A DNA stretch of 64,000 bases from a virus. Below are positions 1 through 64,000 of this stretch, piece after piece (position 1 is the first letter of the stretch; each line of letters begins with the position of its first letter). Location of the stretch: positions 35,282 through 99,281 of the IMG/VR virus record IMGVR_UViG_3300030099_005086. The stretch is one strand, 5' to 3'. A program made the position numbers and the translations under genes. A model generated the notes under the pieces. It did not search any database. It saw only the letters and a list, made by a program, of their open reading frames with translations, and was not told where the DNA came from.

Positions 1-3000
1 CCTCAACCACTTGATCAGAATGTAATCTTAATCCTCTATAGTATAATTCTAATGTAGGTTGAATAGTTAAATAATCTATAGGTGCTGCAGTTTCTATTAT
101 CTCTTGACTAGCTTCATTTTTTATTTGATTAACTTGTTCTTCATTTAAATAAAAAGATCTTTCGGGATTAAGCATTTCTGCATATTCAAATACTGCATCT
201 TCTAAAACTATATTAGGATTAGCAGTTTTATCTGCAGTTTTAAGCTTAGTTCTATATATATTTATAATTGCACCTATAGCTCTATTCTGATCTTCTAAAG
301 GCATAAACTGAGGAATAGTAACTTCTACAACATCTCCTTCTTTTGTTTTCTTTTCTACAGTTTTAGTATCTAATAGTATAGTTGCTGGAGCATCTATTGT
401 AGCACCATTTAATGTAGCATTTGTAAATCTATTACCAACAACTGTTGATCTTCTATACTTACCAGAATTTATATTTCTAAATAAACTTTCTAAATCAGAC
501 TGTGTAAATCTTTTAAAAATGTTCTTGATTATTTCTATAATTCTAGTAAATAAACTTTTAACTTCAGAAGATGTGTCAACTGTAGAAGGATTATTTACTT
601 TAAACTCTTGAAACTTATCAGCTAAATATTCTTCATATAATCTTTCTGTAAGTTCTTCCTTAGACATATTATTATACACAGCACTAGAAGCTCTTAATTC
701 TTTTAGTGCTTGTGCTAATGTTTTACCTTCAGATCTAAGTTTAGCTCTTACTTCTTTTCTTGCAATATTTAAAAACTTGTTTATTTCTTGATCAGATAAT
801 AATGTTCTAAATACACCATGAAAAGCTTCATGATATTTAAATGGTAAATTTTCACCAGTAAAAATCACACCTTCAACACCTTCTATACCAGATGATATAT
901 CTTTTAATGATAAAGTAAATTGTCCAACAGTAACACTATTATTATAAAGTTTAAGTTGTAATTGATTTATATCATCAACTGAAATAAAGTCTGGTAAGTT
1001 TTCTTTTGTCCATTTAATAAACTCTTGTAAATCTTCTATGTCTTGATAACCATAATCATCTAATACTTTGTATGGTATTGTTTTTAAAGCACCACTGCTA
1101 CTTTGTAATTTTTTAATCTCTTCTTCTATAGGTTGAACAGATAGTTTAGCAATCTTCACAGATTCTTTATTTGCTTCAGCAAGACTTTTACCTTCTTCAA
1201 TTAATCTAGCTTTTTCAGCTTTTGCTACACTATCAAACTGTTTATTTAATTCAAGACGTAAATCATTAAGTTTTTGTACTCTACTTTGTTCTGCAGACTT
1301 TTGAGGTTTTATAGGTGTCTTTTTATCTTGTTCTCCTTGAATATTATTAAGAATGGCAACAAAATCTTCTTGTCTATTTTCAACAACCTCAGCCATTCTT
1401 GTAGTAATATCATTACCTTGTGATACTTCAAATGCAATTTTTTCAATAACATCAGTAGGTACATTTGTAAAATCATTTTCTAAATATGATTCAAAATCAT
1501 CATCAGAAATATCTGATAAATCTGTATCTATAAGTTCTTGAAGTTCACCTAAATCACCATCATCTTTTTTCTTTTCTACTTTAGGTTCTGCTATTTTAGG
1601 AGTTTCTACTACACTTACATTAGGGATTTCTAAATAAGGTATTAAATTGTTTGAATTTGTAGATACTTGTAAACTTGCATTCTTTCTAATTCTAGACTCA
1701 ACCTTTGTTTGTGCCTGACCTAACTGCTCAAGAACATCACTACTAACAATAGACTTAGGTATTGTTACACGAAAATCATCTAATGTAACTTTTAATTCTT
1801 TACCATCTGCATCTAATATTCTTGTTTTATTATTTTGTTGTGGTCCATTATATACTGCAATACTAGAGTTTATTAATGCTACTAACTTATCTATATTACT
1901 AGCATCTTTAAGTTGTTCTAGTATATTTTCTTGTTGACCTCCAACATTTATAGTTCTTTTGAATATATCTTTACCAGACTTTCTAGTTCTATCTAAATAT
2001 TGAATTTGAAAATCTCCAGATGGTGCAACCTGTATTGTTAATGTAGAACCTATTTTAGATGCTAAATATAAATTATCACTAATTCCAGCATTGAAATCAT
2101 TATTATAAGTAACATCATTAATAGTTGGTACATCTTGATCTTCTACTTCAGTTCTATTATTTTCTCTAGTCTCTTGTATTCTATCTATTATACTTCCTGC
2201 TAACTCATTAGCTTGTGTTAATGACATCTTAGCAGGAGTTAATTCTATAATACTAACTGTCTCATTAGGTAATTTTACAATTGCTTTATATCTACCTTTA
2301 TTTTTTAAACTATTAGGATTAGTACCAGCAGATTGAGTTGCTAAAAATTCATCTACTTGATCTTGTAAGCTTTCATATTCTGCAGATGACTTATCCATAT
2401 CTGTAATTATATTAGCTAAAACTTTATTCTGTTGACCAGAACTCCAGTTGCTTTTATAATCAAGTATGTAATAATTACCATCTATTGTATTATGTTCTAA
2501 CTCATCAAATGTAACACCATTTTTACTGTAAGCATATTGACCTGGTGTATTAATTAAATTGATACCCATTTCTTCTAACTGTTCTACAGTTGTTTCTACT
2601 TCAGCACTATCACCTAAAATTTTTGTAAATGTATCAGATACAAATAAACTTGTTGCATAATTTTTTCTAATTAAATCTGCAGAATCAGCTTTTGATAAAC
2701 TATCATACTTAGTATAGTATTTAAATAATTCATTTTCATTTAAAGATAATATATTTACTTGCTTACCATTATTATCTATAGGAGTTAAAGTAGTTGGTTG
2801 ACTTAAATAACCAAGTATTGTATCACCTAATGTTACCTCTATTGTAACAGGTTCACCTGTTTTTTTCAATAAAGGATTTTCTATATATTCTCCTTTTTGA
2901 AAAGAATCTAAATCTTTTAATTGTTCTTCTTGAACTTGTCTAAAGTCTGGATTTTTTCTAACTGTAAAAGTTATTTGTTTTCTAGATGACTCTGTTAAAT

Positions 3001-6000
3001 TATTTATAAAATTACTTAATCTAAGAAATGCATCATTATATGTTTCACCTTCTTCTACTCTAGGATATATTTTAACAGTATCTGTAGGTAATAATTTAGA
3101 TATAGGAGCTGTAGGATCTATTTCAAAATCATCTATTCTTTTATATTTATCTGTAAATCCAACTTCTTCAATTATTAAATTATCTCCATCTGGTTGCTCT
3201 ATCTCACGTACATATATATTATTATATTTATCTACCGTTTTAGGTTTAGACATCACAACATATTGTTGACCGTTATCTACACTTTCTATAACAGCACCAT
3301 AATTTAAATCAACACCATCAAATGGAAAAGGGGTTTCATCTGGTAATAGCTTTTTAACAATATAATCTTTTGCTTTATTAGCAGCTCCTTCAGTAGAATA
3401 TACTTCTTCTAATCTTGATGGTGCTTCTTTCTTATATGTAAGAGAAAGGTTATTACCATCAACATCTTCTATTGTATATATATTTTCTACTGTTTGTGTA
3501 ATTTGATTTGTGACAGCATTCTTTACAACAAAGACACCAGACTTATCATTAGGATTTAAAACTTCAGATGTTGCACCAACTCTTTTTTGTTTTGGTGTAG
3601 CTTTCTTACCACTAACATCATTAATTTTTAAATTGTACTTACTTAATATATCATCTACTCCTGGATTTCTTTCATTAGCTGCAACCCATGCACGTAATCC
3701 AACATTAGGTTGATCTTCTTCTGCAACTTCATTTTGATATAATTGTAGTAATTCAAAGTTAGCTTTTTTAATTCTTACTGCTTCTGTACTATTCTGCCAA
3801 TCTTGTGCTTTAGGTATTGGTGCTCCCTCTTTTGTTTTTTGTTTAACAAGCTTGGCATACTTTTTTCTTAATGCTTCAGTATTAGCTTCTTCAAATCTTT
3901 CTGAATTTTCAACAGCAGCTTCATTAAAGTCTATATCTTGAGGAGATTCAGTTATGTTATCAACATCAACATTTAACTCATCTGTTTTTTCTTCTGCTGC
4001 TTCAATAGCTTTATCAAAATTTATTGCTGCCTCTTGAGCTTCTAATTCTGTTGGTGCTATAGCTATTACAATACCTTCAGGACTAACAACAGCAAATCTA
4101 CCATCAGCTTGTTGTATTACAATATGTCTATCTTCATCAGACTCTATTGATAATAATCTTCTATAATTTTTAAATAAATCTTCTTTTTGATCAAATAGTT
4201 TTTTATCAGTAAAAGAATTTAGTGGGCCATCTTTAGTAAAGAATAATGTAGGCTCTATATCATTTTCAAAAAATTCTATCAGCTGCTCTTCTTCTATATA
4301 TAAACCTATATTTGCTAATGCATTTATTAATTCATTTTTTTCTGTTAAGTTTATATATTTCTTTAAAGCTCTTTCTGTAGTTTCTTTTCTTTGATTAAAT
4401 ATTTTTGCAAATACTGTTGCTAATCTATCACTAGCTAAGATCATATTTTCAGGATTCATAAGAATATCAAATGCCTTTATATAATCTTCTTGTCTACCAT
4501 TTAATGTCTTATGATCTACAATATCTTTTAATAAATCATTAAAATCTTGTTTTGCAATATTTAATATATCATCTTGTGTATCTGCAATATGTTGTAAATA
4601 TTCTTTTACAGGTTTTTGCAGTTTGTTTATTTTAGATCTATTAAATCTACCTTCTTTTGTTTGATTAGATGGATCATTTAATACATTAAAATAATTATTA
4701 AGAAACTTAAGTCTATTTTGTTTATCTTCTTTTATACGTTTACCTTCAGCTGAAGTATCATCTAAAGTATCTATTTCATCCTGTAAGAGTTCTATTTCTT
4801 GAATTAATTCTTTTTTGTTTAATAATACATCTAAATCTTTAGCAGACATTTTAGATACTATAGGATCTTGTGACAGTCTAGTATAAATAGAATTTATTCT
4901 TTCTAAAGCACGTTCAAAAGAATCTTTAGTGAAGATAGCTAAATTTTTAGCTTCATTAAATGCAATCTCATTTATTGCCTCTTTATTGTATTCTCTTGTG
5001 CCTGGAGTAAACTTAGTAGCATCATAAGGATTTATAAATTTATCATTTACATAAGTATGTGATGCTTCTATTTGATCCATTCTTTTAATAATATCAGATA
5101 GCTCTGTTCTTATTTTTACAGGATTACTAATACCAGCTACATCTCTATAAGCTTCTACAAGTTCAGAATCTTCTAGTTTTAAATTATCTTCTATTTGATC
5201 TTTTAACTCAAATAATTTACCACTACCAACAACTCTATTTATATCTCTAAATAAAGATGCATCTTTTGTATCATAAAATGCTAAAGGATCACCGTTAAGT
5301 CCTGCAATATTTAAATCAGTATTAAATCTTTTTTGTTCTGTTAAATTAAAAGCTTCACTACCAAAATATTTAAATGGATCATTATTAACTTTATTAGCTG
5401 ACTCTACAAGTAAATCTACATACTTTTCTTTTTTATCTTTATATTCTTGATATGCTTTTGGATCTGTATATTTTTTATACAAATTAGGTAAACCTTGAAA
5501 TAAACCTTTTTGTGCAACTTGCACAGGACCTGCCATAAAGAAACCAGATAAAAATGTTTCTACACCTTGTCCTGATAATTGTGAATTAACACCTTCACGT
5601 ACTGCAGCAGCTATTTCTTCTCTTCCTGCTAATGATGGATCATTAAATATATTTTTATAATATTGTTCAACACCTACTGCAGTTGCTTCTTGAAAAACTT
5701 CTTGTAAACCTTCTGCAATATTAGCAGATGTATAATTTAATAAACCTGCACCAAATGCTTTTGCTCCACCCTTGGCTCCAAGATTATAAAATCTTTTTGG
5801 AGCTAATCCTTTATTAGCACTAAATGCATTTTTAGTTACATTTTTATTTCTTAATACTTGACTACCTACACCTTTAGTATATCTATCTATTGATCTACCT
5901 AAAGATTTAGGAAAACCTTTTAAAGCTGTACCTATAACTAACCTATTACTTAATGCAATAATAGGTGTATTAATCATAGTTGTTGTAAAACCTGCTTTGT

Positions 6001-7294
6001 AAGCTTGTGTATTTATATTTTGTAATGATTGTGAATCAGGTATCATACCTGTATTAGAAACATACTGATTATATAAATCATTATAAACTTGATTTTGAAC
6101 TAAACCACCTTCTAATTTACCTTCAGCTACTGCTAAGTTTAGTGCTCTAAGATCTCTATAGAATGCACCAAACACTTTATTATTTTTTGCTAAGTTACCT
6201 ACATTCTTTGCTACACCTAAACCAGATTTCCAATTTTTAATTAATGCAAAAGTTTCTGGTGCTATTGTTGATGCAACAAATCTTCCACCTGCATTAAATA
6301 CATCTCTAGCTCTTTCTACATTTTTTAAATCTCTTAAAAAGTTTGCTGATGTTTTAATACCTCTAGTTATTGTATAACCGTCTCTTATTCTTTTAGGTAT
6401 ATCTGCTAACCTTTTAATATTATAACCTGTTCTTGCTATAGCTAAGGGAGCAGCAGTAGTACCACTAAGTGCAGTTACACCAGCTAGTATAACTTCTTCC
6501 ATAGCAATATTACTTATAATACCCATAGTATAGGCACTATTAAGAAGAAAGTTATTTGTAAATCCACCTATACCACCCTTTTGAGATGAACCTATTCTCA
6601 TAGCATCTTCAAAAGCATAACCTAATTCAGGATCACCTGCAAAATATTCTTTACCACTAAATAAATCTCCTAAAGCTCTATATCCAGATGTAAATGCATT
6701 TCCAAACAATTTCATATATTGAGTACCCATTCTTTGAAATTCATCAAATGCAGATGCGTTTGTATTATAATAATCTTCATTATTTATATAGGGATTAAAA
6801 CCTAATTCATCAAAATTTGGATGTTTATAATATCTATCAAAGTTTGAAACCTTTTCTCCAAATGAAACTGTTAAATTACTTTTAAGTTTATCATTAGGAT
6901 TATTAGATATATTATTGCTAATTGCATTAAGTTCTTTTTGAAATTGTGTAAAAGAATTATTATTAAGACCTTCAACTTGTTCTGCAGGATTATATGTTAA
7001 ACCTGCTACACCAGGATCAGAACTTGTTGCATTAACTGGACCAGTCAAATCAAACTGATTAATAGAATTATTATAAGGAGCCATAGCATCCGTATATACA
7101 TTCTGTAATATATCTAAATCAGAACCTGGTACAGCAAAATTAGAAGTAGCAAATTCAAAATCATCAAATACAGAAGTAAAGTTAATGCTATTATCACCAT
7201 CAAATAAACTATTTAATGTAACTTCATTTGTATTTATTGGCTGAGATTGTGAAGTAGTTTCTTCACCTGGAATATTTATTAAATTTTCTGCCAT
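1..7294 (-). CDS. Giant putative internal virion protein with HEAFH metallopeptidase-like motif (partial)
   Basis: An open frame starts at ATG 7292-7294 (MAENLINIPGEE) and runs without a stop off the left edge, so at least 2431 residues are present and the C-terminus is missing. About residues 245-285 and 580-600 are hydrophobic and Gly/Ala-rich; the rest alternates between charged helical stretches and acidic linkers. At residues 2155-2159 the sequence reads HEAFH inside KYHEAFHGVFRTLL, a zincin-type HExxH motif of a kind I associate with very large phage proteins. It is the last gene seen in the leftward structural arm, 2 bases after the 1031-residue gene. In crAss-like phages giant proteins at this place are carried in the virion and some are RNA polymerase parts. 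I looked for a DxDxD polymerase motif in the visible part and found none, so the polymerase idea is not supported here. Confidence 0.8.
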   Translation of the reverse strand, partial: MAENLINIPGEETTSQSQPINTNEVTLNSLFDGDNSINFTSVFDDFEFATSNFAVPGSDLDILQNVYTDAMAPYNNSINQFDLTGPVNATSSDPGVAGLTYNPAEQVEGLNNNSFTQFQKELNAISNNISNNPNDKLKSNLTVSFGEKVSNFDRYYKHPNFDELGFNPYINNEDYYNTNASAFDEFQRMGTQYMKLFGNAFTSGYRALGDLFSGKEYFAGDPELGYAFEDAMRIGSSQKGGIGGFTNNFLLNSAYTMGIISNIAMEEVILAGVTALSGTTAAPLAIARTGYNIKRLADIPKRIRDGYTITRGIKTSANFLRDLKNVERARDVFNAGGRFVASTIAPETFALIKNWKSGLGVAKNVGNLAKNNKVFGAFYRDLRALNLAVAEGKLEGGLVQNQVYNDLYNQYVSNTGMIPDSQSLQNINTQAYKAGFTTTMINTPIIALSNRLVIGTALKGFPKSLGRSIDRYTKGVGSQVLRNKNVTKNAFSANKGLAPKRFYNLGAKGGAKAFGAGLLNYTSANIAEGLQEVFQEATAVGVEQYYKNIFNDPSLAGREEIAAAVREGVNSQLSGQGVETFLSGFFMAGPVQVAQKGLFQGLPNLYKKYTDPKAYQEYKDKKEKYVDLLVESANKVNNDPFKYFGSEAFNLTEQKRFNTDLNIAGLNGDPLAFYDTKDASLFRDINRVVGSGKLFELKDQIEDNLKLEDSELVEAYRDVAGISNPVKIRTELSDIIKRMDQIEASHTYVNDKFINPYDATKFTPGTREYNKEAINEIAFNEAKNLAIFTKDSFERALERINSIYTRLSQDPIVSKMSAKDLDVLLNKKELIQEIELLQDEIDTLDDTSAEGKRIKEDKQNRLKFLNNYFNVLNDPSNQTKEGRFNRSKINKLQKPVKEYLQHIADTQDDILNIAKQDFNDLLKDIVDHKTLNGRQEDYIKAFDILMNPENMILASDRLATVFAKIFNQRKETTERALKKYINLTEKNELINALANIGLYIEEEQLIEFFENDIEPTLFFTKDGPLNSFTDKKLFDQKEDLFKNYRRLLSIESDEDRHIVIQQADGRFAVVSPEGIVIAIAPTELEAQEAAINFDKAIEAAEEKTDELNVDVDNITESPQDIDFNEAAVENSERFEEANTEALRKKYAKLVKQKTKEGAPIPKAQDWQNSTEAVRIKKANFELLQLYQNEVAEEDQPNVGLRAWVAANERNPGVDDILSKYNLKINDVSGKKATPKQKRVGATSEVLNPNDKSGVFVVKNAVTNQITQTVENIYTIEDVDGNNLSLTYKKEAPSRLEEVYSTEGAANKAKDYIVKKLLPDETPFPFDGVDLNYGAVIESVDNGQQYVVMSKPKTVDKYNNIYVREIEQPDGDNLIIEEVGFTDKYKRIDDFEIDPTAPISKLLPTDTVKIYPRVEEGETYNDAFLRLSNFINNLTESSRKQITFTVRKNPDFRQVQEEQLKDLDSFQKGEYIENPLLKKTGEPVTIEVTLGDTILGYLSQPTTLTPIDNNGKQVNILSLNENELFKYYTKYDSLSKADSADLIRKNYATSLFVSDTFTKILGDSAEVETTVEQLEEMGINLINTPGQYAYSKNGVTFDELEHNTIDGNYYILDYKSNWSSGQQNKVLANIITDMDKSSAEYESLQDQVDEFLATQSAGTNPNSLKNKGRYKAIVKLPNETVSIIELTPAKMSLTQANELAGSIIDRIQETRENNRTEVEDQDVPTINDVTYNNDFNAGISDNLYLASKIGSTLTIQVAPSGDFQIQYLDRTRKSGKDIFKRTINVGGQQENILEQLKDASNIDKLVALINSSIAVYNGPQQNNKTRILDADGKELKVTLDDFRVTIPKSIVSSDVLEQLGQAQTKVESRIRKNASLQVSTNSNNLIPYLEIPNVSVVETPKIAEPKVEKKKDDGDLGELQELIDTDLSDISDDDFESYLENDFTNVPTDVIEKIAFEVSQGNDITTRMAEVVENRQEDFVAILNNIQGEQDKKTPIKPQKSAEQSRVQKLNDLRLELNKQFDSVAKAEKARLIEEGKSLAEANKESVKIAKLSVQPIEEEIKKLQSSSGALKTIPYKVLDDYGYQDIEDLQEFIKWTKENLPDFISVDDINQLQLKLYNNSVTVGQFTLSLKDISSGIEGVEGVIFTGENLPFKYHEAFHGVFRTLLSDQEINKFLNIARKEVRAKLRSEGKTLAQALKELRASSAVYNNMSKEELTERLYEEYLADKFQEFKVNNPSTVDTSSEVKSLFTRIIEIIKNIFKRFTQSDLESLFRNINSGKYRRSTVVGNRFTNATLNGATIDAPATILLDTKTVEKKTKEGDVVEVTIPQFMPLEDQNRAIGAIINIYRTKLKTADKTANPNIVLEDAVFEYAEMLNPERSFYLNEEQVNQIKNEASQEIIETAAPIDYLTIQPTLELYYRGLRLHSDQVVE

Positions 7295-7296
7295 AA

Positions 7297-10200
7297 TTAC
7301 TTTTCAGCATTAGGGTTAGTTGTTAATTTAGAACTTATCTCTATAGCTTTTTGATCAAATAAATTATCCAACTGATTTCTATAACTAGTTAAAGCTTGAC
7401 CAAAAGCAATTTGACCTGAAGAATCTACTACATCTCTTGTTACACTTTCTTCAGTTATATTATTCATATCATCATAAACATAGTATGTAATTCTTGCTTT
7501 TATATTACCATTAGAATCTTTATATATTGTATATTTACCTGACAAAGGATTACTACCAGTTATTTCTTCTCCTTTATTAATCATAATTTGTTCAGGTGTT
7601 GTAACATAACCTTCTCCAAAAGAATTAACATCTGAATCTTTATTTACTAAAATAGTATATGTAAACGTATTTAAAAAATTTTGATCTTTTATTCCAGCAC
7701 CTTTACCTTCAGTACTTTGTGTTAAAGACTTTGCATAATCAGGATCTATTGTAAATACATAAGCAGTTTTATCACCCATTTCTGCAATAGGAGCATATGA
7801 ATAATTAAACTTTAAAGTATTTCTAGGAACAGCACCTTTAGAGGGATCACCAGTTTTAGTTTTTGGTGCATTAATTTCTTGAAGAATTTTTCTATGTAAA
7901 TTTTTTGCTTGAATATTACTTTCTTCAGGAACTTCAAAATTACTATCTCTATAATCTCCAAAATAAAAACTAACTTCAGCATCTGATAAAGCAAGTGTGT
8001 TAGCAGAAGCATTAAGTATAATTCTATCTCTCTCCCCCATATCTCCATACTTATTATAAGAGCCATTTATTAAATTACCTTGCATATAATCAAATGAACC
8101 TATTCCTTTATAATCACCCCTACCTGAAACTAAATTTTGTAAATTAATAGCATATTGACCACCTCTACCATCACCAACAGCTTCTAATTCTGCATTCACT
8201 AAATTAAGTTGGCTGTCATAAATTCCATTAGCTGCTTCAGTTGCTTCTTCTATATCAAAAGTTGTAGTCACATCTGTAGTACCAGGTGGAGGGTTTTTTA
8301 AATCCATTCCTCCACCTTGAAATACCCTTGTAGTTTTCATGTGTCTTCCTCTTCTTCTTGATGCTGCTATATACTCTTCAACAAACTTATCTCTAGGTAA
8401 AAGTGTACCTGTTTCTGAAATAAAAGGAATTTGATAATCTTGACTAAATCTATTCCAATCTTGATTAGTTGTATTTAATATTTGATTTACAGCAATAAAT
8501 TGATCTGCTAAAGCATCACCAGCTTCTCCTATTATTGCTGTAGTATTATTATTACCTTCTAATAATTTTTTTACATTGTTATAACCTTGTACATCATTTA
8601 ATAGTGTTGGATAACTACTTGCTGCTTTATCCCACTTATCAGCAACATCACTATAAACTGAATTTAAAACATCAGGATTATTAACTAAATAAGTTTGTAA
8701 AGCTGCATTACCAAATTTTAATTCTTGTCTAATTGGTATTTGTATTGTACCACCCTGACCATCATCAACTACTGCAAAACCAGGTCCACTTATATTAGCA
8801 CCTGGATCTTGTTGTCTTATTTCTTCAAGAGTTTTAGCATCAGGATTTATTACAAATGATGTACCTGTTTCATTAGTATTAGTAAAAGATTTAGGTGAAT
8901 GTTGAAAAGCCTGTTCAATAGCTTTTAACTTTGATGTACTATAATCATTTATAAGATTTTGATAATCTTGAAACTGATTAAAAATTACACCATCAGTTCC
9001 AAATTTTGTTTGATCATCAGTTAAATTATCTGGATCAACTTCTTCTCTTTCTTGTATAAATTTTTCATCTGTAGTAGGTGTAATACTAGGAATATTAACT
9101 TTATTTTCTGGTGATGTTTCAAGAGCAGCTGCTTGTATTGAGTTCTTAAAAATCTCTAGTTGCATTTTTAATTTATTTTCAAAATCTGCTTTAAAATATG
9201 GATTAGCTTCATATTTTACTTCTGCATCTATATTAGCATAAGCTTGTGCTGCAGCTTCTATATCTCTATTAATTCTTTGTGATCCATATGCTTTATATGC
9301 AGTGTTAAGTAAAGCATTTATATTATTTGCAGGATTTGCATTTGATACAGCTCTTTGTATTTTACTTTGTTTAGCTTTAAAAAGTAATTCTTTCTCATAC
9401 ATTGCTTTTTCATAAGCATCTTCTTGCATGCTACCAGGTACTATACCATATTGTTTTTTATATTCATTCCACTCATCTGCAGATATTTCAGCATTATTTA
9501 ATTCAGTATTAATTAAAGCATTCTCTAAAATTAATTGATCTTGTGTAGTTCCTAAAACTTGACTAGCCCAAGCTTTTTGTGCTTCTTCTCTACTACCAAA
9601 ATTAGCTTCATTTTGTTTTAAAAAGTCTCTCATATTAACATAAGCCTCAACATTATATGCTTCTTGAACTCTTGGGTCATCTAATAATGTTTCTGCAACA
9701 AAATCAGCTGCAGGATTTTTAAAAGACATAGTACCATCTGCATTCATTACAGGTTGGCTAAGAAGCTGTTGACCATTCTTAGTAGATATAATCCATTTAC
9801 CATCAGGACTAAACTGTACATTACTAATAGACATTTCAGAATCTTTTAATGCAGCTAATCCTAATTCAATAAGATCTGCATCAGGTACAAATCTAGGATT
9901 AGACATAGCTAATCTTTCTTCAGGTTTTGCATTTTTAAAATCTTCTATTTGATATTGAATTGCTTTTACACCAGGAGACCAATACTTTTCTCTTGTAGCT
10001 CTATCATCACTATCTCTATAACTATTAGCTAGTTTCATTTGATTTTGAGCTGTAGAGGTAAAGACTAAATCTTTTAATATATCTTTATCTTCATAGAAAG
10101 GAGCAAATACACCTTTTGCAGTTTGTACATTTTCTGCTAATGATAAGTCTAAACCAGCAACTTGTTTTAGTCTAGGTGCAATTTGTTCTACATACTGATT

Positions 10201-10392
10201 TCTTTTATTTATATTATCTTCTGCAGTTAGATTAGAATATAAAACTTTACCGTATAAATCATTAATAGATTTAAAATTACTACTGTATCTGTCTTGTCTA
10301 ACTTTCAGTACGTCATTTAAAAATTTATAGTCAGGGGTGAATGCTTCAATCTCTGGTATAAAATCTTGTACGTTAGGTAAATAAGTTGCCAT
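7297..10392 (-). CDS. Large putative virion (cargo) protein, unknown function
   Basis: This 1031-residue protein begins MATYLPNVQDFIPEIEAFTP. I do not recognise a catalytic domain. It is rich in Asn, Gln, Asp and Tyr and looks like a mixed helical protein without signal peptide or membrane span. Around nt 8310-8328 it carries VFQGGG followed by an acidic/proline-rich linker, a member of the Q-x-G motif set that recurs in the neighbouring large proteins. It lies in a tight row of giant genes (59 bases after the 946-residue gene, 2 bases before the HEAFH giant), which suggests co-expression and a role as an internal or tail-associated protein. That role is inferred from position only. Confidence 0.75.
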   Translation of the reverse strand: MATYLPNVQDFIPEIEAFTPDYKFLNDVLKVRQDRYSSNFKSINDLYGKVLYSNLTAEDNINKRNQYVEQIAPRLKQVAGLDLSLAENVQTAKGVFAPFYEDKDILKDLVFTSTAQNQMKLANSYRDSDDRATREKYWSPGVKAIQYQIEDFKNAKPEERLAMSNPRFVPDADLIELGLAALKDSEMSISNVQFSPDGKWIISTKNGQQLLSQPVMNADGTMSFKNPAADFVAETLLDDPRVQEAYNVEAYVNMRDFLKQNEANFGSREEAQKAWASQVLGTTQDQLILENALINTELNNAEISADEWNEYKKQYGIVPGSMQEDAYEKAMYEKELLFKAKQSKIQRAVSNANPANNINALLNTAYKAYGSQRINRDIEAAAQAYANIDAEVKYEANPYFKADFENKLKMQLEIFKNSIQAAALETSPENKVNIPSITPTTDEKFIQEREEVDPDNLTDDQTKFGTDGVIFNQFQDYQNLINDYSTSKLKAIEQAFQHSPKSFTNTNETGTSFVINPDAKTLEEIRQQDPGANISGPGFAVVDDGQGGTIQIPIRQELKFGNAALQTYLVNNPDVLNSVYSDVADKWDKAASSYPTLLNDVQGYNNVKKLLEGNNNTTAIIGEAGDALADQFIAVNQILNTTNQDWNRFSQDYQIPFISETGTLLPRDKFVEEYIAASRRRGRHMKTTRVFQGGGMDLKNPPPGTTDVTTTFDIEEATEAANGIYDSQLNLVNAELEAVGDGRGGQYAINLQNLVSGRGDYKGIGSFDYMQGNLINGSYNKYGDMGERDRIILNASANTLALSDAEVSFYFGDYRDSNFEVPEESNIQAKNLHRKILQEINAPKTKTGDPSKGAVPRNTLKFNYSYAPIAEMGDKTAYVFTIDPDYAKSLTQSTEGKGAGIKDQNFLNTFTYTILVNKDSDVNSFGEGYVTTPEQIMINKGEEITGSNPLSGKYTIYKDSNGNIKARITYYVYDDMNNITEESVTRDVVDSSGQIAFGQALTSYRNQLDNLFDQKAIEISSKLTTNPNAEK

Positions 10393-10451
10393 ATATCAAA
10401 AATACTAAAATTTATTAGGTTTGAAAAAGATATTAAATAAACTCTTTAGGT

Positions 10452-13292
10452 TTAATAATAGTAATATCTACGTTTCTTTTTCTTTTTCTTCTTCATTTCT
10501 TTACCTCTTTTACCTGTATCTTCATCATCAACTTGATTACCACCATAACCTCCTTGATTAATCAAAGCTGCAAGTTGATCTCTTGATGATGTTGAACTTG
10601 ATTGAGGATTTGTTTTCATATATACATCTGCAAAATCTTTATAAGATAAATCTGGATCATTTACTTTTGCTTGTTTATATGCTTCATCTAAATTAGCCAT
10701 ATAATCTGCTCCAGGCTGTGTGCCAGTTGGATCTTGAGTTGCACCTGTAAAATTAATAACACCTGCTTGACCTGGATTAATATTAAACTGATCATACAAA
10801 GTATTCATATTATATGTATTAGCAGCATTAGTATAAGCATTAGCTATTTGTTTATTTATCTGAGTATTTGCAGCAATCATTGCATTATCAAAGTTTTGAT
10901 TAGCTGTATTAGTTTCATCTATAAATGTTTTTAATGCTTGATTATTTAGTACTTGTGCATTCCATCTAGCTTGAGCATTTATCTTTTCACCTTGATTAGC
11001 AGTGTTAATATTATAATCTTGAACTCTTGCTAATGTATCAGCTATCTGTGATCCAGCTATACCTTGAGCTCTACTCAATATTGCTTGTGCTTTTTTAGGA
11101 CCTGCAAAAGCCATAGCACCACGTCCAGCTAAATCAGCTTGTTCTCCAATAGCAGCAATTTCTCTAGTAGGATCTTTAAATACAAGGTCTATTTGTTCTG
11201 GATCATAAGATAATTTAATAGGATCATATCTATTGATTGCATTCTTATTAGCAATAGCTTGATTTATATTCATTTGATCTTGCATCCAAAATGGTGTATA
11301 TTGATCTGTAGGTATTGTAATGTTATCATCTATTTCTTTTTCTACCTCTATATCTTCACCGTCATCTGGTATTGTTTCTTCAGTAACATTAATTGCACCT
11401 CTAGTTTGACCTGCTGTTGCTGATCCTGCAAAAAAGTCTACTGCAGATACATTAGGATTCTCTTCATCAGGATTAAAACCTTGTGGTTGTATAGGTAGAT
11501 TACTTAATGCTTGACCATAAGGACTATCAGCATTTCTTTGCATATCATTATAGATATTATATGTTGTTTGATACCTACCTACTGCATCACTACCTTGTGC
11601 AACTGCAGTAGCAGGATCTAAACCTTCTGCTTCATATGCAGCTTTTGTTAAATCATCAAAATTAAACTCTCCTCTACTTGAGTTTAAATTCTTTTGTATT
11701 TCTGGATCTGCAAGATACTCTTCATAAGATGAATGTTTATCTGCATTATAGCCAGGTAATTTATCTAAATGTTTTTCTATAACTTTTAACTGTCTGTTAA
11801 ATCCAAAGAATTCATCTGCCCATTTATCAAAACTAGTATATGTATCTTTTATCTTTGTTTTTTCAAGATTTTCTTTAGAAATCCAACTTGGTAAAGCATT
11901 AGGATCAAGATTTATAGTATTATTATACATTTCTTCAAATGCATCTCTATACTCATCTTTAAAATTATCTAGTGTTAAACTACCATTAGGATCTTTAAGA
12001 ATTAATTTTCTCATTATATCTGGATCAGAACTTTCTGTTCTTTTCGTAGATCCTTCAACAACTTCTCTATCTACCTCACTTGAACCTTCATCACCTTGAA
12101 ATATAGGTAACCCATTTTCCATAGTCATTTGCATACCAGGATATGAACCACCCATCTCTACACCAAATCTACCAAATGTTGCAGGATTAGTTTGTTGTAA
12201 CTCTGTTATAGAATCTTCAGCTTTATCACCAGGATTTAAATACTCACTTGCTTTATCATATATAAACTTTCCTATTTTAAAAGTTTTTGCAATTTTACCA
12301 GGTGCAAACATTTCAGGTGCTTCTAATCTATTTGTTCTTAAACTTGCTTCATACATAGAAGGACTAAATGCATAATTAGCTTTTTCAAATGGACTAAGAC
12401 TACCATAACTAGGACCTATTGGTGCAACGTCTCCAAGGTTTCCTTTATCTTCAGCATTTCCATCTTGTGCCATGTTCATCATACCTTGTGCCATACCCAT
12501 CATAGGATTTTGACCTTGTGTTGCTTGTTGTGCTGCAACCATTTGTTGTGGCATTTGTTGTGCTTGTTGCATGAACTCACGCATTGCTAAGACTTGCTCT
12601 CTTTGATCAGCTGGTAATTGATCAATCATTTTAAGTTCAGCTTGTTGTCTATTAAGATCTTCTACTTTCATAGAAAACTCAATAGGATCTATATCTTGTG
12701 AAACTAAATAAGGATATGATGCTAAAGGTACACCTTCTTCAAAGTCTTTCTTTCTTTCTTGTATAAATGCTAATTGAGATAACTTCATTTTATTTTTCTG
12801 AAGCATCAAGTCTGCAGTTTTTTCTGTAATAGGATCAAAAAAGTTTTCATCTAATAAACCTATATATTTATTTAATTGATATTTTTTAGATACAGCAGCT
12901 GGAGTCATTTTCTTTTTAGAGTTAATACCAAGTTCAGCTAACTCACTTGTATTTAATCTCATTTTAGCAGTATCAGAATAAATAAATGATTGTTCTGGTA
13001 AACTTAAAGGAGTACCACCTTCAGTATGTCTTTTACCACTAATATTATATAACTCCATTGAGTTATCATTATTAAGATCAGTTAATACTGTTTCTCCTTT
13101 CTCAGCTTCAAGATTAGCCATATCACGTGGAACAGGACCAATAGTATTTTTAGTTACAGAAGTTTGAACAGGCATTTGCATTCCACCCATACCAGGCATA
13201 TAATTAGATCCACCATGATAAAATGCTTTTACAACTTTACCATCTCTTATCATATATCCTTCTGGTAATTTATTTATTTTAATCTTAGCCAT
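10452..13292 (-). CDS. Large putative virion protein with GKRHTEGGTP motif and basic C-terminal tail
   Basis: This 946-residue protein starts MAKIKINKLPEGYMI. Its first 130 residues contain LEAEKGETVLTD and GKRHTEGGTPLSLPEQSFIY, a combination I recall from conserved structural proteins of Bacteroidetes phages; I cannot confirm it by search. The middle is Met/Gln-rich (MAQQMPQQ-like) and holds two Q-x-G motifs (AQDGN near nt 12465, FQGDEG near nt 12095). A domain rich in Ala/Asn/Gln helices follows. The protein ends KKKKKKKRRYYYY, a strongly basic then aromatic tail that could bind packaged DNA. It sits between the transglycosylase-bearing protein and the 1031-residue protein, so a virion location is likely. 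Its biochemical role is unknown. Confidence 0.75.
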   Translation of the reverse strand: MAKIKINKLPEGYMIRDGKVVKAFYHGGSNYMPGMGGMQMPVQTSVTKNTIGPVPRDMANLEAEKGETVLTDLNNDNSMELYNISGKRHTEGGTPLSLPEQSFIYSDTAKMRLNTSELAELGINSKKKMTPAAVSKKYQLNKYIGLLDENFFDPITEKTADLMLQKNKMKLSQLAFIQERKKDFEEGVPLASYPYLVSQDIDPIEFSMKVEDLNRQQAELKMIDQLPADQREQVLAMREFMQQAQQMPQQMVAAQQATQGQNPMMGMAQGMMNMAQDGNAEDKGNLGDVAPIGPSYGSLSPFEKANYAFSPSMYEASLRTNRLEAPEMFAPGKIAKTFKIGKFIYDKASEYLNPGDKAEDSITELQQTNPATFGRFGVEMGGSYPGMQMTMENGLPIFQGDEGSSEVDREVVEGSTKRTESSDPDIMRKLILKDPNGSLTLDNFKDEYRDAFEEMYNNTINLDPNALPSWISKENLEKTKIKDTYTSFDKWADEFFGFNRQLKVIEKHLDKLPGYNADKHSSYEEYLADPEIQKNLNSSRGEFNFDDLTKAAYEAEGLDPATAVAQGSDAVGRYQTTYNIYNDMQRNADSPYGQALSNLPIQPQGFNPDEENPNVSAVDFFAGSATAGQTRGAINVTEETIPDDGEDIEVEKEIDDNITIPTDQYTPFWMQDQMNINQAIANKNAINRYDPIKLSYDPEQIDLVFKDPTREIAAIGEQADLAGRGAMAFAGPKKAQAILSRAQGIAGSQIADTLARVQDYNINTANQGEKINAQARWNAQVLNNQALKTFIDETNTANQNFDNAMIAANTQINKQIANAYTNAANTYNMNTLYDQFNINPGQAGVINFTGATQDPTGTQPGADYMANLDEAYKQAKVNDPDLSYKDFADVYMKTNPQSSSTSSRDQLAALINQGGYGGNQVDDEDTGKRGKEMKKKKKKKRRYYYY

Positions 13293-13294
13293 AA

Positions 13295-16200
13295 TTATAA
13301 TATTTCTATGTCAGCACCAGCTTTCATTAATTCTTCTAACATTGCTTCATCTATATCTACAACATCACCACCATCTTCAAATGTAACAGATGCACCTATT
13401 GTAGGTATCATACTTTTTGATGAAGGATTATACTGAGCATCTGTAAATAATCTTAAATCAGTATTATCTATTGGTATTCTTGTTTGTGCACCTAACCCTA
13501 AGTTAAGACCTGAAGAATCACCATCTCCAAATTTATAACTAGCAGAAGGTATAAAACTAAATTGTGACCCCCTTCTACCCATATCAAATCCTAAGTTACC
13601 TCTTACTCCAACTGAACCTCTAGCATGTAGCTCAGGATCTTCTTTAAGATTAGGATTTAAATCAACACCAAGTTTGCCTTTTGCAAAAAGATCTGCACTT
13701 ATTCTACCTGATCTATTAAATGCATCTAATAAATTCAAATTTGCATCAGCACCTACAAATGGTATTAATGAATCTGAATCTTTTGTTACACCTAGTCTAC
13801 TCATTATAGAACCCATGTCAGTGCTTGCTACTTTATTTCTTTGTTGTAATGTAAACTCATTATCTCCATCTTTGTTTTTTACATTAAAACCTATTTGTTT
13901 TCTTTGTCTATATCTACAATCACGTGGATTAGCTGCACAATATGCTTCTTGCTCTTCTGCACTCATACTTTCAAAACCTTCATCAGCAATTCTTTGATCT
14001 GTAGTTATAGTAGGCATTTGTGATTTCATAAGCTCTTGTGTTGCAAGATCAATAAGTGAGCCTTGATTAAAAGTATTATAATAAGACTTATTGTAAGACT
14101 GTTTAGGATACTTAGATGTATAATCACCCATACTAAAGTTAGTATCACCAACATCTAATTTTGTTGCTTGTTGTGCAAACATATCCATTATTGAGTTTGA
14201 TTCAGTACCATCTTGTGCCATTTTACTTATTGTTTTATCATCAGTTCTAAATAAACCAGTATTAACATCATAATCACCACGGTCATCTGCAAATGTACTA
14301 CCAAATATATTTTGAGCATCTGCTAATTGTAATTCTGACTCAGCATCTGCTCTATCTCTTTGTCTTTGTTCTAATAATTTATTTAAAACTTTTGCACCTT
14401 CTACAGCAACTTTAGATCCTTTTTCAAAATTTTGAAAACCTTTACTGTCTCTAAACTGATTAAATCTATTATATATTTGATCACCTAATGTATCACCATA
14501 AGATGTTTCAACTGTAGCTTGTGGTTCTTCTACAGATGGTTCTTCTACATCCTCTTCAGATTCAAACATTGACATATCCATTTCAGGTGGACCCATTTGT
14601 GCACTTTCAACAACACTTACTCCTGTACCAGTACCTGCATCTACATCTATAGTATCTGGAATACCGTCACCATCTCTATCATTTTTACCAAAAGTTGGAT
14701 CAAAAAATTCAAACTCAGTACCACCTTGAGCTTTAGCTAATTGTGTATTAGATGGAGTATTACCATATACAATTTTAAATTTATCTCCTTTTTTAAGAAG
14801 CATCATAAAATCATATTCTTTTTTATCTGATGTAACTTTAGTACCAATCTTATCAAAACCTCTTCTTTTATATCTTAATGGTAATGATCCAGATTCATCC
14901 ATTAACTTTAATTCTCTTGGAGTTAAAAATGCAGTTTCTTCTGTTATAACGTCTTCACCACCTCCTTGCATTTCTACCATATCTGCAAAATTCATAGGCA
15001 TATAATCTGTCATCATATCAGAATACATTATACCACCTCCAACTTTTTTCTTTAACTCTTTTGTAAAAAAATCTTTACCAGTTAAAAATCCACCATACCT
15101 AATATTTTCAAGTTCTTCTTCAGTAGCTATTCTTGTTCTTTGTTGAATATCCGTAGGATTACTTCTATCATAAGGATTAACTGCTAAATCTGGTTTATCA
15201 CCTGTACCAACATTATATATTGTAGCTGATACTTTACTAGGATCTTCATTTTTTATACCTATATATTGTGCACCAGGTTGAGCTGATTCTGCTATATCAC
15301 CAGGTAAAAGAGCACCTGTCTCTGAATCATAATAAGTATTACCTTGTTCATCTACAGTAACTGGAGAAAATAAATTAGGAGCCATTTGACTTCTTTGTTT
15401 ATAAAAATCTCTTTTTAAAACATTCTCAGTTTGTTGTCTATTTAAAAGTTGTTTATTATCAAAAGGATTAATATACATAGTTTCGTCCGTAGGATTACTA
15501 TATGTAGTCTTTTGATATTTTTCAGGACTGTTATCTTGAATATAACTTGATGGATTAAATTCTTTAATAACATTCTGTGCAAAGTTTGCTACATCAAGCA
15601 AAGGACTATCCAATCCTTCATATATATTAGTAAATGCAGGACCTTCATCATTTACATTTATATCATATGCTCCTGATTCTTTTAGTTTAGAAATAGCTTC
15701 TTCTCTACTCATACCAGTAGACATAAACAATTGTATTGCTTGATCTCTTTGTTGTCTTTTACTAGGATCTACATTTTGTGTTACATCTTCAGAAACATTT
15801 TGATTAGATGTATTATCTGTAGTATTATCTACTGTATTATCTGTTGTTGCATCTTCTGAAGCATCATCTGAAGTATCATTAGATTGTGCAGGTGGAACAA
15901 AACTAGTACCATTCCATACAAAGTTACCTTGTTCACCTTCTTTTTGCATTTGAGTAAAACCAATTCTAGCATAATAAGCATTTATAGTTTCACCTTCATT
16001 TGGTGGTTCATTACCAACATTAGTATTAAGGTTTATACTTTCACCAGCATCTTGATATTTTATTAAACTTCCACCATCTTCAAATTCAGGAAAAGTAAAA
16101 TTATCTAATGCTTTTTTATAGTCAGTATTAAATTTTTCTATATCATAAACAGAATCACTTTCTTTATTAAAGTTTTTATTTACATCTAAATTTAATATTT

Positions 16201-16804
16201 TATAAACATAGTTTCTACTTTCTTCAGGTACTCTTGCATCCTCTAACCAATCAAGATTATTATATATATCAGTATCATCTTTAATTGTTTCTAAAAGTTT
16301 TTTAGTATTACCTACACCATAATTATAACCTATTAATGCTTTAGCTAATTGAACTTCTGATGTACCTTTTGCTAAATATGGTCTATCTTGTATCCAATCA
16401 AAATATTTTTTTGCTGCAGGAATAGCTTGATTAGCATCAAATACATCAAAACTTTTATCAGTAAAACCTAATCTTCTTAACTCTCCTAATGTATCAGGCA
16501 TAAATTGTGCTATACCTTTTGCACCTACCTTAGATTTAGCTTTAGGATTAAAGTTTGATTCAGCATATATTAATCTTTTAAATATCTCATTTGGATCATA
16601 TTGTGTAGATTCTTCAACTAAAGGTTTATTATCAAGCATAAATCCTTTTGTTTTATCTATAGAAAGTTCTTTACCTGTTTGTGCACAAGAAGAAGGACAG
16701 TACATACTAGGTTGATAGACATAACCACCACCTACAGGAAATATAAAGTTATCTCCTCCATGTTTATAAACTTCTAAAGTTTTGTTATTTGATTTCAAAT
16801 TCAT
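13295..16804 (-). CDS. Virion-associated lytic transglycosylase (SLT domain) fusion protein
   Basis: This 1169-residue protein has an N-terminal SLT-type lytic transglycosylase domain. IYAESNF carries the likely catalytic Glu82, GAKGIAQFMP (about 95-103) matches the family's GxxGIMQxxP motif, and ALIGYNYG (about 157-163) matches the AYNxG motif. Such domains cleave peptidoglycan glycan strands during DNA entry. An acidic Asn/Thr linker follows, then a region with NDRDGDGIPDTIDVDAG near nt 14640-14700, a DxDxDG calcium-binding (thrombospondin-3-like) repeat. The C-terminal third is Gly-rich and beta-like. Four Q-x-G motifs occur (YQDAGE, MQGGGE, AQGGTE, AQDGTE). Its place among the giant tail/cargo genes fits a virion enzyme that opens the cell wall. 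The enzyme call is fairly firm; the role of the rest is unknown. Confidence 0.85.
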   Translation of the reverse strand: MNLKSNNKTLEVYKHGGDNFIFPVGGGYVYQPSMYCPSSCAQTGKELSIDKTKGFMLDNKPLVEESTQYDPNEIFKRLIYAESNFNPKAKSKVGAKGIAQFMPDTLGELRRLGFTDKSFDVFDANQAIPAAKKYFDWIQDRPYLAKGTSEVQLAKALIGYNYGVGNTKKLLETIKDDTDIYNNLDWLEDARVPEESRNYVYKILNLDVNKNFNKESDSVYDIEKFNTDYKKALDNFTFPEFEDGGSLIKYQDAGESINLNTNVGNEPPNEGETINAYYARIGFTQMQKEGEQGNFVWNGTSFVPPAQSNDTSDDASEDATTDNTVDNTTDNTSNQNVSEDVTQNVDPSKRQQRDQAIQLFMSTGMSREEAISKLKESGAYDINVNDEGPAFTNIYEGLDSPLLDVANFAQNVIKEFNPSSYIQDNSPEKYQKTTYSNPTDETMYINPFDNKQLLNRQQTENVLKRDFYKQRSQMAPNLFSPVTVDEQGNTYYDSETGALLPGDIAESAQPGAQYIGIKNEDPSKVSATIYNVGTGDKPDLAVNPYDRSNPTDIQQRTRIATEEELENIRYGGFLTGKDFFTKELKKKVGGGIMYSDMMTDYMPMNFADMVEMQGGGEDVITEETAFLTPRELKLMDESGSLPLRYKRRGFDKIGTKVTSDKKEYDFMMLLKKGDKFKIVYGNTPSNTQLAKAQGGTEFEFFDPTFGKNDRDGDGIPDTIDVDAGTGTGVSVVESAQMGPPEMDMSMFESEEDVEEPSVEEPQATVETSYGDTLGDQIYNRFNQFRDSKGFQNFEKGSKVAVEGAKVLNKLLEQRQRDRADAESELQLADAQNIFGSTFADDRGDYDVNTGLFRTDDKTISKMAQDGTESNSIMDMFAQQATKLDVGDTNFSMGDYTSKYPKQSYNKSYYNTFNQGSLIDLATQELMKSQMPTITTDQRIADEGFESMSAEEQEAYCAANPRDCRYRQRKQIGFNVKNKDGDNEFTLQQRNKVASTDMGSIMSRLGVTKDSDSLIPFVGADANLNLLDAFNRSGRISADLFAKGKLGVDLNPNLKEDPELHARGSVGVRGNLGFDMGRRGSQFSFIPSASYKFGDGDSSGLNLGLGAQTRIPIDNTDLRLFTDAQYNPSSKSMIPTIGASVTFEDGGDVVDIDEAMLEELMKAGADIEIL

Positions 16805-16846
16805 AATGTTTAGAGTACAATTATAATATACTAAATAAATATGAGA

Positions 16847-18571
16847 CTATCTAATATATCCTAGTTCTTTAAGATATTGTTTACCTGCACTAGATATATT
16901 CTCTCCTCCTTTAAATTTCTTAATTAGTTCTAAAGTTTTTTGATTTTTATTTTTTCTTAATTCAACACCAACTTTTTTCTCAGCTAATTTGTTATCTACT
17001 TTTCTAAATATTTGAAATGGTGGTTTTTCTTTACCTTGCTCATCCTTATAAATGTTAGTTTTAGTTAAAGGATTATTTTCATCAGGATCACTAATGTACA
17101 TTTCATCTCCTACATATACACCTATGTGAAAAGGATAATCACCCATTGCTTCTATCTCAATATCATTAAAAAGTGTTTCTACAGTAAAAGCATCTCTAGC
17201 TGGAAAATAATATTGTAATATATCTCCTCTTTGTAAATCATTAGGATCTTCTATAAGTTCATATCCATAACTCTTATAATTTTCAAAAAAGGTTCTATTA
17301 TCATATACATCATCAGGAATGTTTGATTCTATATCAGCTTCTTTATATATATCCTTAACAGCTTGAACACAAGTATTATCAAAGTAACAATTTGTTGCAG
17401 GAAATAATGTACTAATCAGTCTTTCTTTTTTACCAGCAGGACCTCTAGTTATATCAGTTTTTTCTTCATATAATTTTTCTGCAGCATCAGCAATTTGTTC
17501 ACCAGTAAAATTTGTGTTAATTCTCCTATCTGTAGGTAAACCATCATAAAACTTTTTTAAATCTTCATTAGCACCTGGATACATTTCAGGTACACCAGTT
17601 ACTCTAAGTGTGTTAACATACTCAATAACTTCTGGATTTGTTACTTTACCTTCAACTATATCTTGTTCTAATTTTGAAGCATCTGCATAACTATTAAGTA
17701 TTTCCATTGCTTCATTAGACATTTGATTTGTTGAGTCACCTCCAAATTGTTTTATAGAACCCTTTGGATTTTTTAAATATACATTCTCTAAAGCATCTGC
17801 ATCAGTTTGCACATATCCATCTGGCATAAGATTATTATCTGAAAGAAAAGTTAATATATTAGTTTTCTTCTCAGGACTCATATCTGTTGAACCTATAACT
17901 GATCCAATAAGATTATTAATTACATCTTCTCCACTTTCTTGTAGAGCTGCTAAGATAGGTCTATTATCTTCAAGCAATGTAGTAGCTTCATGACCTATTC
18001 CAAGAAGATTTGAACCAAGAAATCCTGCAAGTTTATCTACTCCTATTTTATCTAGAAATCCACCTACTTTAGGAATATCTTTTATTTTATTTTGTATTTC
18101 TTCAGCAGCAAATCTACCTGCCATAGAATGTCTTAAATTATCAATATTTGCTAATTGCTCTTCACTATCAGAAAAATCTTTTGCTCTTTGACCTGGATTA
18201 TTTAAATAAGTACCAATGTTATCTTGTAAATCTAATAACTTTTCAGATAAATATGATATAGTATTTTCTTCTTCAGATAACTCTTCACCAACTTGTGCCA
18301 TTGGTATTTCAAAAACCATATTACCTGGAAAAATATAATCAGCACCTGGCATCATTATTTTACTATTACCTAAATTATCTATACCTAATACAGAGAAATC
18401 AACATCTTCCATAGTTATATTACCAGTAGGTATAATATTAAAATCATTATTTACATCAGGACTATCAGACTTATATCCTTGCATGCTTATAGAACCTTCT
18501 ATTATGCTTACCTGTTCATTTGGTCCACCTGGTAAACCTTTACGCGTCTTTTTGTAAAATGATTTTTTCAT
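16847..18571 (-). CDS. Putative virion protein with NlpC/P60- or CHAP-like cysteine peptidase domain
   Basis: This 574-residue protein begins MKKSFYKKTRKGLPGG. Residues 1-380 are unrecognised, with an Ala/Glu-rich helical part. From about residue 390 a papain-like arrangement is visible: NCYFDNTCVQAV supplies a candidate nucleophilic Cys at the start of a helix, and PFHIGVYVGDEMYI (near residue 479) supplies the His on a beta strand, as in NlpC/P60 or CHAP amidases that cut peptidoglycan peptides. Two Q-x-G motifs (AQVGEE, KQFGGD) lie in the N-terminal part. Its ATG at 18571 overlaps the last base of the stop of the 2210-residue tail gene, implying translational coupling. A peptidoglycan peptidase used at entry fits, although a processing protease for virion proteins is also possible. 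Confidence 0.65.
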   Translation of the reverse strand: MKKSFYKKTRKGLPGGPNEQVSIIEGSISMQGYKSDSPDVNNDFNIIPTGNITMEDVDFSVLGIDNLGNSKIMMPGADYIFPGNMVFEIPMAQVGEELSEEENTISYLSEKLLDLQDNIGTYLNNPGQRAKDFSDSEEQLANIDNLRHSMAGRFAAEEIQNKIKDIPKVGGFLDKIGVDKLAGFLGSNLLGIGHEATTLLEDNRPILAALQESGEDVINNLIGSVIGSTDMSPEKKTNILTFLSDNNLMPDGYVQTDADALENVYLKNPKGSIKQFGGDSTNQMSNEAMEILNSYADASKLEQDIVEGKVTNPEVIEYVNTLRVTGVPEMYPGANEDLKKFYDGLPTDRRINTNFTGEQIADAAEKLYEEKTDITRGPAGKKERLISTLFPATNCYFDNTCVQAVKDIYKEADIESNIPDDVYDNRTFFENYKSYGYELIEDPNDLQRGDILQYYFPARDAFTVETLFNDIEIEAMGDYPFHIGVYVGDEMYISDPDENNPLTKTNIYKDEQGKEKPPFQIFRKVDNKLAEKKVGVELRKNKNQKTLELIKKFKGGENISSAGKQYLKELGYIR

Positions 18572-21500
18572 TATCTAAATGATAAATTTAATTTAGTATT
18601 ACTTATTTTTAATAACATCTTGGTATTACCTGAGCGAGTTCTTCTAAATATAATATTATTTTGATAATGTCTAAACTTCTTATGCTCTAATTCAAGTTTA
18701 TTATAATTTAAATTAACAGCATTAAGATCTTTAACATAACCGTTTAGTCTTGTTATAAATATTGAATTTTCTGTATTTGTAAACTCACCTCTATCATTTG
18801 TAATATCCCAAAACTGATTAAATCTATACTTCTGTTCTTCTTTAGAATATAAAATTTGTATATCAGCAAGACCAATAATAGGATATGTAGTTAACAAAGG
18901 TGCATTATTTTTAGGAGATATATTAAGTTTTAATAAACCTGATACTTGCTCTGAGTTATATATAATAGCTTCATCAAAATTAAAATCTAATCTATGGAAT
19001 CTATCAGAACCATTAAATGGATCAGAAGGATGAAAGTTTTTATATACATATGATTCTAATTCATACTCTATACTTCTAACTGTGTTTACATTAATACCTG
19101 TAGATTCTATCAAATCTATTTCCCATGGGTAGTCTTCATCATAAAAATTTACAAATAAATCATTTCTATCATTATGTTTCCAAATACCTGTAGATAACCC
19201 TGCTTCTAGAGGTATAATATCACTTGGGTTATTAATATTTCTACATGCAGGTGTACCATCTGCTAAAGATATTGGAGTATAACCTGGCGGACATTCCCAA
19301 ATATCACCCTCTACTATACTAGGTGGTGCTATTCTATTACCTTCTTTTGTAGTTAAGAAATGATCAATACTATTAAATGTTAAATCAGGATGCCAATCAT
19401 GGAATGATACCCAAGATTTAGTTTTAGGATCAAAACTTACAGTCCATGATACATCATCAAAATAAGTACTATCAGTTAAATCTATTGGTATAACTTGATC
19501 AACTTTTTCTGGATCTACTGTTTCTAAATATTCACATATATCATCACCACTTGGTAATGTTATAAGTGTTCCACCTTCACCACAAACTAATTCAAAACTT
19601 TCAACTAATCTTTGACAGTCAGGACATTCTTCTGAAAAAGGTGGTGTAGTTACAGTAGCATATCCTGGTGGACAAACAAATCTTGCTGCATTTTGAAATG
19701 CTTGACCTGTATCACTTCTAAATATATCATTTAATTCTTCTAAATTATTAGAATCTATTAACTCTTGTTCTGTATTATTAAATAGAGCACATGCAAAAGC
19801 ACCAGGAGTGCTATTATCATTAGCAACAGCTCTAATCTTAGTACAACCTATAGGTAAATTAATTCTATATATAAATGCTCTTTGATATGGAACACTATCA
19901 TCACCATATTGCATTGTGTAATTAGAACATCCACCATCAGGACATATAGGCTCTAAGTTATTTTCAATATAACCAGCAGTACCAAACATTGTTCCTGCAC
20001 CTGTAGCTCCATTTGGATCAACATTTACAACTGTATTAAAACCAGCACCATTAATATCTGTTGATAATGTAAAACTATTATCTCCAGCTAAAAGAACATA
20101 TAAAGGTAAAGTTCCTGGAAAATTAGGATCTGAGTTAAAATTTGGTTCATTACCATCTATAGTAACTGCAAAATTATATTGTAAAGAAGCAACTGAATTT
20201 CCTAAATTATCAAAAGCCCATACAGATAACTGATTTACAACACCAGTTTGACCACCAGGTGCAGGCATATCAACCCACCATCCATTTCCATATCCTGATG
20301 GTGATGCAGTACATGATTGATGATTAGTATTATTAGCACCATTAATCATTTTTACATCCTGAATATTTGTAGAAACATTACCTGCTGCATCAACAGGTAC
20401 ACCATTTCCATTATATCTATTAATAATTAATGGACAATCTTTTCCATATCTCCAAACTTGCTGTCTTTGTACTACAAGAGGATTACCTACTTGTTGAGCT
20501 AATACAACTTCCGTATCTAATACTTGTACACTAAATGCTTCATCTTGAAAAGTTCTCTCACAAAGACCTGTTGCATTATTAAAAGTAAATCCATCAGGAC
20601 ATTCACTTATTTGTGCTGCTCCTTCACATTCTGTTATATTATATACAAAACCTAACTCAGGATCAAATTCAATACATTCTTTAAGTTCTGATTTAGGTAT
20701 ATAATCTTTTTTACAGAAATAAACAATATCATTATTAATATCATAAACTGTTTGACAACCTGCAGCATTAACTGGATTATCACTATACTCTGGATAATCT
20801 TCTATACCAGGAAATGATTGTAATAATTTAGATGGTAAATATTTATTAAACCAGTTCTTCATTCCAAAGTTTGCAATATTAACTAAACTTCTACCATCAT
20901 ATTGGAATATCTTACCTTGCTCTTGTGATATATAGAATACACCACTAGGAGTATTAAGAACACTTCTTGAGCTTTCACAAGATCCATATTCATGTGATAC
21001 ATCAGAGTTAACAACGTTCTTTAAGTTTTTCATATTAAATAACTCTCCATCACCAAGTGTTATCTTTGTACCTAAATCAGTTGTAACTAAATCAACACCT
21101 CTAAACTGCATTGGTGATAATCTAGGGAATAAAATTAATGCACCATATTCAGAAATAGGTTTGATAGTATTTACTCTATCTTTAAAGTCATTATAGTTTA
21201 ATGGTAAGAAAACTCTCCAGAAATCTCTTTTAGATTCTTTCTGTGCTTGTAAAGAATAGATAAGTCTTTTAGGATAATATGTATAACAAGTTTCTGCTAC
21301 TTCAGGATTATAATCACGTGGTTGTATTTCACCAAAAGAAATTAGTTTAGTAAAGAATCTGTCAATACTTAATGATGGATCATACTTATAAAAGTTACCC
21401 ATCTTTATTATGTCAGCATGAAATAATTGTTTTACATCTGTATATGTAGCATAATCATAAAATCTTTTTTCTGGCGGATCTTCAAAGTCTCTAAAATCAA

Positions 21501-24500
21501 GATTCATACTAGACTCTACAAAAAAATCATTTATACCACTACAGTGTGTATACATGTATGCATTACCTAATACAAATAAACCTCCTGGTACGTTTCCACT
21601 AGTAGGAACATTTTGCTGACCTTGAAAACCAAAATTTCCCCCTTGTTGTGGGCCTTGTTGACCACCTATATCATTACCAAAACCTGAAGCACCACCAACA
21701 TTAAATGTTGAAACAGGATCTCTATCTAAATGCCAATAATCATTAGGTAGTGCAGTAGAAAAATTAAAGTTAAGATTCATGAGAGGTTTAACCATTTCAT
21801 CTAATCTATACTTATTTGTATCCATCCAGAATCTAGGAAAAGGTATATTACTTTTTAATCTGTAATCATAACCTATCATATCTGGCTCTCCTTTTAAGAA
21901 GTCATACCAGAAAGGCATAATAGATTTTTCAGTATATCTATTTATATAAGTATCACCACCAAATAAAACTCCTGTAGTAAACTCAGTTAAAGTACTTACA
22001 GTAGTCATATCTATAGGTTGATATACATCATTCTCATCTCTATAAAATTGATCTCTAAAATGTTGCACACAACCTTTAATAGGTATTTGTCTTATTGAAT
22101 CTAATTGACCATATTGATTATCAAAGTTTATTTTTAGTGCAGCATAATTAGTTGAAATAGGACTCTGCACTGGTGTACTAGGATTAGACCAACCTCCAAA
22201 ATTTCCTATTATAAACTTAGAACCATCAGCTCCTACAGCTGGATTAGATGTTACAGGATTCTGTGTAATTAATGCAACTGTAGCTGGTCTAAATAAATTT
22301 TGATATGTTACCGTATTACCAGCAGTTGAATCAAATAAAGATGAAATACTATTCTTAATATATCTTGATGCATCAACATTATATCTTACTGTATTTGCTA
22401 TAGCTCCACCACTATCTACAGCAGGATTATAAGTATTAAAAGATCTATAAAAACCATGAGAGTTATATTTATAAGCATACACTCTAGGTTTACTTAAGTT
22501 ATAAATAAGATCAACAATTTCTTGACCTCCAGTAGCTGTAAAATTTAAAAACGTATATAAACCTGATATAATTTGAAATGCATTTGGCATTGATCCAAAT
22601 CTACTTCCTGTTAATTCTACAGTAGAGCTTGGACCTAATGCACCTGGAACTGCAGCCCAAGAACCATTTGCAGCTGCTGACCATGTTGGATATGCAATAT
22701 CAAATGCTGCACCATCACCACCCAATGGAGCAACAAGACTTAAACCAGATCTAAGTGTAGTAGTAGCACCAGTTTCAGCAGCATCTGCTGTTGCTGCAAG
22801 TCCTGCATTAGCACCAATTCCTGGTGCTTGACCACCTCCAATAGCAGCAGGATTAATAGGAGCTTCACCACCTGTAACGTTAGTATTAATATTACCAGAA
22901 GTACCTGATGTTCCATTTCCTCCTACTAAAACTCCCTGTACCAAAGTATTAACCTCAGATCCACCAGCTATACCTCGTTGACCTAGAGATAATATTTTAC
23001 CACCATCAATTTTTCTATTTGTTGATCCACGCATAGAATGAAATGCATATCCTACACCTATAAATAATGCAACTAATGCTGCAATGTTTCTTAATAAAAT
23101 ATGTCCTGGATGTTCTTCTGAAGGTATAAACTGTCCACTTGAAGTTCCTGAAATATTACCATATATTTTAACTTCTGAAGGATTTAAATAAATATCATTA
23201 AACATTGTTTCAGGAGAATGAAATGTATGATACCTAGCTGTTTGATCTATAGTCAAACCTGGAGTTGTATTAAAATCTGGACCATTAGGACTATTTCCTG
23301 GAAATCCTGTTGGTCCAACTTGACCTAAAAAGTTTGTTGCAGCAGCTCCTGATGTAAGATAAGGATCTACTTGTCTATCATTATAAGGATAATTAGGTAA
23401 TACATTTACAGTAGAACCCTCAGATCCACCACCATCTTGAGGTGTATAACCTATGGTATCTTTCATAATACCTTTAGCAATAATAGATTTATTACCTTCT
23501 CTTGATCCTGTTAAGATTTCATAACCTACTATATTTGGTATAAGATTATTATCATTATCTCTTGGCCAAGCAATATCCATAAACCTAACCCCTAGTATAT
23601 TTATAAATCTACCATCAGGTGTTGATAGCTGTGTTGATGGACTTATACTTTCATCTGGAAACTTATGATGTCTAATAGGTTTACCACATAAATCAAAATC
23701 ATCTATACCAACATTAGAATTCCATCTTTCTGGATCTTGTGGATATAGTTCTGTAGATTCCCAATATCCCATATGACCACGTCCTATTATAACTCCACCA
23801 TCATCTATACTTGCTTGAGCTTGTGGGTCTTGTGGAAGTGAACCTACATTAAATGCATCAGCTGTATTATATACTTTAAATAATTGATCAGTTGTATCTA
23901 GAGCATTTATATCACCACCTATGACAGTATCAAAAGTTGGTGCTGCTAATGGATTACTATTAAATCCAACTAATGCTTCATTTCTTCTACCTGGTATATG
24001 ATAAGATGCAGACCTTTCTCCTGTATTATATATAAATCTTATAAAGAATGCATAAACCTCATCTCTCATAAATGTAGGTTTATTACCGCCTTTCTTATAA
24101 TAATCTGCTGGATATTGAACAGAAACCCAATGAGTGTGTATTCTATTAGCAAGAGGTTGATAATTAAAATCAAACTGTTCTGTAGGTTCAGATCTAATTA
24201 AATAATCATTTACTACAAACATTCTGCTAGATTTTTCATAAGCAGGATTTCTAGCAGGAAGATCTCCTAAATTAACAGCTTGTAATTTTTGATTTATAAA
24301 GTCAACTTTAATAGTCATAGGTAAACTAGTATCACCAATACTATAATAACCTAAACGTCTTGCTGACGTTTCCATATTTACATTGCTTACTATAACAATT
24401 TCAAAAAAATCAAATTGAGAATCTAAATTACTTATATCTATAATTAAAGAACTACTTGTATCCTCATGTGTCCATAATGATTGTACATTGGATATACCAT

Positions 24501-25203
24501 AGTAATCACCAATCTTTTGATCATTTACTGTATATGCAATAAAAACTTGATATGAACCATTTCTTAATGAACCAGCTTCAGGAGCTTTACTTAACTTAAC
24601 ACAAGGTACATCAATAAGTGGTGCTAATCTGATTCTTTCACAATCTAATTGTAAAGGTGTTACAGGAGCAAACTCTACACATGGATCACCTGGTGCAGAA
24701 ACAATTTCTTGTACATATGGAATATTATCTAAGTTAATTGTACGTGATGGATTTAAACCATCATCAAAATATATCTGATAAGAACAATCATAATTTTCTT
24801 TTGCAGCACCTGTAATTAAATGATCTGTACTAAAACTTAAACAAGCATCTACTATTAAACTTGTATAAATACATTCACTTTCATTAAATCTACCAATGTG
24901 AGATAAAAGTCCATCTACACTAAATATAATCCATTCATCACCATATAAATGTATTGCACCTATAACAATACCTGGTACATCTGCACATTTATAATTAGCA
25001 GGTTCATTACCTACTGTACCTATATTACCTTCAGTAGAATGATTAACAAGATTTATAGCATGATTCCAAGTTTGCTTATTATGATAAAGACCATCAGTAT
25101 CTTTTACCATACCTTTGGTTACCATAGATGATTCAACAGAAGATGTATTCTGTTGTTTTGCTGCTCCTGGTCTAGATTGTTTAGCTTTTCTTTTTTTAGC
25201 CAT
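18571..25203 (-). CDS. Giant tail protein (muzzle/tail-tip candidate)
   Basis: This 2210-residue protein is the longest complete gene here. It starts MAKKRKAKQSRPGAAKQQN. The N-terminal 650 residues are beta-rich and propeller-like (repeated IYxDD, YEILTGSREG strands). About residues 700-725 (nt about 23040-23105) form one hydrophobic helix, ILLRNIAALVALFIGVGYAF, flanked by basic residues. A Gly/Ala/Ser/Asn-rich low-complexity stretch follows (about 740-830). The last third has Cys-framed motifs of the form CPxGaTxxxxxGxC. Its position directly after two ring-like tail proteins and before the peptidase-bearing proteins matches that of the large muzzle protein at the tail tip of crAss-like phages. 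That assignment is from gene order and size, not from detected homology. Confidence 0.7.
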   Translation of the reverse strand: MAKKRKAKQSRPGAAKQQNTSSVESSMVTKGMVKDTDGLYHNKQTWNHAINLVNHSTEGNIGTVGNEPANYKCADVPGIVIGAIHLYGDEWIIFSVDGLLSHIGRFNESECIYTSLIVDACLSFSTDHLITGAAKENYDCSYQIYFDDGLNPSRTINLDNIPYVQEIVSAPGDPCVEFAPVTPLQLDCERIRLAPLIDVPCVKLSKAPEAGSLRNGSYQVFIAYTVNDQKIGDYYGISNVQSLWTHEDTSSSLIIDISNLDSQFDFFEIVIVSNVNMETSARRLGYYSIGDTSLPMTIKVDFINQKLQAVNLGDLPARNPAYEKSSRMFVVNDYLIRSEPTEQFDFNYQPLANRIHTHWVSVQYPADYYKKGGNKPTFMRDEVYAFFIRFIYNTGERSASYHIPGRRNEALVGFNSNPLAAPTFDTVIGGDINALDTTDQLFKVYNTADAFNVGSLPQDPQAQASIDDGGVIIGRGHMGYWESTELYPQDPERWNSNVGIDDFDLCGKPIRHHKFPDESISPSTQLSTPDGRFINILGVRFMDIAWPRDNDNNLIPNIVGYEILTGSREGNKSIIAKGIMKDTIGYTPQDGGGSEGSTVNVLPNYPYNDRQVDPYLTSGAAATNFLGQVGPTGFPGNSPNGPDFNTTPGLTIDQTARYHTFHSPETMFNDIYLNPSEVKIYGNISGTSSGQFIPSEEHPGHILLRNIAALVALFIGVGYAFHSMRGSTNRKIDGGKILSLGQRGIAGGSEVNTLVQGVLVGGNGTSGTSGNINTNVTGGEAPINPAAIGGGQAPGIGANAGLAATADAAETGATTTLRSGLSLVAPLGGDGAAFDIAYPTWSAAANGSWAAVPGALGPSSTVELTGSRFGSMPNAFQIISGLYTFLNFTATGGQEIVDLIYNLSKPRVYAYKYNSHGFYRSFNTYNPAVDSGGAIANTVRYNVDASRYIKNSISSLFDSTAGNTVTYQNLFRPATVALITQNPVTSNPAVGADGSKFIIGNFGGWSNPSTPVQSPISTNYAALKINFDNQYGQLDSIRQIPIKGCVQHFRDQFYRDENDVYQPIDMTTVSTLTEFTTGVLFGGDTYINRYTEKSIMPFWYDFLKGEPDMIGYDYRLKSNIPFPRFWMDTNKYRLDEMVKPLMNLNFNFSTALPNDYWHLDRDPVSTFNVGGASGFGNDIGGQQGPQQGGNFGFQGQQNVPTSGNVPGGLFVLGNAYMYTHCSGINDFFVESSMNLDFRDFEDPPEKRFYDYATYTDVKQLFHADIIKMGNFYKYDPSLSIDRFFTKLISFGEIQPRDYNPEVAETCYTYYPKRLIYSLQAQKESKRDFWRVFLPLNYNDFKDRVNTIKPISEYGALILFPRLSPMQFRGVDLVTTDLGTKITLGDGELFNMKNLKNVVNSDVSHEYGSCESSRSVLNTPSGVFYISQEQGKIFQYDGRSLVNIANFGMKNWFNKYLPSKLLQSFPGIEDYPEYSDNPVNAAGCQTVYDINNDIVYFCKKDYIPKSELKECIEFDPELGFVYNITECEGAAQISECPDGFTFNNATGLCERTFQDEAFSVQVLDTEVVLAQQVGNPLVVQRQQVWRYGKDCPLIINRYNGNGVPVDAAGNVSTNIQDVKMINGANNTNHQSCTASPSGYGNGWWVDMPAPGGQTGVVNQLSVWAFDNLGNSVASLQYNFAVTIDGNEPNFNSDPNFPGTLPLYVLLAGDNSFTLSTDINGAGFNTVVNVDPNGATGAGTMFGTAGYIENNLEPICPDGGCSNYTMQYGDDSVPYQRAFIYRINLPIGCTKIRAVANDNSTPGAFACALFNNTEQELIDSNNLEELNDIFRSDTGQAFQNAARFVCPPGYATVTTPPFSEECPDCQRLVESFELVCGEGGTLITLPSGDDICEYLETVDPEKVDQVIPIDLTDSTYFDDVSWTVSFDPKTKSWVSFHDWHPDLTFNSIDHFLTTKEGNRIAPPSIVEGDIWECPPGYTPISLADGTPACRNINNPSDIIPLEAGLSTGIWKHNDRNDLFVNFYDEDYPWEIDLIESTGINVNTVRSIEYELESYVYKNFHPSDPFNGSDRFHRLDFNFDEAIIYNSEQVSGLLKLNISPKNNAPLLTTYPIIGLADIQILYSKEEQKYRFNQFWDITNDRGEFTNTENSIFITRLNGYVKDLNAVNLNYNKLELEHKKFRHYQNNIIFRRTRSGNTKMLLKISNTKLNLSFR

Positions 25204-25213
25204 AATTTAGATA

Positions 25214-26128
25214 CTAATAAATATTTACAGGTGGATGACTTCTAAACATATCATAATACTTATTATATTCTGCTCTTCTACTAACTTCATAGAACTTTCT
25301 CATTTCTTCAAAGTTTGGGGTATTAACAAAACCTAAAGCATTGTTTCTAGCTGCTCTTAATCTTCCTTCTATTAATCCTAATTGTTGAGATACATTTTCT
25401 CCAGCAAATAACATATTTTCTAATATTCTTTGTTTAAGAGCATACTCATAATATTCATTACAATAAGGATGATCTAATACTAATAAATCACCAGCAGAAT
25501 CTTCCATAGTAGCTTGATAACTCATATATACTGTGCCTGTTGTAAAAGTAGTTAATAAGTATCCATCTTTTATCTCTGCTTGATTATGAGATGTTGTATT
25601 TAAATTAGGACAATCACAATCAACATGACTTGTTTCTGTAATGCGTAAAGGATAAAATCTTGTATATGTTCTATACTGAGTAGGACTATATTTTTGCACA
25701 ACCATATACTCTGATTTAAATGTTACACGTCCTTTACGGTCTTCTTCAGGACAAGTTTTTATTGTACATACATCTTTACACTCTGGATCTTCACATGGTC
25801 CTTGCTCTCCTGGTGCAGGAGTATATTTAGCTTGAGTAGTATCTATATGTGTACCACTAGGAAAAGCTTGAGATACTTGATAATCATCACAAACAAAAGC
25901 ATAATTTAATGTATAAAAATCTGAAGGTAATTGACCTTTACCATGTTCAACATCTACTATTACCTCTTTAGTTCTATTTATTCTTAACCCTAAATCATAG
26001 TTAACCCTTATAGCTACCTTTATTAATTGTTGAGGTTCTACCATACCCTCTAAAGCATATGATTGAAAATCAACAGTTACATCTTCTAGAAGTTGATCAA
26101 ATGTTCTATATTTATGTGATACACTCAT
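25214..26128 (-). CDS. Tail ring / tail-tubular-like structural protein
   Basis: This 304-residue protein begins MSVSHKYRTFDQLLEDVTVDF. It has a helical N-terminus (FDQLLEDV...LIKVAIRVNYDLGLR), a central beta region with a Cys-rich insert (CEDPECKDVCTIKTC) and a helical C-terminus (YEYALKQRILENMLFAGEN...LRAARNNAL). That helix-beta-helix layout suits stacked tail-ring proteins of short-tailed phages. The six closely spaced cysteines could bind a metal. Its start overlaps the stop of the 223-residue gene by one base, and the giant tail gene follows after 10 bases, so the three are probably made together. The ring role is inferred from layout and context. Confidence 0.65.
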   Translation of the reverse strand: MSVSHKYRTFDQLLEDVTVDFQSYALEGMVEPQQLIKVAIRVNYDLGLRINRTKEVIVDVEHGKGQLPSDFYTLNYAFVCDDYQVSQAFPSGTHIDTTQAKYTPAPGEQGPCEDPECKDVCTIKTCPEEDRKGRVTFKSEYMVVQKYSPTQYRTYTRFYPLRITETSHVDCDCPNLNTTSHNQAEIKDGYLLTTFTTGTVYMSYQATMEDSAGDLLVLDHPYCNEYYEYALKQRILENMLFAGENVSQQLGLIEGRLRAARNNALGFVNTPNFEEMRKFYEVSRRAEYNKYYDMFRSHPPVNIY

Positions 26129-26799
26129 TATCTATGGGGATTTAATTTATTATCAGAATCTTCAGATGGTATTTGCAATGTATTTAAAATTATTTGTAAC
26201 ACTTGTTGTTCTATCTCTGCAAATAAAAATTCAGGTACATTAAAAGGTTGTTCACGTCTAGGAAGACAATCATCAGATTTATCACATGTATAAGTAGAAA
26301 TATCTTCTTGAAATACTCCTTCTAATTTAATTGCATCCCACTCTACATTAGGTAAATATATGTGACCATTAAGAAACCAATAGTATTTATTATTATTATA
26401 TCTAAAAGATGTAGTCTTAGTCATTGAGGCATATGTACCAGGATAGGTAGGTTGCACCTCTATAGATCCATCTAATGAACTAATAGTTCTAATTAGTGGT
26501 CCCCAATAACCTTCAAAAAATGTAGGTAGCTTATGTTTTGTTCTTTTAATTTTAACACCACTTCTAATACCACTACATTCTGCTTCTACTTTATCTACAT
26601 CAATTAATTCAAGAAGAGGTAAGGTTTCCCAAACACTATTAAACTTAATTAGTTTGTTTGCATTATCTTGTCTTCTCATTAATAACTGAGCAAACTTTAA
26701 AAGTAAACTGTAAATATATCTATCTGTTACAAAAGCATCTTGAACCTCTGCTTTTACTTGACCTCTTACTCTAGAAATAACATCACCTATTTTTGTCAT
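26128..26799 (-). CDS. Tail ring-like structural protein
   Basis: This 223-residue protein starts MTKIGDVISRVRGQVKAEV. An N-terminal helical segment (YIYSLLLKFAQLLMRRQDNANK) precedes a mainly beta body with aromatic strands (NNNKYYWFLNGHIYLPNV) and a final helix (EFLFAEIEQQVLQIILNTL). This resembles the small ring proteins encoded just before the large muzzle gene in crAss-like phages. The start overlaps the end of the 178-residue gene by 17 bases and its stop overlaps the next start, typical of a tightly translated cluster. No catalytic motif is seen. Confidence 0.6.
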   Translation of the reverse strand: MTKIGDVISRVRGQVKAEVQDAFVTDRYIYSLLLKFAQLLMRRQDNANKLIKFNSVWETLPLLELIDVDKVEAECSGIRSGVKIKRTKHKLPTFFEGYWGPLIRTISSLDGSIEVQPTYPGTYASMTKTTSFRYNNNKYYWFLNGHIYLPNVEWDAIKLEGVFQEDISTYTCDKSDDCLPRREQPFNVPEFLFAEIEQQVLQIILNTLQIPSEDSDNKLNPHR

Positions 26800-27319
26800 T
26801 GTTCTGTTTTTTATACATGTCTGCTACTCTCAGTTTATTTTTCATCACAATATACTTTTTCCAATTCTTAGGATAAAGTTTTGCAACTGCTCTTTTAAAC
26901 TGTCTTATGGCAACAAACTGCCAAAGTTCTCTATTTTTAAAACGGTACTTAGTAGAGTAGTTAGTATAAAAAATCTTTCCAATGTTTCCATCTGTATCCC
27001 AATTTTTATTTTGTATAACCTTACCATACTTTTTAGATAAAGCATAATCAGTATTTACACTCTTTGGAGATGGACATGTTCCTATAAATAAATAACCTAA
27101 TGAATCAGGTAATTGAACTCCATTTCTATTTTTTATTACATTCTCCCACACTTTCCCATTAAAACATTTTATAATGTTCTTTAACTTAGTATTATCAATA
27201 TCAGAATATATAGGATATTTATCCTTAAATTCTTCTATTAAACTATTATTTAATAATCCAAATACCTTCTCTCTATATCTAGGTTTATTTAAGTTAGGTA
27301 TTTTAAAATTATTAATCAT
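26783..27319 (-). CDS. Conserved-looking phage protein of unknown function
   Basis: This 178-residue basic protein starts MINNFKIPNLNKPRYREKVF. Visible segments that look conserved are GVQLPDSLGYLFIGTC, KIFYTNYSTKYRFKNRELW and a Lys/Arg-rich C-terminus ending in KKQNNDKNR. I have an impression of similar proteins between tail genes of other crAss-like phages, but I cannot verify it and know no function. The basic, aromatic composition would allow nucleic-acid binding. It overlaps the following ring-like gene by 17 bases and is separated from the metallophosphoesterase gene by 56 bases holding a candidate promoter. Confidence 0.6.
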   Translation of the reverse strand: MINNFKIPNLNKPRYREKVFGLLNNSLIEEFKDKYPIYSDIDNTKLKNIIKCFNGKVWENVIKNRNGVQLPDSLGYLFIGTCPSPKSVNTDYALSKKYGKVIQNKNWDTDGNIGKIFYTNYSTKYRFKNRELWQFVAIRQFKRAVAKLYPKNWKKYIVMKNKLRVADMYKKQNNDKNR

Positions 27320-27330
27320 ACTTAGTATAC

Positions 27331-27350
27331 ATTATAATTTACAAAAAATA
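27331..27350 (-). promoter_or_regulatory. Candidate minus-strand promoter element
   Basis: On the minus strand the gap before the 178-residue gene reads TATTTTTTGTAAATTATAAT. Nearly the same string (T-run, TTTTGTA, then ATTA) occurs before the genes starting at 32886, 38058 and 53014. The four sites lie about 12-45 bases upstream of start codons. It does not fit the Bacteroidetes TAnnTTTG box exactly. Because the DNA is very AT-rich, chance resemblance cannot be excluded. Confidence 0.35.
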
Positions 27351-27375
27351 TAGGAGTAATAAAAATTATTCATGG

Positions 27376-28557
27376 TTATTCAGGAGAGTAAGTTAATTCA
27401 CATATTTCACCTTTATTTGGAGAATGTAAAGATAAAAGTCCTGATCTTCTTGATCCTACAAACTTATTATGATAATGATAATAATCTGTTCTAGATAAAC
27501 TAGGTAGAATTTTCATCATAAATCCAAAGTTATCATGCTGTGTAACATATTCAATTTTTTTCTTATGATGCAAGTGACCAGTATGTAGTATTCTAAACAT
27601 TGTATCACCCCATTGTTTAGGAAACTCCATAGAATATAATAGTAAAGAATTTTTAGTATTTACATCACCATGTTCAAAAGCAAAAAAGTTATCTCCATAT
27701 GTATGCACTTTTCTTTCTAAATAAACTACATCCCAAAGAATATTTGGATTATCAAAACATTTAGATAATGCATGAGCTAAATGAAAAGAAGATAATCTAT
27801 CATGATTACCTGGAATATATATAACTTGCAACTCATCACAGTATTGTTTTAAATAATTAATACTCCAATGTAAAGCATCAAATGCTTGTACATATGCTTC
27901 AGTAGCTGTCATACAATTATCTAAAGGAGTGCCTGATGTAGTAGTACCACTCCATGTATCCATATTTATTAAATCACCACCAACTACATAAAATAATTTT
28001 TCTAAGTGATGTGAGTTTGTTGCTCTATCTATTAAATCTATAATGGTTTCTTCAAAGTCTTTATCTATAGTTTCATTACCCTCTTTACCAAAATGTATAT
28101 CCTGTAAAGACAAAACTCCAGCTGTTTTAGTTTTGCCTGGAGTTTTTATTCTTTTTGGTATCTTAAAAGTTTTAGGTTTAAAATTCTTTAAAAGCTCTTT
28201 AATATCACTTATCTCATCTGCTTTTAATTTTGTAACCATTGCAGATACTCTCCAATGATCTCCCATTTGTTTATTCCAATAACTTGAAAGTTTCCATTGA
28301 GTTGTATCTATTTTTAATAGATCTATTATTTCTTCAGGAGTTTTTGGTTCAGATGAACATACAGCTTCTAACTTTGCTTCTCCTTTTTCTAAATTATATT
28401 CATATGAAGAGTTTCCTCCTTCTACTGTATCAGTAGATTTAATCCAAGACTTTAACTTTTCATAATCATCTACTGTTATACCAAGCTTTTCAGCTGAATA
28501 CTCAGAAGATTTTTTCCATTTAAATGATTGTTTAACTCTTTCTATAAATGAGTCCAT
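27376..28557 (-). CDS. Calcineurin-type metallophosphoesterase (SbcD/Mre11-like)
   Basis: This 393-residue protein holds the full set of metallophosphoesterase motifs: DIH at 153-155, GGDLIN with Asp195, PGNHD at 249-253, EHGD around 295-298 and GHLHH at 327-331. The family uses two metal ions to hydrolyse phosphodiesters or phosphomonoesters; DNA exonucleases such as Mre11/SbcD are one branch. Residues 1-130 are an additional, mainly helical N-terminal part resembling a small DNA-binding region (LGITVDDYEKLKSWIK), not present in minimal enzymes. It lies within the tail gene block, downstream of a terminator, which is an unusual place for a nuclease. The fold is firm; the substrate is unknown. 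Confidence 0.85.
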   Translation of the reverse strand: MDSFIERVKQSFKWKKSSEYSAEKLGITVDDYEKLKSWIKSTDTVEGGNSSYEYNLEKGEAKLEAVCSSEPKTPEEIIDLLKIDTTQWKLSSYWNKQMGDHWRVSAMVTKLKADEISDIKELLKNFKPKTFKIPKRIKTPGKTKTAGVLSLQDIHFGKEGNETIDKDFEETIIDLIDRATNSHHLEKLFYVVGGDLINMDTWSGTTTSGTPLDNCMTATEAYVQAFDALHWSINYLKQYCDELQVIYIPGNHDRLSSFHLAHALSKCFDNPNILWDVVYLERKVHTYGDNFFAFEHGDVNTKNSLLLYSMEFPKQWGDTMFRILHTGHLHHKKKIEYVTQHDNFGFMMKILPSLSRTDYYHYHNKFVGSRRSGLLSLHSPNKGEICELTYSPE

Positions 28558-28593
28558 AATAAATTTTATTTAAAAATTGTGAGCAATATACAT

Positions 28594-28626
28594 AAAAAAA
28601 AGAAAAGGTCCTAACAAAAGGACCTT
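28594..28626 (-). terminator. Rho-independent terminator after the FN3-like gene
   Basis: Read on the minus strand, AAGGTCC (28626-28620) pairs with GGACCTT (28611-28605) over an 8-base loop and is followed by TTC and a run of eight T. It lies 46 bases after the stop of the FN3-like gene at 28672 and ends the transcript carrying the fibre genes. Confidence 0.85.
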
Positions 28627-28671
28627 CTCCCACCAAAAGAGTAATGTAAAACCAACAAAATCACTACTACT

Positions 28672-29247
28672 TTAACTTTTTGTTTTAGTAAAAATGGTAA
28701 CTGAATCAGCAGGTGTTGTTGAAATAGTTGTCACTTTTACTCTATATGTTGTGTTACTTTTTAAACCTACAATATTAAAAGATGAAACATTAGATTTTAA
28801 ATTTTCTGCACCAGGTGGTATTATAAATGAAGGATCACTTTTACCAGTGTTTCTACCTCTACCAGCTTCTGCATATTGTACTTTTACACCAGTAGCATTT
28901 TGAGGAACTCCAGCCCATCTTACTTCAGCAGATGATCTTGTTGTATTTCCAGATTGTACATATTGTACTGCATTTTCTGCAGTGCTTGCATTTCTAGAAT
29001 ATAAAGCCATTTTTTGTAATATCCCTCCCATTCTTTCACCATTAGCAATTGTCATTCTACCAGTTGCTTGTGAACCTACTTCAAATGAATCACCACAATC
29101 AACAACACAATCAATACAAATAGTTTCTGCACATGTTTCACCTTTACCATCTGTACAAGAAGAATACACACATGGTGTAGATAGACCTATATCTTTACAT
29201 CCACATGAAACTTTACTACAATTACTTGAATTACAATTACAATTCAT
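28672..29247 (-). CDS. Small fibronectin type III-like surface protein
   Basis: This 191-residue protein begins with a Cys/Asn/Ser-rich segment (MNCNCNSSNCSKVSCGC) holding about a dozen cysteines in the first 60 residues. A helical stretch follows, then a beta-rich C-terminal half with SSAEVRWAGVPQNATGVKVQY and GLKSNTTYRVKVTTI, which matches the tryptophan strand and the closing strands of an FN3 domain. FN3 domains are common on phage surfaces and help adhesion. It follows the fibre gene after 18 bases and is closed by a strong terminator, so it is probably an appendage or decoration protein co-expressed with the fibre. FN3 is likely; the role is inferred. Confidence 0.6.
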   Translation of the reverse strand: MNCNCNSSNCSKVSCGCKDIGLSTPCVYSSCTDGKGETCAETICIDCVVDCGDSFEVGSQATGRMTIANGERMGGILQKMALYSRNASTAENAVQYVQSGNTTRSSAEVRWAGVPQNATGVKVQYAEAGRGRNTGKSDPSFIIPPGAENLKSNVSSFNIVGLKSNTTYRVKVTTISTTPADSVTIFTKTKS

Positions 29248-29265
29248 TTTATTTTTTATTTAAGA

Positions 29266-32200
29266 TTAACATGATGCACTATTTATCCAATGTGGGAATG
29301 TTCTTTTATATTGTGCTACAGTACTTGATACTGAATCTGCATAATATTGTCCATCAACTAATTCATATCTCCAATCTTGATTTTCATAAGCAGCCTGTGC
29401 TACACTAGCTGAGTTATCTCCATAAGCTCTAGAATTTGAATCAAATAATGTACCACTACTATTGAATATAATAGTTGTTCCAGATCCTTTTGCACTACAT
29501 GCTGCAGAAGAAGATACACCTGAACCAAACGTACTTGATCCCATTCTATTTGCTGTTTGTTGAGTAGGTAATGTATAAGTAGGATTATATAATGTAATAG
29601 ATTTTTGAAGAACTTTTCTAGTTATTTCTTTATCTAATGGGAAATAACCATCAATAAATGGTATTGTAGAAATCTTTTGATTAATTAATCCTGTAATAGT
29701 TAATGAACCACTTACTGTTGTTGCTAAAACTCCTTCATATGGATTTGTACCTGTCATAGCAGCTTCAGTAATAATAGAACTACTAAGTCCCATTGTTCCA
29801 TATTTAAGTGCTGCATATTGAGTAGCTGTCATTGACTCAGCTTGTACAGCCATTAAAACTTGTTTTAATAATCCTTTACTAACACCATCAGATCCATCAT
29901 GACTACCTGCTACAACTGGTATTACATACATACCATCTAATTTAAATTTAGGTGTACTTGCAGTAACATTATCTACACCAAACTGTGATTGTTGTAAACC
30001 ATTTAATACATCATTCATTTCAGTATAATGTAATTTATATGAACTAGCAACACCTAAAGAAGCAGCACCTGTTGCATTTCCATAACCATCAGTACCATTA
30101 GATTTACCTCCAAAATAAAATACAAGAACATTTGATGGTAAAGATACACCAGTTTGCCACCAAGAATTTGATGATGGTGTAAGTGTTGCTGATGACCAAC
30201 TTCCACCAGTTGCTAAAGTTGTAGCACTAAATTGTGAATATGTACCACCACTTGCACCAGCACTTCCTTTTGTTGCTATAGATGTAAGACATCTTAAATA
30301 TCCATCAGGAGTACTCGTAGTACCAGCACCACCAAATGTAGCTACAGGTAATACATATAGTTGACCTAACCAACCTGGAGCTTGTGCTTCAATTTCATCT
30401 TCAAGTGTGGTAAACATAGTTTTTATCTTAGCACCTTCTGTATCAGAAATAGAAGTACTGTCAATAAATACTACAATATCAGTATAGATATTTTGAATTG
30501 GTAATGCTCTAAATAATGTTGAAATAGATGTATCTGTTAAACTACTACCATCTGCTTTTGTTATTGCACCACTTGTAGTATATGTATCTATAAATTTAAA
30601 TCCTGATCCAGATTGATAAGTAAAATCTTGTGTATCTATCTTCCTAGGATTATTTGTAAATGTAACAGTACCTGTAGATGGTGAAGTATTAGAGTATGTG
30701 TAGAAAGACATATCAGTTTCTGCAGCTATAACATTTTGTTGTGCATTAACTGTTTTAGTAAATCTATTTGTACCATCCGTATTTAACTCTGATACTTCTA
30801 CAAAACTTGCAAATTTATCATTCTGCTCTATTGCAAATGGTTCTTCACAAGAGAATACAACTTTATTTATTGTAGCAGCAGTATCAAAATCTACATCATA
30901 ATCAGCATATACATATCTTGTAATACTTTGTGGAGAAACAATTCTATCTACAAATCTCCAACCATCACCCATAACAGGTGTTCCTGTAACAGCATAAGTA
31001 GTACTATTTGTTACAAGTGAAGCATCTGGATCATTTACAGATACTGGTAAACCTGGTGATACAGAAACTTTTGGAGTTCCAGCAACAGGTACAAAGAATG
31101 GAGATAGACTTTGTACAAATGAAGTAGCAAACTGAACAGATGCAGAAACAATCTGTGTATCTGTAGGTGTTGTCTCTACTGGAGCACATGCTGCAATAAA
31201 ATATGGATTAGTTACTGATCCACTACTTAATGTTTCTGAAATAATTAATGGAACTATTTGTCTTGTTATATCAATAGATCCTGAAGCAGGGTTAGTAGCA
31301 GAATTAAAGCTAGCTGCTGCTATACTAATATTTGCACATGTAATACCTGTTGTAGTTACTTGACTTGTACTAGCTAAATATTCTTTTGAAGCAACACCTT
31401 TTGGTAAAACATATACATTAACAGTAAATGTAGTACCTGATGATAGTGTTCCACCAATTGTTTGTGCAGTAAATGATACACTAGGTGGAGTATATAATTT
31501 GTTAAAGTGAGTTGATCCTGCAGAATTAATCATTTCTATTCTTACACTATCAGATGAACTTAAATTACTTGCATCTAATGTAGCTGTAATACTTGTTGTA
31601 CCAGGTGTAAATGAAATAGAAGGTTTAGGTTGTGTTGCAGTAATAACTCTATTTACTATTCTTTCACATTGTGAACCTGCAGAGTTACTAAAACAGAAAG
31701 GAACTTCTACATCATAACTACTTGATGAAGCACTTAAACCTGATATAGAAATATTTGTTCCTGTTGAACTAGATGTAAAAGAACTAATTATAACATTACT
31801 TTCAATACTATTTCTATTATCATCTGTAATCTTAATACGTGCTCCTGTAGGATTACAATCAGTAAATCCAGCTGGTAATATTGAATTATTAAAGTTTAAG
31901 TTTATATCTGTAACAGCACCAACAGATCCAACTGTTGTAGCAATAACATCATAAATAATACCTGAACATGTAGTTGGACTTGTAGTGTCAATTAAACCAT
32001 CAAGAGCATTACGTATATCATTTACAGTTAACCATAAATTTTGAAATGATTGTGCAAGATTTGAAGGATTAGTTACCCAACCAGTAACACCATTCATATT
32101 ACCATCACCATTGAGAGTTTTCTTTTGATTTAAACCTGACTCTTGATAACCAATACCAGTTATAATTTGAGGTGCTGTACCTGTTGCATTTAATAGTTCA

Positions 32201-32886
32201 CCAAATGCAGACTCAGTATTTTTTAATACAATATCTACATCTTGAGGTCTACCAGGTGTACCAACAGTTGTAGGAACTACTTGTGGTAATGATTGTTTAT
32301 CACTAAAATTTTTTATATTTCTTTCATTAGTTCTTATACGGTTTTCATGATCATCTAATTGAAGTCTATGAACACTATGGCTACTTTTAATATCACAGAA
32401 AAGATTTTGTACAGCCTCTATCCAACTGTTAAAACTCATTTGTGTTCCACCTACTACATCACCATTAAGTTGATTTTCACTTAATACGTCTACAAAACAT
32501 GTTTGTAAAGATACACTGCATTCAAGAACTTCTTTACAATCTGTTACTGCACTACCATTACTACCACCACCATCTTCTTGTAGCTCATCACATAATGCAG
32601 TAATCATTACTTGTAATAATTCTCCTAATGTTTGAGGATTACCATAACCTTGTTCTCTAAGACAATCATAATTTAAAGTTGTAACATCTTGAGTAAGTAT
32701 GTTAATATCTATATTAACATCAGTAGTAAGTTTACAAAGTTTTTCACCTAATGCAGCTACTACAGTACTAACAGTATCACCATTACAAATACTCAAACAA
32801 GAAATATCTGGTCCTTGCCATACTACGCAATTACTAGAAATTTCATCACATCCGTGTGCAGAACTTGAATTATAATTTGGTCTCAT
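29266..32886 (-). CDS. Long tail-fibre / appendage protein
   Basis: This 1206-residue protein starts MRPNYNSSSAHGCDEISSN. The N-terminal 200 residues are Cys-containing and helical (anchor-like). The following 500 residues are Ser/Thr-rich beta repeats like Ig/FN3 domains (ITATLDASNLSSSDSVRIEM). A segment around nt 30340-30510, YTDIVVFIDSTSIS followed by helix and strand, resembles a von Willebrand A-like fold with a degenerate metal site. The C-terminus ends in short beta motifs (DGQYYADSVSSTVAQYKRTF). Low-complexity Ser/Thr composition and position after the 1457-residue appendage gene suggest a host-recognition fibre. No depolymerase motif is visible. Confidence 0.65.
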   Translation of the reverse strand: MRPNYNSSSAHGCDEISSNCVVWQGPDISCLSICNGDTVSTVVAALGEKLCKLTTDVNIDINILTQDVTTLNYDCLREQGYGNPQTLGELLQVMITALCDELQEDGGGSNGSAVTDCKEVLECSVSLQTCFVDVLSENQLNGDVVGGTQMSFNSWIEAVQNLFCDIKSSHSVHRLQLDDHENRIRTNERNIKNFSDKQSLPQVVPTTVGTPGRPQDVDIVLKNTESAFGELLNATGTAPQIITGIGYQESGLNQKKTLNGDGNMNGVTGWVTNPSNLAQSFQNLWLTVNDIRNALDGLIDTTSPTTCSGIIYDVIATTVGSVGAVTDINLNFNNSILPAGFTDCNPTGARIKITDDNRNSIESNVIISSFTSSSTGTNISISGLSASSSSYDVEVPFCFSNSAGSQCERIVNRVITATQPKPSISFTPGTTSITATLDASNLSSSDSVRIEMINSAGSTHFNKLYTPPSVSFTAQTIGGTLSSGTTFTVNVYVLPKGVASKEYLASTSQVTTTGITCANISIAAASFNSATNPASGSIDITRQIVPLIISETLSSGSVTNPYFIAACAPVETTPTDTQIVSASVQFATSFVQSLSPFFVPVAGTPKVSVSPGLPVSVNDPDASLVTNSTTYAVTGTPVMGDGWRFVDRIVSPQSITRYVYADYDVDFDTAATINKVVFSCEEPFAIEQNDKFASFVEVSELNTDGTNRFTKTVNAQQNVIAAETDMSFYTYSNTSPSTGTVTFTNNPRKIDTQDFTYQSGSGFKFIDTYTTSGAITKADGSSLTDTSISTLFRALPIQNIYTDIVVFIDSTSISDTEGAKIKTMFTTLEDEIEAQAPGWLGQLYVLPVATFGGAGTTSTPDGYLRCLTSIATKGSAGASGGTYSQFSATTLATGGSWSSATLTPSSNSWWQTGVSLPSNVLVFYFGGKSNGTDGYGNATGAASLGVASSYKLHYTEMNDVLNGLQQSQFGVDNVTASTPKFKLDGMYVIPVVAGSHDGSDGVSKGLLKQVLMAVQAESMTATQYAALKYGTMGLSSSIITEAAMTGTNPYEGVLATTVSGSLTITGLINQKISTIPFIDGYFPLDKEITRKVLQKSITLYNPTYTLPTQQTANRMGSSTFGSGVSSSAACSAKGSGTTIIFNSSGTLFDSNSRAYGDNSASVAQAAYENQDWRYELVDGQYYADSVSSTVAQYKRTFPHWINSASC

Positions 32887-32925
32887 ATCTTTTTATAGAT
32901 TTATCATTGTATATAACCTACATAT

Positions 32926-32940
32926 TAATATACAAAATAT
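32926..32940 (-). promoter_or_regulatory. Candidate minus-strand promoter before the fibre gene
   Basis: Minus strand ATATTTTGTATATTA lies about 40 bases upstream of the fibre start at 32886, in the 87-base gap after the 1457-residue gene. It matches the T-run/TTTTGTA/ATTA element also found near 27340, 38095 and 53058. No terminator hairpin is visible in this gap, so it could add to read-through transcription. Confidence 0.35.
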
Positions 32941-32973
32941 TATTTAATTTATTTATTTTATTTTTCATTATCA

Positions 32974-35900
32974 TTATGGGATAGTAAATGTCAACCCAAG
33001 TAAATCATCACCAGCTAGTGAACCTGCAGCTTCTCCATTATTTTTAAATAGAATCTGATATGTTTGTCCTGAAACAAATCCATCTATTTCAAGAACACCA
33101 CTAAGTATAGTTTCTTGTATATCAATAGGTCCTCCTATTACAGTAGGATCAAAAAACTCTCCAGGAGTTGTTACATTTTCTAAAGAAACAACAGTTATCA
33201 AATGCATTTCAACTGTATTTATAGCATTTAAAAAAGGAATATAATTATAAAATTGAGCAAATCTCATTTTATAAAGTCCAGTATAATTTTGACCTTGATA
33301 TGTATATGTAACTGGATTATCTGAACAAAATACTTGATTTTCTATTCCCCAAGTATATCTTACATTAGTAGATACACCATTACTATTTATAACGTTACCA
33401 TAATTTCTTTGACCAGTAAATCTAGATGGACCAACTGGATATCCAAGACCATCACAAGGATTAGGACCATCTGATTCTAATGTAAATGTTGTTGTTGCAG
33501 TACAAGCTGCACTACTATATACATTATCTGTAGCTGTTATAGTAAATGTACCTGTAGGTAATGCATCACTATCTACAGTAAAACCAGAAGAATCAGTTAT
33601 AGTAAAACTAAAGTCACCTGAACCACCAACAGTACTTATTTGTATATTACCATCAGTAGCACCATCAAATGTAGGATTAGTTTGTGAATCTATCACTATA
33701 GCAAAATTAGCACAATACGTACAAGATCCATCATCTGCATCAGCACTTGGATTATAATTATCAGCATTTGGATCAGTACATCCTTCTGAAGTAGTTTGAC
33801 ATAGAATTGTAACTTGTGTTGAAGCAGTGCAACCATAAGTTACATCAACAATAGTGGCAATATAAACACCAGGTGCTAAAGCAAATGGATTCTGTGGCAC
33901 ACCAGCAAGGTTAGTAATAGTTAAAGTATAATCATTACTACCGTTAACACCAGTAGCCGTCACATAACCACTAGAACCAGAACATAGTGCATTATGACCA
34001 ATACTTAAAATTTCTATATCAAAATTATTACAATACTCACAACTTCCATCATCTTCAGTTGCTTGAGGATTATAGTTATCAGCACCAGAATCTGTACAAC
34101 CAACAAAACTACAACTACCATCGTCTTGACATGCATTAGGATCATAATTAACTGCAGCAGGATTAGTACAACCTCTAATATAACAACAAGATCCGTCATC
34201 ATAAGTTGCAGATGGATTATAATTAATAGCATCAGGATCCATGCATCCTCCAACATCATTGCCACCATCTACAGTTACAATCTCTTCTTGAACACATACA
34301 TCTTTAAGTGCATCTATGTTTGGTGTAATTACTATCCTGTAATCACCAGCAGCAAGTCCAGTAATTAAAAGAGTAGTCCCTGATAAACCAATTGGCTCTA
34401 TAGCAGTAGGAACTGTTGCACCACCTGGTAAAGGTATGATTTCAAAATTATAATGTCCATATTGTCCTGCAGTCAAAGTTATATTACCATTAGCAATTGT
34501 TTCATCAGTACTAAGATCTAATCCTACATTATAAAAATAAATTGCACCATTATGATCTCCTGCTGCAGCTGGACCAGTATCTGGAACAAAACTATATACA
34601 GGATCATATACAGGACAGAATAAACAACTTCCGTCATCTTCTGTAGCATTAGGATTATAATTAGCTGATCCTGGATCTGTACATCCTACTATTTTAGGAA
34701 TTTCTACATCACATTCTTCAATAACTGGTGGTTCACATATTATTTCACAAGGATCATTTACAGTAACATTGATAAGTGTTGATCTACAATGACCTTGAAC
34801 TTGCCAACAATGTTCTAATCCAAATGTATGAACATAATCAGATGGATTACTATAACTATCTAAAAATATTGTAAAATCTAATTGACCTAATTCATCTGTA
34901 TGTCCTAAATTACCACCATTATTAATAACTTCATATCCTTGTACTGGTGTACCATTTTGTGTTACAACTTGAACTTTAACACATTCATAGTTAACTGATT
35001 CTAAATCTGTATCAGGATTAAATTTAGGATTACAATTTCCTTTTGCATTTTTAACACAATTTATATCAACCCATGCAGGAGCTCCTTGTGCATTTCCATC
35101 ATAATGTACAATATTATATGTTACTGAATCATATACTTTTTCTTCTTTATCATCCCAAGCACATAATTCTTTTTTAATTGTTCTTTTATCAATTGTATTA
35201 TGGCAGATATTTGTCATACCATATCTCATAGATGCCATTGTTTGATAAACATCAGTACTAAATTTACATTCAGTATCTATTCTTTTTATTTCTTCATCTG
35301 ATAATTCTATTTCTGTTATTGTACCTGTACCATCAGTTGTATCATATCTACAACTACCATCATCAGTATTAGCTTGTGGATCATAGTTGTTAGATGTAGG
35401 ATCAGTACAACCATATTTTATAGGAATACATGAGCCATCATCTTCATTAGCATCAGGATTGTAATTAAATGAGTTAGGATCAGTACAACCTCTAAGATTA
35501 TACTGACAAGAACCATCGTCAACAGTAGCCTCTGGATTATAATTTGTTGAACTAGGATCAGTACAACCTGGTATATCAACTAATAAATTATTTGGATTTA
35601 CTCCTGCATTAAATATATTTTGAGTAAAGCATCCATTAGCATCAGTTACTACAAGATAAAATGCATATTGTGTATTACCCCAACCATCAATACCAGCTGT
35701 TTCATTAAATGAAGTAGCATAATTTCCTATATTAAGTAATAAACCTGATGAACCACTTTGTATTAATTGACCATTACCAATTTCTGTAGCAGTATTAACA
35801 TCTATTGAAGTATCATATGCATAAAAATCAAAGTTAAGAGGTGCTGTTGGTCCACCTGATTCATTTACATTAGTTACAGTAAAATTAAAATCTGTATCAC

Positions 35901-37347
35901 TATTAGAAAAGTAATTACTTTGAAGACTAAAACCAACATCATCACATGGATCTTCTCCTACATTTCCACTAACACATGCTTCACATCCAGTGCCTGAAGC
36001 TGCGTTAGGAAAATTACCTATAATCTCTATATCTTCAGGTAGTGTAGTTATAAAAGTATTTACACTAACTGCATTAGTACCATCAGCTGTACTATGAAAA
36101 TAAAAACATTGTCCTGCTGGATTATTATTACCAGCAATATTAATACCATTTAATTTAATAACTGTTGTATTAGGTAATACAGGTAAATTATTTTCAATAT
36201 TATTATCTGCTAATAGTTGAAAAAATGCAGCATTTGAATCTACATAAGTTTGTAAATTAGATTCACCACTTTCTATAAAATCAATTGTATTAAAACCAGG
36301 AGCACCACTAGTAGGTAAACCAGCTCCATTTAAACCTATTGTAACAATATTACCATTCCAACAACTTTTAAATTGATAAACTATTTCTGCAACAGATCTA
36401 TCATCAGATCTTTCATCATTTACTGAAGTTGATTGAAAATTAAAACTTTGAACTTGTTCTTGACTTGTTTCTGCTGGTAAATTTATAGTTTCACTACCTT
36501 CATCATCAGGTCTTGAATCATCAACTATAAAATCAACTATGTCATTATTTACATCATCATCTTCTAAAGAATTATAACTCTCTGATACACGATTACAATT
36601 TCTTACTGCAAATTCAAATTTACTCCAAACAACAACTGATCTATTTAAAACACTACTAAATCTTCCAAGTCTCCTTTTTCTACGTCTATTTCTTCTAATT
36701 GATACTGAAACTGCTTTAACTACTCCATTAATACAATAAAATCCTTTAACTCTAATTCTACCTGGTCTATTTCTATCTATATCAATTATTTCAGCACTTT
36801 CTTCATTACTATCATTAACATCAGTAACATCACCTGTTTCAGTATCTACTATTTGATTTGATAAATTAGATATAAGATTAGTATCTGCTGGACGTCCTTC
36901 ATTTGCAGCATCTTGTAGTTCCTGTTGAATCTGTTGTACAATTTGTTGATTAGCTAAAGAAATATCTTGAGCAGAACTATCTTTATCTAAAAATGCTGGT
37001 GTTGGCTTAAGATCTTCTGGCCTTGGATCAGATGCTGGTTTTTCACCAAGAAGTGGTCTATAAATACCTTTTTCTATATCACGTATAACTAGTTGTTCTG
37101 CTATAATTAATCCTACTCTTTCAAGTTGTATAGCTGTACATTTAAGATAATCTTTAAGAACTTTTTCATACTGATCAGAATTAACTTTAAAAACCTTATA
37201 ATTATGTCTAGATAAACAGTCAGCAATAAGAGAAATATAAAGTTTACTAGCCTCAGCTTCTTTTCTTAAACTGTCTAAATCTAAAGTTACATTATAAAAA
37301 TTACCTTTAAATTCATACCTTTGTACTCCGTCTTGTAACCTTAACAT
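32974..37347 (-). CDS. Long virion appendage protein with eight GCTDP...DDGSC repeats
   Basis: This 1457-residue protein begins MLRLQDGVQRYEFKG. The N-terminal 230 residues are helical and end in a basic patch (SIRRNRRRKRRLGRF). Acidic linkers and beta domains follow. Between about residues 590 and 1210 there are eight copies of GCTDPxxxNYNPxAxxDDGSC (groups of three, one, three and one), cysteine-stabilised and Asp-rich, probably calcium binding. Between them lie SprB/PKD-like strands (GSGDFSFTITDSSG) and a carboxypeptidase-regulatory-like stretch (VQGYEVINNGGNLGHTDELG). Such repeats are common in secreted Bacteroidetes proteins, so recruitment from a host is likely. By position next to the fibre it is probably an adsorption appendage. 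Confidence 0.7.
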   Translation of the reverse strand: MLRLQDGVQRYEFKGNFYNVTLDLDSLRKEAEASKLYISLIADCLSRHNYKVFKVNSDQYEKVLKDYLKCTAIQLERVGLIIAEQLVIRDIEKGIYRPLLGEKPASDPRPEDLKPTPAFLDKDSSAQDISLANQQIVQQIQQELQDAANEGRPADTNLISNLSNQIVDTETGDVTDVNDSNEESAEIIDIDRNRPGRIRVKGFYCINGVVKAVSVSIRRNRRRKRRLGRFSSVLNRSVVVWSKFEFAVRNCNRVSESYNSLEDDDVNNDIVDFIVDDSRPDDEGSETINLPAETSQEQVQSFNFQSTSVNDERSDDRSVAEIVYQFKSCWNGNIVTIGLNGAGLPTSGAPGFNTIDFIESGESNLQTYVDSNAAFFQLLADNNIENNLPVLPNTTVIKLNGINIAGNNNPAGQCFYFHSTADGTNAVSVNTFITTLPEDIEIIGNFPNAASGTGCEACVSGNVGEDPCDDVGFSLQSNYFSNSDTDFNFTVTNVNESGGPTAPLNFDFYAYDTSIDVNTATEIGNGQLIQSGSSGLLLNIGNYATSFNETAGIDGWGNTQYAFYLVVTDANGCFTQNIFNAGVNPNNLLVDIPGCTDPSSTNYNPEATVDDGSCQYNLRGCTDPNSFNYNPDANEDDGSCIPIKYGCTDPTSNNYDPQANTDDGSCRYDTTDGTGTITEIELSDEEIKRIDTECKFSTDVYQTMASMRYGMTNICHNTIDKRTIKKELCAWDDKEEKVYDSVTYNIVHYDGNAQGAPAWVDINCVKNAKGNCNPKFNPDTDLESVNYECVKVQVVTQNGTPVQGYEVINNGGNLGHTDELGQLDFTIFLDSYSNPSDYVHTFGLEHCWQVQGHCRSTLINVTVNDPCEIICEPPVIEECDVEIPKIVGCTDPGSANYNPNATEDDGSCLFCPVYDPVYSFVPDTGPAAAGDHNGAIYFYNVGLDLSTDETIANGNITLTAGQYGHYNFEIIPLPGGATVPTAIEPIGLSGTTLLITGLAAGDYRIVITPNIDALKDVCVQEEIVTVDGGNDVGGCMDPDAINYNPSATYDDGSCCYIRGCTNPAAVNYDPNACQDDGSCSFVGCTDSGADNYNPQATEDDGSCEYCNNFDIEILSIGHNALCSGSSGYVTATGVNGSNDYTLTITNLAGVPQNPFALAPGVYIATIVDVTYGCTASTQVTILCQTTSEGCTDPNADNYNPSADADDGSCTYCANFAIVIDSQTNPTFDGATDGNIQISTVGGSGDFSFTITDSSGFTVDSDALPTGTFTITATDNVYSSAACTATTTFTLESDGPNPCDGLGYPVGPSRFTGQRNYGNVINSNGVSTNVRYTWGIENQVFCSDNPVTYTYQGQNYTGLYKMRFAQFYNYIPFLNAINTVEMHLITVVSLENVTTPGEFFDPTVIGGPIDIQETILSGVLEIDGFVSGQTYQILFKNNGEAAGSLAGDDLLGLTFTIP
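33715..35580 (-). repeat. Eight-copy GCTDP...DDGSC coding repeat (clustered 3+1+3+1)
   Basis: Each unit is about 23-26 codons with the frame GC-T/M-DP or NP, NYNP or NYDP, and DDGSC. Units lie near 35340-35580 (three in tandem), 34618-34690 (one), 34030-34260 (three) and 33715-33785 (one). DNA identity between copies is lower than protein identity, so the copies are old or under protein-level selection and are not recent tandem duplications. Confidence 0.85.
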
Positions 37348-37491
37348 TTACTTATTTGTTATTACCTTTTTATTATATTCAGTTAAGCAAATTTTACATA
37401 CAGTTTTGCCATCTACAGCTTTAGCTTTTTGACATCCACATGAAAAAGTTGTTTTGCAGTTTACACATTGATTTGGGTTTGGAGTACTCAT
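37348..37491 (-). CDS. 47-residue zinc-ribbon-like peptide
   Basis: A small frame runs from ATG 37489-37491 to a TAA abutting the ATG of the 1457-residue gene. The product starts MSTPNPNQCVNCKTTFSCGC and continues to VCKICLTEY. Its three cysteine pairs (CVNC, CGC, CKIC) suggest a zinc ribbon or knuckle. It fills the space between two virion genes exactly (stop and next start are adjacent), supporting a real, coupled gene. Function is unknown; a small structural or assembly factor is possible. Confidence 0.6.
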   Translation of the reverse strand: MSTPNPNQCVNCKTTFSCGCQKAKAVDGKTVCKICLTEYNKKVITNK

Positions 37492-37506
37492 TTTGGTTTG
37501 ATTACA

Positions 37507-38058
37507 TTAACAACTAATATTACATACAATTTTTTCTAATTTTCTTTTTGCAAAATTATATAATTCCATACCTTCATGTGGTGAATTACAATATTCTACT
37601 TTAGCTTTTGCAGCATCAATCATAGTTCTTATAAACTTCATTTCTAAAAGTAAATCTTTCATTTTACCTTTAGGTTCACAAGGTGTAATATCTATATCAC
37701 AAAGTTTCTTATAATATGAACACATAATATTACAAGTTCTTAAAACGTTATATTCTACAAAAACTTTATCATTAGGAGCTACACTATATCTAACTATGTA
37801 TACTCCATCAGGAACATTAGATCTATTTGAACCACCACATCCAGTTGTTTGTAATCCTAAATTACAAGCTGTTAATGGTAAATCAAATCCAGGTTGTACC
37901 TCTATAAGTTTTCCTTGATTCCTACCTGGTGCTGTTATAAGTAACTCAGGACAAGTGACATCCATGTTAGAAGAATATTCACTTACATCTTTTACTCTAA
38001 AAATTTCACAACTAGCTACTTCAGGAACCTCTAATCTTAGTATATGTCTATTAGCCAT
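37507..38058 (-). CDS. Putative structural protein, unknown
   Basis: This 183-residue protein begins MANRHILRLEVPEVASCEIF. A beta-rich N-terminal domain with spaced cysteines (DVTCPELL, ACNLGLQTTGCGGSNRS) is followed by strands (GVYIVRYSVAPNDKVFVEYN) and a helical, basic C-terminus (KMKDLLLEMKFIRTMIDAAKAK). It looks like a small appendage or connector protein. It is the first gene after the terminator near 38120 and has its own candidate promoter, so it probably leads the appendage operon (37.5k to 28.7k). I do not recognise the family. Confidence 0.55.
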   Translation of the reverse strand: MANRHILRLEVPEVASCEIFRVKDVSEYSSNMDVTCPELLITAPGRNQGKLIEVQPGFDLPLTACNLGLQTTGCGGSNRSNVPDGVYIVRYSVAPNDKVFVEYNVLRTCNIMCSYYKKLCDIDITPCEPKGKMKDLLLEMKFIRTMIDAAKAKVEYCNSPHEGMELYNFAKRKLEKIVCNISC

Positions 38059-38085
38059 TTATAATAATATTAACTCAGTGTTCAT

Positions 38086-38107
38086 TAATAATATACAAAA
38101 AATATTA
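38086..38107 (-). promoter_or_regulatory. Candidate promoter leading the appendage operon
   Basis: Minus strand TAATATTTTTTGTATATTATTA lies directly downstream of the terminator at 38112-38142 and about 30 bases before the start at 38058. Terminator followed at once by this motif is what one expects at an operon boundary, which makes it the best-supported of the four similar sites. Confidence 0.45.
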
Positions 38108-38111
38108 GTAT

Positions 38112-38142
38112 AAAAAAAAAGGTGGGAACTAAATCCCACCTT
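38112..38142 (-). terminator. Strong rho-independent terminator after the 434-residue structural gene
   Basis: On the minus strand AAGGTGGGA pairs with TCCCACCTT over a 6-base loop (nine pairs) and is followed by a run of seven T. It lies about 23 bases after the stop at 38165 and closes the head/neck transcript. Confidence 0.9.
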
Positions 38143-38164
38143 CTTAATAAATATAATAAAACTA

Positions 38165-39469
38165 TTACGGTGCATCAAATCCTTCATGAGCACTAAACCC
38201 AGTACTCATATCTGTAGGAGTGCTACCAGCTCCAAATGCTTTAACAGCAAGTTGAGTTAATAAAGCAACTACTTCTGTCTTAAGACCTGAAGTATCAGTA
38301 CCAATAGTTCCAATTTTAATTAAATACTGATCATTATCAAATACACCAGTAGGATTGTTAAAACGTGGAACGGTATGTAATAAATAAAATACATCATATA
38401 AAGCACTTCTAGTAATACCATAATTAGATACTGTCATCTGCTCAATCTCATTCATACGTACAGCATCTTTATTACCTTGGTGATAATAGTTTTGCTTGTA
38501 ACGATCAAACATCAATGAATCTCTAAGTAAAGTTTCACCTTTAGTCTCAGCTTGAGTTCCTTTAGTTTCTACAGCAGTAGAACAAGAATCTTCACATGGA
38601 TCACCTTCTCTATCAAAAAACTCAGCAAATAATTCCATTGGTTGTTTTCCATAGAAATCACGTGAATCAAATGTAGGATCTGAGAATGTAGTTTCTAAAC
38701 TTGATTTAGGAGTAATAGTAAGTTTAGCTAAAAAACTAGTAGTTACAGTATATGTACCTTCAATAATTCCATCTAAAGTTGCAATTACTGCATCTGCATT
38801 TGCTCCACCTGTTGCAAAACCATCAGTATCAACACTTGTACTATATCCAGATCCTGTATCTATTTCAAGTTTTACATCAACAAGAGAAAAAGTAATAGGA
38901 TCACTTACAATTTGTTTTGCCCAAGTTGCATAAACTACAGCAGGATGTAATAAAGTACCTGCAGTACAATTACAATATCCATCAAACTGTAACAATTGAT
39001 AATGATTACGGTTTAAAAGTCTAAGAACTGGAGATCCTTTAAGATCTAATCTCATTGCTTTGTAGTATCCACCTGCAAGTACATCATCACAATCCCAACA
39101 TCCACCATCAGCTGGAGCTGCAGAAGTAATAACTACACTTGGTTCAAGTCCAGCTACATCTGGTTGATGTCCTATAAAGCGTATATACTTAGGAACAATA
39201 ATTTTGGATTTCCAAGACTCTTGGTATCCTCCGTGGAATTCATTTCCACCTAACGTGTCAGACAAACCTGTACCTTTCATTGGTGAACCCATACCTATAA
39301 GGTATTTATTAGAGGTATTTGCATTTAAACTACCAGATGCTACTGTTTGATAATCAAGAGCATCTAATACACCTATCTGAAGTGCAGTAAGAGCACTTGA
39401 TGCTACACCGTTACCAGCAGCAGATCCAGGTACAAACGTTTGTTGAAACGCGTGATTAAAATAAGCCAT
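38165..39469 (-). CDS. Putative abundant structural protein (434 residues)
   Basis: The product starts MAYFNHAFQQTFVPGSAAGNG and is Gly/Ala/Thr-rich with predicted beta strands, a Cys cluster (GGCWDCDDV, YCNCTAG) and a helical C-terminal part (ALYDVFYLLHTVPRF). It is followed by the strongest terminator in the arm and has a 100-base leader of its own, both consistent with high-level expression of a virion component such as a tail, auxiliary capsid or fibre-trunk protein. It reads less like an HK97 capsid than the 551-residue protein upstream. I cannot name the family. Confidence 0.55.
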   Translation of the reverse strand: MAYFNHAFQQTFVPGSAAGNGVASSALTALQIGVLDALDYQTVASGSLNANTSNKYLIGMGSPMKGTGLSDTLGGNEFHGGYQESWKSKIIVPKYIRFIGHQPDVAGLEPSVVITSAAPADGGCWDCDDVLAGGYYKAMRLDLKGSPVLRLLNRNHYQLLQFDGYCNCTAGTLLHPAVVYATWAKQIVSDPITFSLVDVKLEIDTGSGYSTSVDTDGFATGGANADAVIATLDGIIEGTYTVTTSFLAKLTITPKSSLETTFSDPTFDSRDFYGKQPMELFAEFFDREGDPCEDSCSTAVETKGTQAETKGETLLRDSLMFDRYKQNYYHQGNKDAVRMNEIEQMTVSNYGITRSALYDVFYLLHTVPRFNNPTGVFDNDQYLIKIGTIGTDTSGLKTEVVALLTQLAVKAFGAGSTPTDMSTGFSAHEGFDAP

Positions 39470-39569
39470 TTTTTTAATGCCTGTTACCAGGACTTTTTTA
39501 ATTAATAATACGTAACATATAATTGGTTTCTTATATATAATATACTAAATAAATTTAATACATTAAACT

Positions 39570-40277
39570 TTAATTGTTTCTTTCTGCAGCTTGCATTTCT
39601 CTTGTATAGTTATTTATATCTGCAATATCACCTGCAATTATAGATACAGCTTCATCAATAATTAATTCACATATATCATCTTTAAACTCACAAATAACAT
39701 CTGCTGCTGTAACCTGAGTAGTATAAGGATCTACACAACCTTCAATTTGTATATTTCTAGGTTTTCTATAGTATGTTAATCCAATAGATGAAATATTAAA
39801 GTCTCTTTTATAGACTCTAATTCTATCTTTCAACATAGTGCAGTATGTTTCACCCCAATCAAAATCAGGTCTTTTTAATGCATCTCTCATAATAAGATCT
39901 ACATTTGCTTCTTCAGCTAAATATACTGTCATTGAACGTGCTGGTTCAGGACAACATTCAGAAGTTGCAAAAGCACTAACTCTTTTAAACTCTAGATAAT
40001 CAGTAGGAATATTAACACTTTCTACATAATTTTCTAAAGTACTACTAGCAACTAAAGCTGTTTCTGATAATAGTAGTTGTAAATCATCTACTCTTCTTTT
40101 AGACATTTCATCACCTTCTCTATAGTTATTAGTGCCATGCAACTGTCTTCTACACCATTCAATTTGTGCCTTATTAAAAGCTTCAACAATTTGCCAGCAT
40201 TCTATATTATCATAGTCATCACTGGCAATCTTGTTAAGCCTTTGTTTAAATTTTATTTGAAGTGTAGTATTATTCAT
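39570..40277 (-). CDS. Head-tail connector / ring-like protein
   Basis: This 235-residue protein begins MNNTTLQIKFKQRLNKIASD. The N-terminal helical part (YDNIECWQIVEAFNKAQIEWCRRQL), beta middle (DRIRVYKRDFNISSIGLTYYRKP) and helical end (ICELIIDEAVSIIAGDI) follow the helix-beta-helix layout of gp6/tubular-type connector proteins. It lies two genes after the capsid gene, where connectors are expected. The gene starts 2 bases after the stop of the 340-residue gene. The assignment rests on layout, not detected homology. Confidence 0.55.
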   Translation of the reverse strand: MNNTTLQIKFKQRLNKIASDDYDNIECWQIVEAFNKAQIEWCRRQLHGTNNYREGDEMSKRRVDDLQLLLSETALVASSTLENYVESVNIPTDYLEFKRVSAFATSECCPEPARSMTVYLAEEANVDLIMRDALKRPDFDWGETYCTMLKDRIRVYKRDFNISSIGLTYYRKPRNIQIEGCVDPYTTQVTAADVICEFKDDICELIIDEAVSIIAGDIADINNYTREMQAAERNN

Positions 40278-40279
40278 AA

Positions 40280-41302
40280 TTAGCTATTCCAAAAATCTTC
40301 TATTCTTTCCATTAATGATTCTAATGCATCATCATTAATAGGGTTCTTTAAAAATTCTAATACCTCATGTGTATTTTTACCAAGTCTAGCTTTAGTATGT
40401 GCATCAATAATATAACCTTTACTATCAGTAATTATAACTTGATAGAATGTAGCATCTTTAACTAATGTTCTCAGTTTAAGATTTTCCATTGTGTCACTTG
40501 CATTTTCAATAAATGTTTTTGCACATCTTGATTGATTTTCATCATAACCCATACCATTGATATATAAATCCATATTTTCATATAAAATATCAATTGGTGT
40601 AGACTTTATATATTGTGAGCTATCATTATCTGTTAACTTTGTAACATAAAATAATTTAGTAGTATCTTCATCAAATAAATTTTGTAAACTAGACAATGCT
40701 TTATTTCTTAATTTACTTAACTTAGTTCTTGACTCAGTAGATTTTTTTAACTCATCTAAATAAAATCTACATCCTGATGCTTTTTTAGCATCTTCTAATG
40801 ATTTTGCAACTAATGAAAAACCACCTGCTCTGATTGCACACAATTTAATTAAATCATATGGATCAGTTTTTGGATCAAGATATAAAGGATCATTACCTAC
40901 TTTTATATTCATCTTACTCCAAAAATCATAGTTATCTGGTTTTAATACAGTTACTTTATTCCAAAACTCTGGATCTTTTACATCTATTACATTAGCTGCT
41001 AATTGTTGTTCAAGTTCAGCAACCATTGTTCTAATTTCTTTTATTTTTGCAGCTCTCTCTTTAGTTGGTAATGCTTTTACTTCTGGTGCAAATTCATTTA
41101 AACCTGTAATGTATCTTTTAATACCATTGATTTCTAAACAGGTTAATTCTTCCATGTGGTATACACCATCATGTACTGTCATATTATATTTTTCTAATCC
41201 CATATTTTCAAATGCAGGATTAAAGAAAGGACGTACAGCAATAGTTTGATCTTTATTTTGCTGGTACTTTTCAACAATTGTTAAATCTAAGTTTGTAGCC
41301 AT
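40280..41302 (-). CDS. Conserved-position head-module protein, unknown
   Basis: This 340-residue, mainly helical protein starts MATNLDLTIVEKYQQNKDQTI. A long helix (AAKIKEIRTMVAELEQQLAA) lies near residues 80-105, and repeated short strands are seen in the last third (FYQVIITDSKGYIIDAH). No enzymatic motif is visible. It directly follows the capsid gene after a terminator-like hairpin and carries the AAACCAAT leader six bases before its ATG, as the scaffold-like gene does, suggesting strong translation. A capsid-associated or portal-associated role is inferred from position. Confidence 0.5.
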   Translation of the reverse strand: MATNLDLTIVEKYQQNKDQTIAVRPFFNPAFENMGLEKYNMTVHDGVYHMEELTCLEINGIKRYITGLNEFAPEVKALPTKERAAKIKEIRTMVAELEQQLAANVIDVKDPEFWNKVTVLKPDNYDFWSKMNIKVGNDPLYLDPKTDPYDLIKLCAIRAGGFSLVAKSLEDAKKASGCRFYLDELKKSTESRTKLSKLRNKALSSLQNLFDEDTTKLFYVTKLTDNDSSQYIKSTPIDILYENMDLYINGMGYDENQSRCAKTFIENASDTMENLKLRTLVKDATFYQVIITDSKGYIIDAHTKARLGKNTHEVLEFLKNPINDDALESLMERIEDFWNS

Positions 41303-41306
41303 TTTT

Positions 41307-41327
41307 ATATTGGTTTATAAATTAATA
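41307..41327 (-). promoter_or_regulatory. AAACCAAT translation-leader element before the 340-residue gene
   Basis: The minus strand reads ATTAATTTATAAACCAATAT just before the ATG at 41302. The CCAAT core ends six bases from the start codon. Essentially the same leader precedes the genes starting at 44370 and 53014 at the same spacing, where a ribosome-binding element would sit. Confidence 0.5.
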
Positions 41328-41344
41328 ATTAATAAAAGAATAGT

Positions 41345-41362
41345 GGGAGGGTTTCCCCTCCC
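41345..41362 (-). terminator. GC-rich hairpin after the capsid gene
   Basis: GGGAGGG and CCCTCCC pair over a 4-base loop, a very stable stem in otherwise AT-rich DNA, 22 bases after the capsid stop at 41384. On the minus strand it is followed by ACTATTCTTTTATT, a poor T tract, so it may be a partial terminator or an mRNA 3'-end stabiliser for the capsid message. Confidence 0.65.
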
Positions 41363-41383
41363 CCATTCAACAAAAAAGATATA

Positions 41384-43039
41384 TTAGAATGATCCTCCTG
41401 TAATAGGATTCTTCATCACAATCTTAAGAACTTTAGTTGGGTCCTTCACCCATACAGCAGGCATGGTTTGAGTCATATATACTCTATAACCATTAAACTG
41501 TCCTGTAGAAGCAAATCCTTGTGTACGTCCCATATAGTCCATAGTACCATTTTGATAGAACCACTTTAATTGGTTATCCCAAGAAAGTTTCAATAAGAAC
41601 AAGTTATCTTGTACATTATCAGTAATATCAAAGATAATAAAACTATAAGATGAAAGTGGACGTCCATCAATTAATGGATTCTCTACATCATTAGTATGTA
41701 AGTTATCAAATGCAGGATTCAATACAAATCTAATATTTGCTAAGAATGGAATTACATAAGATGTAAATGCATATCCAAATCCTAAATCCATAGGATCACC
41801 TTTAACAATACCTAAAGCATCTGCATTAATAGTACCTGCACTACCAATACCACTATTATTGTAGCTAAATGCAGATCCAAATGTAGCAGCTTCTTTACGG
41901 ATTGCTTCATTGATTAATTTCATACCACCCATACCAGTTTGTACAACTAATGTACGACCTGGATCTGGACCTTCTAATTCAACTTTACCTTGATAGAAGT
42001 TATATAGTTCATTCTTGAACATTTCAAGATCAAATGAAGACTTGTTATAAACTCTTTTGTAAGAGTTATCTAATTGTCTCCAAAGACCAACAGATAATCT
42101 AATATCATCTGGACCATCTTGTTTAACTCTACCACCAGCACCCCACATTAAGTATGTCTCAATGTCGTTTGCAATTTTAGTTAAGTGAGCTGCTTCAAGA
42201 CCAGTAAGGAATGTTCTAGTCAAAGAACCATTATCAAACGCACGTCTGATATAATCTTTACCCATTGCACCAACCATATCAGTTAGTGTAGTAATTGAAG
42301 GATCCATGTTTTTATCAAAGTTTCTCCAAATTTCAGTAACAGGTACAGTACCATCAGCATTCATTCCACCTTTAAGCATTAAATCTGCTCTAGAAGAAAT
42401 AGAATAATGTACGTGTGCTTCTGCTCCTCCTACAAAGTTGTAGAACTCACGGAAACCAGCACCTGTTTGAATATCAGAAAATCTTTCACCGTACTCACCT
42501 CTTGCAGAACCTTTTCTGAAGAACTTAGTACCCATTGTTAAATATTTAGTTGCATCTAAAGTTGTACCATTAGAGTTGTTTACTAACTGTACAGTATAGA
42601 TGAAACCATCACCTGCAGGAAGAATATCATCCGCTGTGATGTAAAGTTCAAGTCCATTATACTTATCATAAGTAATAATGTCCCCATGACCAAAAGCACG
42701 TTCAGATAATTTAATTCTAAAAGGTACACCGTCTGCACCTAAGTCATTAACACCTGAAATGTTGCCCATACAATATGGTAAGTCTTTAGAGACAGGTGTC
42801 TGCCACTTATACTCACCTCTAGCATTGTCCACCTCAATTGTATTCTGTCCACCAAAGCTAGACATCTGATACAAAGGCATTTCTACCTTTTGTGTCATTG
42901 CCCATAGATCAACAGGACCAAAATCCATTGGCTCTGCTGTTCCTAGCATGTTAGCTAAGTGATATGAATCAACGTGGGAACTTGCTTTGTAGCTTGTATC
43001 TCTTAGAAACAAGCCGTTGTTTAAAACTGGAGTTGCCAT
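41384..43039 (-). CDS. Major capsid protein (HK97-fold candidate)
   Basis: This 551-residue protein begins MATPVLNNGLFLRDTSYKAS. It follows the portal and acidic scaffold-like genes, has the expected size for a crAss-like capsid protein and shows an alternating helix/strand composition with a long-helix-like segment (MVGAMGKDYIRRAFDNGSLTR) and a late beta/P-domain-like region (RFVLNPAFDNLHTN). Codon use has more G and C at third positions than the neighbours (GGT, GCA, ACA, CGT and AAC are frequent), as often seen in the most expressed virion gene. A stable hairpin follows it. The capsid call is firm by context; the fold is inferred. Confidence 0.8.
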   Translation of the reverse strand: MATPVLNNGLFLRDTSYKASSHVDSYHLANMLGTAEPMDFGPVDLWAMTQKVEMPLYQMSSFGGQNTIEVDNARGEYKWQTPVSKDLPYCMGNISGVNDLGADGVPFRIKLSERAFGHGDIITYDKYNGLELYITADDILPAGDGFIYTVQLVNNSNGTTLDATKYLTMGTKFFRKGSARGEYGERFSDIQTGAGFREFYNFVGGAEAHVHYSISSRADLMLKGGMNADGTVPVTEIWRNFDKNMDPSITTLTDMVGAMGKDYIRRAFDNGSLTRTFLTGLEAAHLTKIANDIETYLMWGAGGRVKQDGPDDIRLSVGLWRQLDNSYKRVYNKSSFDLEMFKNELYNFYQGKVELEGPDPGRTLVVQTGMGGMKLINEAIRKEAATFGSAFSYNNSGIGSAGTINADALGIVKGDPMDLGFGYAFTSYVIPFLANIRFVLNPAFDNLHTNDVENPLIDGRPLSSYSFIIFDITDNVQDNLFLLKLSWDNQLKWFYQNGTMDYMGRTQGFASTGQFNGYRVYMTQTMPAVWVKDPTKVLKIVMKNPITGGSF

Positions 43040-43071
43040 AATTCAAATTTGTTATTAATAATTAATTTAGT

Positions 43072-44370
43072 TTAAAATCTTTTAAATATATTTTTACCAG
43101 AGTTTCTAGAAAGTTTTTTTCTAGTATCCTTTGGTTCTACGGTTTTAGTGCTTGACTGTTTAGATGCTTGTGCAGTTTTTAATTTACGCACAGTTTTCTC
43201 TACAGCTGCTGTCTCACCTTTAGTCATAATCTGTGATTTATAAGAATCTGGGTCTGCTAATAACCACAATGCTTCTGAAATAAGACTATAATTAGGTTCA
43301 ACAAATTGGTATTTTTCTAGTAAATGTCCTAACAAGTTAGTATTCTTCCCAGAAATAGAAGGATACTGAGGATTCACTAAACCGTTATATAACATAGATT
43401 GTACTTTCTTATCTATCTTAACATCATTTAGTTTACCTTCTTTTAATGTGTTATAAACATTTTCCATATAATCTTGTGATGCTTTTTGTTGTTGAGCTTT
43501 TTTCATCTCTTGCTCTTTTAATTTAGCAGCAACAACTTTTTCTTGCATCTTATCTAACTTTGGTTTAAATTTCTTAGCTTGTTGTTCTAACTTACCAAGA
43601 TCTTTCCAAAGTTCAATCTCTTCATCAATTTCTTCTCTATTACCATAACCCGTAGCAGCAAGATATTCTCTTATAATATACTCTTGATCATCTTGAGTTT
43701 TAACATTTAAATCTCTTGTTTCTTCTACTTGAGCTAATGTTTGAAACAAACTCTTTAAATCTTGACCACCATCTGCTACATATTTTGCAGCTATTTGTAA
43801 TTCTTGTGGTAAACTATTAAAAAACTGTGCAGGTGTTTCACGTCTAACAGCATTTGCTTTTTCTTCTAAGTTAGCTTCTATTAGTTCTTCCCAATCTTTT
43901 GCAGAATAATCTGATAAATCTTTATCATCATCAAAACCAATTATCTTTTCATCTTTAATTAATTTTGTAAATACATCTGCTATACCTTCAATTTTCTTTC
44001 TACCAGGTTTTTTCTTTTCTGTTTGTTCTTCTTCATCAATAGATAATATCTCATCTATTTCTTCTTTTTTTACATCTACTTTTATTTCTTCTGTAGATTC
44101 TTCTTCAGTTTCTTCTTTAACTTCAGCCTTTTCATTTAGATCAGTAGCTTCATTCTGTGGCTCTTCAATTATTTTTTCTTCTTTAGGACCTTCATCATCT
44201 TCATTTAAAAAAGATAAATCTACTTTACCACCTCTTGAAAAAACATTTGGTTTACTCTTTTCCTCTTCAGGTAATGTAACTGAATCAGAAGTAACTACAC
44301 CATCAAATATTTCATCAATGTTTACGTCTACTTCTTTAACTTTAGTTTCTATAACTTTTTCTTCTGCCAT
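43072..44370 (-). CDS. Acidic scaffold-like / capsid assembly protein
   Basis: This 432-residue protein starts MAEEKVIETKVKEVDVNIDE. The first 140 residues are extremely acidic (Glu-rich runs such as EEETEEESTEEI), the middle is helical with coiled-coil character (KLEQQAKKFKPKLDKMQEKVV) and the C-terminus is basic and Ser/Thr-rich (KDTRKKLSRNSGKNIFKRF). This charge pattern and the position between portal and capsid genes are typical of phage scaffolding proteins that direct capsid assembly and then leave or are cut. No protease motif is seen in it. Confidence 0.7.
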   Translation of the reverse strand: MAEEKVIETKVKEVDVNIDEIFDGVVTSDSVTLPEEEKSKPNVFSRGGKVDLSFLNEDDEGPKEEKIIEEPQNEATDLNEKAEVKEETEEESTEEIKVDVKKEEIDEILSIDEEEQTEKKKPGRKKIEGIADVFTKLIKDEKIIGFDDDKDLSDYSAKDWEELIEANLEEKANAVRRETPAQFFNSLPQELQIAAKYVADGGQDLKSLFQTLAQVEETRDLNVKTQDDQEYIIREYLAATGYGNREEIDEEIELWKDLGKLEQQAKKFKPKLDKMQEKVVAAKLKEQEMKKAQQQKASQDYMENVYNTLKEGKLNDVKIDKKVQSMLYNGLVNPQYPSISGKNTNLLGHLLEKYQFVEPNYSLISEALWLLADPDSYKSQIMTKGETAAVEKTVRKLKTAQASKQSSTKTVEPKDTRKKLSRNSGKNIFKRF

Positions 44371-44373
44371 AAC

Positions 44374-44395
44374 TATATTGGTTTTAATAATTAAT
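44374..44395 (-). promoter_or_regulatory. AAACCAAT translation-leader element before the scaffold-like gene
   Basis: The minus strand reads ATTAATTATTAAAACCAATA just before the ATG at 44370, with CCAAT ending six bases from the start codon. It is the best-matching copy of the leader also seen at 41307-41327 and 53017-53036. Confidence 0.5.
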
Positions 44396-44482
44396 ACACA
44401 TATAATATAATAAGATTTTTATTAATAAACCTTAAAAATTTTATTTTTATAAAAGATTTCTTGTAGTATATAGCTAACTATG

Positions 44483-47239
44483 TTATTCTTCTTCTGTATT
44501 AGAAGAATTAACATCATATTTGTTTTTATTCTCTCTAGCTATTTGTAGATTTTTATCTGCAATATCACGTTGAGTAGCAAGTCTTTCTCGTTCTATATTA
44601 ATTTTTTCTTGACTATCAGAATTTTTTATTGCAGCCTGTTCTCTTTTAAAGTTCATCTGCTCTCTATATTGATCTCTTTGACGTATATCTTTCAATGCAT
44701 CTTGATAATCACTCTGTAAATTTTGATTAATATCTACTTGAGCACCATAACCTGCAGATCTAATTTCTGCAACAGTAATATCTTTTTGTATTTCTGCTTG
44801 AGACTTTTGCATTTCAAACTCACGTTCTGCAGCTTTTTCTTTAGCTTGTGCTTCTAATTGTTGTTGCTGCATCTGTTGTTGTTGCTGCATTTGCTGCTGT
44901 CTTTGCATCTCTTGTTTATTCTCTGCATCTTTTAGTATATCAGAAACCTCAGCAATAGAATCAGCTTTTATTATATTACCTAAATCATATATACTTGCAC
45001 CTGTAGTATTATTAGTTAATGCCATTTGTTTTAACTGATCAAGTATTGATCTATGATTTGTTTTTGTTGTAGCAAATACATTAAAGTCTCTTAATAATAA
45101 ATCTGTACCATTTATAGTAAAGTTTACTTTTTCAGCTTCAGAAGACATATAGGTTAATCTTACAGAAGGATTTGTACTATGATAATACTGTGCTAAATCA
45201 GTTCTCATTTGATGTACACGTGGCATTAAATGATCTGAGTGTTGTACAAAATATACTTCAGTTTGAGCATATGATTGATTTAAAGCTTGTGTTACACCTG
45301 TAGCAGTTTGTTGTCCAATAGGTGCACCAAGTCTTTGAGGATTAACTCCTATAGCATCAAATGCTTGTTGTTTAAAATAATTAGCTAATTGTATTCTAGA
45401 CATTATTCTATTAGTCTGCTCTAGATTTAATGTTTGATAATGATTAAAGTTTGTAGCATTTTCTGTATTTGTAATAGAAGTATCTAATGGTAACATACCA
45501 AAATCTTTCATAGCTACATATGCTTTTGCCATATTGTTCTTACCCCAATCTTCACCCATAGAATGACGTGGTAATGCATTTTGATCAAACATAATTACAG
45601 TACCAAGTTCATCTACTAAAATGTCAGCTATCTGGTTATTAACCATATTATATCCTACTTGATAAGGTTTCATAAGATCTACTAAAGAAGTTGATCTAGT
45701 GTTTCTATCAGAAAATACTCTACCTTCTATAGGTAATTTGCAACCATATAAATTATTATCTCCTTTAAATTGAAAATGTAATCTACCTGGTTTCTTTTTA
45801 TTTATACCTAAATATATAGGATGGAATCCGTCAACATCTTCTGATTTCCAATATGTAGGTAAGTTAGGACCAATCTTAATACCACCCCAAACTTCATTAA
45901 TCCAAAAATAATCTACATGTTCACCTTGAATTAAATTATCTTTTGACTTTTCTTTAAATAGATTTGTATTATAAATAGCTTTTTCAGTTATCTTGTAGTT
46001 TTCATCTACTATTTCTTGTATAACTTCTCCATCTTCAAGAACTCTAGTAAGATGTCCTATTTTTCTTTGTGTTTTCCAATATACAGTAGTTACTCTAAGT
46101 AAATCTAAATCACCCCAATATCCTACATCATCACCTTCACTTAATATTTGATTTACAATATCACCACCTACAGTAGGATCTTTATCCCAATTAGATATAA
46201 ATTGTCTATATGCAAGTGATGGTGCACCTGTATTCCAAGCATGTGATTTATTTGCATCATAGTATGAACCATCATTTTGATAACCATTAACTAAATATTT
46301 AGCACCTGCAGTAGGACGTATATTCTCTAATGATGTTAATTGTTCTTGTGTCATTAGATAACCATAATTATCTATAACATCTGCAGGAGTCATCATATCA
46401 CATTTACCTGCAAAGTTTCCTTCAGATATATATCTTGAATCTGGTGACTTATGATAAAAGGTTAATACAGGATTCCAAAGTTCTACTTCATAATCATCTT
46501 CTAACATTTTAAAATGCCAAAACTCTCTATCAGTAATAAGCATATCACGGAAACCTCTTTCCTCTAACTCATCTATTTTAAATCTTTCTACATCAACAAT
46601 TGTTTGATGAGATGCCCACTCTTCTACTAAACTTCTATAATCTTTTGAAAAGAAATCTTCTATTTCAGGAAGTGATTTTAATTTTTCTGGAGCCAGTTCT
46701 TTTTTAAATTCTTCTTGATTAGGATCTAAACCCATATTAAGAAGTTCAACTGTCATTTTATTATAAGCATCTTTTAGTAAATTATCTTCAATAAGTGCTC
46801 TCTTTGCTTCAAGCATTTCATTATATGATAAATCATCTACTGCTCTAAATTGTACTTTATGAAATCTTTTTGTAAACTCTCCAGTAAGAACATTTATTAC
46901 ATTAGGAATAATTGGATAAAATTTAAGTTCTAATGCAGATTCATCTTCTTTAGTTAAGATGTCCATTAACTCTTTATACTCATTATTCTCTTCTACAATA
47001 TAATCTGTCTTATCAATAATACCTTTTGCAAGTTTATAATTTTTAAGTAACTTGCGGGCATTACTTCTAAGATATTCCATACCTCTCATTTCTAACCAAT
47101 CAAGATTCCAAGCTGCCCAGTTTTCATCTTTTTCTTTGTTAGAAATAAATTGTGTAGGTTGTGTTAAAGAGCTACTTGATATTTCATTACCTTTAACCTT
47201 AGCTCCTTTTTTTAACTGTAGTGCGTTATATAATTGCAT
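44483..47239 (-). CDS. Portal protein
   Basis: This 918-residue protein follows the terminase gene and precedes scaffold and capsid genes. It has the portal-like layout of a helical N-terminal part (EDENWAAWNLDWLEMRGMEYL), a wing/clip region with many aromatic strands, and a middle stem with RLGAPIGQQTATGVTQALNQSY, a motif of the type seen in large podovirus portals. The C-terminal 170 residues form a long Gln-rich coiled coil (residues about 765-830, MQRQQQMQQQQQMQQQQ) ending in charged helices, the likely barrel. It forms the dodecameric vertex through which DNA enters and leaves the head. Fairly firm. Confidence 0.8.
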   Translation of the reverse strand: MQLYNALQLKKGAKVKGNEISSSSLTQPTQFISNKEKDENWAAWNLDWLEMRGMEYLRSNARKLLKNYKLAKGIIDKTDYIVEENNEYKELMDILTKEDESALELKFYPIIPNVINVLTGEFTKRFHKVQFRAVDDLSYNEMLEAKRALIEDNLLKDAYNKMTVELLNMGLDPNQEEFKKELAPEKLKSLPEIEDFFSKDYRSLVEEWASHQTIVDVERFKIDELEERGFRDMLITDREFWHFKMLEDDYEVELWNPVLTFYHKSPDSRYISEGNFAGKCDMMTPADVIDNYGYLMTQEQLTSLENIRPTAGAKYLVNGYQNDGSYYDANKSHAWNTGAPSLAYRQFISNWDKDPTVGGDIVNQILSEGDDVGYWGDLDLLRVTTVYWKTQRKIGHLTRVLEDGEVIQEIVDENYKITEKAIYNTNLFKEKSKDNLIQGEHVDYFWINEVWGGIKIGPNLPTYWKSEDVDGFHPIYLGINKKKPGRLHFQFKGDNNLYGCKLPIEGRVFSDRNTRSTSLVDLMKPYQVGYNMVNNQIADILVDELGTVIMFDQNALPRHSMGEDWGKNNMAKAYVAMKDFGMLPLDTSITNTENATNFNHYQTLNLEQTNRIMSRIQLANYFKQQAFDAIGVNPQRLGAPIGQQTATGVTQALNQSYAQTEVYFVQHSDHLMPRVHQMRTDLAQYYHSTNPSVRLTYMSSEAEKVNFTINGTDLLLRDFNVFATTKTNHRSILDQLKQMALTNNTTGASIYDLGNIIKADSIAEVSDILKDAENKQEMQRQQQMQQQQQMQQQQLEAQAKEKAAEREFEMQKSQAEIQKDITVAEIRSAGYGAQVDINQNLQSDYQDALKDIRQRDQYREQMNFKREQAAIKNSDSQEKINIERERLATQRDIADKNLQIARENKNKYDVNSSNTEEE

Positions 47240-47290
47240 AGTTTATTTCTATATTTCCACAAGTTGTTGTTGTAATCCAGTAGTTTTCCA

Positions 47291-49474
47291 TTATCTAATA
47301 TTTTTAAATCCTGATCTTCTTGGTCTAGAACTATACCTGGATCTACCACCTAAATTCCTAAAAGGACTCATATTTAATTTATACAAATTCTTAGACTTAT
47401 CCAAGTTATTGTCTGATTCTTTTTCAATCCGTTTGCTATATCCTCTATTAGATTGTTGTATTTTAGCAAAAGCAACTAATGCAGCAAATGAAACTAATCT
47501 ATCCACGTTTAATCCAGGATAATAAGCAAGCATTTCTGTTAATAGCATTTTATCTGGTATTCTTTCTACACCTAATGTTTGTGATATAACTTCACCATTA
47601 TCATCTAATTGTTCATCTATTGATTCTCTAAGAAATTCTATTGCATAAGATATTAAATGATTTTTAAATAATGTACCAGTATTTTTCCAACCATACTCTT
47701 GATATACTGTTCTATTTGAACCAAGATCTTTTAAAAATAATACTTGTTGTTTTGGTACAAGATATTTTTGTTTTCTTTTTGAAATCATATGTTGAATAAA
47801 TAAAGATATATTGTTCTCTACTAATGTCCATGCATTATACCATTCAATAATCATTTCAAGTTGTTCATGTGTTTTATTTATATCATCATATCTACCACAC
47901 CATGAAGCAACTATTTTATCTCTTTCTATAAAACTTTCTAATCCATTTTTAGTTTCTCTTGTAACTTCTACAGGATTCTTATAAACAAAAATACTACATA
48001 AAGAATCTGATGTAGTAGTTTTACCTTCTGACACAGGGTCAATAGATGCATAATAAGTACCAAACTCTGGATTTTTTACAGGTCTTTCCCATACAACTAA
48101 TACTCCAGTTTTATCTTCTCTTTTTCTATTTACAGGAAATTCAGTAATAGGTAGTTTTTTAGAACGTGTAGCTATAATACCTTTTTGATCTTTATCTAAT
48201 TCAATAAATTCATATGGATATTTTTTTTCCTCTATTTGTTTTAATTGTTTAGATAAAATACTTTGTGGAAAGATTGAAGCTTTTCTATAAGCAAATGCTT
48301 CTGCAATATTAACAGGTTTTTGTGATATACGTAATTGATATTGTTCTGGTGATAGTTCTCGTTTCCAATCTTTTCTTTCTTTGTGTATTGCTTCTAATGC
48401 TTCTTTAACTAAAGAGTTGCCATATTTATCAATATAAGGGGGCATAGAGTGCTGTTCAGGAATAAATAGACCTGCTATACCAATTGTACCTTTATCATCT
48501 AATAGATTAGTTTCTATAGCATATATATCATTAGCTTGTGGATTTAGTATCATATCTTTTAATGGATTACATTGTGTAAGATCACCCACTGATCCTGCAG
48601 CAATAAACATACCAGTTGTCATCATACCAGATGTCATTGCTGGTCTAATATATTCATATGTTTGATCCATTTTAGGTGCAATACCTGCCTCCTCATGAAA
48701 AAAGAAAGTACATGGTCCACCTACTCCAGTTGTTGCATTTTTTTCAAAAGAAGCTCCTTGTATCTTAGACATAAGACCTTTGTTAGTTTTTCTATTATTT
48801 ATTCTAACTTCTATCTTCTGTTCCCACAATAATACTTTTTCTGGTGTACATGGTCTATACCAAGCTGTATGCTCATTAAGAAAAGTTTTATATTCATCTA
48901 AAAACTTCCATGAACCTTTATCATTAATATAATCTTTTAATGATGCACCTATTTTACATATAGATCCCTCTTCAAACCAAAACTGATTTATAATCTTACC
49001 CATATGAAAGTATGAAGATGCTATCTGTCTTTTTTTAAGAATAGCTGCATGCTTGTAATTTAATTCAGCAAGTAACTCATATAATGCCATATGATATTGT
49101 GCATCTCTAACTTTAGCAAATCCGTACTTTTTTTCTTCTTTATCAAAGATTGGTAAGAAGTTTAACCACATATAATAATCTCTTGTTAAATACCATATAT
49201 GTTTATCTCCATAAAAGATAACTCCTTCTCTACATTTTTCTTTTTCTTTATTCCAATAATTTATAAAGTCTTTTGATCTAAATGGTTTATCACAATAAAA
49301 ACCATTAGTATTAAAATTTTTTGCTTGTTCATTAAATAGCAAAGCAGTATCATCAAACTGATACTGCCCTGGTTCTCTAAATAAAGTATTTAAAAATTTT
49401 ATAAAACTTTCTTTAGTTTCAAATTCTTTATAAATCCATTCACCATCTTTATATGTAGGAATTTTTTTAAACAT
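47291..49474 (-). CDS. terL: Terminase large subunit
   Basis: This 727-residue protein packages DNA into the prohead using ATP and cuts the concatemer. The variant Walker A is KKRQIASSYF (about 147-156), with Arg and Ser as usual in terminases. The Walker B is CTFFFHEEAG (255-264), where His-Glu replaces Asp-Glu. The RNase H-like nuclease domain begins with YYASIDPVSEGKTTTSD (about 480-500), giving the first catalytic Asp. A basic C-terminus (GGRSRYSSRPRRSGF) probably contacts DNA or the portal. Its ATG lies within the last codons of the GroES-like gene (8-base overlap), implying coupled translation. The length fits crAss-like terminases. Confidence 0.9.
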   Translation of the reverse strand: MFKKIPTYKDGEWIYKEFETKESFIKFLNTLFREPGQYQFDDTALLFNEQAKNFNTNGFYCDKPFRSKDFINYWNKEKEKCREGVIFYGDKHIWYLTRDYYMWLNFLPIFDKEEKKYGFAKVRDAQYHMALYELLAELNYKHAAILKKRQIASSYFHMGKIINQFWFEEGSICKIGASLKDYINDKGSWKFLDEYKTFLNEHTAWYRPCTPEKVLLWEQKIEVRINNRKTNKGLMSKIQGASFEKNATTGVGGPCTFFFHEEAGIAPKMDQTYEYIRPAMTSGMMTTGMFIAAGSVGDLTQCNPLKDMILNPQANDIYAIETNLLDDKGTIGIAGLFIPEQHSMPPYIDKYGNSLVKEALEAIHKERKDWKRELSPEQYQLRISQKPVNIAEAFAYRKASIFPQSILSKQLKQIEEKKYPYEFIELDKDQKGIIATRSKKLPITEFPVNRKREDKTGVLVVWERPVKNPEFGTYYASIDPVSEGKTTTSDSLCSIFVYKNPVEVTRETKNGLESFIERDKIVASWCGRYDDINKTHEQLEMIIEWYNAWTLVENNISLFIQHMISKRKQKYLVPKQQVLFLKDLGSNRTVYQEYGWKNTGTLFKNHLISYAIEFLRESIDEQLDDNGEVISQTLGVERIPDKMLLTEMLAYYPGLNVDRLVSFAALVAFAKIQQSNRGYSKRIEKESDNNLDKSKNLYKLNMSPFRNLGGRSRYSSRPRRSGFKNIR

Positions 49475-49745
49475 CTTCTAGAATAGCAATTACATATCCT
49501 TCACTAATAATTAAATGTTTTTCTCCTTGATGATCAAATTCATATTCATCATTGTTTGTCATTGGCCATTGAATAAAATCACCAACTTTAATTTCACCAC
49601 TACACTCTCTACCACATGCTACAACATGTCCTTGAGGTTTTTGTAATTGTTGTTGTTCAGGTAAATAAATACCACTTGCTGTTTTAGTTTCAATTTTAAC
49701 AGGTTTAACTAATAATTTTTTACCTACAGGTTTTACACTTTTCAT
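49467..49745 (-). CDS. GroES-like co-chaperonin (Cpn10)
   Basis: This 92-residue protein has the Cpn10 pattern: an N-terminal strand PVGKKLLVKPV, a mobile loop ETKTASGIYLPEQQQ (about 18-32) in which IYL takes the place of the hydrophobic tripeptide that docks to GroEL, GHVVACG, then IKVGDFIQWP and a closing strand HLIISEGYVIAIL. Phage co-chaperonins such as T4 gp31 replace host GroES so that GroEL can fold the capsid protein. The gene is coupled to terminase by an 8-base overlap and lies upstream of the capsid genes, which fits that role. The dome loop appears short. Confidence 0.85.
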   Translation of the reverse strand: MKSVKPVGKKLLVKPVKIETKTASGIYLPEQQQLQKPQGHVVACGRECSGEIKVGDFIQWPMTNNDEYEFDHQGEKHLIISEGYVIAILEDV

Positions 49746-49764
49746 AATTTAATTTAATTTAGTT

Positions 49765-50283
49765 TTATAATTGATCATATGCTAATCCTTGTCCACCACG
49801 GACTTGGCTTTTTTGTTCATCTTTCATATCATTGTAAGCACCTTTAAATGATTGTCTTATTTGATCAAATTTAGCTGCTGTATTTACCAATGATGTTAGG
49901 TTACCATCTCTACCATGTTCAATAGATGTAGTTTCCATATATCTTGCTAATCTATCTAACATAGATTTGATACCTTTATATGCTCTAAATGTTGGTGTTT
50001 GATATAAGTCTTCACAAAATCTTATTGCATTTCTAATAGATTCATCTTCTGGAGATTCTTCTAATCCTATTTCATCTATAATTATATCTTCTTTTTCATG
50101 CTCAGGCATATTAAAAAAAGGATTCATATCAGGATCAGGACATGTCATATAAAATACAAATAGATAAACTTGTAAATGAGTATCTGGATATTTATCCATT
50201 ATATTCTTTAATGTTTTTAAAGAATAACAATGTTCTGATGGAATAACTTTACCATTTTGTACATCAAATAGTTTTGCTAACAT
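49765..50283 (-). CDS. Acidic packaging-module protein, unknown
   Basis: This 172-residue protein starts MLAKLFDVQNGKVIPSEHC. It is helical and acidic, with YPDTHLQVYLFVFYMTCPD and a long C-terminal helix (AAKFDQIRQSFKGAYNDMKDE). Its start overlaps the end of the PD-(D/E)XK nuclease gene by one base and the GroES-like gene follows. I suspect similar proteins occur in other Bacteroidetes phages next to terminase, but cannot check. It could be a small terminase-like or head-assembly factor; no evidence decides this. Confidence 0.55.
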   Translation of the reverse strand: MLAKLFDVQNGKVIPSEHCYSLKTLKNIMDKYPDTHLQVYLFVFYMTCPDPDMNPFFNMPEHEKEDIIIDEIGLEESPEDESIRNAIRFCEDLYQTPTFRAYKGIKSMLDRLARYMETTSIEHGRDGNLTSLVNTAAKFDQIRQSFKGAYNDMKDEQKSQVRGGQGLAYDQL

Positions 50284-51107
50284 TATAAATTATCTTTTAA
50301 CCACATAATAAGACTAGTAACTTCATCTTTTAAATATGGTAAATTATACATCTTAATATCTTCAATAATAGGTTCTCCATTCTCTACTTTATTTATTGGA
50401 TAACCATATTTATCTTCACCTTCTTTTTCAAACTTAACATGTTGTATTTGCAACTTACCAATTTTAAGTTTAGGATTATGCTTTTTAATTATATAAGCAT
50501 ATAAAGATAATTGTAAATTGTAGTGATTCAAATTACAATCTTCTAGATTATTAACAGGTTTAAACATTTTAGAAACAACACCTTCCCAGTTTTTAAAACC
50601 ATTTTCTTTTATCTCTTTATTTGTTTTATAATCAAGAATATTTATATAACCATTTACAATAGATACTAAATCTGCTTGTCCACATATACCTGCAGACTTA
50701 AGATATACAAAATGTTCTGGATATACACCTTCATCAAGCTTTTGATTTGGTGCAATCTTAATACCATTTTGATCTACTATAGGTCTAATTATAGGTACTT
50801 CTTTACCATCACGTTCAATAGTATTAAACTCACAAATATTTTCTTCTCTTTGATTATGATACCAATTACCTAAAGATATAGCACGTTCAGTTTCATTATC
50901 CCATGCATTCATTATTTCTTTTGGTGTCATACCATACCACTTAGATCTTTTATTCTTAGAAGACTTTTTAGCTTGTCCTTTTTTATCAAACTTAGGTTTA
51001 AATTTACCTACAAAACTAGTTACACTAGTCCAAGTAATTTGATCTTTTTCTAAGTTTTCATCTAAGCTTTCATATACATGACCCTTTTCTTTAAATACTA
51101 CTGCCAT
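50283..51107 (-). CDS. PD-(D/E)XK nuclease (RecB/Cas4-like)
   Basis: This 274-residue protein has the RecB-type nuclease motifs in order: SLGNWYHNQRE with His84, GICGQADLV with Asp146, NILDYKTN with Asp159 and Lys161, and YNLQLSLYAYI with the QxxxY motif at 199-203. The family uses metal ions to cut DNA. A nuclease of this class is regularly found beside terminase in crAss-like phages, where it probably acts in DNA processing or packaging. The start at 51107 follows the zinc-protein gene by 2 bases. Confidence 0.85.
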   Translation of the reverse strand: MAVVFKEKGHVYESLDENLEKDQITWTSVTSFVGKFKPKFDKKGQAKKSSKNKRSKWYGMTPKEIMNAWDNETERAISLGNWYHNQREENICEFNTIERDGKEVPIIRPIVDQNGIKIAPNQKLDEGVYPEHFVYLKSAGICGQADLVSIVNGYINILDYKTNKEIKENGFKNWEGVVSKMFKPVNNLEDCNLNHYNLQLSLYAYIIKKHNPKLKIGKLQIQHVKFEKEGEDKYGYPINKVENGEPIIEDIKMYNLPYLKDEVTSLIMWLKDNL

Positions 51108-51109
51108 AA

Positions 51110-51424
51110 CTATTCTTTTAGACTCTCTCTTAATTTACTTTCATCCTCTTCAGATAATAAAGCTTTCCAATATCCTTTAGGACATTCAGTTGATAATGCT
51201 CTAATTTTAAAAGATAATGTGCAACCACAATCTGAACAACAAGGTTGACTTCCTGGAGCTACACAATATGATCCTTCTCTATCTATAAATTTACACTGAT
51301 CACATATCTCCCATCTATACTTTGCTATCTTTTCAATATCATCTGTTTTAAAAATATTATTTTTTATACCTTCAAATATTTGATCAGCATTTTTAAATAC
51401 GTTTAATAATTTATTTAATTTCAT
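51110..51424 (-). CDS. Cys-rich zinc-binding protein
   Basis: This 104-residue protein has a 45-residue helical N-terminus (MKLNKLLNVFKNADQIFEG), then eight cysteines: ICDQC, YC, PCCSDCGC and TEC before KGYW. CxxC pairs spaced by about 15-20 residues suggest one or two zinc ribbons. It overlaps the IHF-like gene by 14 bases and precedes the nuclease, so a DNA-related helper role is plausible. I do not know a function for this family. Confidence 0.65.
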   Translation of the reverse strand: MKLNKLLNVFKNADQIFEGIKNNIFKTDDIEKIAKYRWEICDQCKFIDREGSYCVAPGSQPCCSDCGCTLSFKIRALSTECPKGYWKALLSEEDESKLRESLKE

Positions 51425-51770
51425 TTTTAAAATCTTTTTTTTCTTGAATTTGTTGTTCTAAATTATCTAAAGCATTTTCCATGCTATTAATTTTTTCTTT
51501 TATTGGTATATGTTTTGCATAACCTTTATACGTATTCTTTTCAATATTACCTAATATGTCTTTATTTCTCTTAATACTTTTTTTAAGTCTACCTAGTCTT
51601 AACTTAAATGTGCCTAAATTAGGTAAATAAATATTACTATGATTTAATTCAGATAATTGTTTTCTAACTTTACTATAAAAAAAAGATATAAAGTCTGATA
51701 CTAAATCTTTATGTACATTGCATTCTTCTGCAATATCATCATAAAAGTCTTTATAATTCTTTGGTTTCAA
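51411..51770 (-). CDS. IHF/HU-like DNA-bending protein
   Basis: The first 90 residues follow the HU/IHF fold: two N-terminal helices (FYDDIAEECNVHKDLVSDFISFFYSKV), then LPNLGTFKLRLGRL, the beta-arm region with the LPxxGTF pattern. A C-terminal coiled coil of about 30 residues (SMENALDNLEQQIQEKK) is an extension beyond normal HU. Such proteins bend or coat DNA; IHF-like genes are a hallmark of crAss-like structural blocks. No ATG is available after the upstream in-frame TAG, so the start is most likely TTG at 51768-51770. It overlaps the winged-helix-like gene by 20 bases. Confidence 0.75.
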   Translation of the reverse strand: MKPKNYKDFYDDIAEECNVHKDLVSDFISFFYSKVRKQLSELNHSNIYLPNLGTFKLRLGRLKKSIKRNKDILGNIEKNTYKGYAKHIPIKEKINSMENALDNLEQQIQEKKDFKNEIK

Positions 51771-52119
51771 GACCTAATATTTTAAAATCTAATAATACAG
51801 TACCATCTGTTTGTATTTCAATATCAGGATTAATTTTAATATTCTTTTTATTATCACCATTTTTTACAATAAGATTTTTTTTAGTAGCTTTTGTTACTGC
51901 ATTTCTTACTGATTGTGGACTTTTAAATATTTTTAATTCTGATATATAATCACAAAATTTAGTTAATTCAGATGACTTTAATTTAGCTAACTCAGTTAAA
52001 CAATTTAAATCTGATTGACTTATTTGTATATCATTTAAAAAGCAGTAAGTAAGGAATTGATATTTTATAATATCATCCTTACCCACCTTAACTTTTTTTT
52101 CTACTTTAAAAACTTTCAT
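51751..52119 (-). CDS. Small winged-helix-like protein, possible DNA-binding
   Basis: I place the start at ATG 52117-52119, which overlaps the stop of the upstream gene as ATGA, rather than at TTG 52125. The product has 122 residues, with helices IIKYQFLTYCFLNDI and LNCLTELAKLKSSELTKFCDYI, then SPQSVRNAVTKATKKNLIVKNG, which looks like the recognition helix and wing of a winged helix, and a beta tail. It sits with the IHF-like gene; a DNA-binding partner or a regulator of the late genes is possible. No known family can be named. Confidence 0.55.
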   Translation of the reverse strand: MKVFKVEKKVKVGKDDIIKYQFLTYCFLNDIQISQSDLNCLTELAKLKSSELTKFCDYISELKIFKSPQSVRNAVTKATKKNLIVKNGDNKKNIKINPDIEIQTDGTVLLDFKILGLETKEL

Positions 52120-52745
52120 ATCCAAGTTTTAATTATTTCTTTTGACTCTAATAGTGTATATGAAAATGAATTACCCCAAATATCTCTAGCTTTTCTCATA
52201 ATTTTCATAAAGAATGTCCAATCATCATTAGATGCAATAACTTGACATCCTGCTGACCATTTATCTATTTGTGTAGATTTCTTACCAGCATACTTAGTAG
52301 CTCTATGAATGTTAATACCAAAAATACCTTCATGAATATTTTCAGTATTTAAATTATAAATATCATCTCTATTATTATCACGGTAAACTTTAACAGGTTT
52401 TTTTTGACATAATGCTTCATATCTACCTTGATGTTTTCTAATCATATGAGAACCTCTATATTGATTTGGCACAAGTATTGCTACACCATTAGGATTTAAT
52501 AAATTATCTACCCAATGTGTACCAGGATCTGTAGTACAATCAAATTCATGATAACACCAAACACCTTTATCATCTTTATATGATAATGTAAGTATATCAT
52601 CAAAACGGTTAGTTACTTTATTATTAGTATCAGAATTTCTAATACCAACTATATTAACATCATAACCTTTATTTTGTGAATCATTAAACCATTTATAGTT
52701 CTTATGATCTACAGTTCTTTTGATTTGCTCTAAAGAATATAACAT
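52116..52745 (-). CDS. L,D-transpeptidase-like / phage lysis enzyme candidate
   Basis: This 209-residue protein ends in a region with GINIHRAT (His147) and IDKWSAGCQVI (Ser164-Ala-Gly-Cys167). His followed by S(x)GC is the signature of YkuD-type L,D-transpeptidase folds, and phage proteins of this type probably cut peptidoglycan. Earlier segments (GTHWVDNLLNPNGVAILVPN) are beta-like and resemble phage endolysin-associated domains. There is no signal peptide, so release would need a holin, but no holin was recognised here. It overlaps the next gene as ATGA. Confidence 0.55.
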   Translation of the reverse strand: MLYSLEQIKRTVDHKNYKWFNDSQNKGYDVNIVGIRNSDTNNKVTNRFDDILTLSYKDDKGVWCYHEFDCTTDPGTHWVDNLLNPNGVAILVPNQYRGSHMIRKHQGRYEALCQKKPVKVYRDNNRDDIYNLNTENIHEGIFGINIHRATKYAGKKSTQIDKWSAGCQVIASNDDWTFFMKIMRKARDIWGNSFSYTLLESKEIIKTWI

Positions 52746-53014
52746 TACTTAGATCTTTTAAGAGTTTTCTTTACTGATTCTTCTGATGTTTCTTCAGCAT
52801 TATTATTTTGTGCTACACTTTGAGCTAAAAACATTTGTGCTTGTACTCTTTCTGCACGTGTTTTTTCAATATCTCTTAAGAGTTCTTCATATTTAAGTTG
52901 AACTTCTAAGTGATCAATACTTTCTTTATAGTAATTAGTTAGTTCTTCACGTCTGTTATCTAACTCTTCTTTACTTAATTGCTGCGTTTCAGCTTCTTGT
53001 TGTAATGTTGCCAT
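52745..53014 (-). CDS. Small coiled-coil protein
   Basis: This 89-residue, highly charged protein (MATLQQEAETQQLSKEELDN) is nearly all helix, with heptad-like spacing through about residues 10-60 and a short basic end (KKTLKRSK). It is preceded by the AAACCAAT leader and a candidate promoter, so it may head an operon running into the head genes. Function is unknown. Confidence 0.6.
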   Translation of the reverse strand: MATLQQEAETQQLSKEELDNRREELTNYYKESIDHLEVQLKYEELLRDIEKTRAERVQAQMFLAQSVAQNNNAEETSEESVKKTLKRSK

Positions 53015-53016
53015 TG

Positions 53017-53036
53017 TAAATTGGTTTTAAATTAAT
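53017..53036 (-). promoter_or_regulatory. AAACCAAT translation-leader element before the coiled-coil gene
   Basis: The minus strand reads ATTAATTTAAAACCAATTTA followed by CA and the ATG at 53014, so the CCAAT core ends five bases from the start codon. It is the third copy of this leader. Confidence 0.5.
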
Positions 53037-53050
53037 AGATTACAATACAA

Positions 53051-53064
53051 ATATACAAAAAAAG
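53051..53064 (-). promoter_or_regulatory. Candidate promoter leading the packaging/head operon
   Basis: Minus strand CTTTTTTTGTATAT is followed by TTGTATTG, which gives an exact TAnnTTTG match (TATATTTG), the Bacteroidetes -7 box, about 35 bases before the start at 53014. This is the only one of the four similar sites that also fits the host consensus. Confidence 0.45.
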
Positions 53065-53119
53065 TTTAAATATAAAAAGTTTATAGTATGTGTAATGTGT
53101 AAAACATCATGGGTGAGGT

Positions 53120-53785
53120 TTAATGATACCCATTTAATAATTCTAGTAGCTCTTCTATTGCATCATGTCTATGACTATCTTCTAATACAGATTTAAAGAC
53201 ATATTTAGAAGCAACTAACTTTGCCATATCATGATATGCAGAATAATTTTTATCTTTTAAATCTATTTGATAAGAGTCTCCACAAAAAATCATTTTAGAA
53301 TCTTTACCTAATCTTCCAATAGCCATTGCTAATTGACTTCTAGTTAAGTTTTGAAACTCATCTACTATAACAATAGAATTATCAAATGTACGTCCTCTAA
53401 AATGTGCAAGAGATACAAGTTCTATCTCTTCATCTTGCTCCATCTTTTGAAGCTTTTCAGGTTTATTATATACCTTACGCATGTTAGATTTAATTGGTAC
53501 TAACCACGGTTCCATTTTTTCTTTTTCAGAACCTGGTAAAAATCCATTGTCTTCTGTAGAAACTGTAGGTCTTGTAATTATAATCTTATTATATTGACGT
53601 TTAAAAAATTGATCTAGTGCTACTTGTACAGCTAATAATGTTTTACCACTACCAGCTCTTCCTACAATAAAGTTATAAGGATGATTTAATATTTCTGTTT
53701 TAGCTTTCTTTTGTTCTTCTGATAAAGATATAGAAAACCTTATAGCTCCCTTTGGAGGAGTCTTTGATTTATTAAGTAAAGGCAT
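53120..53785 (-). CDS. PhoH-like P-loop ATPase
   Basis: This 221-residue protein has Walker A VGRAGSGKT (about 41-49) and Walker B SIVIVDEFQNLT (about 137-148), with the PhoH arrangement TRPTVSTEDNGFLPGS and FRGRTFDNS between them and SKMIFCGDSYQID after. PhoH-like ATPases are common in phages and are linked to RNA metabolism or phosphate stress; the phage role is not settled. It follows the 115-residue gene after 3 bases. Confidence 0.9.
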   Translation of the reverse strand: MPLLNKSKTPPKGAIRFSISLSEEQKKAKTEILNHPYNFIVGRAGSGKTLLAVQVALDQFFKRQYNKIIITRPTVSTEDNGFLPGSEKEKMEPWLVPIKSNMRKVYNKPEKLQKMEQDEEIELVSLAHFRGRTFDNSIVIVDEFQNLTRSQLAMAIGRLGKDSKMIFCGDSYQIDLKDKNYSAYHDMAKLVASKYVFKSVLEDSHRHDAIEELLELLNGYH

Positions 53786-53788
53786 ATA

Positions 53789-54136
53789 TTATAAATTATT
53801 TTCAATAATTTGTATCTTATGACACTTTTCATATTCTTCTGTTTCTATAAAATAATCTTTCATATTTTGTAGAAATGCAATTTTTAAATTTTCAGCAGGA
53901 TCATGTGCAAGTATTGCACCATTTTTTTGTGCCTCTAAAATATCTTCAAAAGTTTTTTCTCCTGTAATAATTTTATATGAATTATTAAATGCTTTTTCTA
54001 GTATTTTATATTCAGCTTCTTCTCTTTGCCAATCTTCTAAATCATCAAAATTTTCTAGTGGGTCTCTTAGTGACATATGTTCTATTTTTTCTTCTTGGTT
54101 ATAATAAAAAAATAAGAAATTTTTAATTACGTTCAT
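53789..54136 (-). CDS. Small acidic helical protein, unknown
   Basis: This 115-residue protein begins MNVIKNFLFFYYNQEEKIEHM. It is acidic and helical (DDLEDWQREEAEYKILEKAFNNS) with no recognised motif. It lies between the two-zincin giant gene and the PhoH-like gene with gaps of 13 and 3 bases and is probably co-transcribed with them. Confidence 0.5.
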   Translation of the reverse strand: MNVIKNFLFFYYNQEEKIEHMSLRDPLENFDDLEDWQREEAEYKILEKAFNNSYKIITGEKTFEDILEAQKNGAILAHDPAENLKIAFLQNMKDYFIETEEYEKCHKIQIIENNL

Positions 54137-54149
54137 ATTTACAAAGGTA

Positions 54150-57100
54150 TTATTTTTTTAATAACTTTAGTTTTCCTCTTATAATAAGTGGTGATCCAAA
54201 CTCTAATCCTTTACTTGCTTTCCTTTTAGAAACTTTGTAAAATGGATTTATTTCTTTATCATATTCTTCTTTATTTATTTTTAATTCTGCACCATTTGCA
54301 AATATTATTTTAAATTCTGGTTTGCCATTTTTGTAAATAATCTCTTGTTCTATAGCACCACCATTTTTTGCAAGTGTAAGAGATTGTTCTTGTTCATCCA
54401 TAGCAACTTCATTCATAAACTTAATTACATTATTGTCTATCTTTTTTTGCTGTTCTTTATATTTTTCTTTTTCTATATTAAACTTTTGATCAATTCTATT
54501 TTGTTCTATTCTATTATTTCCTTCAAAAAGTCTTTTTTGACTATCAATTTCATTAGCTATATAACTTTGAATATTATTGATAGCATGACTTATACTGCTT
54601 ATTATATAATCTGGTGCTGCATCATCCCCAAGGTCTATATAATTATCTTTAAATTTAGACTTACGTATTGTAGCACTATTTAGTTCTCTAGGAACAATAT
54701 TACCATCTTCACCTATATTTGCAAACCATTCTAAAGCTTTTCTTTGATATTCAGGTAAATTATTAAAAGCATCTTCTCTTAATTTATTAGGATTTAAATT
54801 AAATCCTTGTTCTTCTAAAAATTGTAAACTTTTACCATCATCATAACTAGCATTTTCAGATATATCTTGATTATTAAAGTGTGTATTACCTGGTATTAAT
54901 CTAGCTATATTTTTTTGATCTGATATAAAAGCTGCTGGATCATAGTTTCTATTAGAATTAATACCTGTAAATTTTTTTCTAGTTACATTCATGAAGTCAT
55001 TTTGAATTTCAGTAATTAACCCAGGATTACGCTCATCAGGAAGATTATCTCTACTATGTGCTGTATACCCTTCCTTGTTTGCTAATTCATAAAAAGTTTT
55101 ATAATCAGTATCATTATCTTTATTAAATCTTTTTAAAAATTTATTTCTTTGTTTTATTGTTTTACTTCCTATTTTTTGCATAAATGTTGATAACGCAGTG
55201 TCTGGAGTATTACCAAATCCTTTTGGTGCACTATCATTCCATTCATCTCTTTCTTTATCATAATTAACATATGCATTTCTATCTATTGTAGGAAATACTT
55301 CATTTACAAATTTATCATACATTTCATCACTATAAGGTGAATGATATTTATTTGGTTGATTTCGTTTTAATTCTGCAAGTTCTTCTTCTGATCTTTTAGT
55401 TATACCTCTTTCAGCTAACCAATCTTCATATGCTCCAGCATTATAATTATTTGACTCACCTAACTTTTGCATTGCATTATAAGGATTTATATCTTTAGTT
55501 CCTTTAGATCCAAATAACTTATAAGCAATTTCTGCATTTATATCTTGTACTGGTTCATTACTTAACCACTCTTTTACTTTTTTTTGTGTTCTTGGATTAG
55601 ATCCTAATTTATTTCTAACTCTATCTATAGCTTGTTGTTCAGGATTAGTTCCAACTAAAAATTCATTTATTCTATCTAAATATGAAATATTTGAATCTCC
55701 AAAAGTATAAGGATTCTCATCTTTTTTAGGTATTTCTGTAGAAGGATTAATTGCTTCTAATAATGGTGCATCAGGCATTTCAAATCCTCTTTCATTTAAT
55801 AAGTTTAAATGTTCTTGAGTAAATTCACCTTCTTCTGGATTCCATATACCCGCATCTTGTAATGCAGATTCTAAATTACGTTTATAGGATTTAACTTCTT
55901 GAGGCATTGTATAATACTCAGTCTCAGCTTTATCTCCCTCATAATCTGGACTATATGGATTTTCTTTACTAGCATTTGTAAAGAATGTATTATAATAATC
56001 TTTAAACTGTTGATAATTTGGACTATATTTCCCTGAACCCATTATACCCATGTTATTAGATAAATGATCTAATTCATGTGTGATAGTTCCTTTTAATAAT
56101 GTTTCTTTAGGTTTAATTACATCTCCATCAATGTTATAATATGGAAGCTGTGTATATGATAAACCTAATGGATCTTTTGGTGTATCAGGATTTAAATATA
56201 CACCTGTTTGTTTATCTGGATCATTAAGTTGTAATGGAAAAGTACCTTCTTGATAATTAACAAAAGCTAGAACTCCAGCAACATTTGGATCATAAGTAAA
56301 ACCAGGTGCTTGTTGTGTGCTTCCTTTCACTTTAGATCCAGTGCTATATATTAGTTCAACATTTTTGTTTACAATATCATCTAACTGCGTGTCAGTTAAA
56401 GTTTCACCTGTAGCATTTAAATGTTCTTTTCTTAATCTTTCTCTTTCAGGTGCACTTCTGTAATGTGTTTCTAATTCTTTTTGTTCTTGACTAATATCAA
56501 AATTACCTGATTCAATAGTTTGTTTTAAGTTATCTGCTGTTACATTTTCTGTGGTTACTTCATTTGAACCATCAGTACCTTGGAATGTAGGTAAAGATCC
56601 ACCATTCTGTTTTAAAGTTTTTAAATATTTTTTATAATCTGATAAATTACCAATTTCTTCTACATTACTTAAATAAATTAATCCATCTGGAACATCAAAC
56701 TCTTTAAAACTTGTTCCTGCACGAAACTTGCTTCCTTGTTGTGGACCACCTCTATATATTTCATTAAGAAATTTATTATCTATATCTATTTTGTATACAT
56801 TTCCTTTATAGTTTAATAGATCACTTCTATAGTCTGCATATCTTAAAGGATCAAATGGATCTGCTGAAAACCATCCTGATGTTTTATCTCCATAATTAAA
56901 TGGTGAATCACCATATCTATATAAAGTTGTTGTTCCATCATCTCCTAATTTGTTAACATAACTTTGTATATTTTCTGCTTCTACACCAGGCAATCTAGAT
57001 CTTGCATGAAAATAATCTAAACCAGATTCAGCATCTTTTGCAACATTAAGTTTAACATTATCTAGAAAATTAACTTTACTAGAAACTGCATCAGTTTTTC

Positions 57101-58715
57101 CTCCAGGTAATACTTTAATTTCTCCATCAATATATTTTCTATTAGGACTATAATGACCATATGTTGTATTCCAGTTATCAATAAATGTTTGAGCTTTTTT
57201 AGGATCTTCTTCAATTAATTTTACAAGTTCTTTATCAGATTGTGGAACACCTAGTCTTTTTGCTCTATTAAATTGATAACCAGCTTTTACAGCCATGTCT
57301 GCTTCTCCTATCTCATTAATTTTTTTTAATTGTTGAAATAACATTTCATCTTGTAACGCTAGTTTACCAGTACTTCTAAAACCTATAAAAGGATTAATAG
57401 CTAGATCTAATGCTCCTGCTTTACTAAATAAGTTTGGAGAAAAAGTTCTAGCACCAAGAAGAAAATCTATAGGTGACATACTAAGTTCTGCTCCCGCAGG
57501 CATATCAGGATTAATTGTACCATCTGGAAGTATTTCACTACTTTCTATAGCTTTATCAAAATATCTTTGTGTTGCATCCCTTTCAAGTTGATTTATATAT
57601 TCATCAAACCTAAGCTGTTCTTCTGGTGTAAGATTAGATTGTTGTGGTACAGTTATCTTTGGTGTTTCTCTACCATCCTGAGCTCTCATACTACCTTCAG
57701 GTAAATCATCTGCAATCTCTGGATCAAATGCAACATTGTTCATTTGCCATACTATGTCTTCTTTGTTAAATAATTGTAACATTCTATCAGCAACTGAAAA
57801 TCCTTTTTCATCTTTACCTTTTTGATTAAAGACTCCCTCTTGCTCTAAAAGTTTATTTAGATCATCCATAGTAAATGGTCTTGTATCTTCTGCTTTATAA
57901 ATATTAAATTTATCTGCTAAATATCTTAAGGCCATTACATCAGAACGTCTTTCATGGGGACTACGATCATGTGCTAGTATTGCTTGTCTTTCTTTATTTA
58001 TCCAGTCTTCTTTAGCATCTTCAAGAGAATTATAACCCATATCTTCCACAACAGCAACAAAACTATTATAACCTTCTCTATTTGGATTAGTTTGTTCTTG
58101 CCATCTTTTTTCTACTGCTTCATCTAAATTTTTATTGTATTTATCTGTACCTACTTTTGATCTAGAGGCTAATTCATTTTGAATGCTCTTTGGCATATAC
58201 ATACCGTGCATATCATGAGTATAAGTATAGAAGTCATCAATACTCATATCTTGAATATTTAACATATGACCATATTCATGTGCTAGTATTGCTTCTTGAA
58301 GTGTTGGATTATTTTCTGCATCTGCAACTGTAGGATCAAATCTGATACTTCTATCACTTGGTTCATAATCTGATAAAAAACTAAGTAAGCTCATACCTGG
58401 ATCAAACATAGAATCAAAAAATCCTTTATCTGTTCTATCAACCATACTATGACCTGCAAATGCTGCAGCTACACCATAAGGTCCCATATCTACTTGTAAT
58501 CCTGGACCACGACTAAAACCTTCACGTTCATTGGCTATATATTGTCTATACAAACCACGTTTAGGATCAATAGGATAATTACCTTCTTCTATTAGCCGTT
58601 TATAGTTATCACTAGTTACATACCTTTTGTAAAAGTCATCAACTCTTGACATAATCTCATCAAAAGGTACTGCAGAAGATTCACCTGCATTTTGCTTTTT
58701 TTTCAACTTTCTCAT
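54150..58715 (-). CDS. Giant protein with two HExxH metallopeptidase motifs and an ADP-ribosyltransferase-like segment
   Basis: I take ATG at 58713-58715 as start (the in-frame TTG upstream is less likely), giving 1521 residues. Near residue 146 the sequence reads AILAHEYGHMLN, and near residue 880 GTITHELDHLSN, both HExxH zincin motifs; SPHERRSDVMALR about 100 residues after the first could supply a further ligand. At about 597-655, TLYRYGD...SGWFSADPFDPLRYADY followed by GNVYKIDIDN resembles the R, STS-like and AxxY strands of ADP-ribosyltransferase folds, though weakly. Three Q-x-G motifs, an acidic linker and a helical tail follow. It is the first gene of the leftward arm. It may be a virion-carried effector or processing enzyme; this is inference. 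Confidence 0.75.
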   Translation of the reverse strand: MRKLKKKQNAGESSAVPFDEIMSRVDDFYKRYVTSDNYKRLIEEGNYPIDPKRGLYRQYIANEREGFSRGPGLQVDMGPYGVAAAFAGHSMVDRTDKGFFDSMFDPGMSLLSFLSDYEPSDRSIRFDPTVADAENNPTLQEAILAHEYGHMLNIQDMSIDDFYTYTHDMHGMYMPKSIQNELASRSKVGTDKYNKNLDEAVEKRWQEQTNPNREGYNSFVAVVEDMGYNSLEDAKEDWINKERQAILAHDRSPHERRSDVMALRYLADKFNIYKAEDTRPFTMDDLNKLLEQEGVFNQKGKDEKGFSVADRMLQLFNKEDIVWQMNNVAFDPEIADDLPEGSMRAQDGRETPKITVPQQSNLTPEEQLRFDEYINQLERDATQRYFDKAIESSEILPDGTINPDMPAGAELSMSPIDFLLGARTFSPNLFSKAGALDLAINPFIGFRSTGKLALQDEMLFQQLKKINEIGEADMAVKAGYQFNRAKRLGVPQSDKELVKLIEEDPKKAQTFIDNWNTTYGHYSPNRKYIDGEIKVLPGGKTDAVSSKVNFLDNVKLNVAKDAESGLDYFHARSRLPGVEAENIQSYVNKLGDDGTTTLYRYGDSPFNYGDKTSGWFSADPFDPLRYADYRSDLLNYKGNVYKIDIDNKFLNEIYRGGPQQGSKFRAGTSFKEFDVPDGLIYLSNVEEIGNLSDYKKYLKTLKQNGGSLPTFQGTDGSNEVTTENVTADNLKQTIESGNFDISQEQKELETHYRSAPERERLRKEHLNATGETLTDTQLDDIVNKNVELIYSTGSKVKGSTQQAPGFTYDPNVAGVLAFVNYQEGTFPLQLNDPDKQTGVYLNPDTPKDPLGLSYTQLPYYNIDGDVIKPKETLLKGTITHELDHLSNNMGIMGSGKYSPNYQQFKDYYNTFFTNASKENPYSPDYEGDKAETEYYTMPQEVKSYKRNLESALQDAGIWNPEEGEFTQEHLNLLNERGFEMPDAPLLEAINPSTEIPKKDENPYTFGDSNISYLDRINEFLVGTNPEQQAIDRVRNKLGSNPRTQKKVKEWLSNEPVQDINAEIAYKLFGSKGTKDINPYNAMQKLGESNNYNAGAYEDWLAERGITKRSEEELAELKRNQPNKYHSPYSDEMYDKFVNEVFPTIDRNAYVNYDKERDEWNDSAPKGFGNTPDTALSTFMQKIGSKTIKQRNKFLKRFNKDNDTDYKTFYELANKEGYTAHSRDNLPDERNPGLITEIQNDFMNVTRKKFTGINSNRNYDPAAFISDQKNIARLIPGNTHFNNQDISENASYDDGKSLQFLEEQGFNLNPNKLREDAFNNLPEYQRKALEWFANIGEDGNIVPRELNSATIRKSKFKDNYIDLGDDAAPDYIISSISHAINNIQSYIANEIDSQKRLFEGNNRIEQNRIDQKFNIEKEKYKEQQKKIDNNVIKFMNEVAMDEQEQSLTLAKNGGAIEQEIIYKNGKPEFKIIFANGAELKINKEEYDKEINPFYKVSKRKASKGLEFGSPLIIRGKLKLLKK

Positions 58716-58930
58716 CAATCAAACTCTTGCTTATAAAACAATATACTCAAATTTGACCAGACCCCCAAGCAAACTAAATCAAACTTGTCCCCCCTGGGTA
58801 TTAGAAATTTTGTATATATAGGGTTGGGTGGAGGTATCTATTATCTGCTCCCCAGATCAAAAATGGTTTGTGTCTACCCCCCTAGGGTTGTGCAAGCTAA
58901 TACAAAATTTATAAATCTAAAATAAAAATT
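58716..58930. promoter_or_regulatory. Divergent control region between the two transcription arms
   Basis: 215 bases separate the minus arm from the plus arm with no gene visible. AAATTTTGTA (58806-58815) and its reverse complement TACAAAATTT (58901-58910) flank the centre as a 10-base inverted pair, each resembling the TTTTGTA element found before late genes and pointing outward past the other. Four C-runs stand out in AT-rich DNA, two of them in the near-repeat CCCCCCTGGG (58789) and CCCCCCTAGGG (58877). ATCTGctcccCAGAT (58843-58857) can form a small hairpin. Two overlapping divergent promoters and operator-like repeats are the simplest reading; a replication origin is an alternative. Confidence 0.5.
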
Positions 58931-59218
58931 ATGTTGTACTTTGTAAAATTTACCCAAACAGGTAAAGGTATGGTCTTTTCAAGTGAAAAGATAGGTGAAA
59001 AAATAACCAAGACAGTAGGTACTGGTGACAATGCTGTAAGTATTACTATTAGTAAACAAACGCCAAATGTCAAATTTGGGTTTTGTCCAACTAATGGTAA
59101 AACAGCAGAGCTCAAGAAAGTATTAAAACCAGGTCAACAAGTTGATGGTTTTAAACTGTCTGATGAGAAGGTAGAGATTGAAGGTGTGCCATCTGACAAT
59201 CTCTTCTGGGTAGAGTAA
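58931..59218 (+). CDS. First early-arm gene, unknown 95-residue protein
   Basis: The product begins MLYFVKFTQTGKGMVFSSEK and is beta-rich with Gly/Lys turns (IGEKITKTVGTGDNAVSITI; LKPGQQVDGFKLSDEKVEI), like a small single-domain protein. No family is recognised. It is the first rightward gene and is closed by a strong terminator only 7 bases after its stop, so it is probably expressed as its own message soon after infection. Confidence 0.6.
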   Translation: MLYFVKFTQTGKGMVFSSEKIGEKITKTVGTGDNAVSITISKQTPNVKFGFCPTNGKTAELKKVLKPGQQVDGFKLSDEKVEIEGVPSDNLFWVE

Positions 59219-59225
59219 TACTCTA

Positions 59226-59260
59226 AGGTGTGTATGTAACAATGCACACCTAATTTTTCT
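59226..59260 (+). terminator. Rho-independent terminator after the 95-residue gene
   Basis: AGGTGTG (59226-59232) pairs with CACACCT (59245-59251), with three further inner pairs over a 6-base loop, followed by AATTTTTCT. It closes the message of the first early gene. Confidence 0.85.
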
Positions 59261-59264
59261 AAAT

Positions 59265-59292
59265 GCGTAGGTATTGTCACACAATGTTACGC
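59265..59292. repeat. Imperfect palindrome A in the early intergenic region
   Basis: GCGTA and TACGC form an outer stem and ATTGT and ACAAT an inner one over a 3-base loop, separated by an asymmetric internal loop. It directly follows the terminator. It could be an operator, an origin element or an RNA hairpin. Confidence 0.5.
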
Positions 59293-59299
59293 GTTAGGT

Positions 59300-59329
59300 C
59301 ACATGTTACTAGCTTTTTGCTGTAATGTG
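59300..59329. repeat. Imperfect palindrome B in the early intergenic region
   Basis: CACA, TTAC and AGC pair with GCT, GTAA and TGTG around a T5 loop (11 pairs, a 2-base and a 1-base bulge). With palindrome A it fills part of the 249-base gap 59219-59467. The rest of the gap is GT-rich (GTGTGTGTTACAGTGTGTG near 59372-59390) and has TTGTTCCACA near 59425, loosely like a DnaA box. No gene is visible there. Confidence 0.5.
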
Positions 59330-59467
59330 TCACAAAAGTTATAAATACTTGTAATTAATTTTAAATAGTTGTGTGTGTTACAGTGTGTGTGATAGGTCCA
59401 TATTCCCACTTATTACCACATTGTTCCACATACTAACCTTCACAATCACCTAAAATATAATATAGCT

Positions 59468-59668
59468 ATGACTAGCATTCAAAAAGAATTAAAAAAGGCT
59501 CAATTAAATAATGATTGGAACAGCATCAAAAGAATATTTGATAAGCTAAATAACATCTGTAAAGAAGAAGCAGACATGAGTTTATTTGAGTTCTTAACGT
59601 ATAGAGATAATACTTCAGAACTTTGTAGATATTATTCTTTAGGTCCACATAAATCTAAAATGACATGA
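59468..59668 (+). CDS. Small helical early protein (66 residues)
   Basis: The product starts MTSIQKELKKAQLNNDWNSI and is a charged helical bundle-like peptide, with AQLNNDWNSIKRIFDKLNNI as an amphipathic helix. No family recognised. Its stop overlaps the start of the next small gene (ATG at 59665), pointing to a translated operon. Confidence 0.55.
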   Translation: MTSIQKELKKAQLNNDWNSIKRIFDKLNNICKEEADMSLFEFLTYRDNTSELCRYYSLGPHKSKMT

Positions 59669-59841
59669 AAATAGTAAACATAGAAAGAACATATAACAAG
59701 TATGAAGATAAGTATGAGATTGTTATGTGGGTAAAAGATAAAATAAACTATTGTACAACACCTATAGTAGTTGAGGATACTGCATATGCAAATAGCCTTT
59801 TAAACTCTTGGAATAGTGTTAATAGTAACTCTGAAGAATAG
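59665..59841 (+). CDS. 58-residue early protein
   Basis: A frame from ATG 59665 to TAG 59839-59841 encodes MKIVNIERTYNKYEDKYEIV and onward to a Ser/Asn-rich end. It has a strand-turn-strand start and no recognised domain. It overlaps the preceding stop by four bases and is followed after 4 bases by the next ATG, so its borders are set by the neighbours. Confidence 0.55.
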   Translation: MKIVNIERTYNKYEDKYEIVMWVKDKINYCTTPIVVEDTAYANSLLNSWNSVNSNSEE

Positions 59842-59845
59842 TATT

Positions 59846-60238
59846 ATGAAAGCAAAAATAGAATTTATACGTGCACAAGCTAATGTTACATATGAAGCAT
59901 TGCTTACACTCATGAACACTTTCAATAGTGCAATAGATGAGGAGAGAGATAAAATCAAACATTACTTTAATATTAATAGAGATATAGAAGGTAATGATGC
60001 TGCTCTACAAGCATTAAATATTTATAATGGAGATATGGTAGATTTACTTGACCTTATAAGAGGTATTAAGTATGATGCCCAGTTCTTCTATGGTGAGATT
60101 GATAAACCTGAATGCACCGCAACAGGTGAGAGATATAATATTAGTCACTTTGAGTACATGAATGAGAAGCTTGACTGGATATATAATAATACATTGAAAC
60201 ATTATATTAATTTTCTAACAGAGGAAAAAAGATCATGA
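59846..60238 (+). CDS. 130-residue helical early protein
   Basis: I use ATG 59846 (MKAKIEFIRAQANVTYEALL) rather than the GTG at 59816, because it starts just after the previous stop. The product is mostly helical and acidic, with DEERDKIKHYFNINRDIEGN and a final helix. No family recognised. Its TGA overlaps the next ATG (ATGA). Confidence 0.6.
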   Translation: MKAKIEFIRAQANVTYEALLTLMNTFNSAIDEERDKIKHYFNINRDIEGNDAALQALNIYNGDMVDLLDLIRGIKYDAQFFYGEIDKPECTATGERYNISHFEYMNEKLDWIYNNTLKHYINFLTEEKRS

Positions 60239-60531
60239 GTAAAATAACAAAAATGTATGGTGTCTATTTAGATATAGAAGACCAAGAAGTTACAAGTATG
60301 GTTATAGCAGCTGTTACAGCATACTTAAAAAGTCAAAAGACTTTATATAAAATAGACTATCAGAAAGGTGATGTCTGTAAAGTTAAAAGAGTAGTGTATA
60401 TAATGGAAAATAATACTAATCTTTGTAAATCAGTTTCTAAAAATTTGCAGGTTATATTTCCACAGTTAGAAATTGTAGTAGATGATATTGTATTACACTC
60501 AGAACTAGAGGAGGGTAATCATGTTATTTGA
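60235..60531 (+). CDS. 98-residue early protein, unknown
   Basis: The product begins MSKITKMYGVYLDIEDQEVT and alternates strand and helix (VIAAVTAYLKSQKTLYKIDY; QVIFPQLEIVVDDIVL). No motif is recognised. It is coupled to its neighbours by overlaps on both sides (4 bases upstream, 11 bases downstream). Confidence 0.55.
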   Translation: MSKITKMYGVYLDIEDQEVTSMVIAAVTAYLKSQKTLYKIDYQKGDVCKVKRVVYIMENNTNLCKSVSKNLQVIFPQLEIVVDDIVLHSELEEGNHVI

Positions 60532-60694
60532 GGAAGCACAAGATGCTTGGGATTTATATAGTATAAGTCCTGAGCTAACATGTGCGTGTGATGAAGTACA
60601 TACATGTCAACAATGTTATGAAGAATGGCAAGAAGAAAAGAAACTTATACTTCAAAAACTTGAAGATGCTTTAAAAGAAAGCAAAGATGAATAA
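60521..60694 (+). CDS. 57-residue Cys-containing acidic early protein
   Basis: ATG 60521 to TAA 60692-60694 encodes MLFEEAQDAWDLYSISPELT, followed by CAC...CQQC, a possible zinc knuckle, and a charged helix. The start is preceded by GAGGAGGGTAATC, a Shine-Dalgarno-like sequence that is unusual here, where nearly all other starts have A/T-rich leaders. It overlaps the previous gene by 11 bases. Confidence 0.55.
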   Translation: MLFEEAQDAWDLYSISPELTCACDEVHTCQQCYEEWQEEKKLILQKLEDALKESKDE

Positions 60695-60810
60695 TACAAG
60701 TGTATTCCTAAGCAAGAAGATAAACTGCTTTACTAATGTAGCCAAGGACGGTCACAAGCCCGTGTAAATACAGAGTGGTATAACAATGTTTAATTAAATT
60801 CAAAAGTCAA
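60695..60810 (+). other. Noncoding stretch with GC-richer, hairpin-forming segment
   Basis: The 116 bases between two small genes have no credible frame. AAGCA (about 60711) can pair with TGCTT, and ACGG with CCGT around 60747-60762 inside a GC-richer patch (GCCAAGGACGGTCACAAGCC). No tRNA T-loop motif is present. It may be an untranslated leader of the basic 43-residue gene or a small RNA. Confidence 0.35.
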
Positions 60811-60942
60811 ATGGCAAAAAACGTAGGATTTCAGTATAGAGCTGAAGGTAAAAGAAAAAGAAAAGGTATACACTCTAAGAACAAGAGTAGAACCAAAGGT
60901 GGAAAACAGTATAAGAAACGTTATAACGGACAAGGTAGGTAA
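60811..60942 (+). CDS. 43-residue very basic small protein
   Basis: ATG 60811 to TAA 60942 encodes MAKNVGFQYRAEGKRKRKGI, then HSKNKSRTKGGKQYKKRY and NGQGR. Lys and Arg make up about two fifths of it and no acidic cluster is present, as in small ribosome- or RNA-binding peptides. I have an impression of similar SKNK...YKKRYxGQGR tails in other Bacteroidetes phages, unverified. It is followed after one base by the ATG of the 199-residue gene. Confidence 0.55.
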   Translation: MAKNVGFQYRAEGKRKRKGIHSKNKSRTKGGKQYKKRYNGQGR

Positions 60943-60943
60943 G

Positions 60944-61543
60944 ATGAAAACAATATTAAAATCAAAGAAGAAAAGTTATAAAGATACTGAGTATACAGTA
61001 TTACAAGATAACAATGAAATTGTATTCTCTAGAAATTTTGTTGGAGGTGCATGGTCAATTGACACTCTTAACTTAAATACCAAGCTTGTTAAGCAAAGAA
61101 CTGCTATAGATTATGTAAATACTAAATATCTTGAACAAAGATTCAAAGATATAAATGATTTAATTGAAGCAGATGAGTATTATTCTGCTAAGATTAAGAG
61201 ATTACATGGAGATCATAACTTGAGTTATAGTTATAATTTAAGTATTGTAGTGCCTAATGTAGGATCAGGTATAAAAACCAAAGTTGATGTTTGGGATAAT
61301 GGTCTAATGTTTGTAAGCATGGACAATAATTCTGATGAAGTTAGAACTAGTTGGGACTGTGTAACTGATATTAAAACTACAAGATCTATAGGTAAAGACT
61401 TTAGATTTAAGTTAAAGCACCTAAATCTTGATTGGATTAGATATGCAATACAAGAAAGAGCTTTGTATATTGATGAAGGAACTACTGATATATGTATTCC
61501 TTGGCAATATGTGAATCCTGTAGAGCTGCTTGAAGCAGAATAA
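60944..61543 (+). CDS. 199-residue early protein, unknown
   Basis: I use ATG 60944 (MKTILKSKKKSYKDTEYTVL) one base after the previous stop, rather than GTG 60899, which would lie inside the basic gene. The product has a basic N-terminus, mixed strand/helix core with VWDNGLMFVSMDNNSDEVRT, and an end with DICIPWQYVNPVELLE. No family recognised. It is followed by a 242-base noncoding region with several hairpins. Confidence 0.6.
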   Translation: MKTILKSKKKSYKDTEYTVLQDNNEIVFSRNFVGGAWSIDTLNLNTKLVKQRTAIDYVNTKYLEQRFKDINDLIEADEYYSAKIKRLHGDHNLSYSYNLSIVVPNVGSGIKTKVDVWDNGLMFVSMDNNSDEVRTSWDCVTDIKTTRSIGKDFRFKLKHLNLDWIRYAIQERALYIDEGTTDICIPWQYVNPVELLEAE

Positions 61544-61585
61544 CAGCATACATGAGGTACTAACAGTACCATAGTATAATACTTA

Positions 61586-61615
61586 CATATCATATGTATA
61601 GTTACATATGGTATG
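61586..61615 (+). repeat. Thirteen-pair palindrome after the 199-residue gene
   Basis: CATATCATATGTA and TACATATGGTATG pair around TAGT, with one G-T pair. The near-perfect symmetry would serve as an operator, or as a terminator-like RNA hairpin, though no T-run follows. Confidence 0.6.
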
Positions 61616-61632
61616 GGGTTGATTGTGTGAAT

Positions 61633-61662
61633 AGTGAGGGGTAATTAAGTTTACTCCTCACT
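61633..61662 (+). terminator. Twelve-pair hairpin, terminator or RNA stabiliser
   Basis: AGTGAGG-G-GTAA pairs with TTAC-T-CCTCACT over the loop TTAAGT (one G-T pair). It is followed by CAAAATTTAAAAAG, which is not a good T tract, so termination would be weak; an RNA stem is the safer reading. Confidence 0.5.
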
Positions 61663-61663
61663 C

Positions 61664-61785
61664 AAAATTTAAAAAGGGTGTTGAATGGTGTAAGACCAGA
61701 CGTGGCAATACCAACTTAATTGAGGAGAAAACGGTTGCGTTAACCAACCCTCAGCCCTAAACTTATTATCTAAAAATATAATATA
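61664..61785 (+). ncRNA. Candidate structured leader or small RNA
   Basis: Downstream of the two large stems the sequence becomes GC-richer and holds TGGTgtaagACCA (61686-61698) and a nested pair, TGAGG (61721) with CCTCA (61753) around GGTTgcgttAACC. No frame fits. It ends 30 bases before the ATG at 61786, so it could be a 5' regulatory leader or a separate small RNA. No known riboswitch core was recognised. Confidence 0.35.
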
Positions 61786-62292
61786 ATGGCAATAGAGATT
61801 ACAAAAAAGACTGCTGCCAAGCTTATAAATGCATATATTGATTCTTCTCAATCTAGATATGCTGTTGATTTAATTGTTAATTCACTTACTAGTGATAAGA
61901 TTAGCAAGCTTGTAGAGATATTAACTATGAATGAAGAACCTCAGACTTATAAGATTGGTGACTTTGTTGGAGTTAGATCTACTGAATCATATCAAATTAA
62001 AGATTTAATAAAAAATAAGTCTTTTGATAAACTATTAGAAGCAAACTTATGTAAGTTTACTCCAGAAGGTTATATATTGTTTGGTATGATAAAAGATTCT
62101 GCTGGTTATGGTGACTTTGATAAGTGGGCAGATAGATTTACTATTGAAGTTATTTATCCAGATGATAAAGGTAATGTTACTACAGGATCAGCAAGAATAG
62201 ATGCAAGTGAGTTTGTATCAGCACATAACTATAAAAAAAGATTAGATGAATACTTTTCTACAGAAAAATATAATGTACGTGAAGAGGCTTAG
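61786..62292 (+). CDS. 168-residue early protein, unknown
   Basis: The product begins MAIEITKKTAAKLINAYIDS, helical at first (RYAVDLIVNSLTSDKISKLVEIL), then beta (YKIGDFVGVRSTES) and an SSB-like or OB-like set of strands near the end (KGNVTTGSARIDASEFV). I do not recognise a family. Its tail overlaps the start of a small membrane peptide gene by 20 bases. Confidence 0.6.
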   Translation: MAIEITKKTAAKLINAYIDSSQSRYAVDLIVNSLTSDKISKLVEILTMNEEPQTYKIGDFVGVRSTESYQIKDLIKNKSFDKLLEANLCKFTPEGYILFGMIKDSAGYGDFDKWADRFTIEVIYPDDKGNVTTGSARIDASEFVSAHNYKKRLDEYFSTEKYNVREEA

Positions 62293-62374
62293 GTTTATCA
62301 TATTACTATTAATATGTTATTTGTTTTGGTTAGCGTCAGTTATGATATTACTTACTAAAGTACTTTATGGCTGA
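62273..62374 (+). CDS. 33-residue single-span membrane peptide
   Basis: ATG 62273 to TGA 62374 encodes MYVKRLRFIILLLICYLFWL followed by ASVMILLTKVLYG. Basic residues precede an uninterrupted hydrophobic stretch of about 22 residues, giving an N-in single-span membrane peptide. It overlaps both neighbours (20 bases upstream, 8 bases downstream), which fills an 74-base gap that would otherwise be noncoding. It could be a small holin-like, superinfection or membrane-modifying peptide; function unknown. Confidence 0.5.
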   Translation: MYVKRLRFIILLLICYLFWLASVMILLTKVLYG

Positions 62375-62618
62375 TAAGATAGAAAAATTTGGGATTGTTA
62401 ATAAGATAGTTATTGATGATCCTGAACTATCTATCCAAGCAAAAGGTATATATAGTATCCTTTGTACCTATGCAAATAAGAATAGACTTTGTTTTCCTTC
62501 AATAAATACCATTGCTAATACTGCAAATGTTAGTACAAGCACAGTTGATAGGAAAATAAAAGAGTTAAAACAGCGTAAATACATACAAAAAATAGGTAGA
62601 AAATACAAAATTTTATAA
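62367..62618 (+). CDS. HTH_36-like helix-turn-helix DNA-binding protein
   Basis: This 83-residue protein reads FGIVNKIVIDDPELSIQAKG then IYSILCTYANKNRLCFPSIN and TIANTANVSTSTVDRKIKEL, the typical helix-turn-helix of the HTH_36 family found in phage replication-initiation and regulatory proteins, and stops after the wing (QKIGRKYKIL). It lacks the C-terminal extension of full replication organisers, so a compact transcription regulator or a truncated replication protein fits. It overlaps the membrane peptide gene by 8 bases. Confidence 0.8.
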   Translation: MADKIEKFGIVNKIVIDDPELSIQAKGIYSILCTYANKNRLCFPSINTIANTANVSTSTVDRKIKELKQRKYIQKIGRKYKIL

Positions 62619-62691
62619 ACACTTAGCTATATATCTGTTAAAAAGTTAATGTAGCTTATATATAATTACTAGATACAGGTTCATATTTTAA

Positions 62692-62699
62692 TATATTTG
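62692..62699 (+). promoter_or_regulatory. Bacteroidetes-type -7 box (TATATTTG)
   Basis: TATATTTG matches TAnnTTTG, the -7 consensus recognised by Bacteroidetes primary sigma factor, 15 bases before the ATG at 62715 in a 96-base gap. No clear TTG -33 box is seen at the right distance, so it is a candidate only. Confidence 0.4.
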
Positions 62700-62714
62700 T
62701 TAAAACACTGAACA

Positions 62715-62978
62715 ATGATTTATCAGCTGCCAAATGGTAGAACCATAGAAATTTCTTTAGAGCAATACCTTGAGCTCACTGATATAGAATTACAAGAACT
62801 TGTAGGTCTAGGTAATCAGTATACTATGGAGATAAATGATCCTTTTTATAAAAGTTTCTCAGGAAATTTTAAAGAAGAAGGTGTAACATTAACAGATGAT
62901 GATATTGAACTAGATCTAGATCAAATAGATTCCATTGAAAAACTATCTGATAGTACATTTCATAGGGATGACCTTTAA
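62715..62978 (+). CDS. 87-residue acidic early protein, unknown
   Basis: The product begins MIYQLPNGRTIEISLEQYLE and has a compact beta/helix start, then PFYKSF and an acidic C-terminus (DDDIELDLDQIDSIEKLSD). I think small proteins starting MIYQLPNG occur in other Bacteroidetes phages, but cannot check. Function unknown. It may begin a new transcript from the TATATTTG box. Confidence 0.6.
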   Translation: MIYQLPNGRTIEISLEQYLELTDIELQELVGLGNQYTMEINDPFYKSFSGNFKEEGVTLTDDDIELDLDQIDSIEKLSDSTFHRDDL

Positions 62979-63013
62979 AACTTTTTTATTAATTTTTCTT
63001 TAAACTTCAAAAA

Positions 63014-63616
63014 ATGCAAAAGAAGAACAGTTCTGTTACTGTAGTTCAAGATGAGCTAGGTAACAACATCCGTGTGTCCAAAAACAATGTGGAGTATGGT
63101 CACATCAGAGTATCTCAAACTAAAGTTGGATTTTCAGCTACAGGTTGGGTTAAAAAATCAAATGTAAGTACACTTATACATGGTACTGTAGAAGATCTAC
63201 AAGAAGTAGGTTTAAATGAGGTAACTGAGTTACCTGGTAATATTGTAGTAAAAGAATCAACTACACCATTTAATGAAGAAGATCCAGATAGAGATCTTAA
63301 AGTTGCTGGTGAAACTGGTATTGTATGTTGTATTCATGGTGAACCAATTTATAGAAAGACTTTCTATGATGCATCTGGATTACAAGAAGATGAATTGATA
63401 GCACATGATAATGGTGATGCAATTAGAGAAGCTAATGCTGCACCAACAAATGCTAAAATAGATGAATTGCTTGATAAAGCAGAAGAAGTTAAATCTAAAC
63501 AAGTTGATTTAGAAGACTCTATTGAAGAAGTAATGTCAGAAGATACTGAAGAAGTAGAAGATGTTGTTACTGATGAAATAGAAGAAGAGGTAGAAGATGC
63601 TACTTTTGAGCTATAA
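63014..63616 (+). CDS. 200-residue acidic-tailed early protein
   Basis: The product starts MQKKNSSVTVVQDELGNNIR, with a beta-rich first half (YGHIRVSQTKVGFSATGWV) and a C-terminal 65 residues made mainly of Glu and Asp (SIEEVMSEDTEEVEDVVTDE). Acidic tails often mimic DNA or bind basic proteins. No family recognised. A strong terminator follows after 30 bases. Confidence 0.6.
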   Translation: MQKKNSSVTVVQDELGNNIRVSKNNVEYGHIRVSQTKVGFSATGWVKKSNVSTLIHGTVEDLQEVGLNEVTELPGNIVVKESTTPFNEEDPDRDLKVAGETGIVCCIHGEPIYRKTFYDASGLQEDELIAHDNGDAIREANAAPTNAKIDELLDKAEEVKSKQVDLEDSIEEVMSEDTEEVEDVVTDEIEEEVEDATFEL

Positions 63617-63646
63617 AAGATAGCTAGTTAATTTTTCATTGTTAGA

Positions 63647-63678
63647 GGGGTAGTATTAATTTACTATCCCTTTTTTTT
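63647..63678 (+). terminator. Strong rho-independent terminator after the acidic-tailed gene
   Basis: GGGGTAGTA pairs with TACTATCCC over TTAATT (nine pairs, one G-T), followed by eight T. It closes the early transcript that ends at 63616. Confidence 0.9.
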
Positions 63679-63699
63679 CACTTTTAATACACCTAAAAA

Positions 63700-64000
63700 A
63701 TGCTTAATACAATTCAATACAACAACCTGAAAGAAAATTTCATTAGACAAAGATTAAATACACTGTGTATTTTAGAAGATTATGAGAATAATGCTCACAC
63801 AATACCATTAAGATTTGAATATACAAAATTAAATCCACAACAACATTTCTTATTTAAAAGAGTGTTACATGGTCTTAAGATGTATAAGAAAGAAGAGATT
63901 GATAGCATGCATAATGCAAAAAGAAAAAGAATAATTAAAGTCTGGAAGCGTGGACAAGATACAATCAACTTTATGAAACAACGTATTTGTAATAGAAAAG
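63700..64000 (+). CDS. Early protein, partial at the right edge
   Basis: ATG 63700 opens a frame that runs to the window end: MLNTIQYNNLKENFIRQRLN followed by YTKLNPQQHFLFKRVLHGLK and a Lys/Arg-rich helix (NAKRKRIIKVWKRGQDTINF). At least 100 residues are present. Basic, helical, without recognised motif; a nucleic-acid-binding role is possible. The C-terminus is outside the window. Confidence 0.55.
   Translation, partial: MLNTIQYNNLKENFIRQRLNTLCILEDYENNAHTIPLRFEYTKLNPQQHFLFKRVLHGLKMYKKEEIDSMHNAKRKRIIKVWKRGQDTINFMKQRICNRK

Follow-up and report, generated by a model that had tools for sequence, protein, structure and literature searches.

The metallophosphoesterases SbcD and Mre11 act together with SbcC and Rad50. 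In phages, relatives grouped in PHROG 704 are present in hundreds of records, where they are frequently annotated as 'DNA repair exonuclease', with a presumed nuclease role; examples are Tunavirus Shfl1 p67, Webervirus KOX1 gp35, Bonnellvirus J8-65 gp23, Lillamyvirus gp01 and Leptolyngbya phage Lbo-JY46 XAI97391. A metallophosphatase in crAss-like phages is already in print: in the part of the paper available to us, 'MPP metallophosphatase' appears in the crAss-like gene-conservation pattern, listed beside replication and nucleotide genes (Yutin et al. 2021, PMC7886860). The available part of the report on mycobacteriophage A10ZJ24 describes gp48, a metallophosphoesterase with five motifs that was shown to be a nuclease (PMC12287305), and the available part of the review PMC10136315 contains nothing on the metallophosphoesterase gene.

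Here we analyse a metallophosphoesterase (MPE) gene in a stretch of 64,000 nucleotides, referred to as the window, from a virus record of 110,739 bases. Judged from its sequence, the record is crAss-like, because its matches to CrAss_Ring_1, CrAss_Ring_2, Crass_capsid and a portal of the P22 type all exceed the cut-off. We suggest with moderate confidence that MPE is a DNA-binding nuclease of the Mre11/DP1 type that would act independently of SbcC and would be encoded by an exchangeable cassette before the tail-ring operon.

Reading frame, motifs and predicted domains

The MPE gene (window 27376-28557, minus strand, 393 amino acids, PHROG 704) is a single intact open reading frame with an ATG start; the plus-strand reading of the same interval is full of stops. 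The sequence-only reading, which gave no strand, had described the gene as complete, with five intact active-site motifs and an extra N-terminal part of some 130 residues, and in all this it was right. The motifs, all on the minus strand, are DIHFGK (motif I, residues 153-158, 28084..28101), GD (II, 194-195, 27973..27978), GNHD (III, 250-253, 27799..27810), HGD, or (E)HGD (IV, 296-298, 27664..27672), and GHLHH (V, 327-331, 27565..27579). Eight metal-binding or catalytic residues, D153, H155, D195, N251, H252, H296, H328 and H330, are identical in every one of 112 aligned proteins (the window MPE and 111 relatives, rows shorter than 370 amino acids having been dropped). By its five metal-binding motifs with intact ligands the protein belongs to the calcineurin-like superfamily. 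The Pfam Metallophos model gives a weak match below its cut-off (12.5 bits against 21.5); the superfamily call is made because of the motifs, the PHROG and the fold, the Pfam score being a detection score and not a structural feature.

The PHROG 704 profile, 'DNA repair exonuclease', matches residues 7-393 over its full length (profile positions 11-387 of 390, E 2.9e-45), and MPE is a new member of this widespread phage family. A tblastn search with MPE gave matches in 929 of 50,697 phage records, all of them below 60% identity. PHROG 704 is the best match of all eight relatives scanned, and the same five motifs are present in the four relatives that were aligned (Lbo-JY46, Lillamyvirus, iLp1308 and S-CBS2).

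The dN/dS ratio of MPE is 0.026-0.118 in 21 close pairs, and the gene is under strong purifying selection; equal-length genes were compared unaligned in this calculation, and a value of 1.26 for the downstream gene g26783 (L120/L121) is an artefact of that. The composition of MPE is the phage's own: its GC content is 28.7% (GC3 12.9) in a window of 30.0%, and its codon usage does not fall outside that of the 23 further genes for which it was computed.

A host-derived gene was considered and rejected, as a scan of GTDB species genomes produced three loci only. The two closer matches (56% and 48%) come from metagenome-assembled genomes, in which they lie on contigs of 114.7 and 8.4 kb that we take for presumed phage contigs; the third is 23% identical over part of the query.

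About 142 residues precede the motifs. They are predicted to form a helix-turn-helix of three helices (residues 1-46, 28420..28557, from an AlphaFold2 model of the N-terminus alone) and a small alpha/beta domain (residues 51-125, 28183..28407), followed by the calcineurin-like, Mre11-like catalytic core (residues 143-393, 27379..28131), all on the minus strand. The order of elements in the alpha/beta domain is strands, helix, long beta hairpin, helix, and the hairpin carries the near-invariant residues W94-N95-K96-Q97 and W102. The whole-protein AlphaFold2 model is fair (pLDDT 75.6, pTM 0.63), with pLDDT below 50 at residues 332-337 and 357-369. The N-terminus modelled alone is better (pLDDT 82.0, block values of 79-91 over residues 1-40), with helices at 2-14, 18-25 and 29-45. 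Its best PDB match is an ACT-like domain at E 6.6e-3, with nothing at 1e-3, and a description as helix-turn-helix plus ACT/RAM-like domain is only a guess from the model.

No Pfam family matched the N-terminal part of the window MPE. In three of the eight relatives scanned, the N-terminus contains named DNA-binding Pfam families over the cut-off, all different: Sigma70_r4_2 in KOX1, GcrA in iLp1308 and HNH_repeat in Tunturi_3. Because of these three, a DNA-binding N-terminal part appears to be a repeated theme across the PHROG 704 relatives, with its kind varying.

Structural comparison of the whole protein with the PDB by Foldseek gave E. coli SbcD as the best match (E 1.4e-5) and Vps29, a retromer subunit, as the second (E 1.6e-5). 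The best VIA-align match is the archaeal PolD subunit DP1 (Z 14.2, 229 aligned residues, 4.0 A), tied with Mre11 (Z 13.9, 190 residues, 3.1 A), and the lipid pyrophosphatase LpxH is near these nucleases (Z 13.0). As modelled, the fold matches do not cleanly set nucleases apart, since the scores of Vps29 and LpxH are similar. Against a library of viral models, the ten best matches are phage proteins where named, most of them having no named function, and two are named 'DNA polymerase II small subunit'. The best match in a PDB sequence search has E 0.22 and is a chance match. NCBIfam produced two weak matches, one of them to the DP1 subunit (E 6.8e-4, 18.7 bits against a cut-off of 445).

The local gene block and its transcription signals

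The sequence-only reading had placed the gene between FN3/fibre genes and ring genes, and this place is confirmed. Upstream is the gene of an FN3-domain protein (28672..29247); downstream follow the conserved g26783 (26783..27319, 178 amino acids), tail ring protein 2 (CrAss_Ring_2, 26128..26799) and tail ring protein 1 (CrAss_Ring_1, 25214..26128), all on the minus strand. Searches with g26783 found nothing in Pfam or PHROGs, and only a chance match in PDB sequences (E 0.14). Its profile matches a 169-residue protein encoded between Ring2 and Ring1 of Lbo-JY46 (hhalign 87%, E 4e-6), which in turn shares phrog_12177 with crAss001 gp42, annotated as HU/IHF-like. Direct hhalign comparisons of g26783 with crAss001 gp42, phi17:2 gp045 and crAss001 gp39 gave probabilities of 1.8, 3.0 and 0.1%, and the apparent link to gp42 depends entirely on the intermediate Leptolyngbya phage protein.

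Elsewhere in the window, positions 2-7294 of the minus strand are covered by one open-ended reading frame of at least 2431 codons that runs off the window; lists of closed reading frames show these 7.3 kb as empty. Stop-codon recoding of 1-7294 was rejected, as this frame is open under the standard code.

An intrinsic terminator, a 13-bp stem followed by a T run, lies between FN3 and MPE (28600..28631, minus strand). Terminators were found in 58 of 63 dissimilar FN3-MPE gaps of relatives, compared with a mean of 0.1 and a maximum of 1 in 20 shuffles; a looser count of 169/188 rests on a redundant set, and 58/63 is the figure to use. Between MPE and g26783, just upstream of the latter, there is a conserved promoter-like element TTTTTGTAAATTATA (27333..27347, minus strand). 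Its core GTAAATTA is present in 35 of 37 dissimilar MPE-g26783 gaps (0.3 in shuffles), and the 16-base form has one exact copy in the 110.7-kb record. The element may be a promoter or a protein-binding site. Because the terminator and GTAAATTA are conserved in the respective gaps, MPE appears to be transcribed separately from FN3, and the ring operon has a promoter-like element of its own. On the other side of MPE, none of the 37 dissimilar MPE-g26783 gaps contains a terminator by the strict criterion (33 of 209 redundant gaps do by a looser one). Therefore read-through from MPE into the ring genes may occur, and late expression would be compatible with these signals.

Upstream of MPE there is a weak promoter-like sequence TTTATGTATATTGC (28583..28596, minus strand). 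The Bacteroidetes-type promoter consensus is TAnnTTTG, and this box is moderately enriched upstream of MPE (33 of 132 unique upstream regions, 12.4 in shuffles); the window's own copy is TATATTGC.

Promoter class was considered as a timing signal and rejected. Exact copies of the box precede two early-strand and three late-strand genes, where the early strand means the plus-strand genes to the right of window 58.9 kb, with timing assumed from orientation, and the timing of MPE cannot be read from the box because both kinds of gene have it. Moreover, according to the available part of a study of crAss001, its middle and late genes presumably rely on the RNA polymerase of the host (PMC8375218), and therefore the promoter box does not fix the timing of MPE.

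Conservation, absence and exchange of the gene

Three sets of loci, with contigs overlapping among them, were compared: the best 80 of 159 relatives from an MPE-led IMG/VR scan, the best 80 of 136 from a Ring2-led scan, and the best 80 of 98 from a scan with a broader Ring2 profile. Adjacency was counted only among open reading frames with a match to any of 15 window proteins. In the MPE-led set (best 80 of 159), the first recognised gene upstream of MPE is FN3 in all 77 loci with enough sequence; the first one downstream is g26783 in 79/79, followed by Ring2 in 78/78. The neighbourhood comparison that the sequence-only reading had proposed thus gives the order FN3-MPE-g26783-Ring2 wherever the sequence reaches. 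Because this order is kept in the relatives, MPE is no random insertion; the signs of one named beforehand, absence from relatives and a host-like composition, were not seen, the place being fixed in relatives and the composition phage-like.

MPE lies within 1 kb upstream of Ring2 in 78 of the 80 Ring2-led loci (best 80 of 136). The two exceptions, L133 and L151, are close relatives in which FN3 is followed directly by g26783, MPE being cleanly absent and the gaps being 130 and 93 bp. Such clean absences form natural with/without pairs for functional comparison. With the broader Ring2 profile (best 80 of 98), MPE was found in 58 of 80 loci, 57 times within 1 kb of Ring2 and once at 1.2 kb, and the other 22 loci do not contain it.

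The upstream regions of 19 of these 22 loci were listed; a family search was made for the adjacent frame of L202, and the rest were viewed by eye. In L202, a distant crAss-like record, a 508-residue protein is encoded just upstream of g26783 (L202:3039-4565). It matches RNase_H_2 (22.7 bits, cut-off 22) and, more weakly, a PolB-exonuclease-like family, and in this single case the slot would hold a different putative nuclease.

Some other loci deserve mention. The record IMGVR_UViG_3300030098_004828 (245,646 bases) contains two Ring2 loci of the same clade (L120 and L137) about 129 kb apart, and possibly represents two genomes joined in assembly. In L033:10478-12709 and L037:2545-4863, Ring2 and Ring1 do not overlap or adjoin, but are separated by about 2.2-2.3 kb, with an insertion inside the ring block.

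When 24 whole records lacking MPE at the site, many of them fragments, were searched, three proved to encode a PHROG 704 protein at another position. In L259 the neighbours of the homologue are on the opposite strand and include an HNH match below the cut-off and frames that we read as thymidine kinase and helicase. In L260 it is no more than about 4 kb away from genes for ThyX, RecA and PD-(D/E)XK, and in L261 it is beside a small frame at the edge of a plus-strand gene block. The homologue is among replication-type genes in two of these three crAss-like records. No PHROG 704 MPE was found in crAss001, Cellulophaga phage phi17:2 or csAssE-Sib. In Lbo-JY46 it is located directly before Ring2, the sole such case among the phages viewed; in a 61%-identical relative (L096 and L262, the same record) the next frame resembles the Lbo-JY46 Ring2 by eye. 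Lbo-JY46 also has a second gene, annotated as calcineurin-like phosphoesterase (L101:7708-8526, PP438436.1 57707-58525), near AdoMet-MTase and NinG genes.

Outside the crAss-like phages, ten regions were surveyed. In three of them (Lalka27a, KOX1 and J8-65), genes for polynucleotide kinase, dNMP kinase/nucleotidase, exonuclease or endonuclease VII are nearby; in KOX1 the polynucleotide kinase gene is the immediate neighbour, and in J8-65 it is two genes away. The PHROG 704 gene is near lysis genes in Shfl1 and near methyltransferase genes in Lillamyvirus, S-CBS2 and V16; in iLp1308 replication genes are found further upstream. In PAU its neighbours are small unknown genes and the distance to the major capsid gene is about 2.3 kb, and in Tunturi_3 it is followed by a gene annotated as virion structural protein, with endolysin-annotated genes nearby. 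The neighbours are varied and therefore the place is not constant family-wide.

In the 71 loci with all genes complete, MPE is either 76-81% (23 loci) or 54-66% (48 loci) identical to the window protein. The mean identities of Ring2 (70.1 vs 69.7%) and Ring1 (64.1 vs 62.6%) hardly differ between these groups, and g26783 partly follows them (75.5 vs 69.9%). The near group is one clade on the MPE tree (SH-aLRT 99), but not on the joined tree of g26783, Ring2 and Ring1. The latter was built from the window and 131 non-identical loci with these three genes complete and MPE, if present, of at least 370 amino acids; loci with no detectable g26783, L179-L181 among them, were dropped. Forcing the clade was rejected (p-AU 2.4e-5) in a test on 51 of the 132 rows, namely all 21 of class A (at least 72% identity to the window) and 30 hand-picked of the 91 of class B, where class A was set after the identities had been seen and the conflict between the trees was already visible before the test. 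A history shared with the tail genes, as in crAss-like virion structural proteins, was thus not observed for MPE. Synonymous distances deviate in both directions: MPE is closer than Ring2 in L008/L015 (0.54 vs 1.79) and more distant in L148/L156 (0.33 vs 0.05).

These comparisons suggest that MPE has a history of its own and has been exchanged between lineages at an unchanged site. It can, then, move independently of the surrounding structural genes, and therefore its location among tail genes says little in favour of a virion role.

Proposed function and comparison with known systems

According to the reading that we favour, the helix-turn-helix and the alpha/beta domain (residues 1-125) would guide the catalytic core to DNA, and the core (143-393), a two-metal phosphodiesterase of the Mre11/DP1 type, would cut or trim ends, branches or single strands. 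This could take place while DNA is being replicated, recombined or handed over to packaging, or be directed against host DNA, and would require no phage SbcC/Rad50 ATPase. The gene would form a self-standing cassette, bounded upstream by a terminator and downstream by the tail-ring operon's promoter-like element, that is selected for and swapped between lineages at a fixed site. MPE is probably not a virion component; we infer this location, as well as the nuclease activity, the DNA substrate and the timing.

Several observations do not sit easily with a nuclease cassette. The second Foldseek match is Vps29, LpxH reaches Z 13.0, and the whole-protein model is only fair. MPE is beside Ring2 in nearly all Ring2-led loci (78/80, best 80 of 136), and this constant place could reflect a functional link to the tail or to packaging. 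Finally, no strict terminator follows MPE, and g26783 partly follows the MPE groups.

As a separate candidate, the role of a stand-in proofreader was rejected: DNA_pol_A and DNA_pol_A_exo1 were found in 0 of 18 MPE-carrying IMG/VR records. A family-B polymerase (DNA_pol_B) gave a weak match in 16 of the 18, one of them over the cut-off.

A serious rival, although in our estimate an unlikely one, is a nuclease of counter-defence or host takeover, expressed soon after infection, that would break host DNA or inactivate a defence and be swapped between phages as hosts change. An exchangeable cassette at a fixed site would fit it, as would the second of the weak NCBIfam matches, in which the model is that of an anti-phage phosphoesterase (E 3.6e-4, 19.5 bits against a cut-off of 420), whereas PADLOC gave no match for the window MPE. 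The available part of the A10ZJ24 report describes gp48 as a nuclease that is expressed early and disrupts the DNA of the host (PMC12287305). However, the conserved-motif aspartate of gp48 is at residue 10, and because of this gp48 presumably has no N-terminal domain; it may also be of another family than PHROG 704.

The sequence-only reading had favoured a virion or late-stage function, such as DNA end processing or nucleotide clearance, 'rather than replication'. Its DNA-processing part is plausible; the rest had been deduced from the place of the gene. In such a role the protein would be made late with the ring genes and reside in the particle or act at the portal on DNA ends. This is possible but improbable, and its support does not go beyond place. 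Points in its favour are the constant position before g26783-Ring2-Ring1, the direct proximity to Ring2 in Lbo-JY46 and, by eye, in L262, the link of g26783 to an HU/IHF-like protein, the lack of a strict terminator after MPE, and the structural annotation of the next gene in Tunturi_3. Against it speak the terminator upstream of MPE, the separate promoter-like element of the ring genes, the conflicting trees, the absence of MPE from close relatives that keep the same block, and the homologues located elsewhere, among replication-type genes in two crAss-like records. Virion proteomics, suggested earlier as a check, was not found in a form useful for MPE in the available parts of the flavobacterial phage papers PMC7077304 and PMC8776804.

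Less likely than the nuclease, counter-defence and virion readings, and doubtful in itself, is a phosphatase that heals nucleic-acid ends together with kinases, for example by removing 3'-phosphates or cyclic phosphates. The polynucleotide kinase genes near the KOX1 and J8-65 homologues and the rank of LpxH close to the nucleases are in line with it, but these phages are only distantly related, none of the window proteins scanned against Pfam matched a kinase family, and the best single fold matches are DNA enzymes.

Very improbable, finally, is a homing-like or competition nuclease that, guided by its helix-turn-helix, would cut co-infecting crAss-like genomes lacking MPE or carrying another version at the FN3/g26783 junction: if true, it would explain the fixed site, the clean empty sites (clean presence and absence at one intergenic site, as in free-standing homing nucleases, is seen in L133 and L151) and the swapping against the neighbours' tree, and the N-terminal part in Tunturi_3 is a homing-endonuclease-associated repeat, but no broken copy occurs among the 112 aligned proteins (rows under 370 amino acids dropped), dN/dS is low, and MPE is present in 78 of 80 Ring2-led loci (best 80 of 136). 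To our knowledge, no homing-like or competition role has been described for the Mre11/DP1-type fold.

Returning to the favoured DNA-binding nuclease, we compare it with the described systems. With SbcD/Mre11 it shares the catalytic fold, although Vps29 and LpxH are close, and the metal motifs, and it differs by its own N-terminal part and by its partner: an SbcC-type AAA_23 family was found in 0 of 19 MPE-carrying genomes, some of whose records may be incomplete, with 14 of 14 controls positive. As modelled, MPE may work like the nuclease of Mre11, but it lacks the partner ATPase in the same genome that marks SbcCD. The archaeal DP1 is the best structural match, tied with Mre11, whereas the curated NCBIfam model is far below its cut-off and the polymerase accompanying MPE in 16 of 18 records is a weakly matching family-B one. 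The gut crAss-like 'MPP' is likewise a metallophosphatase, likened to MPE by its description in the available part of PMC7886860 and not by sequence. The PHROG 704 proteins of other phages differ in their varied neighbours and in sequence (24-30% identity to Lbo-JY46, Lillamyvirus, iLp1308 and S-CBS2), and agree with MPE in the full-length profile match and in all five motifs.
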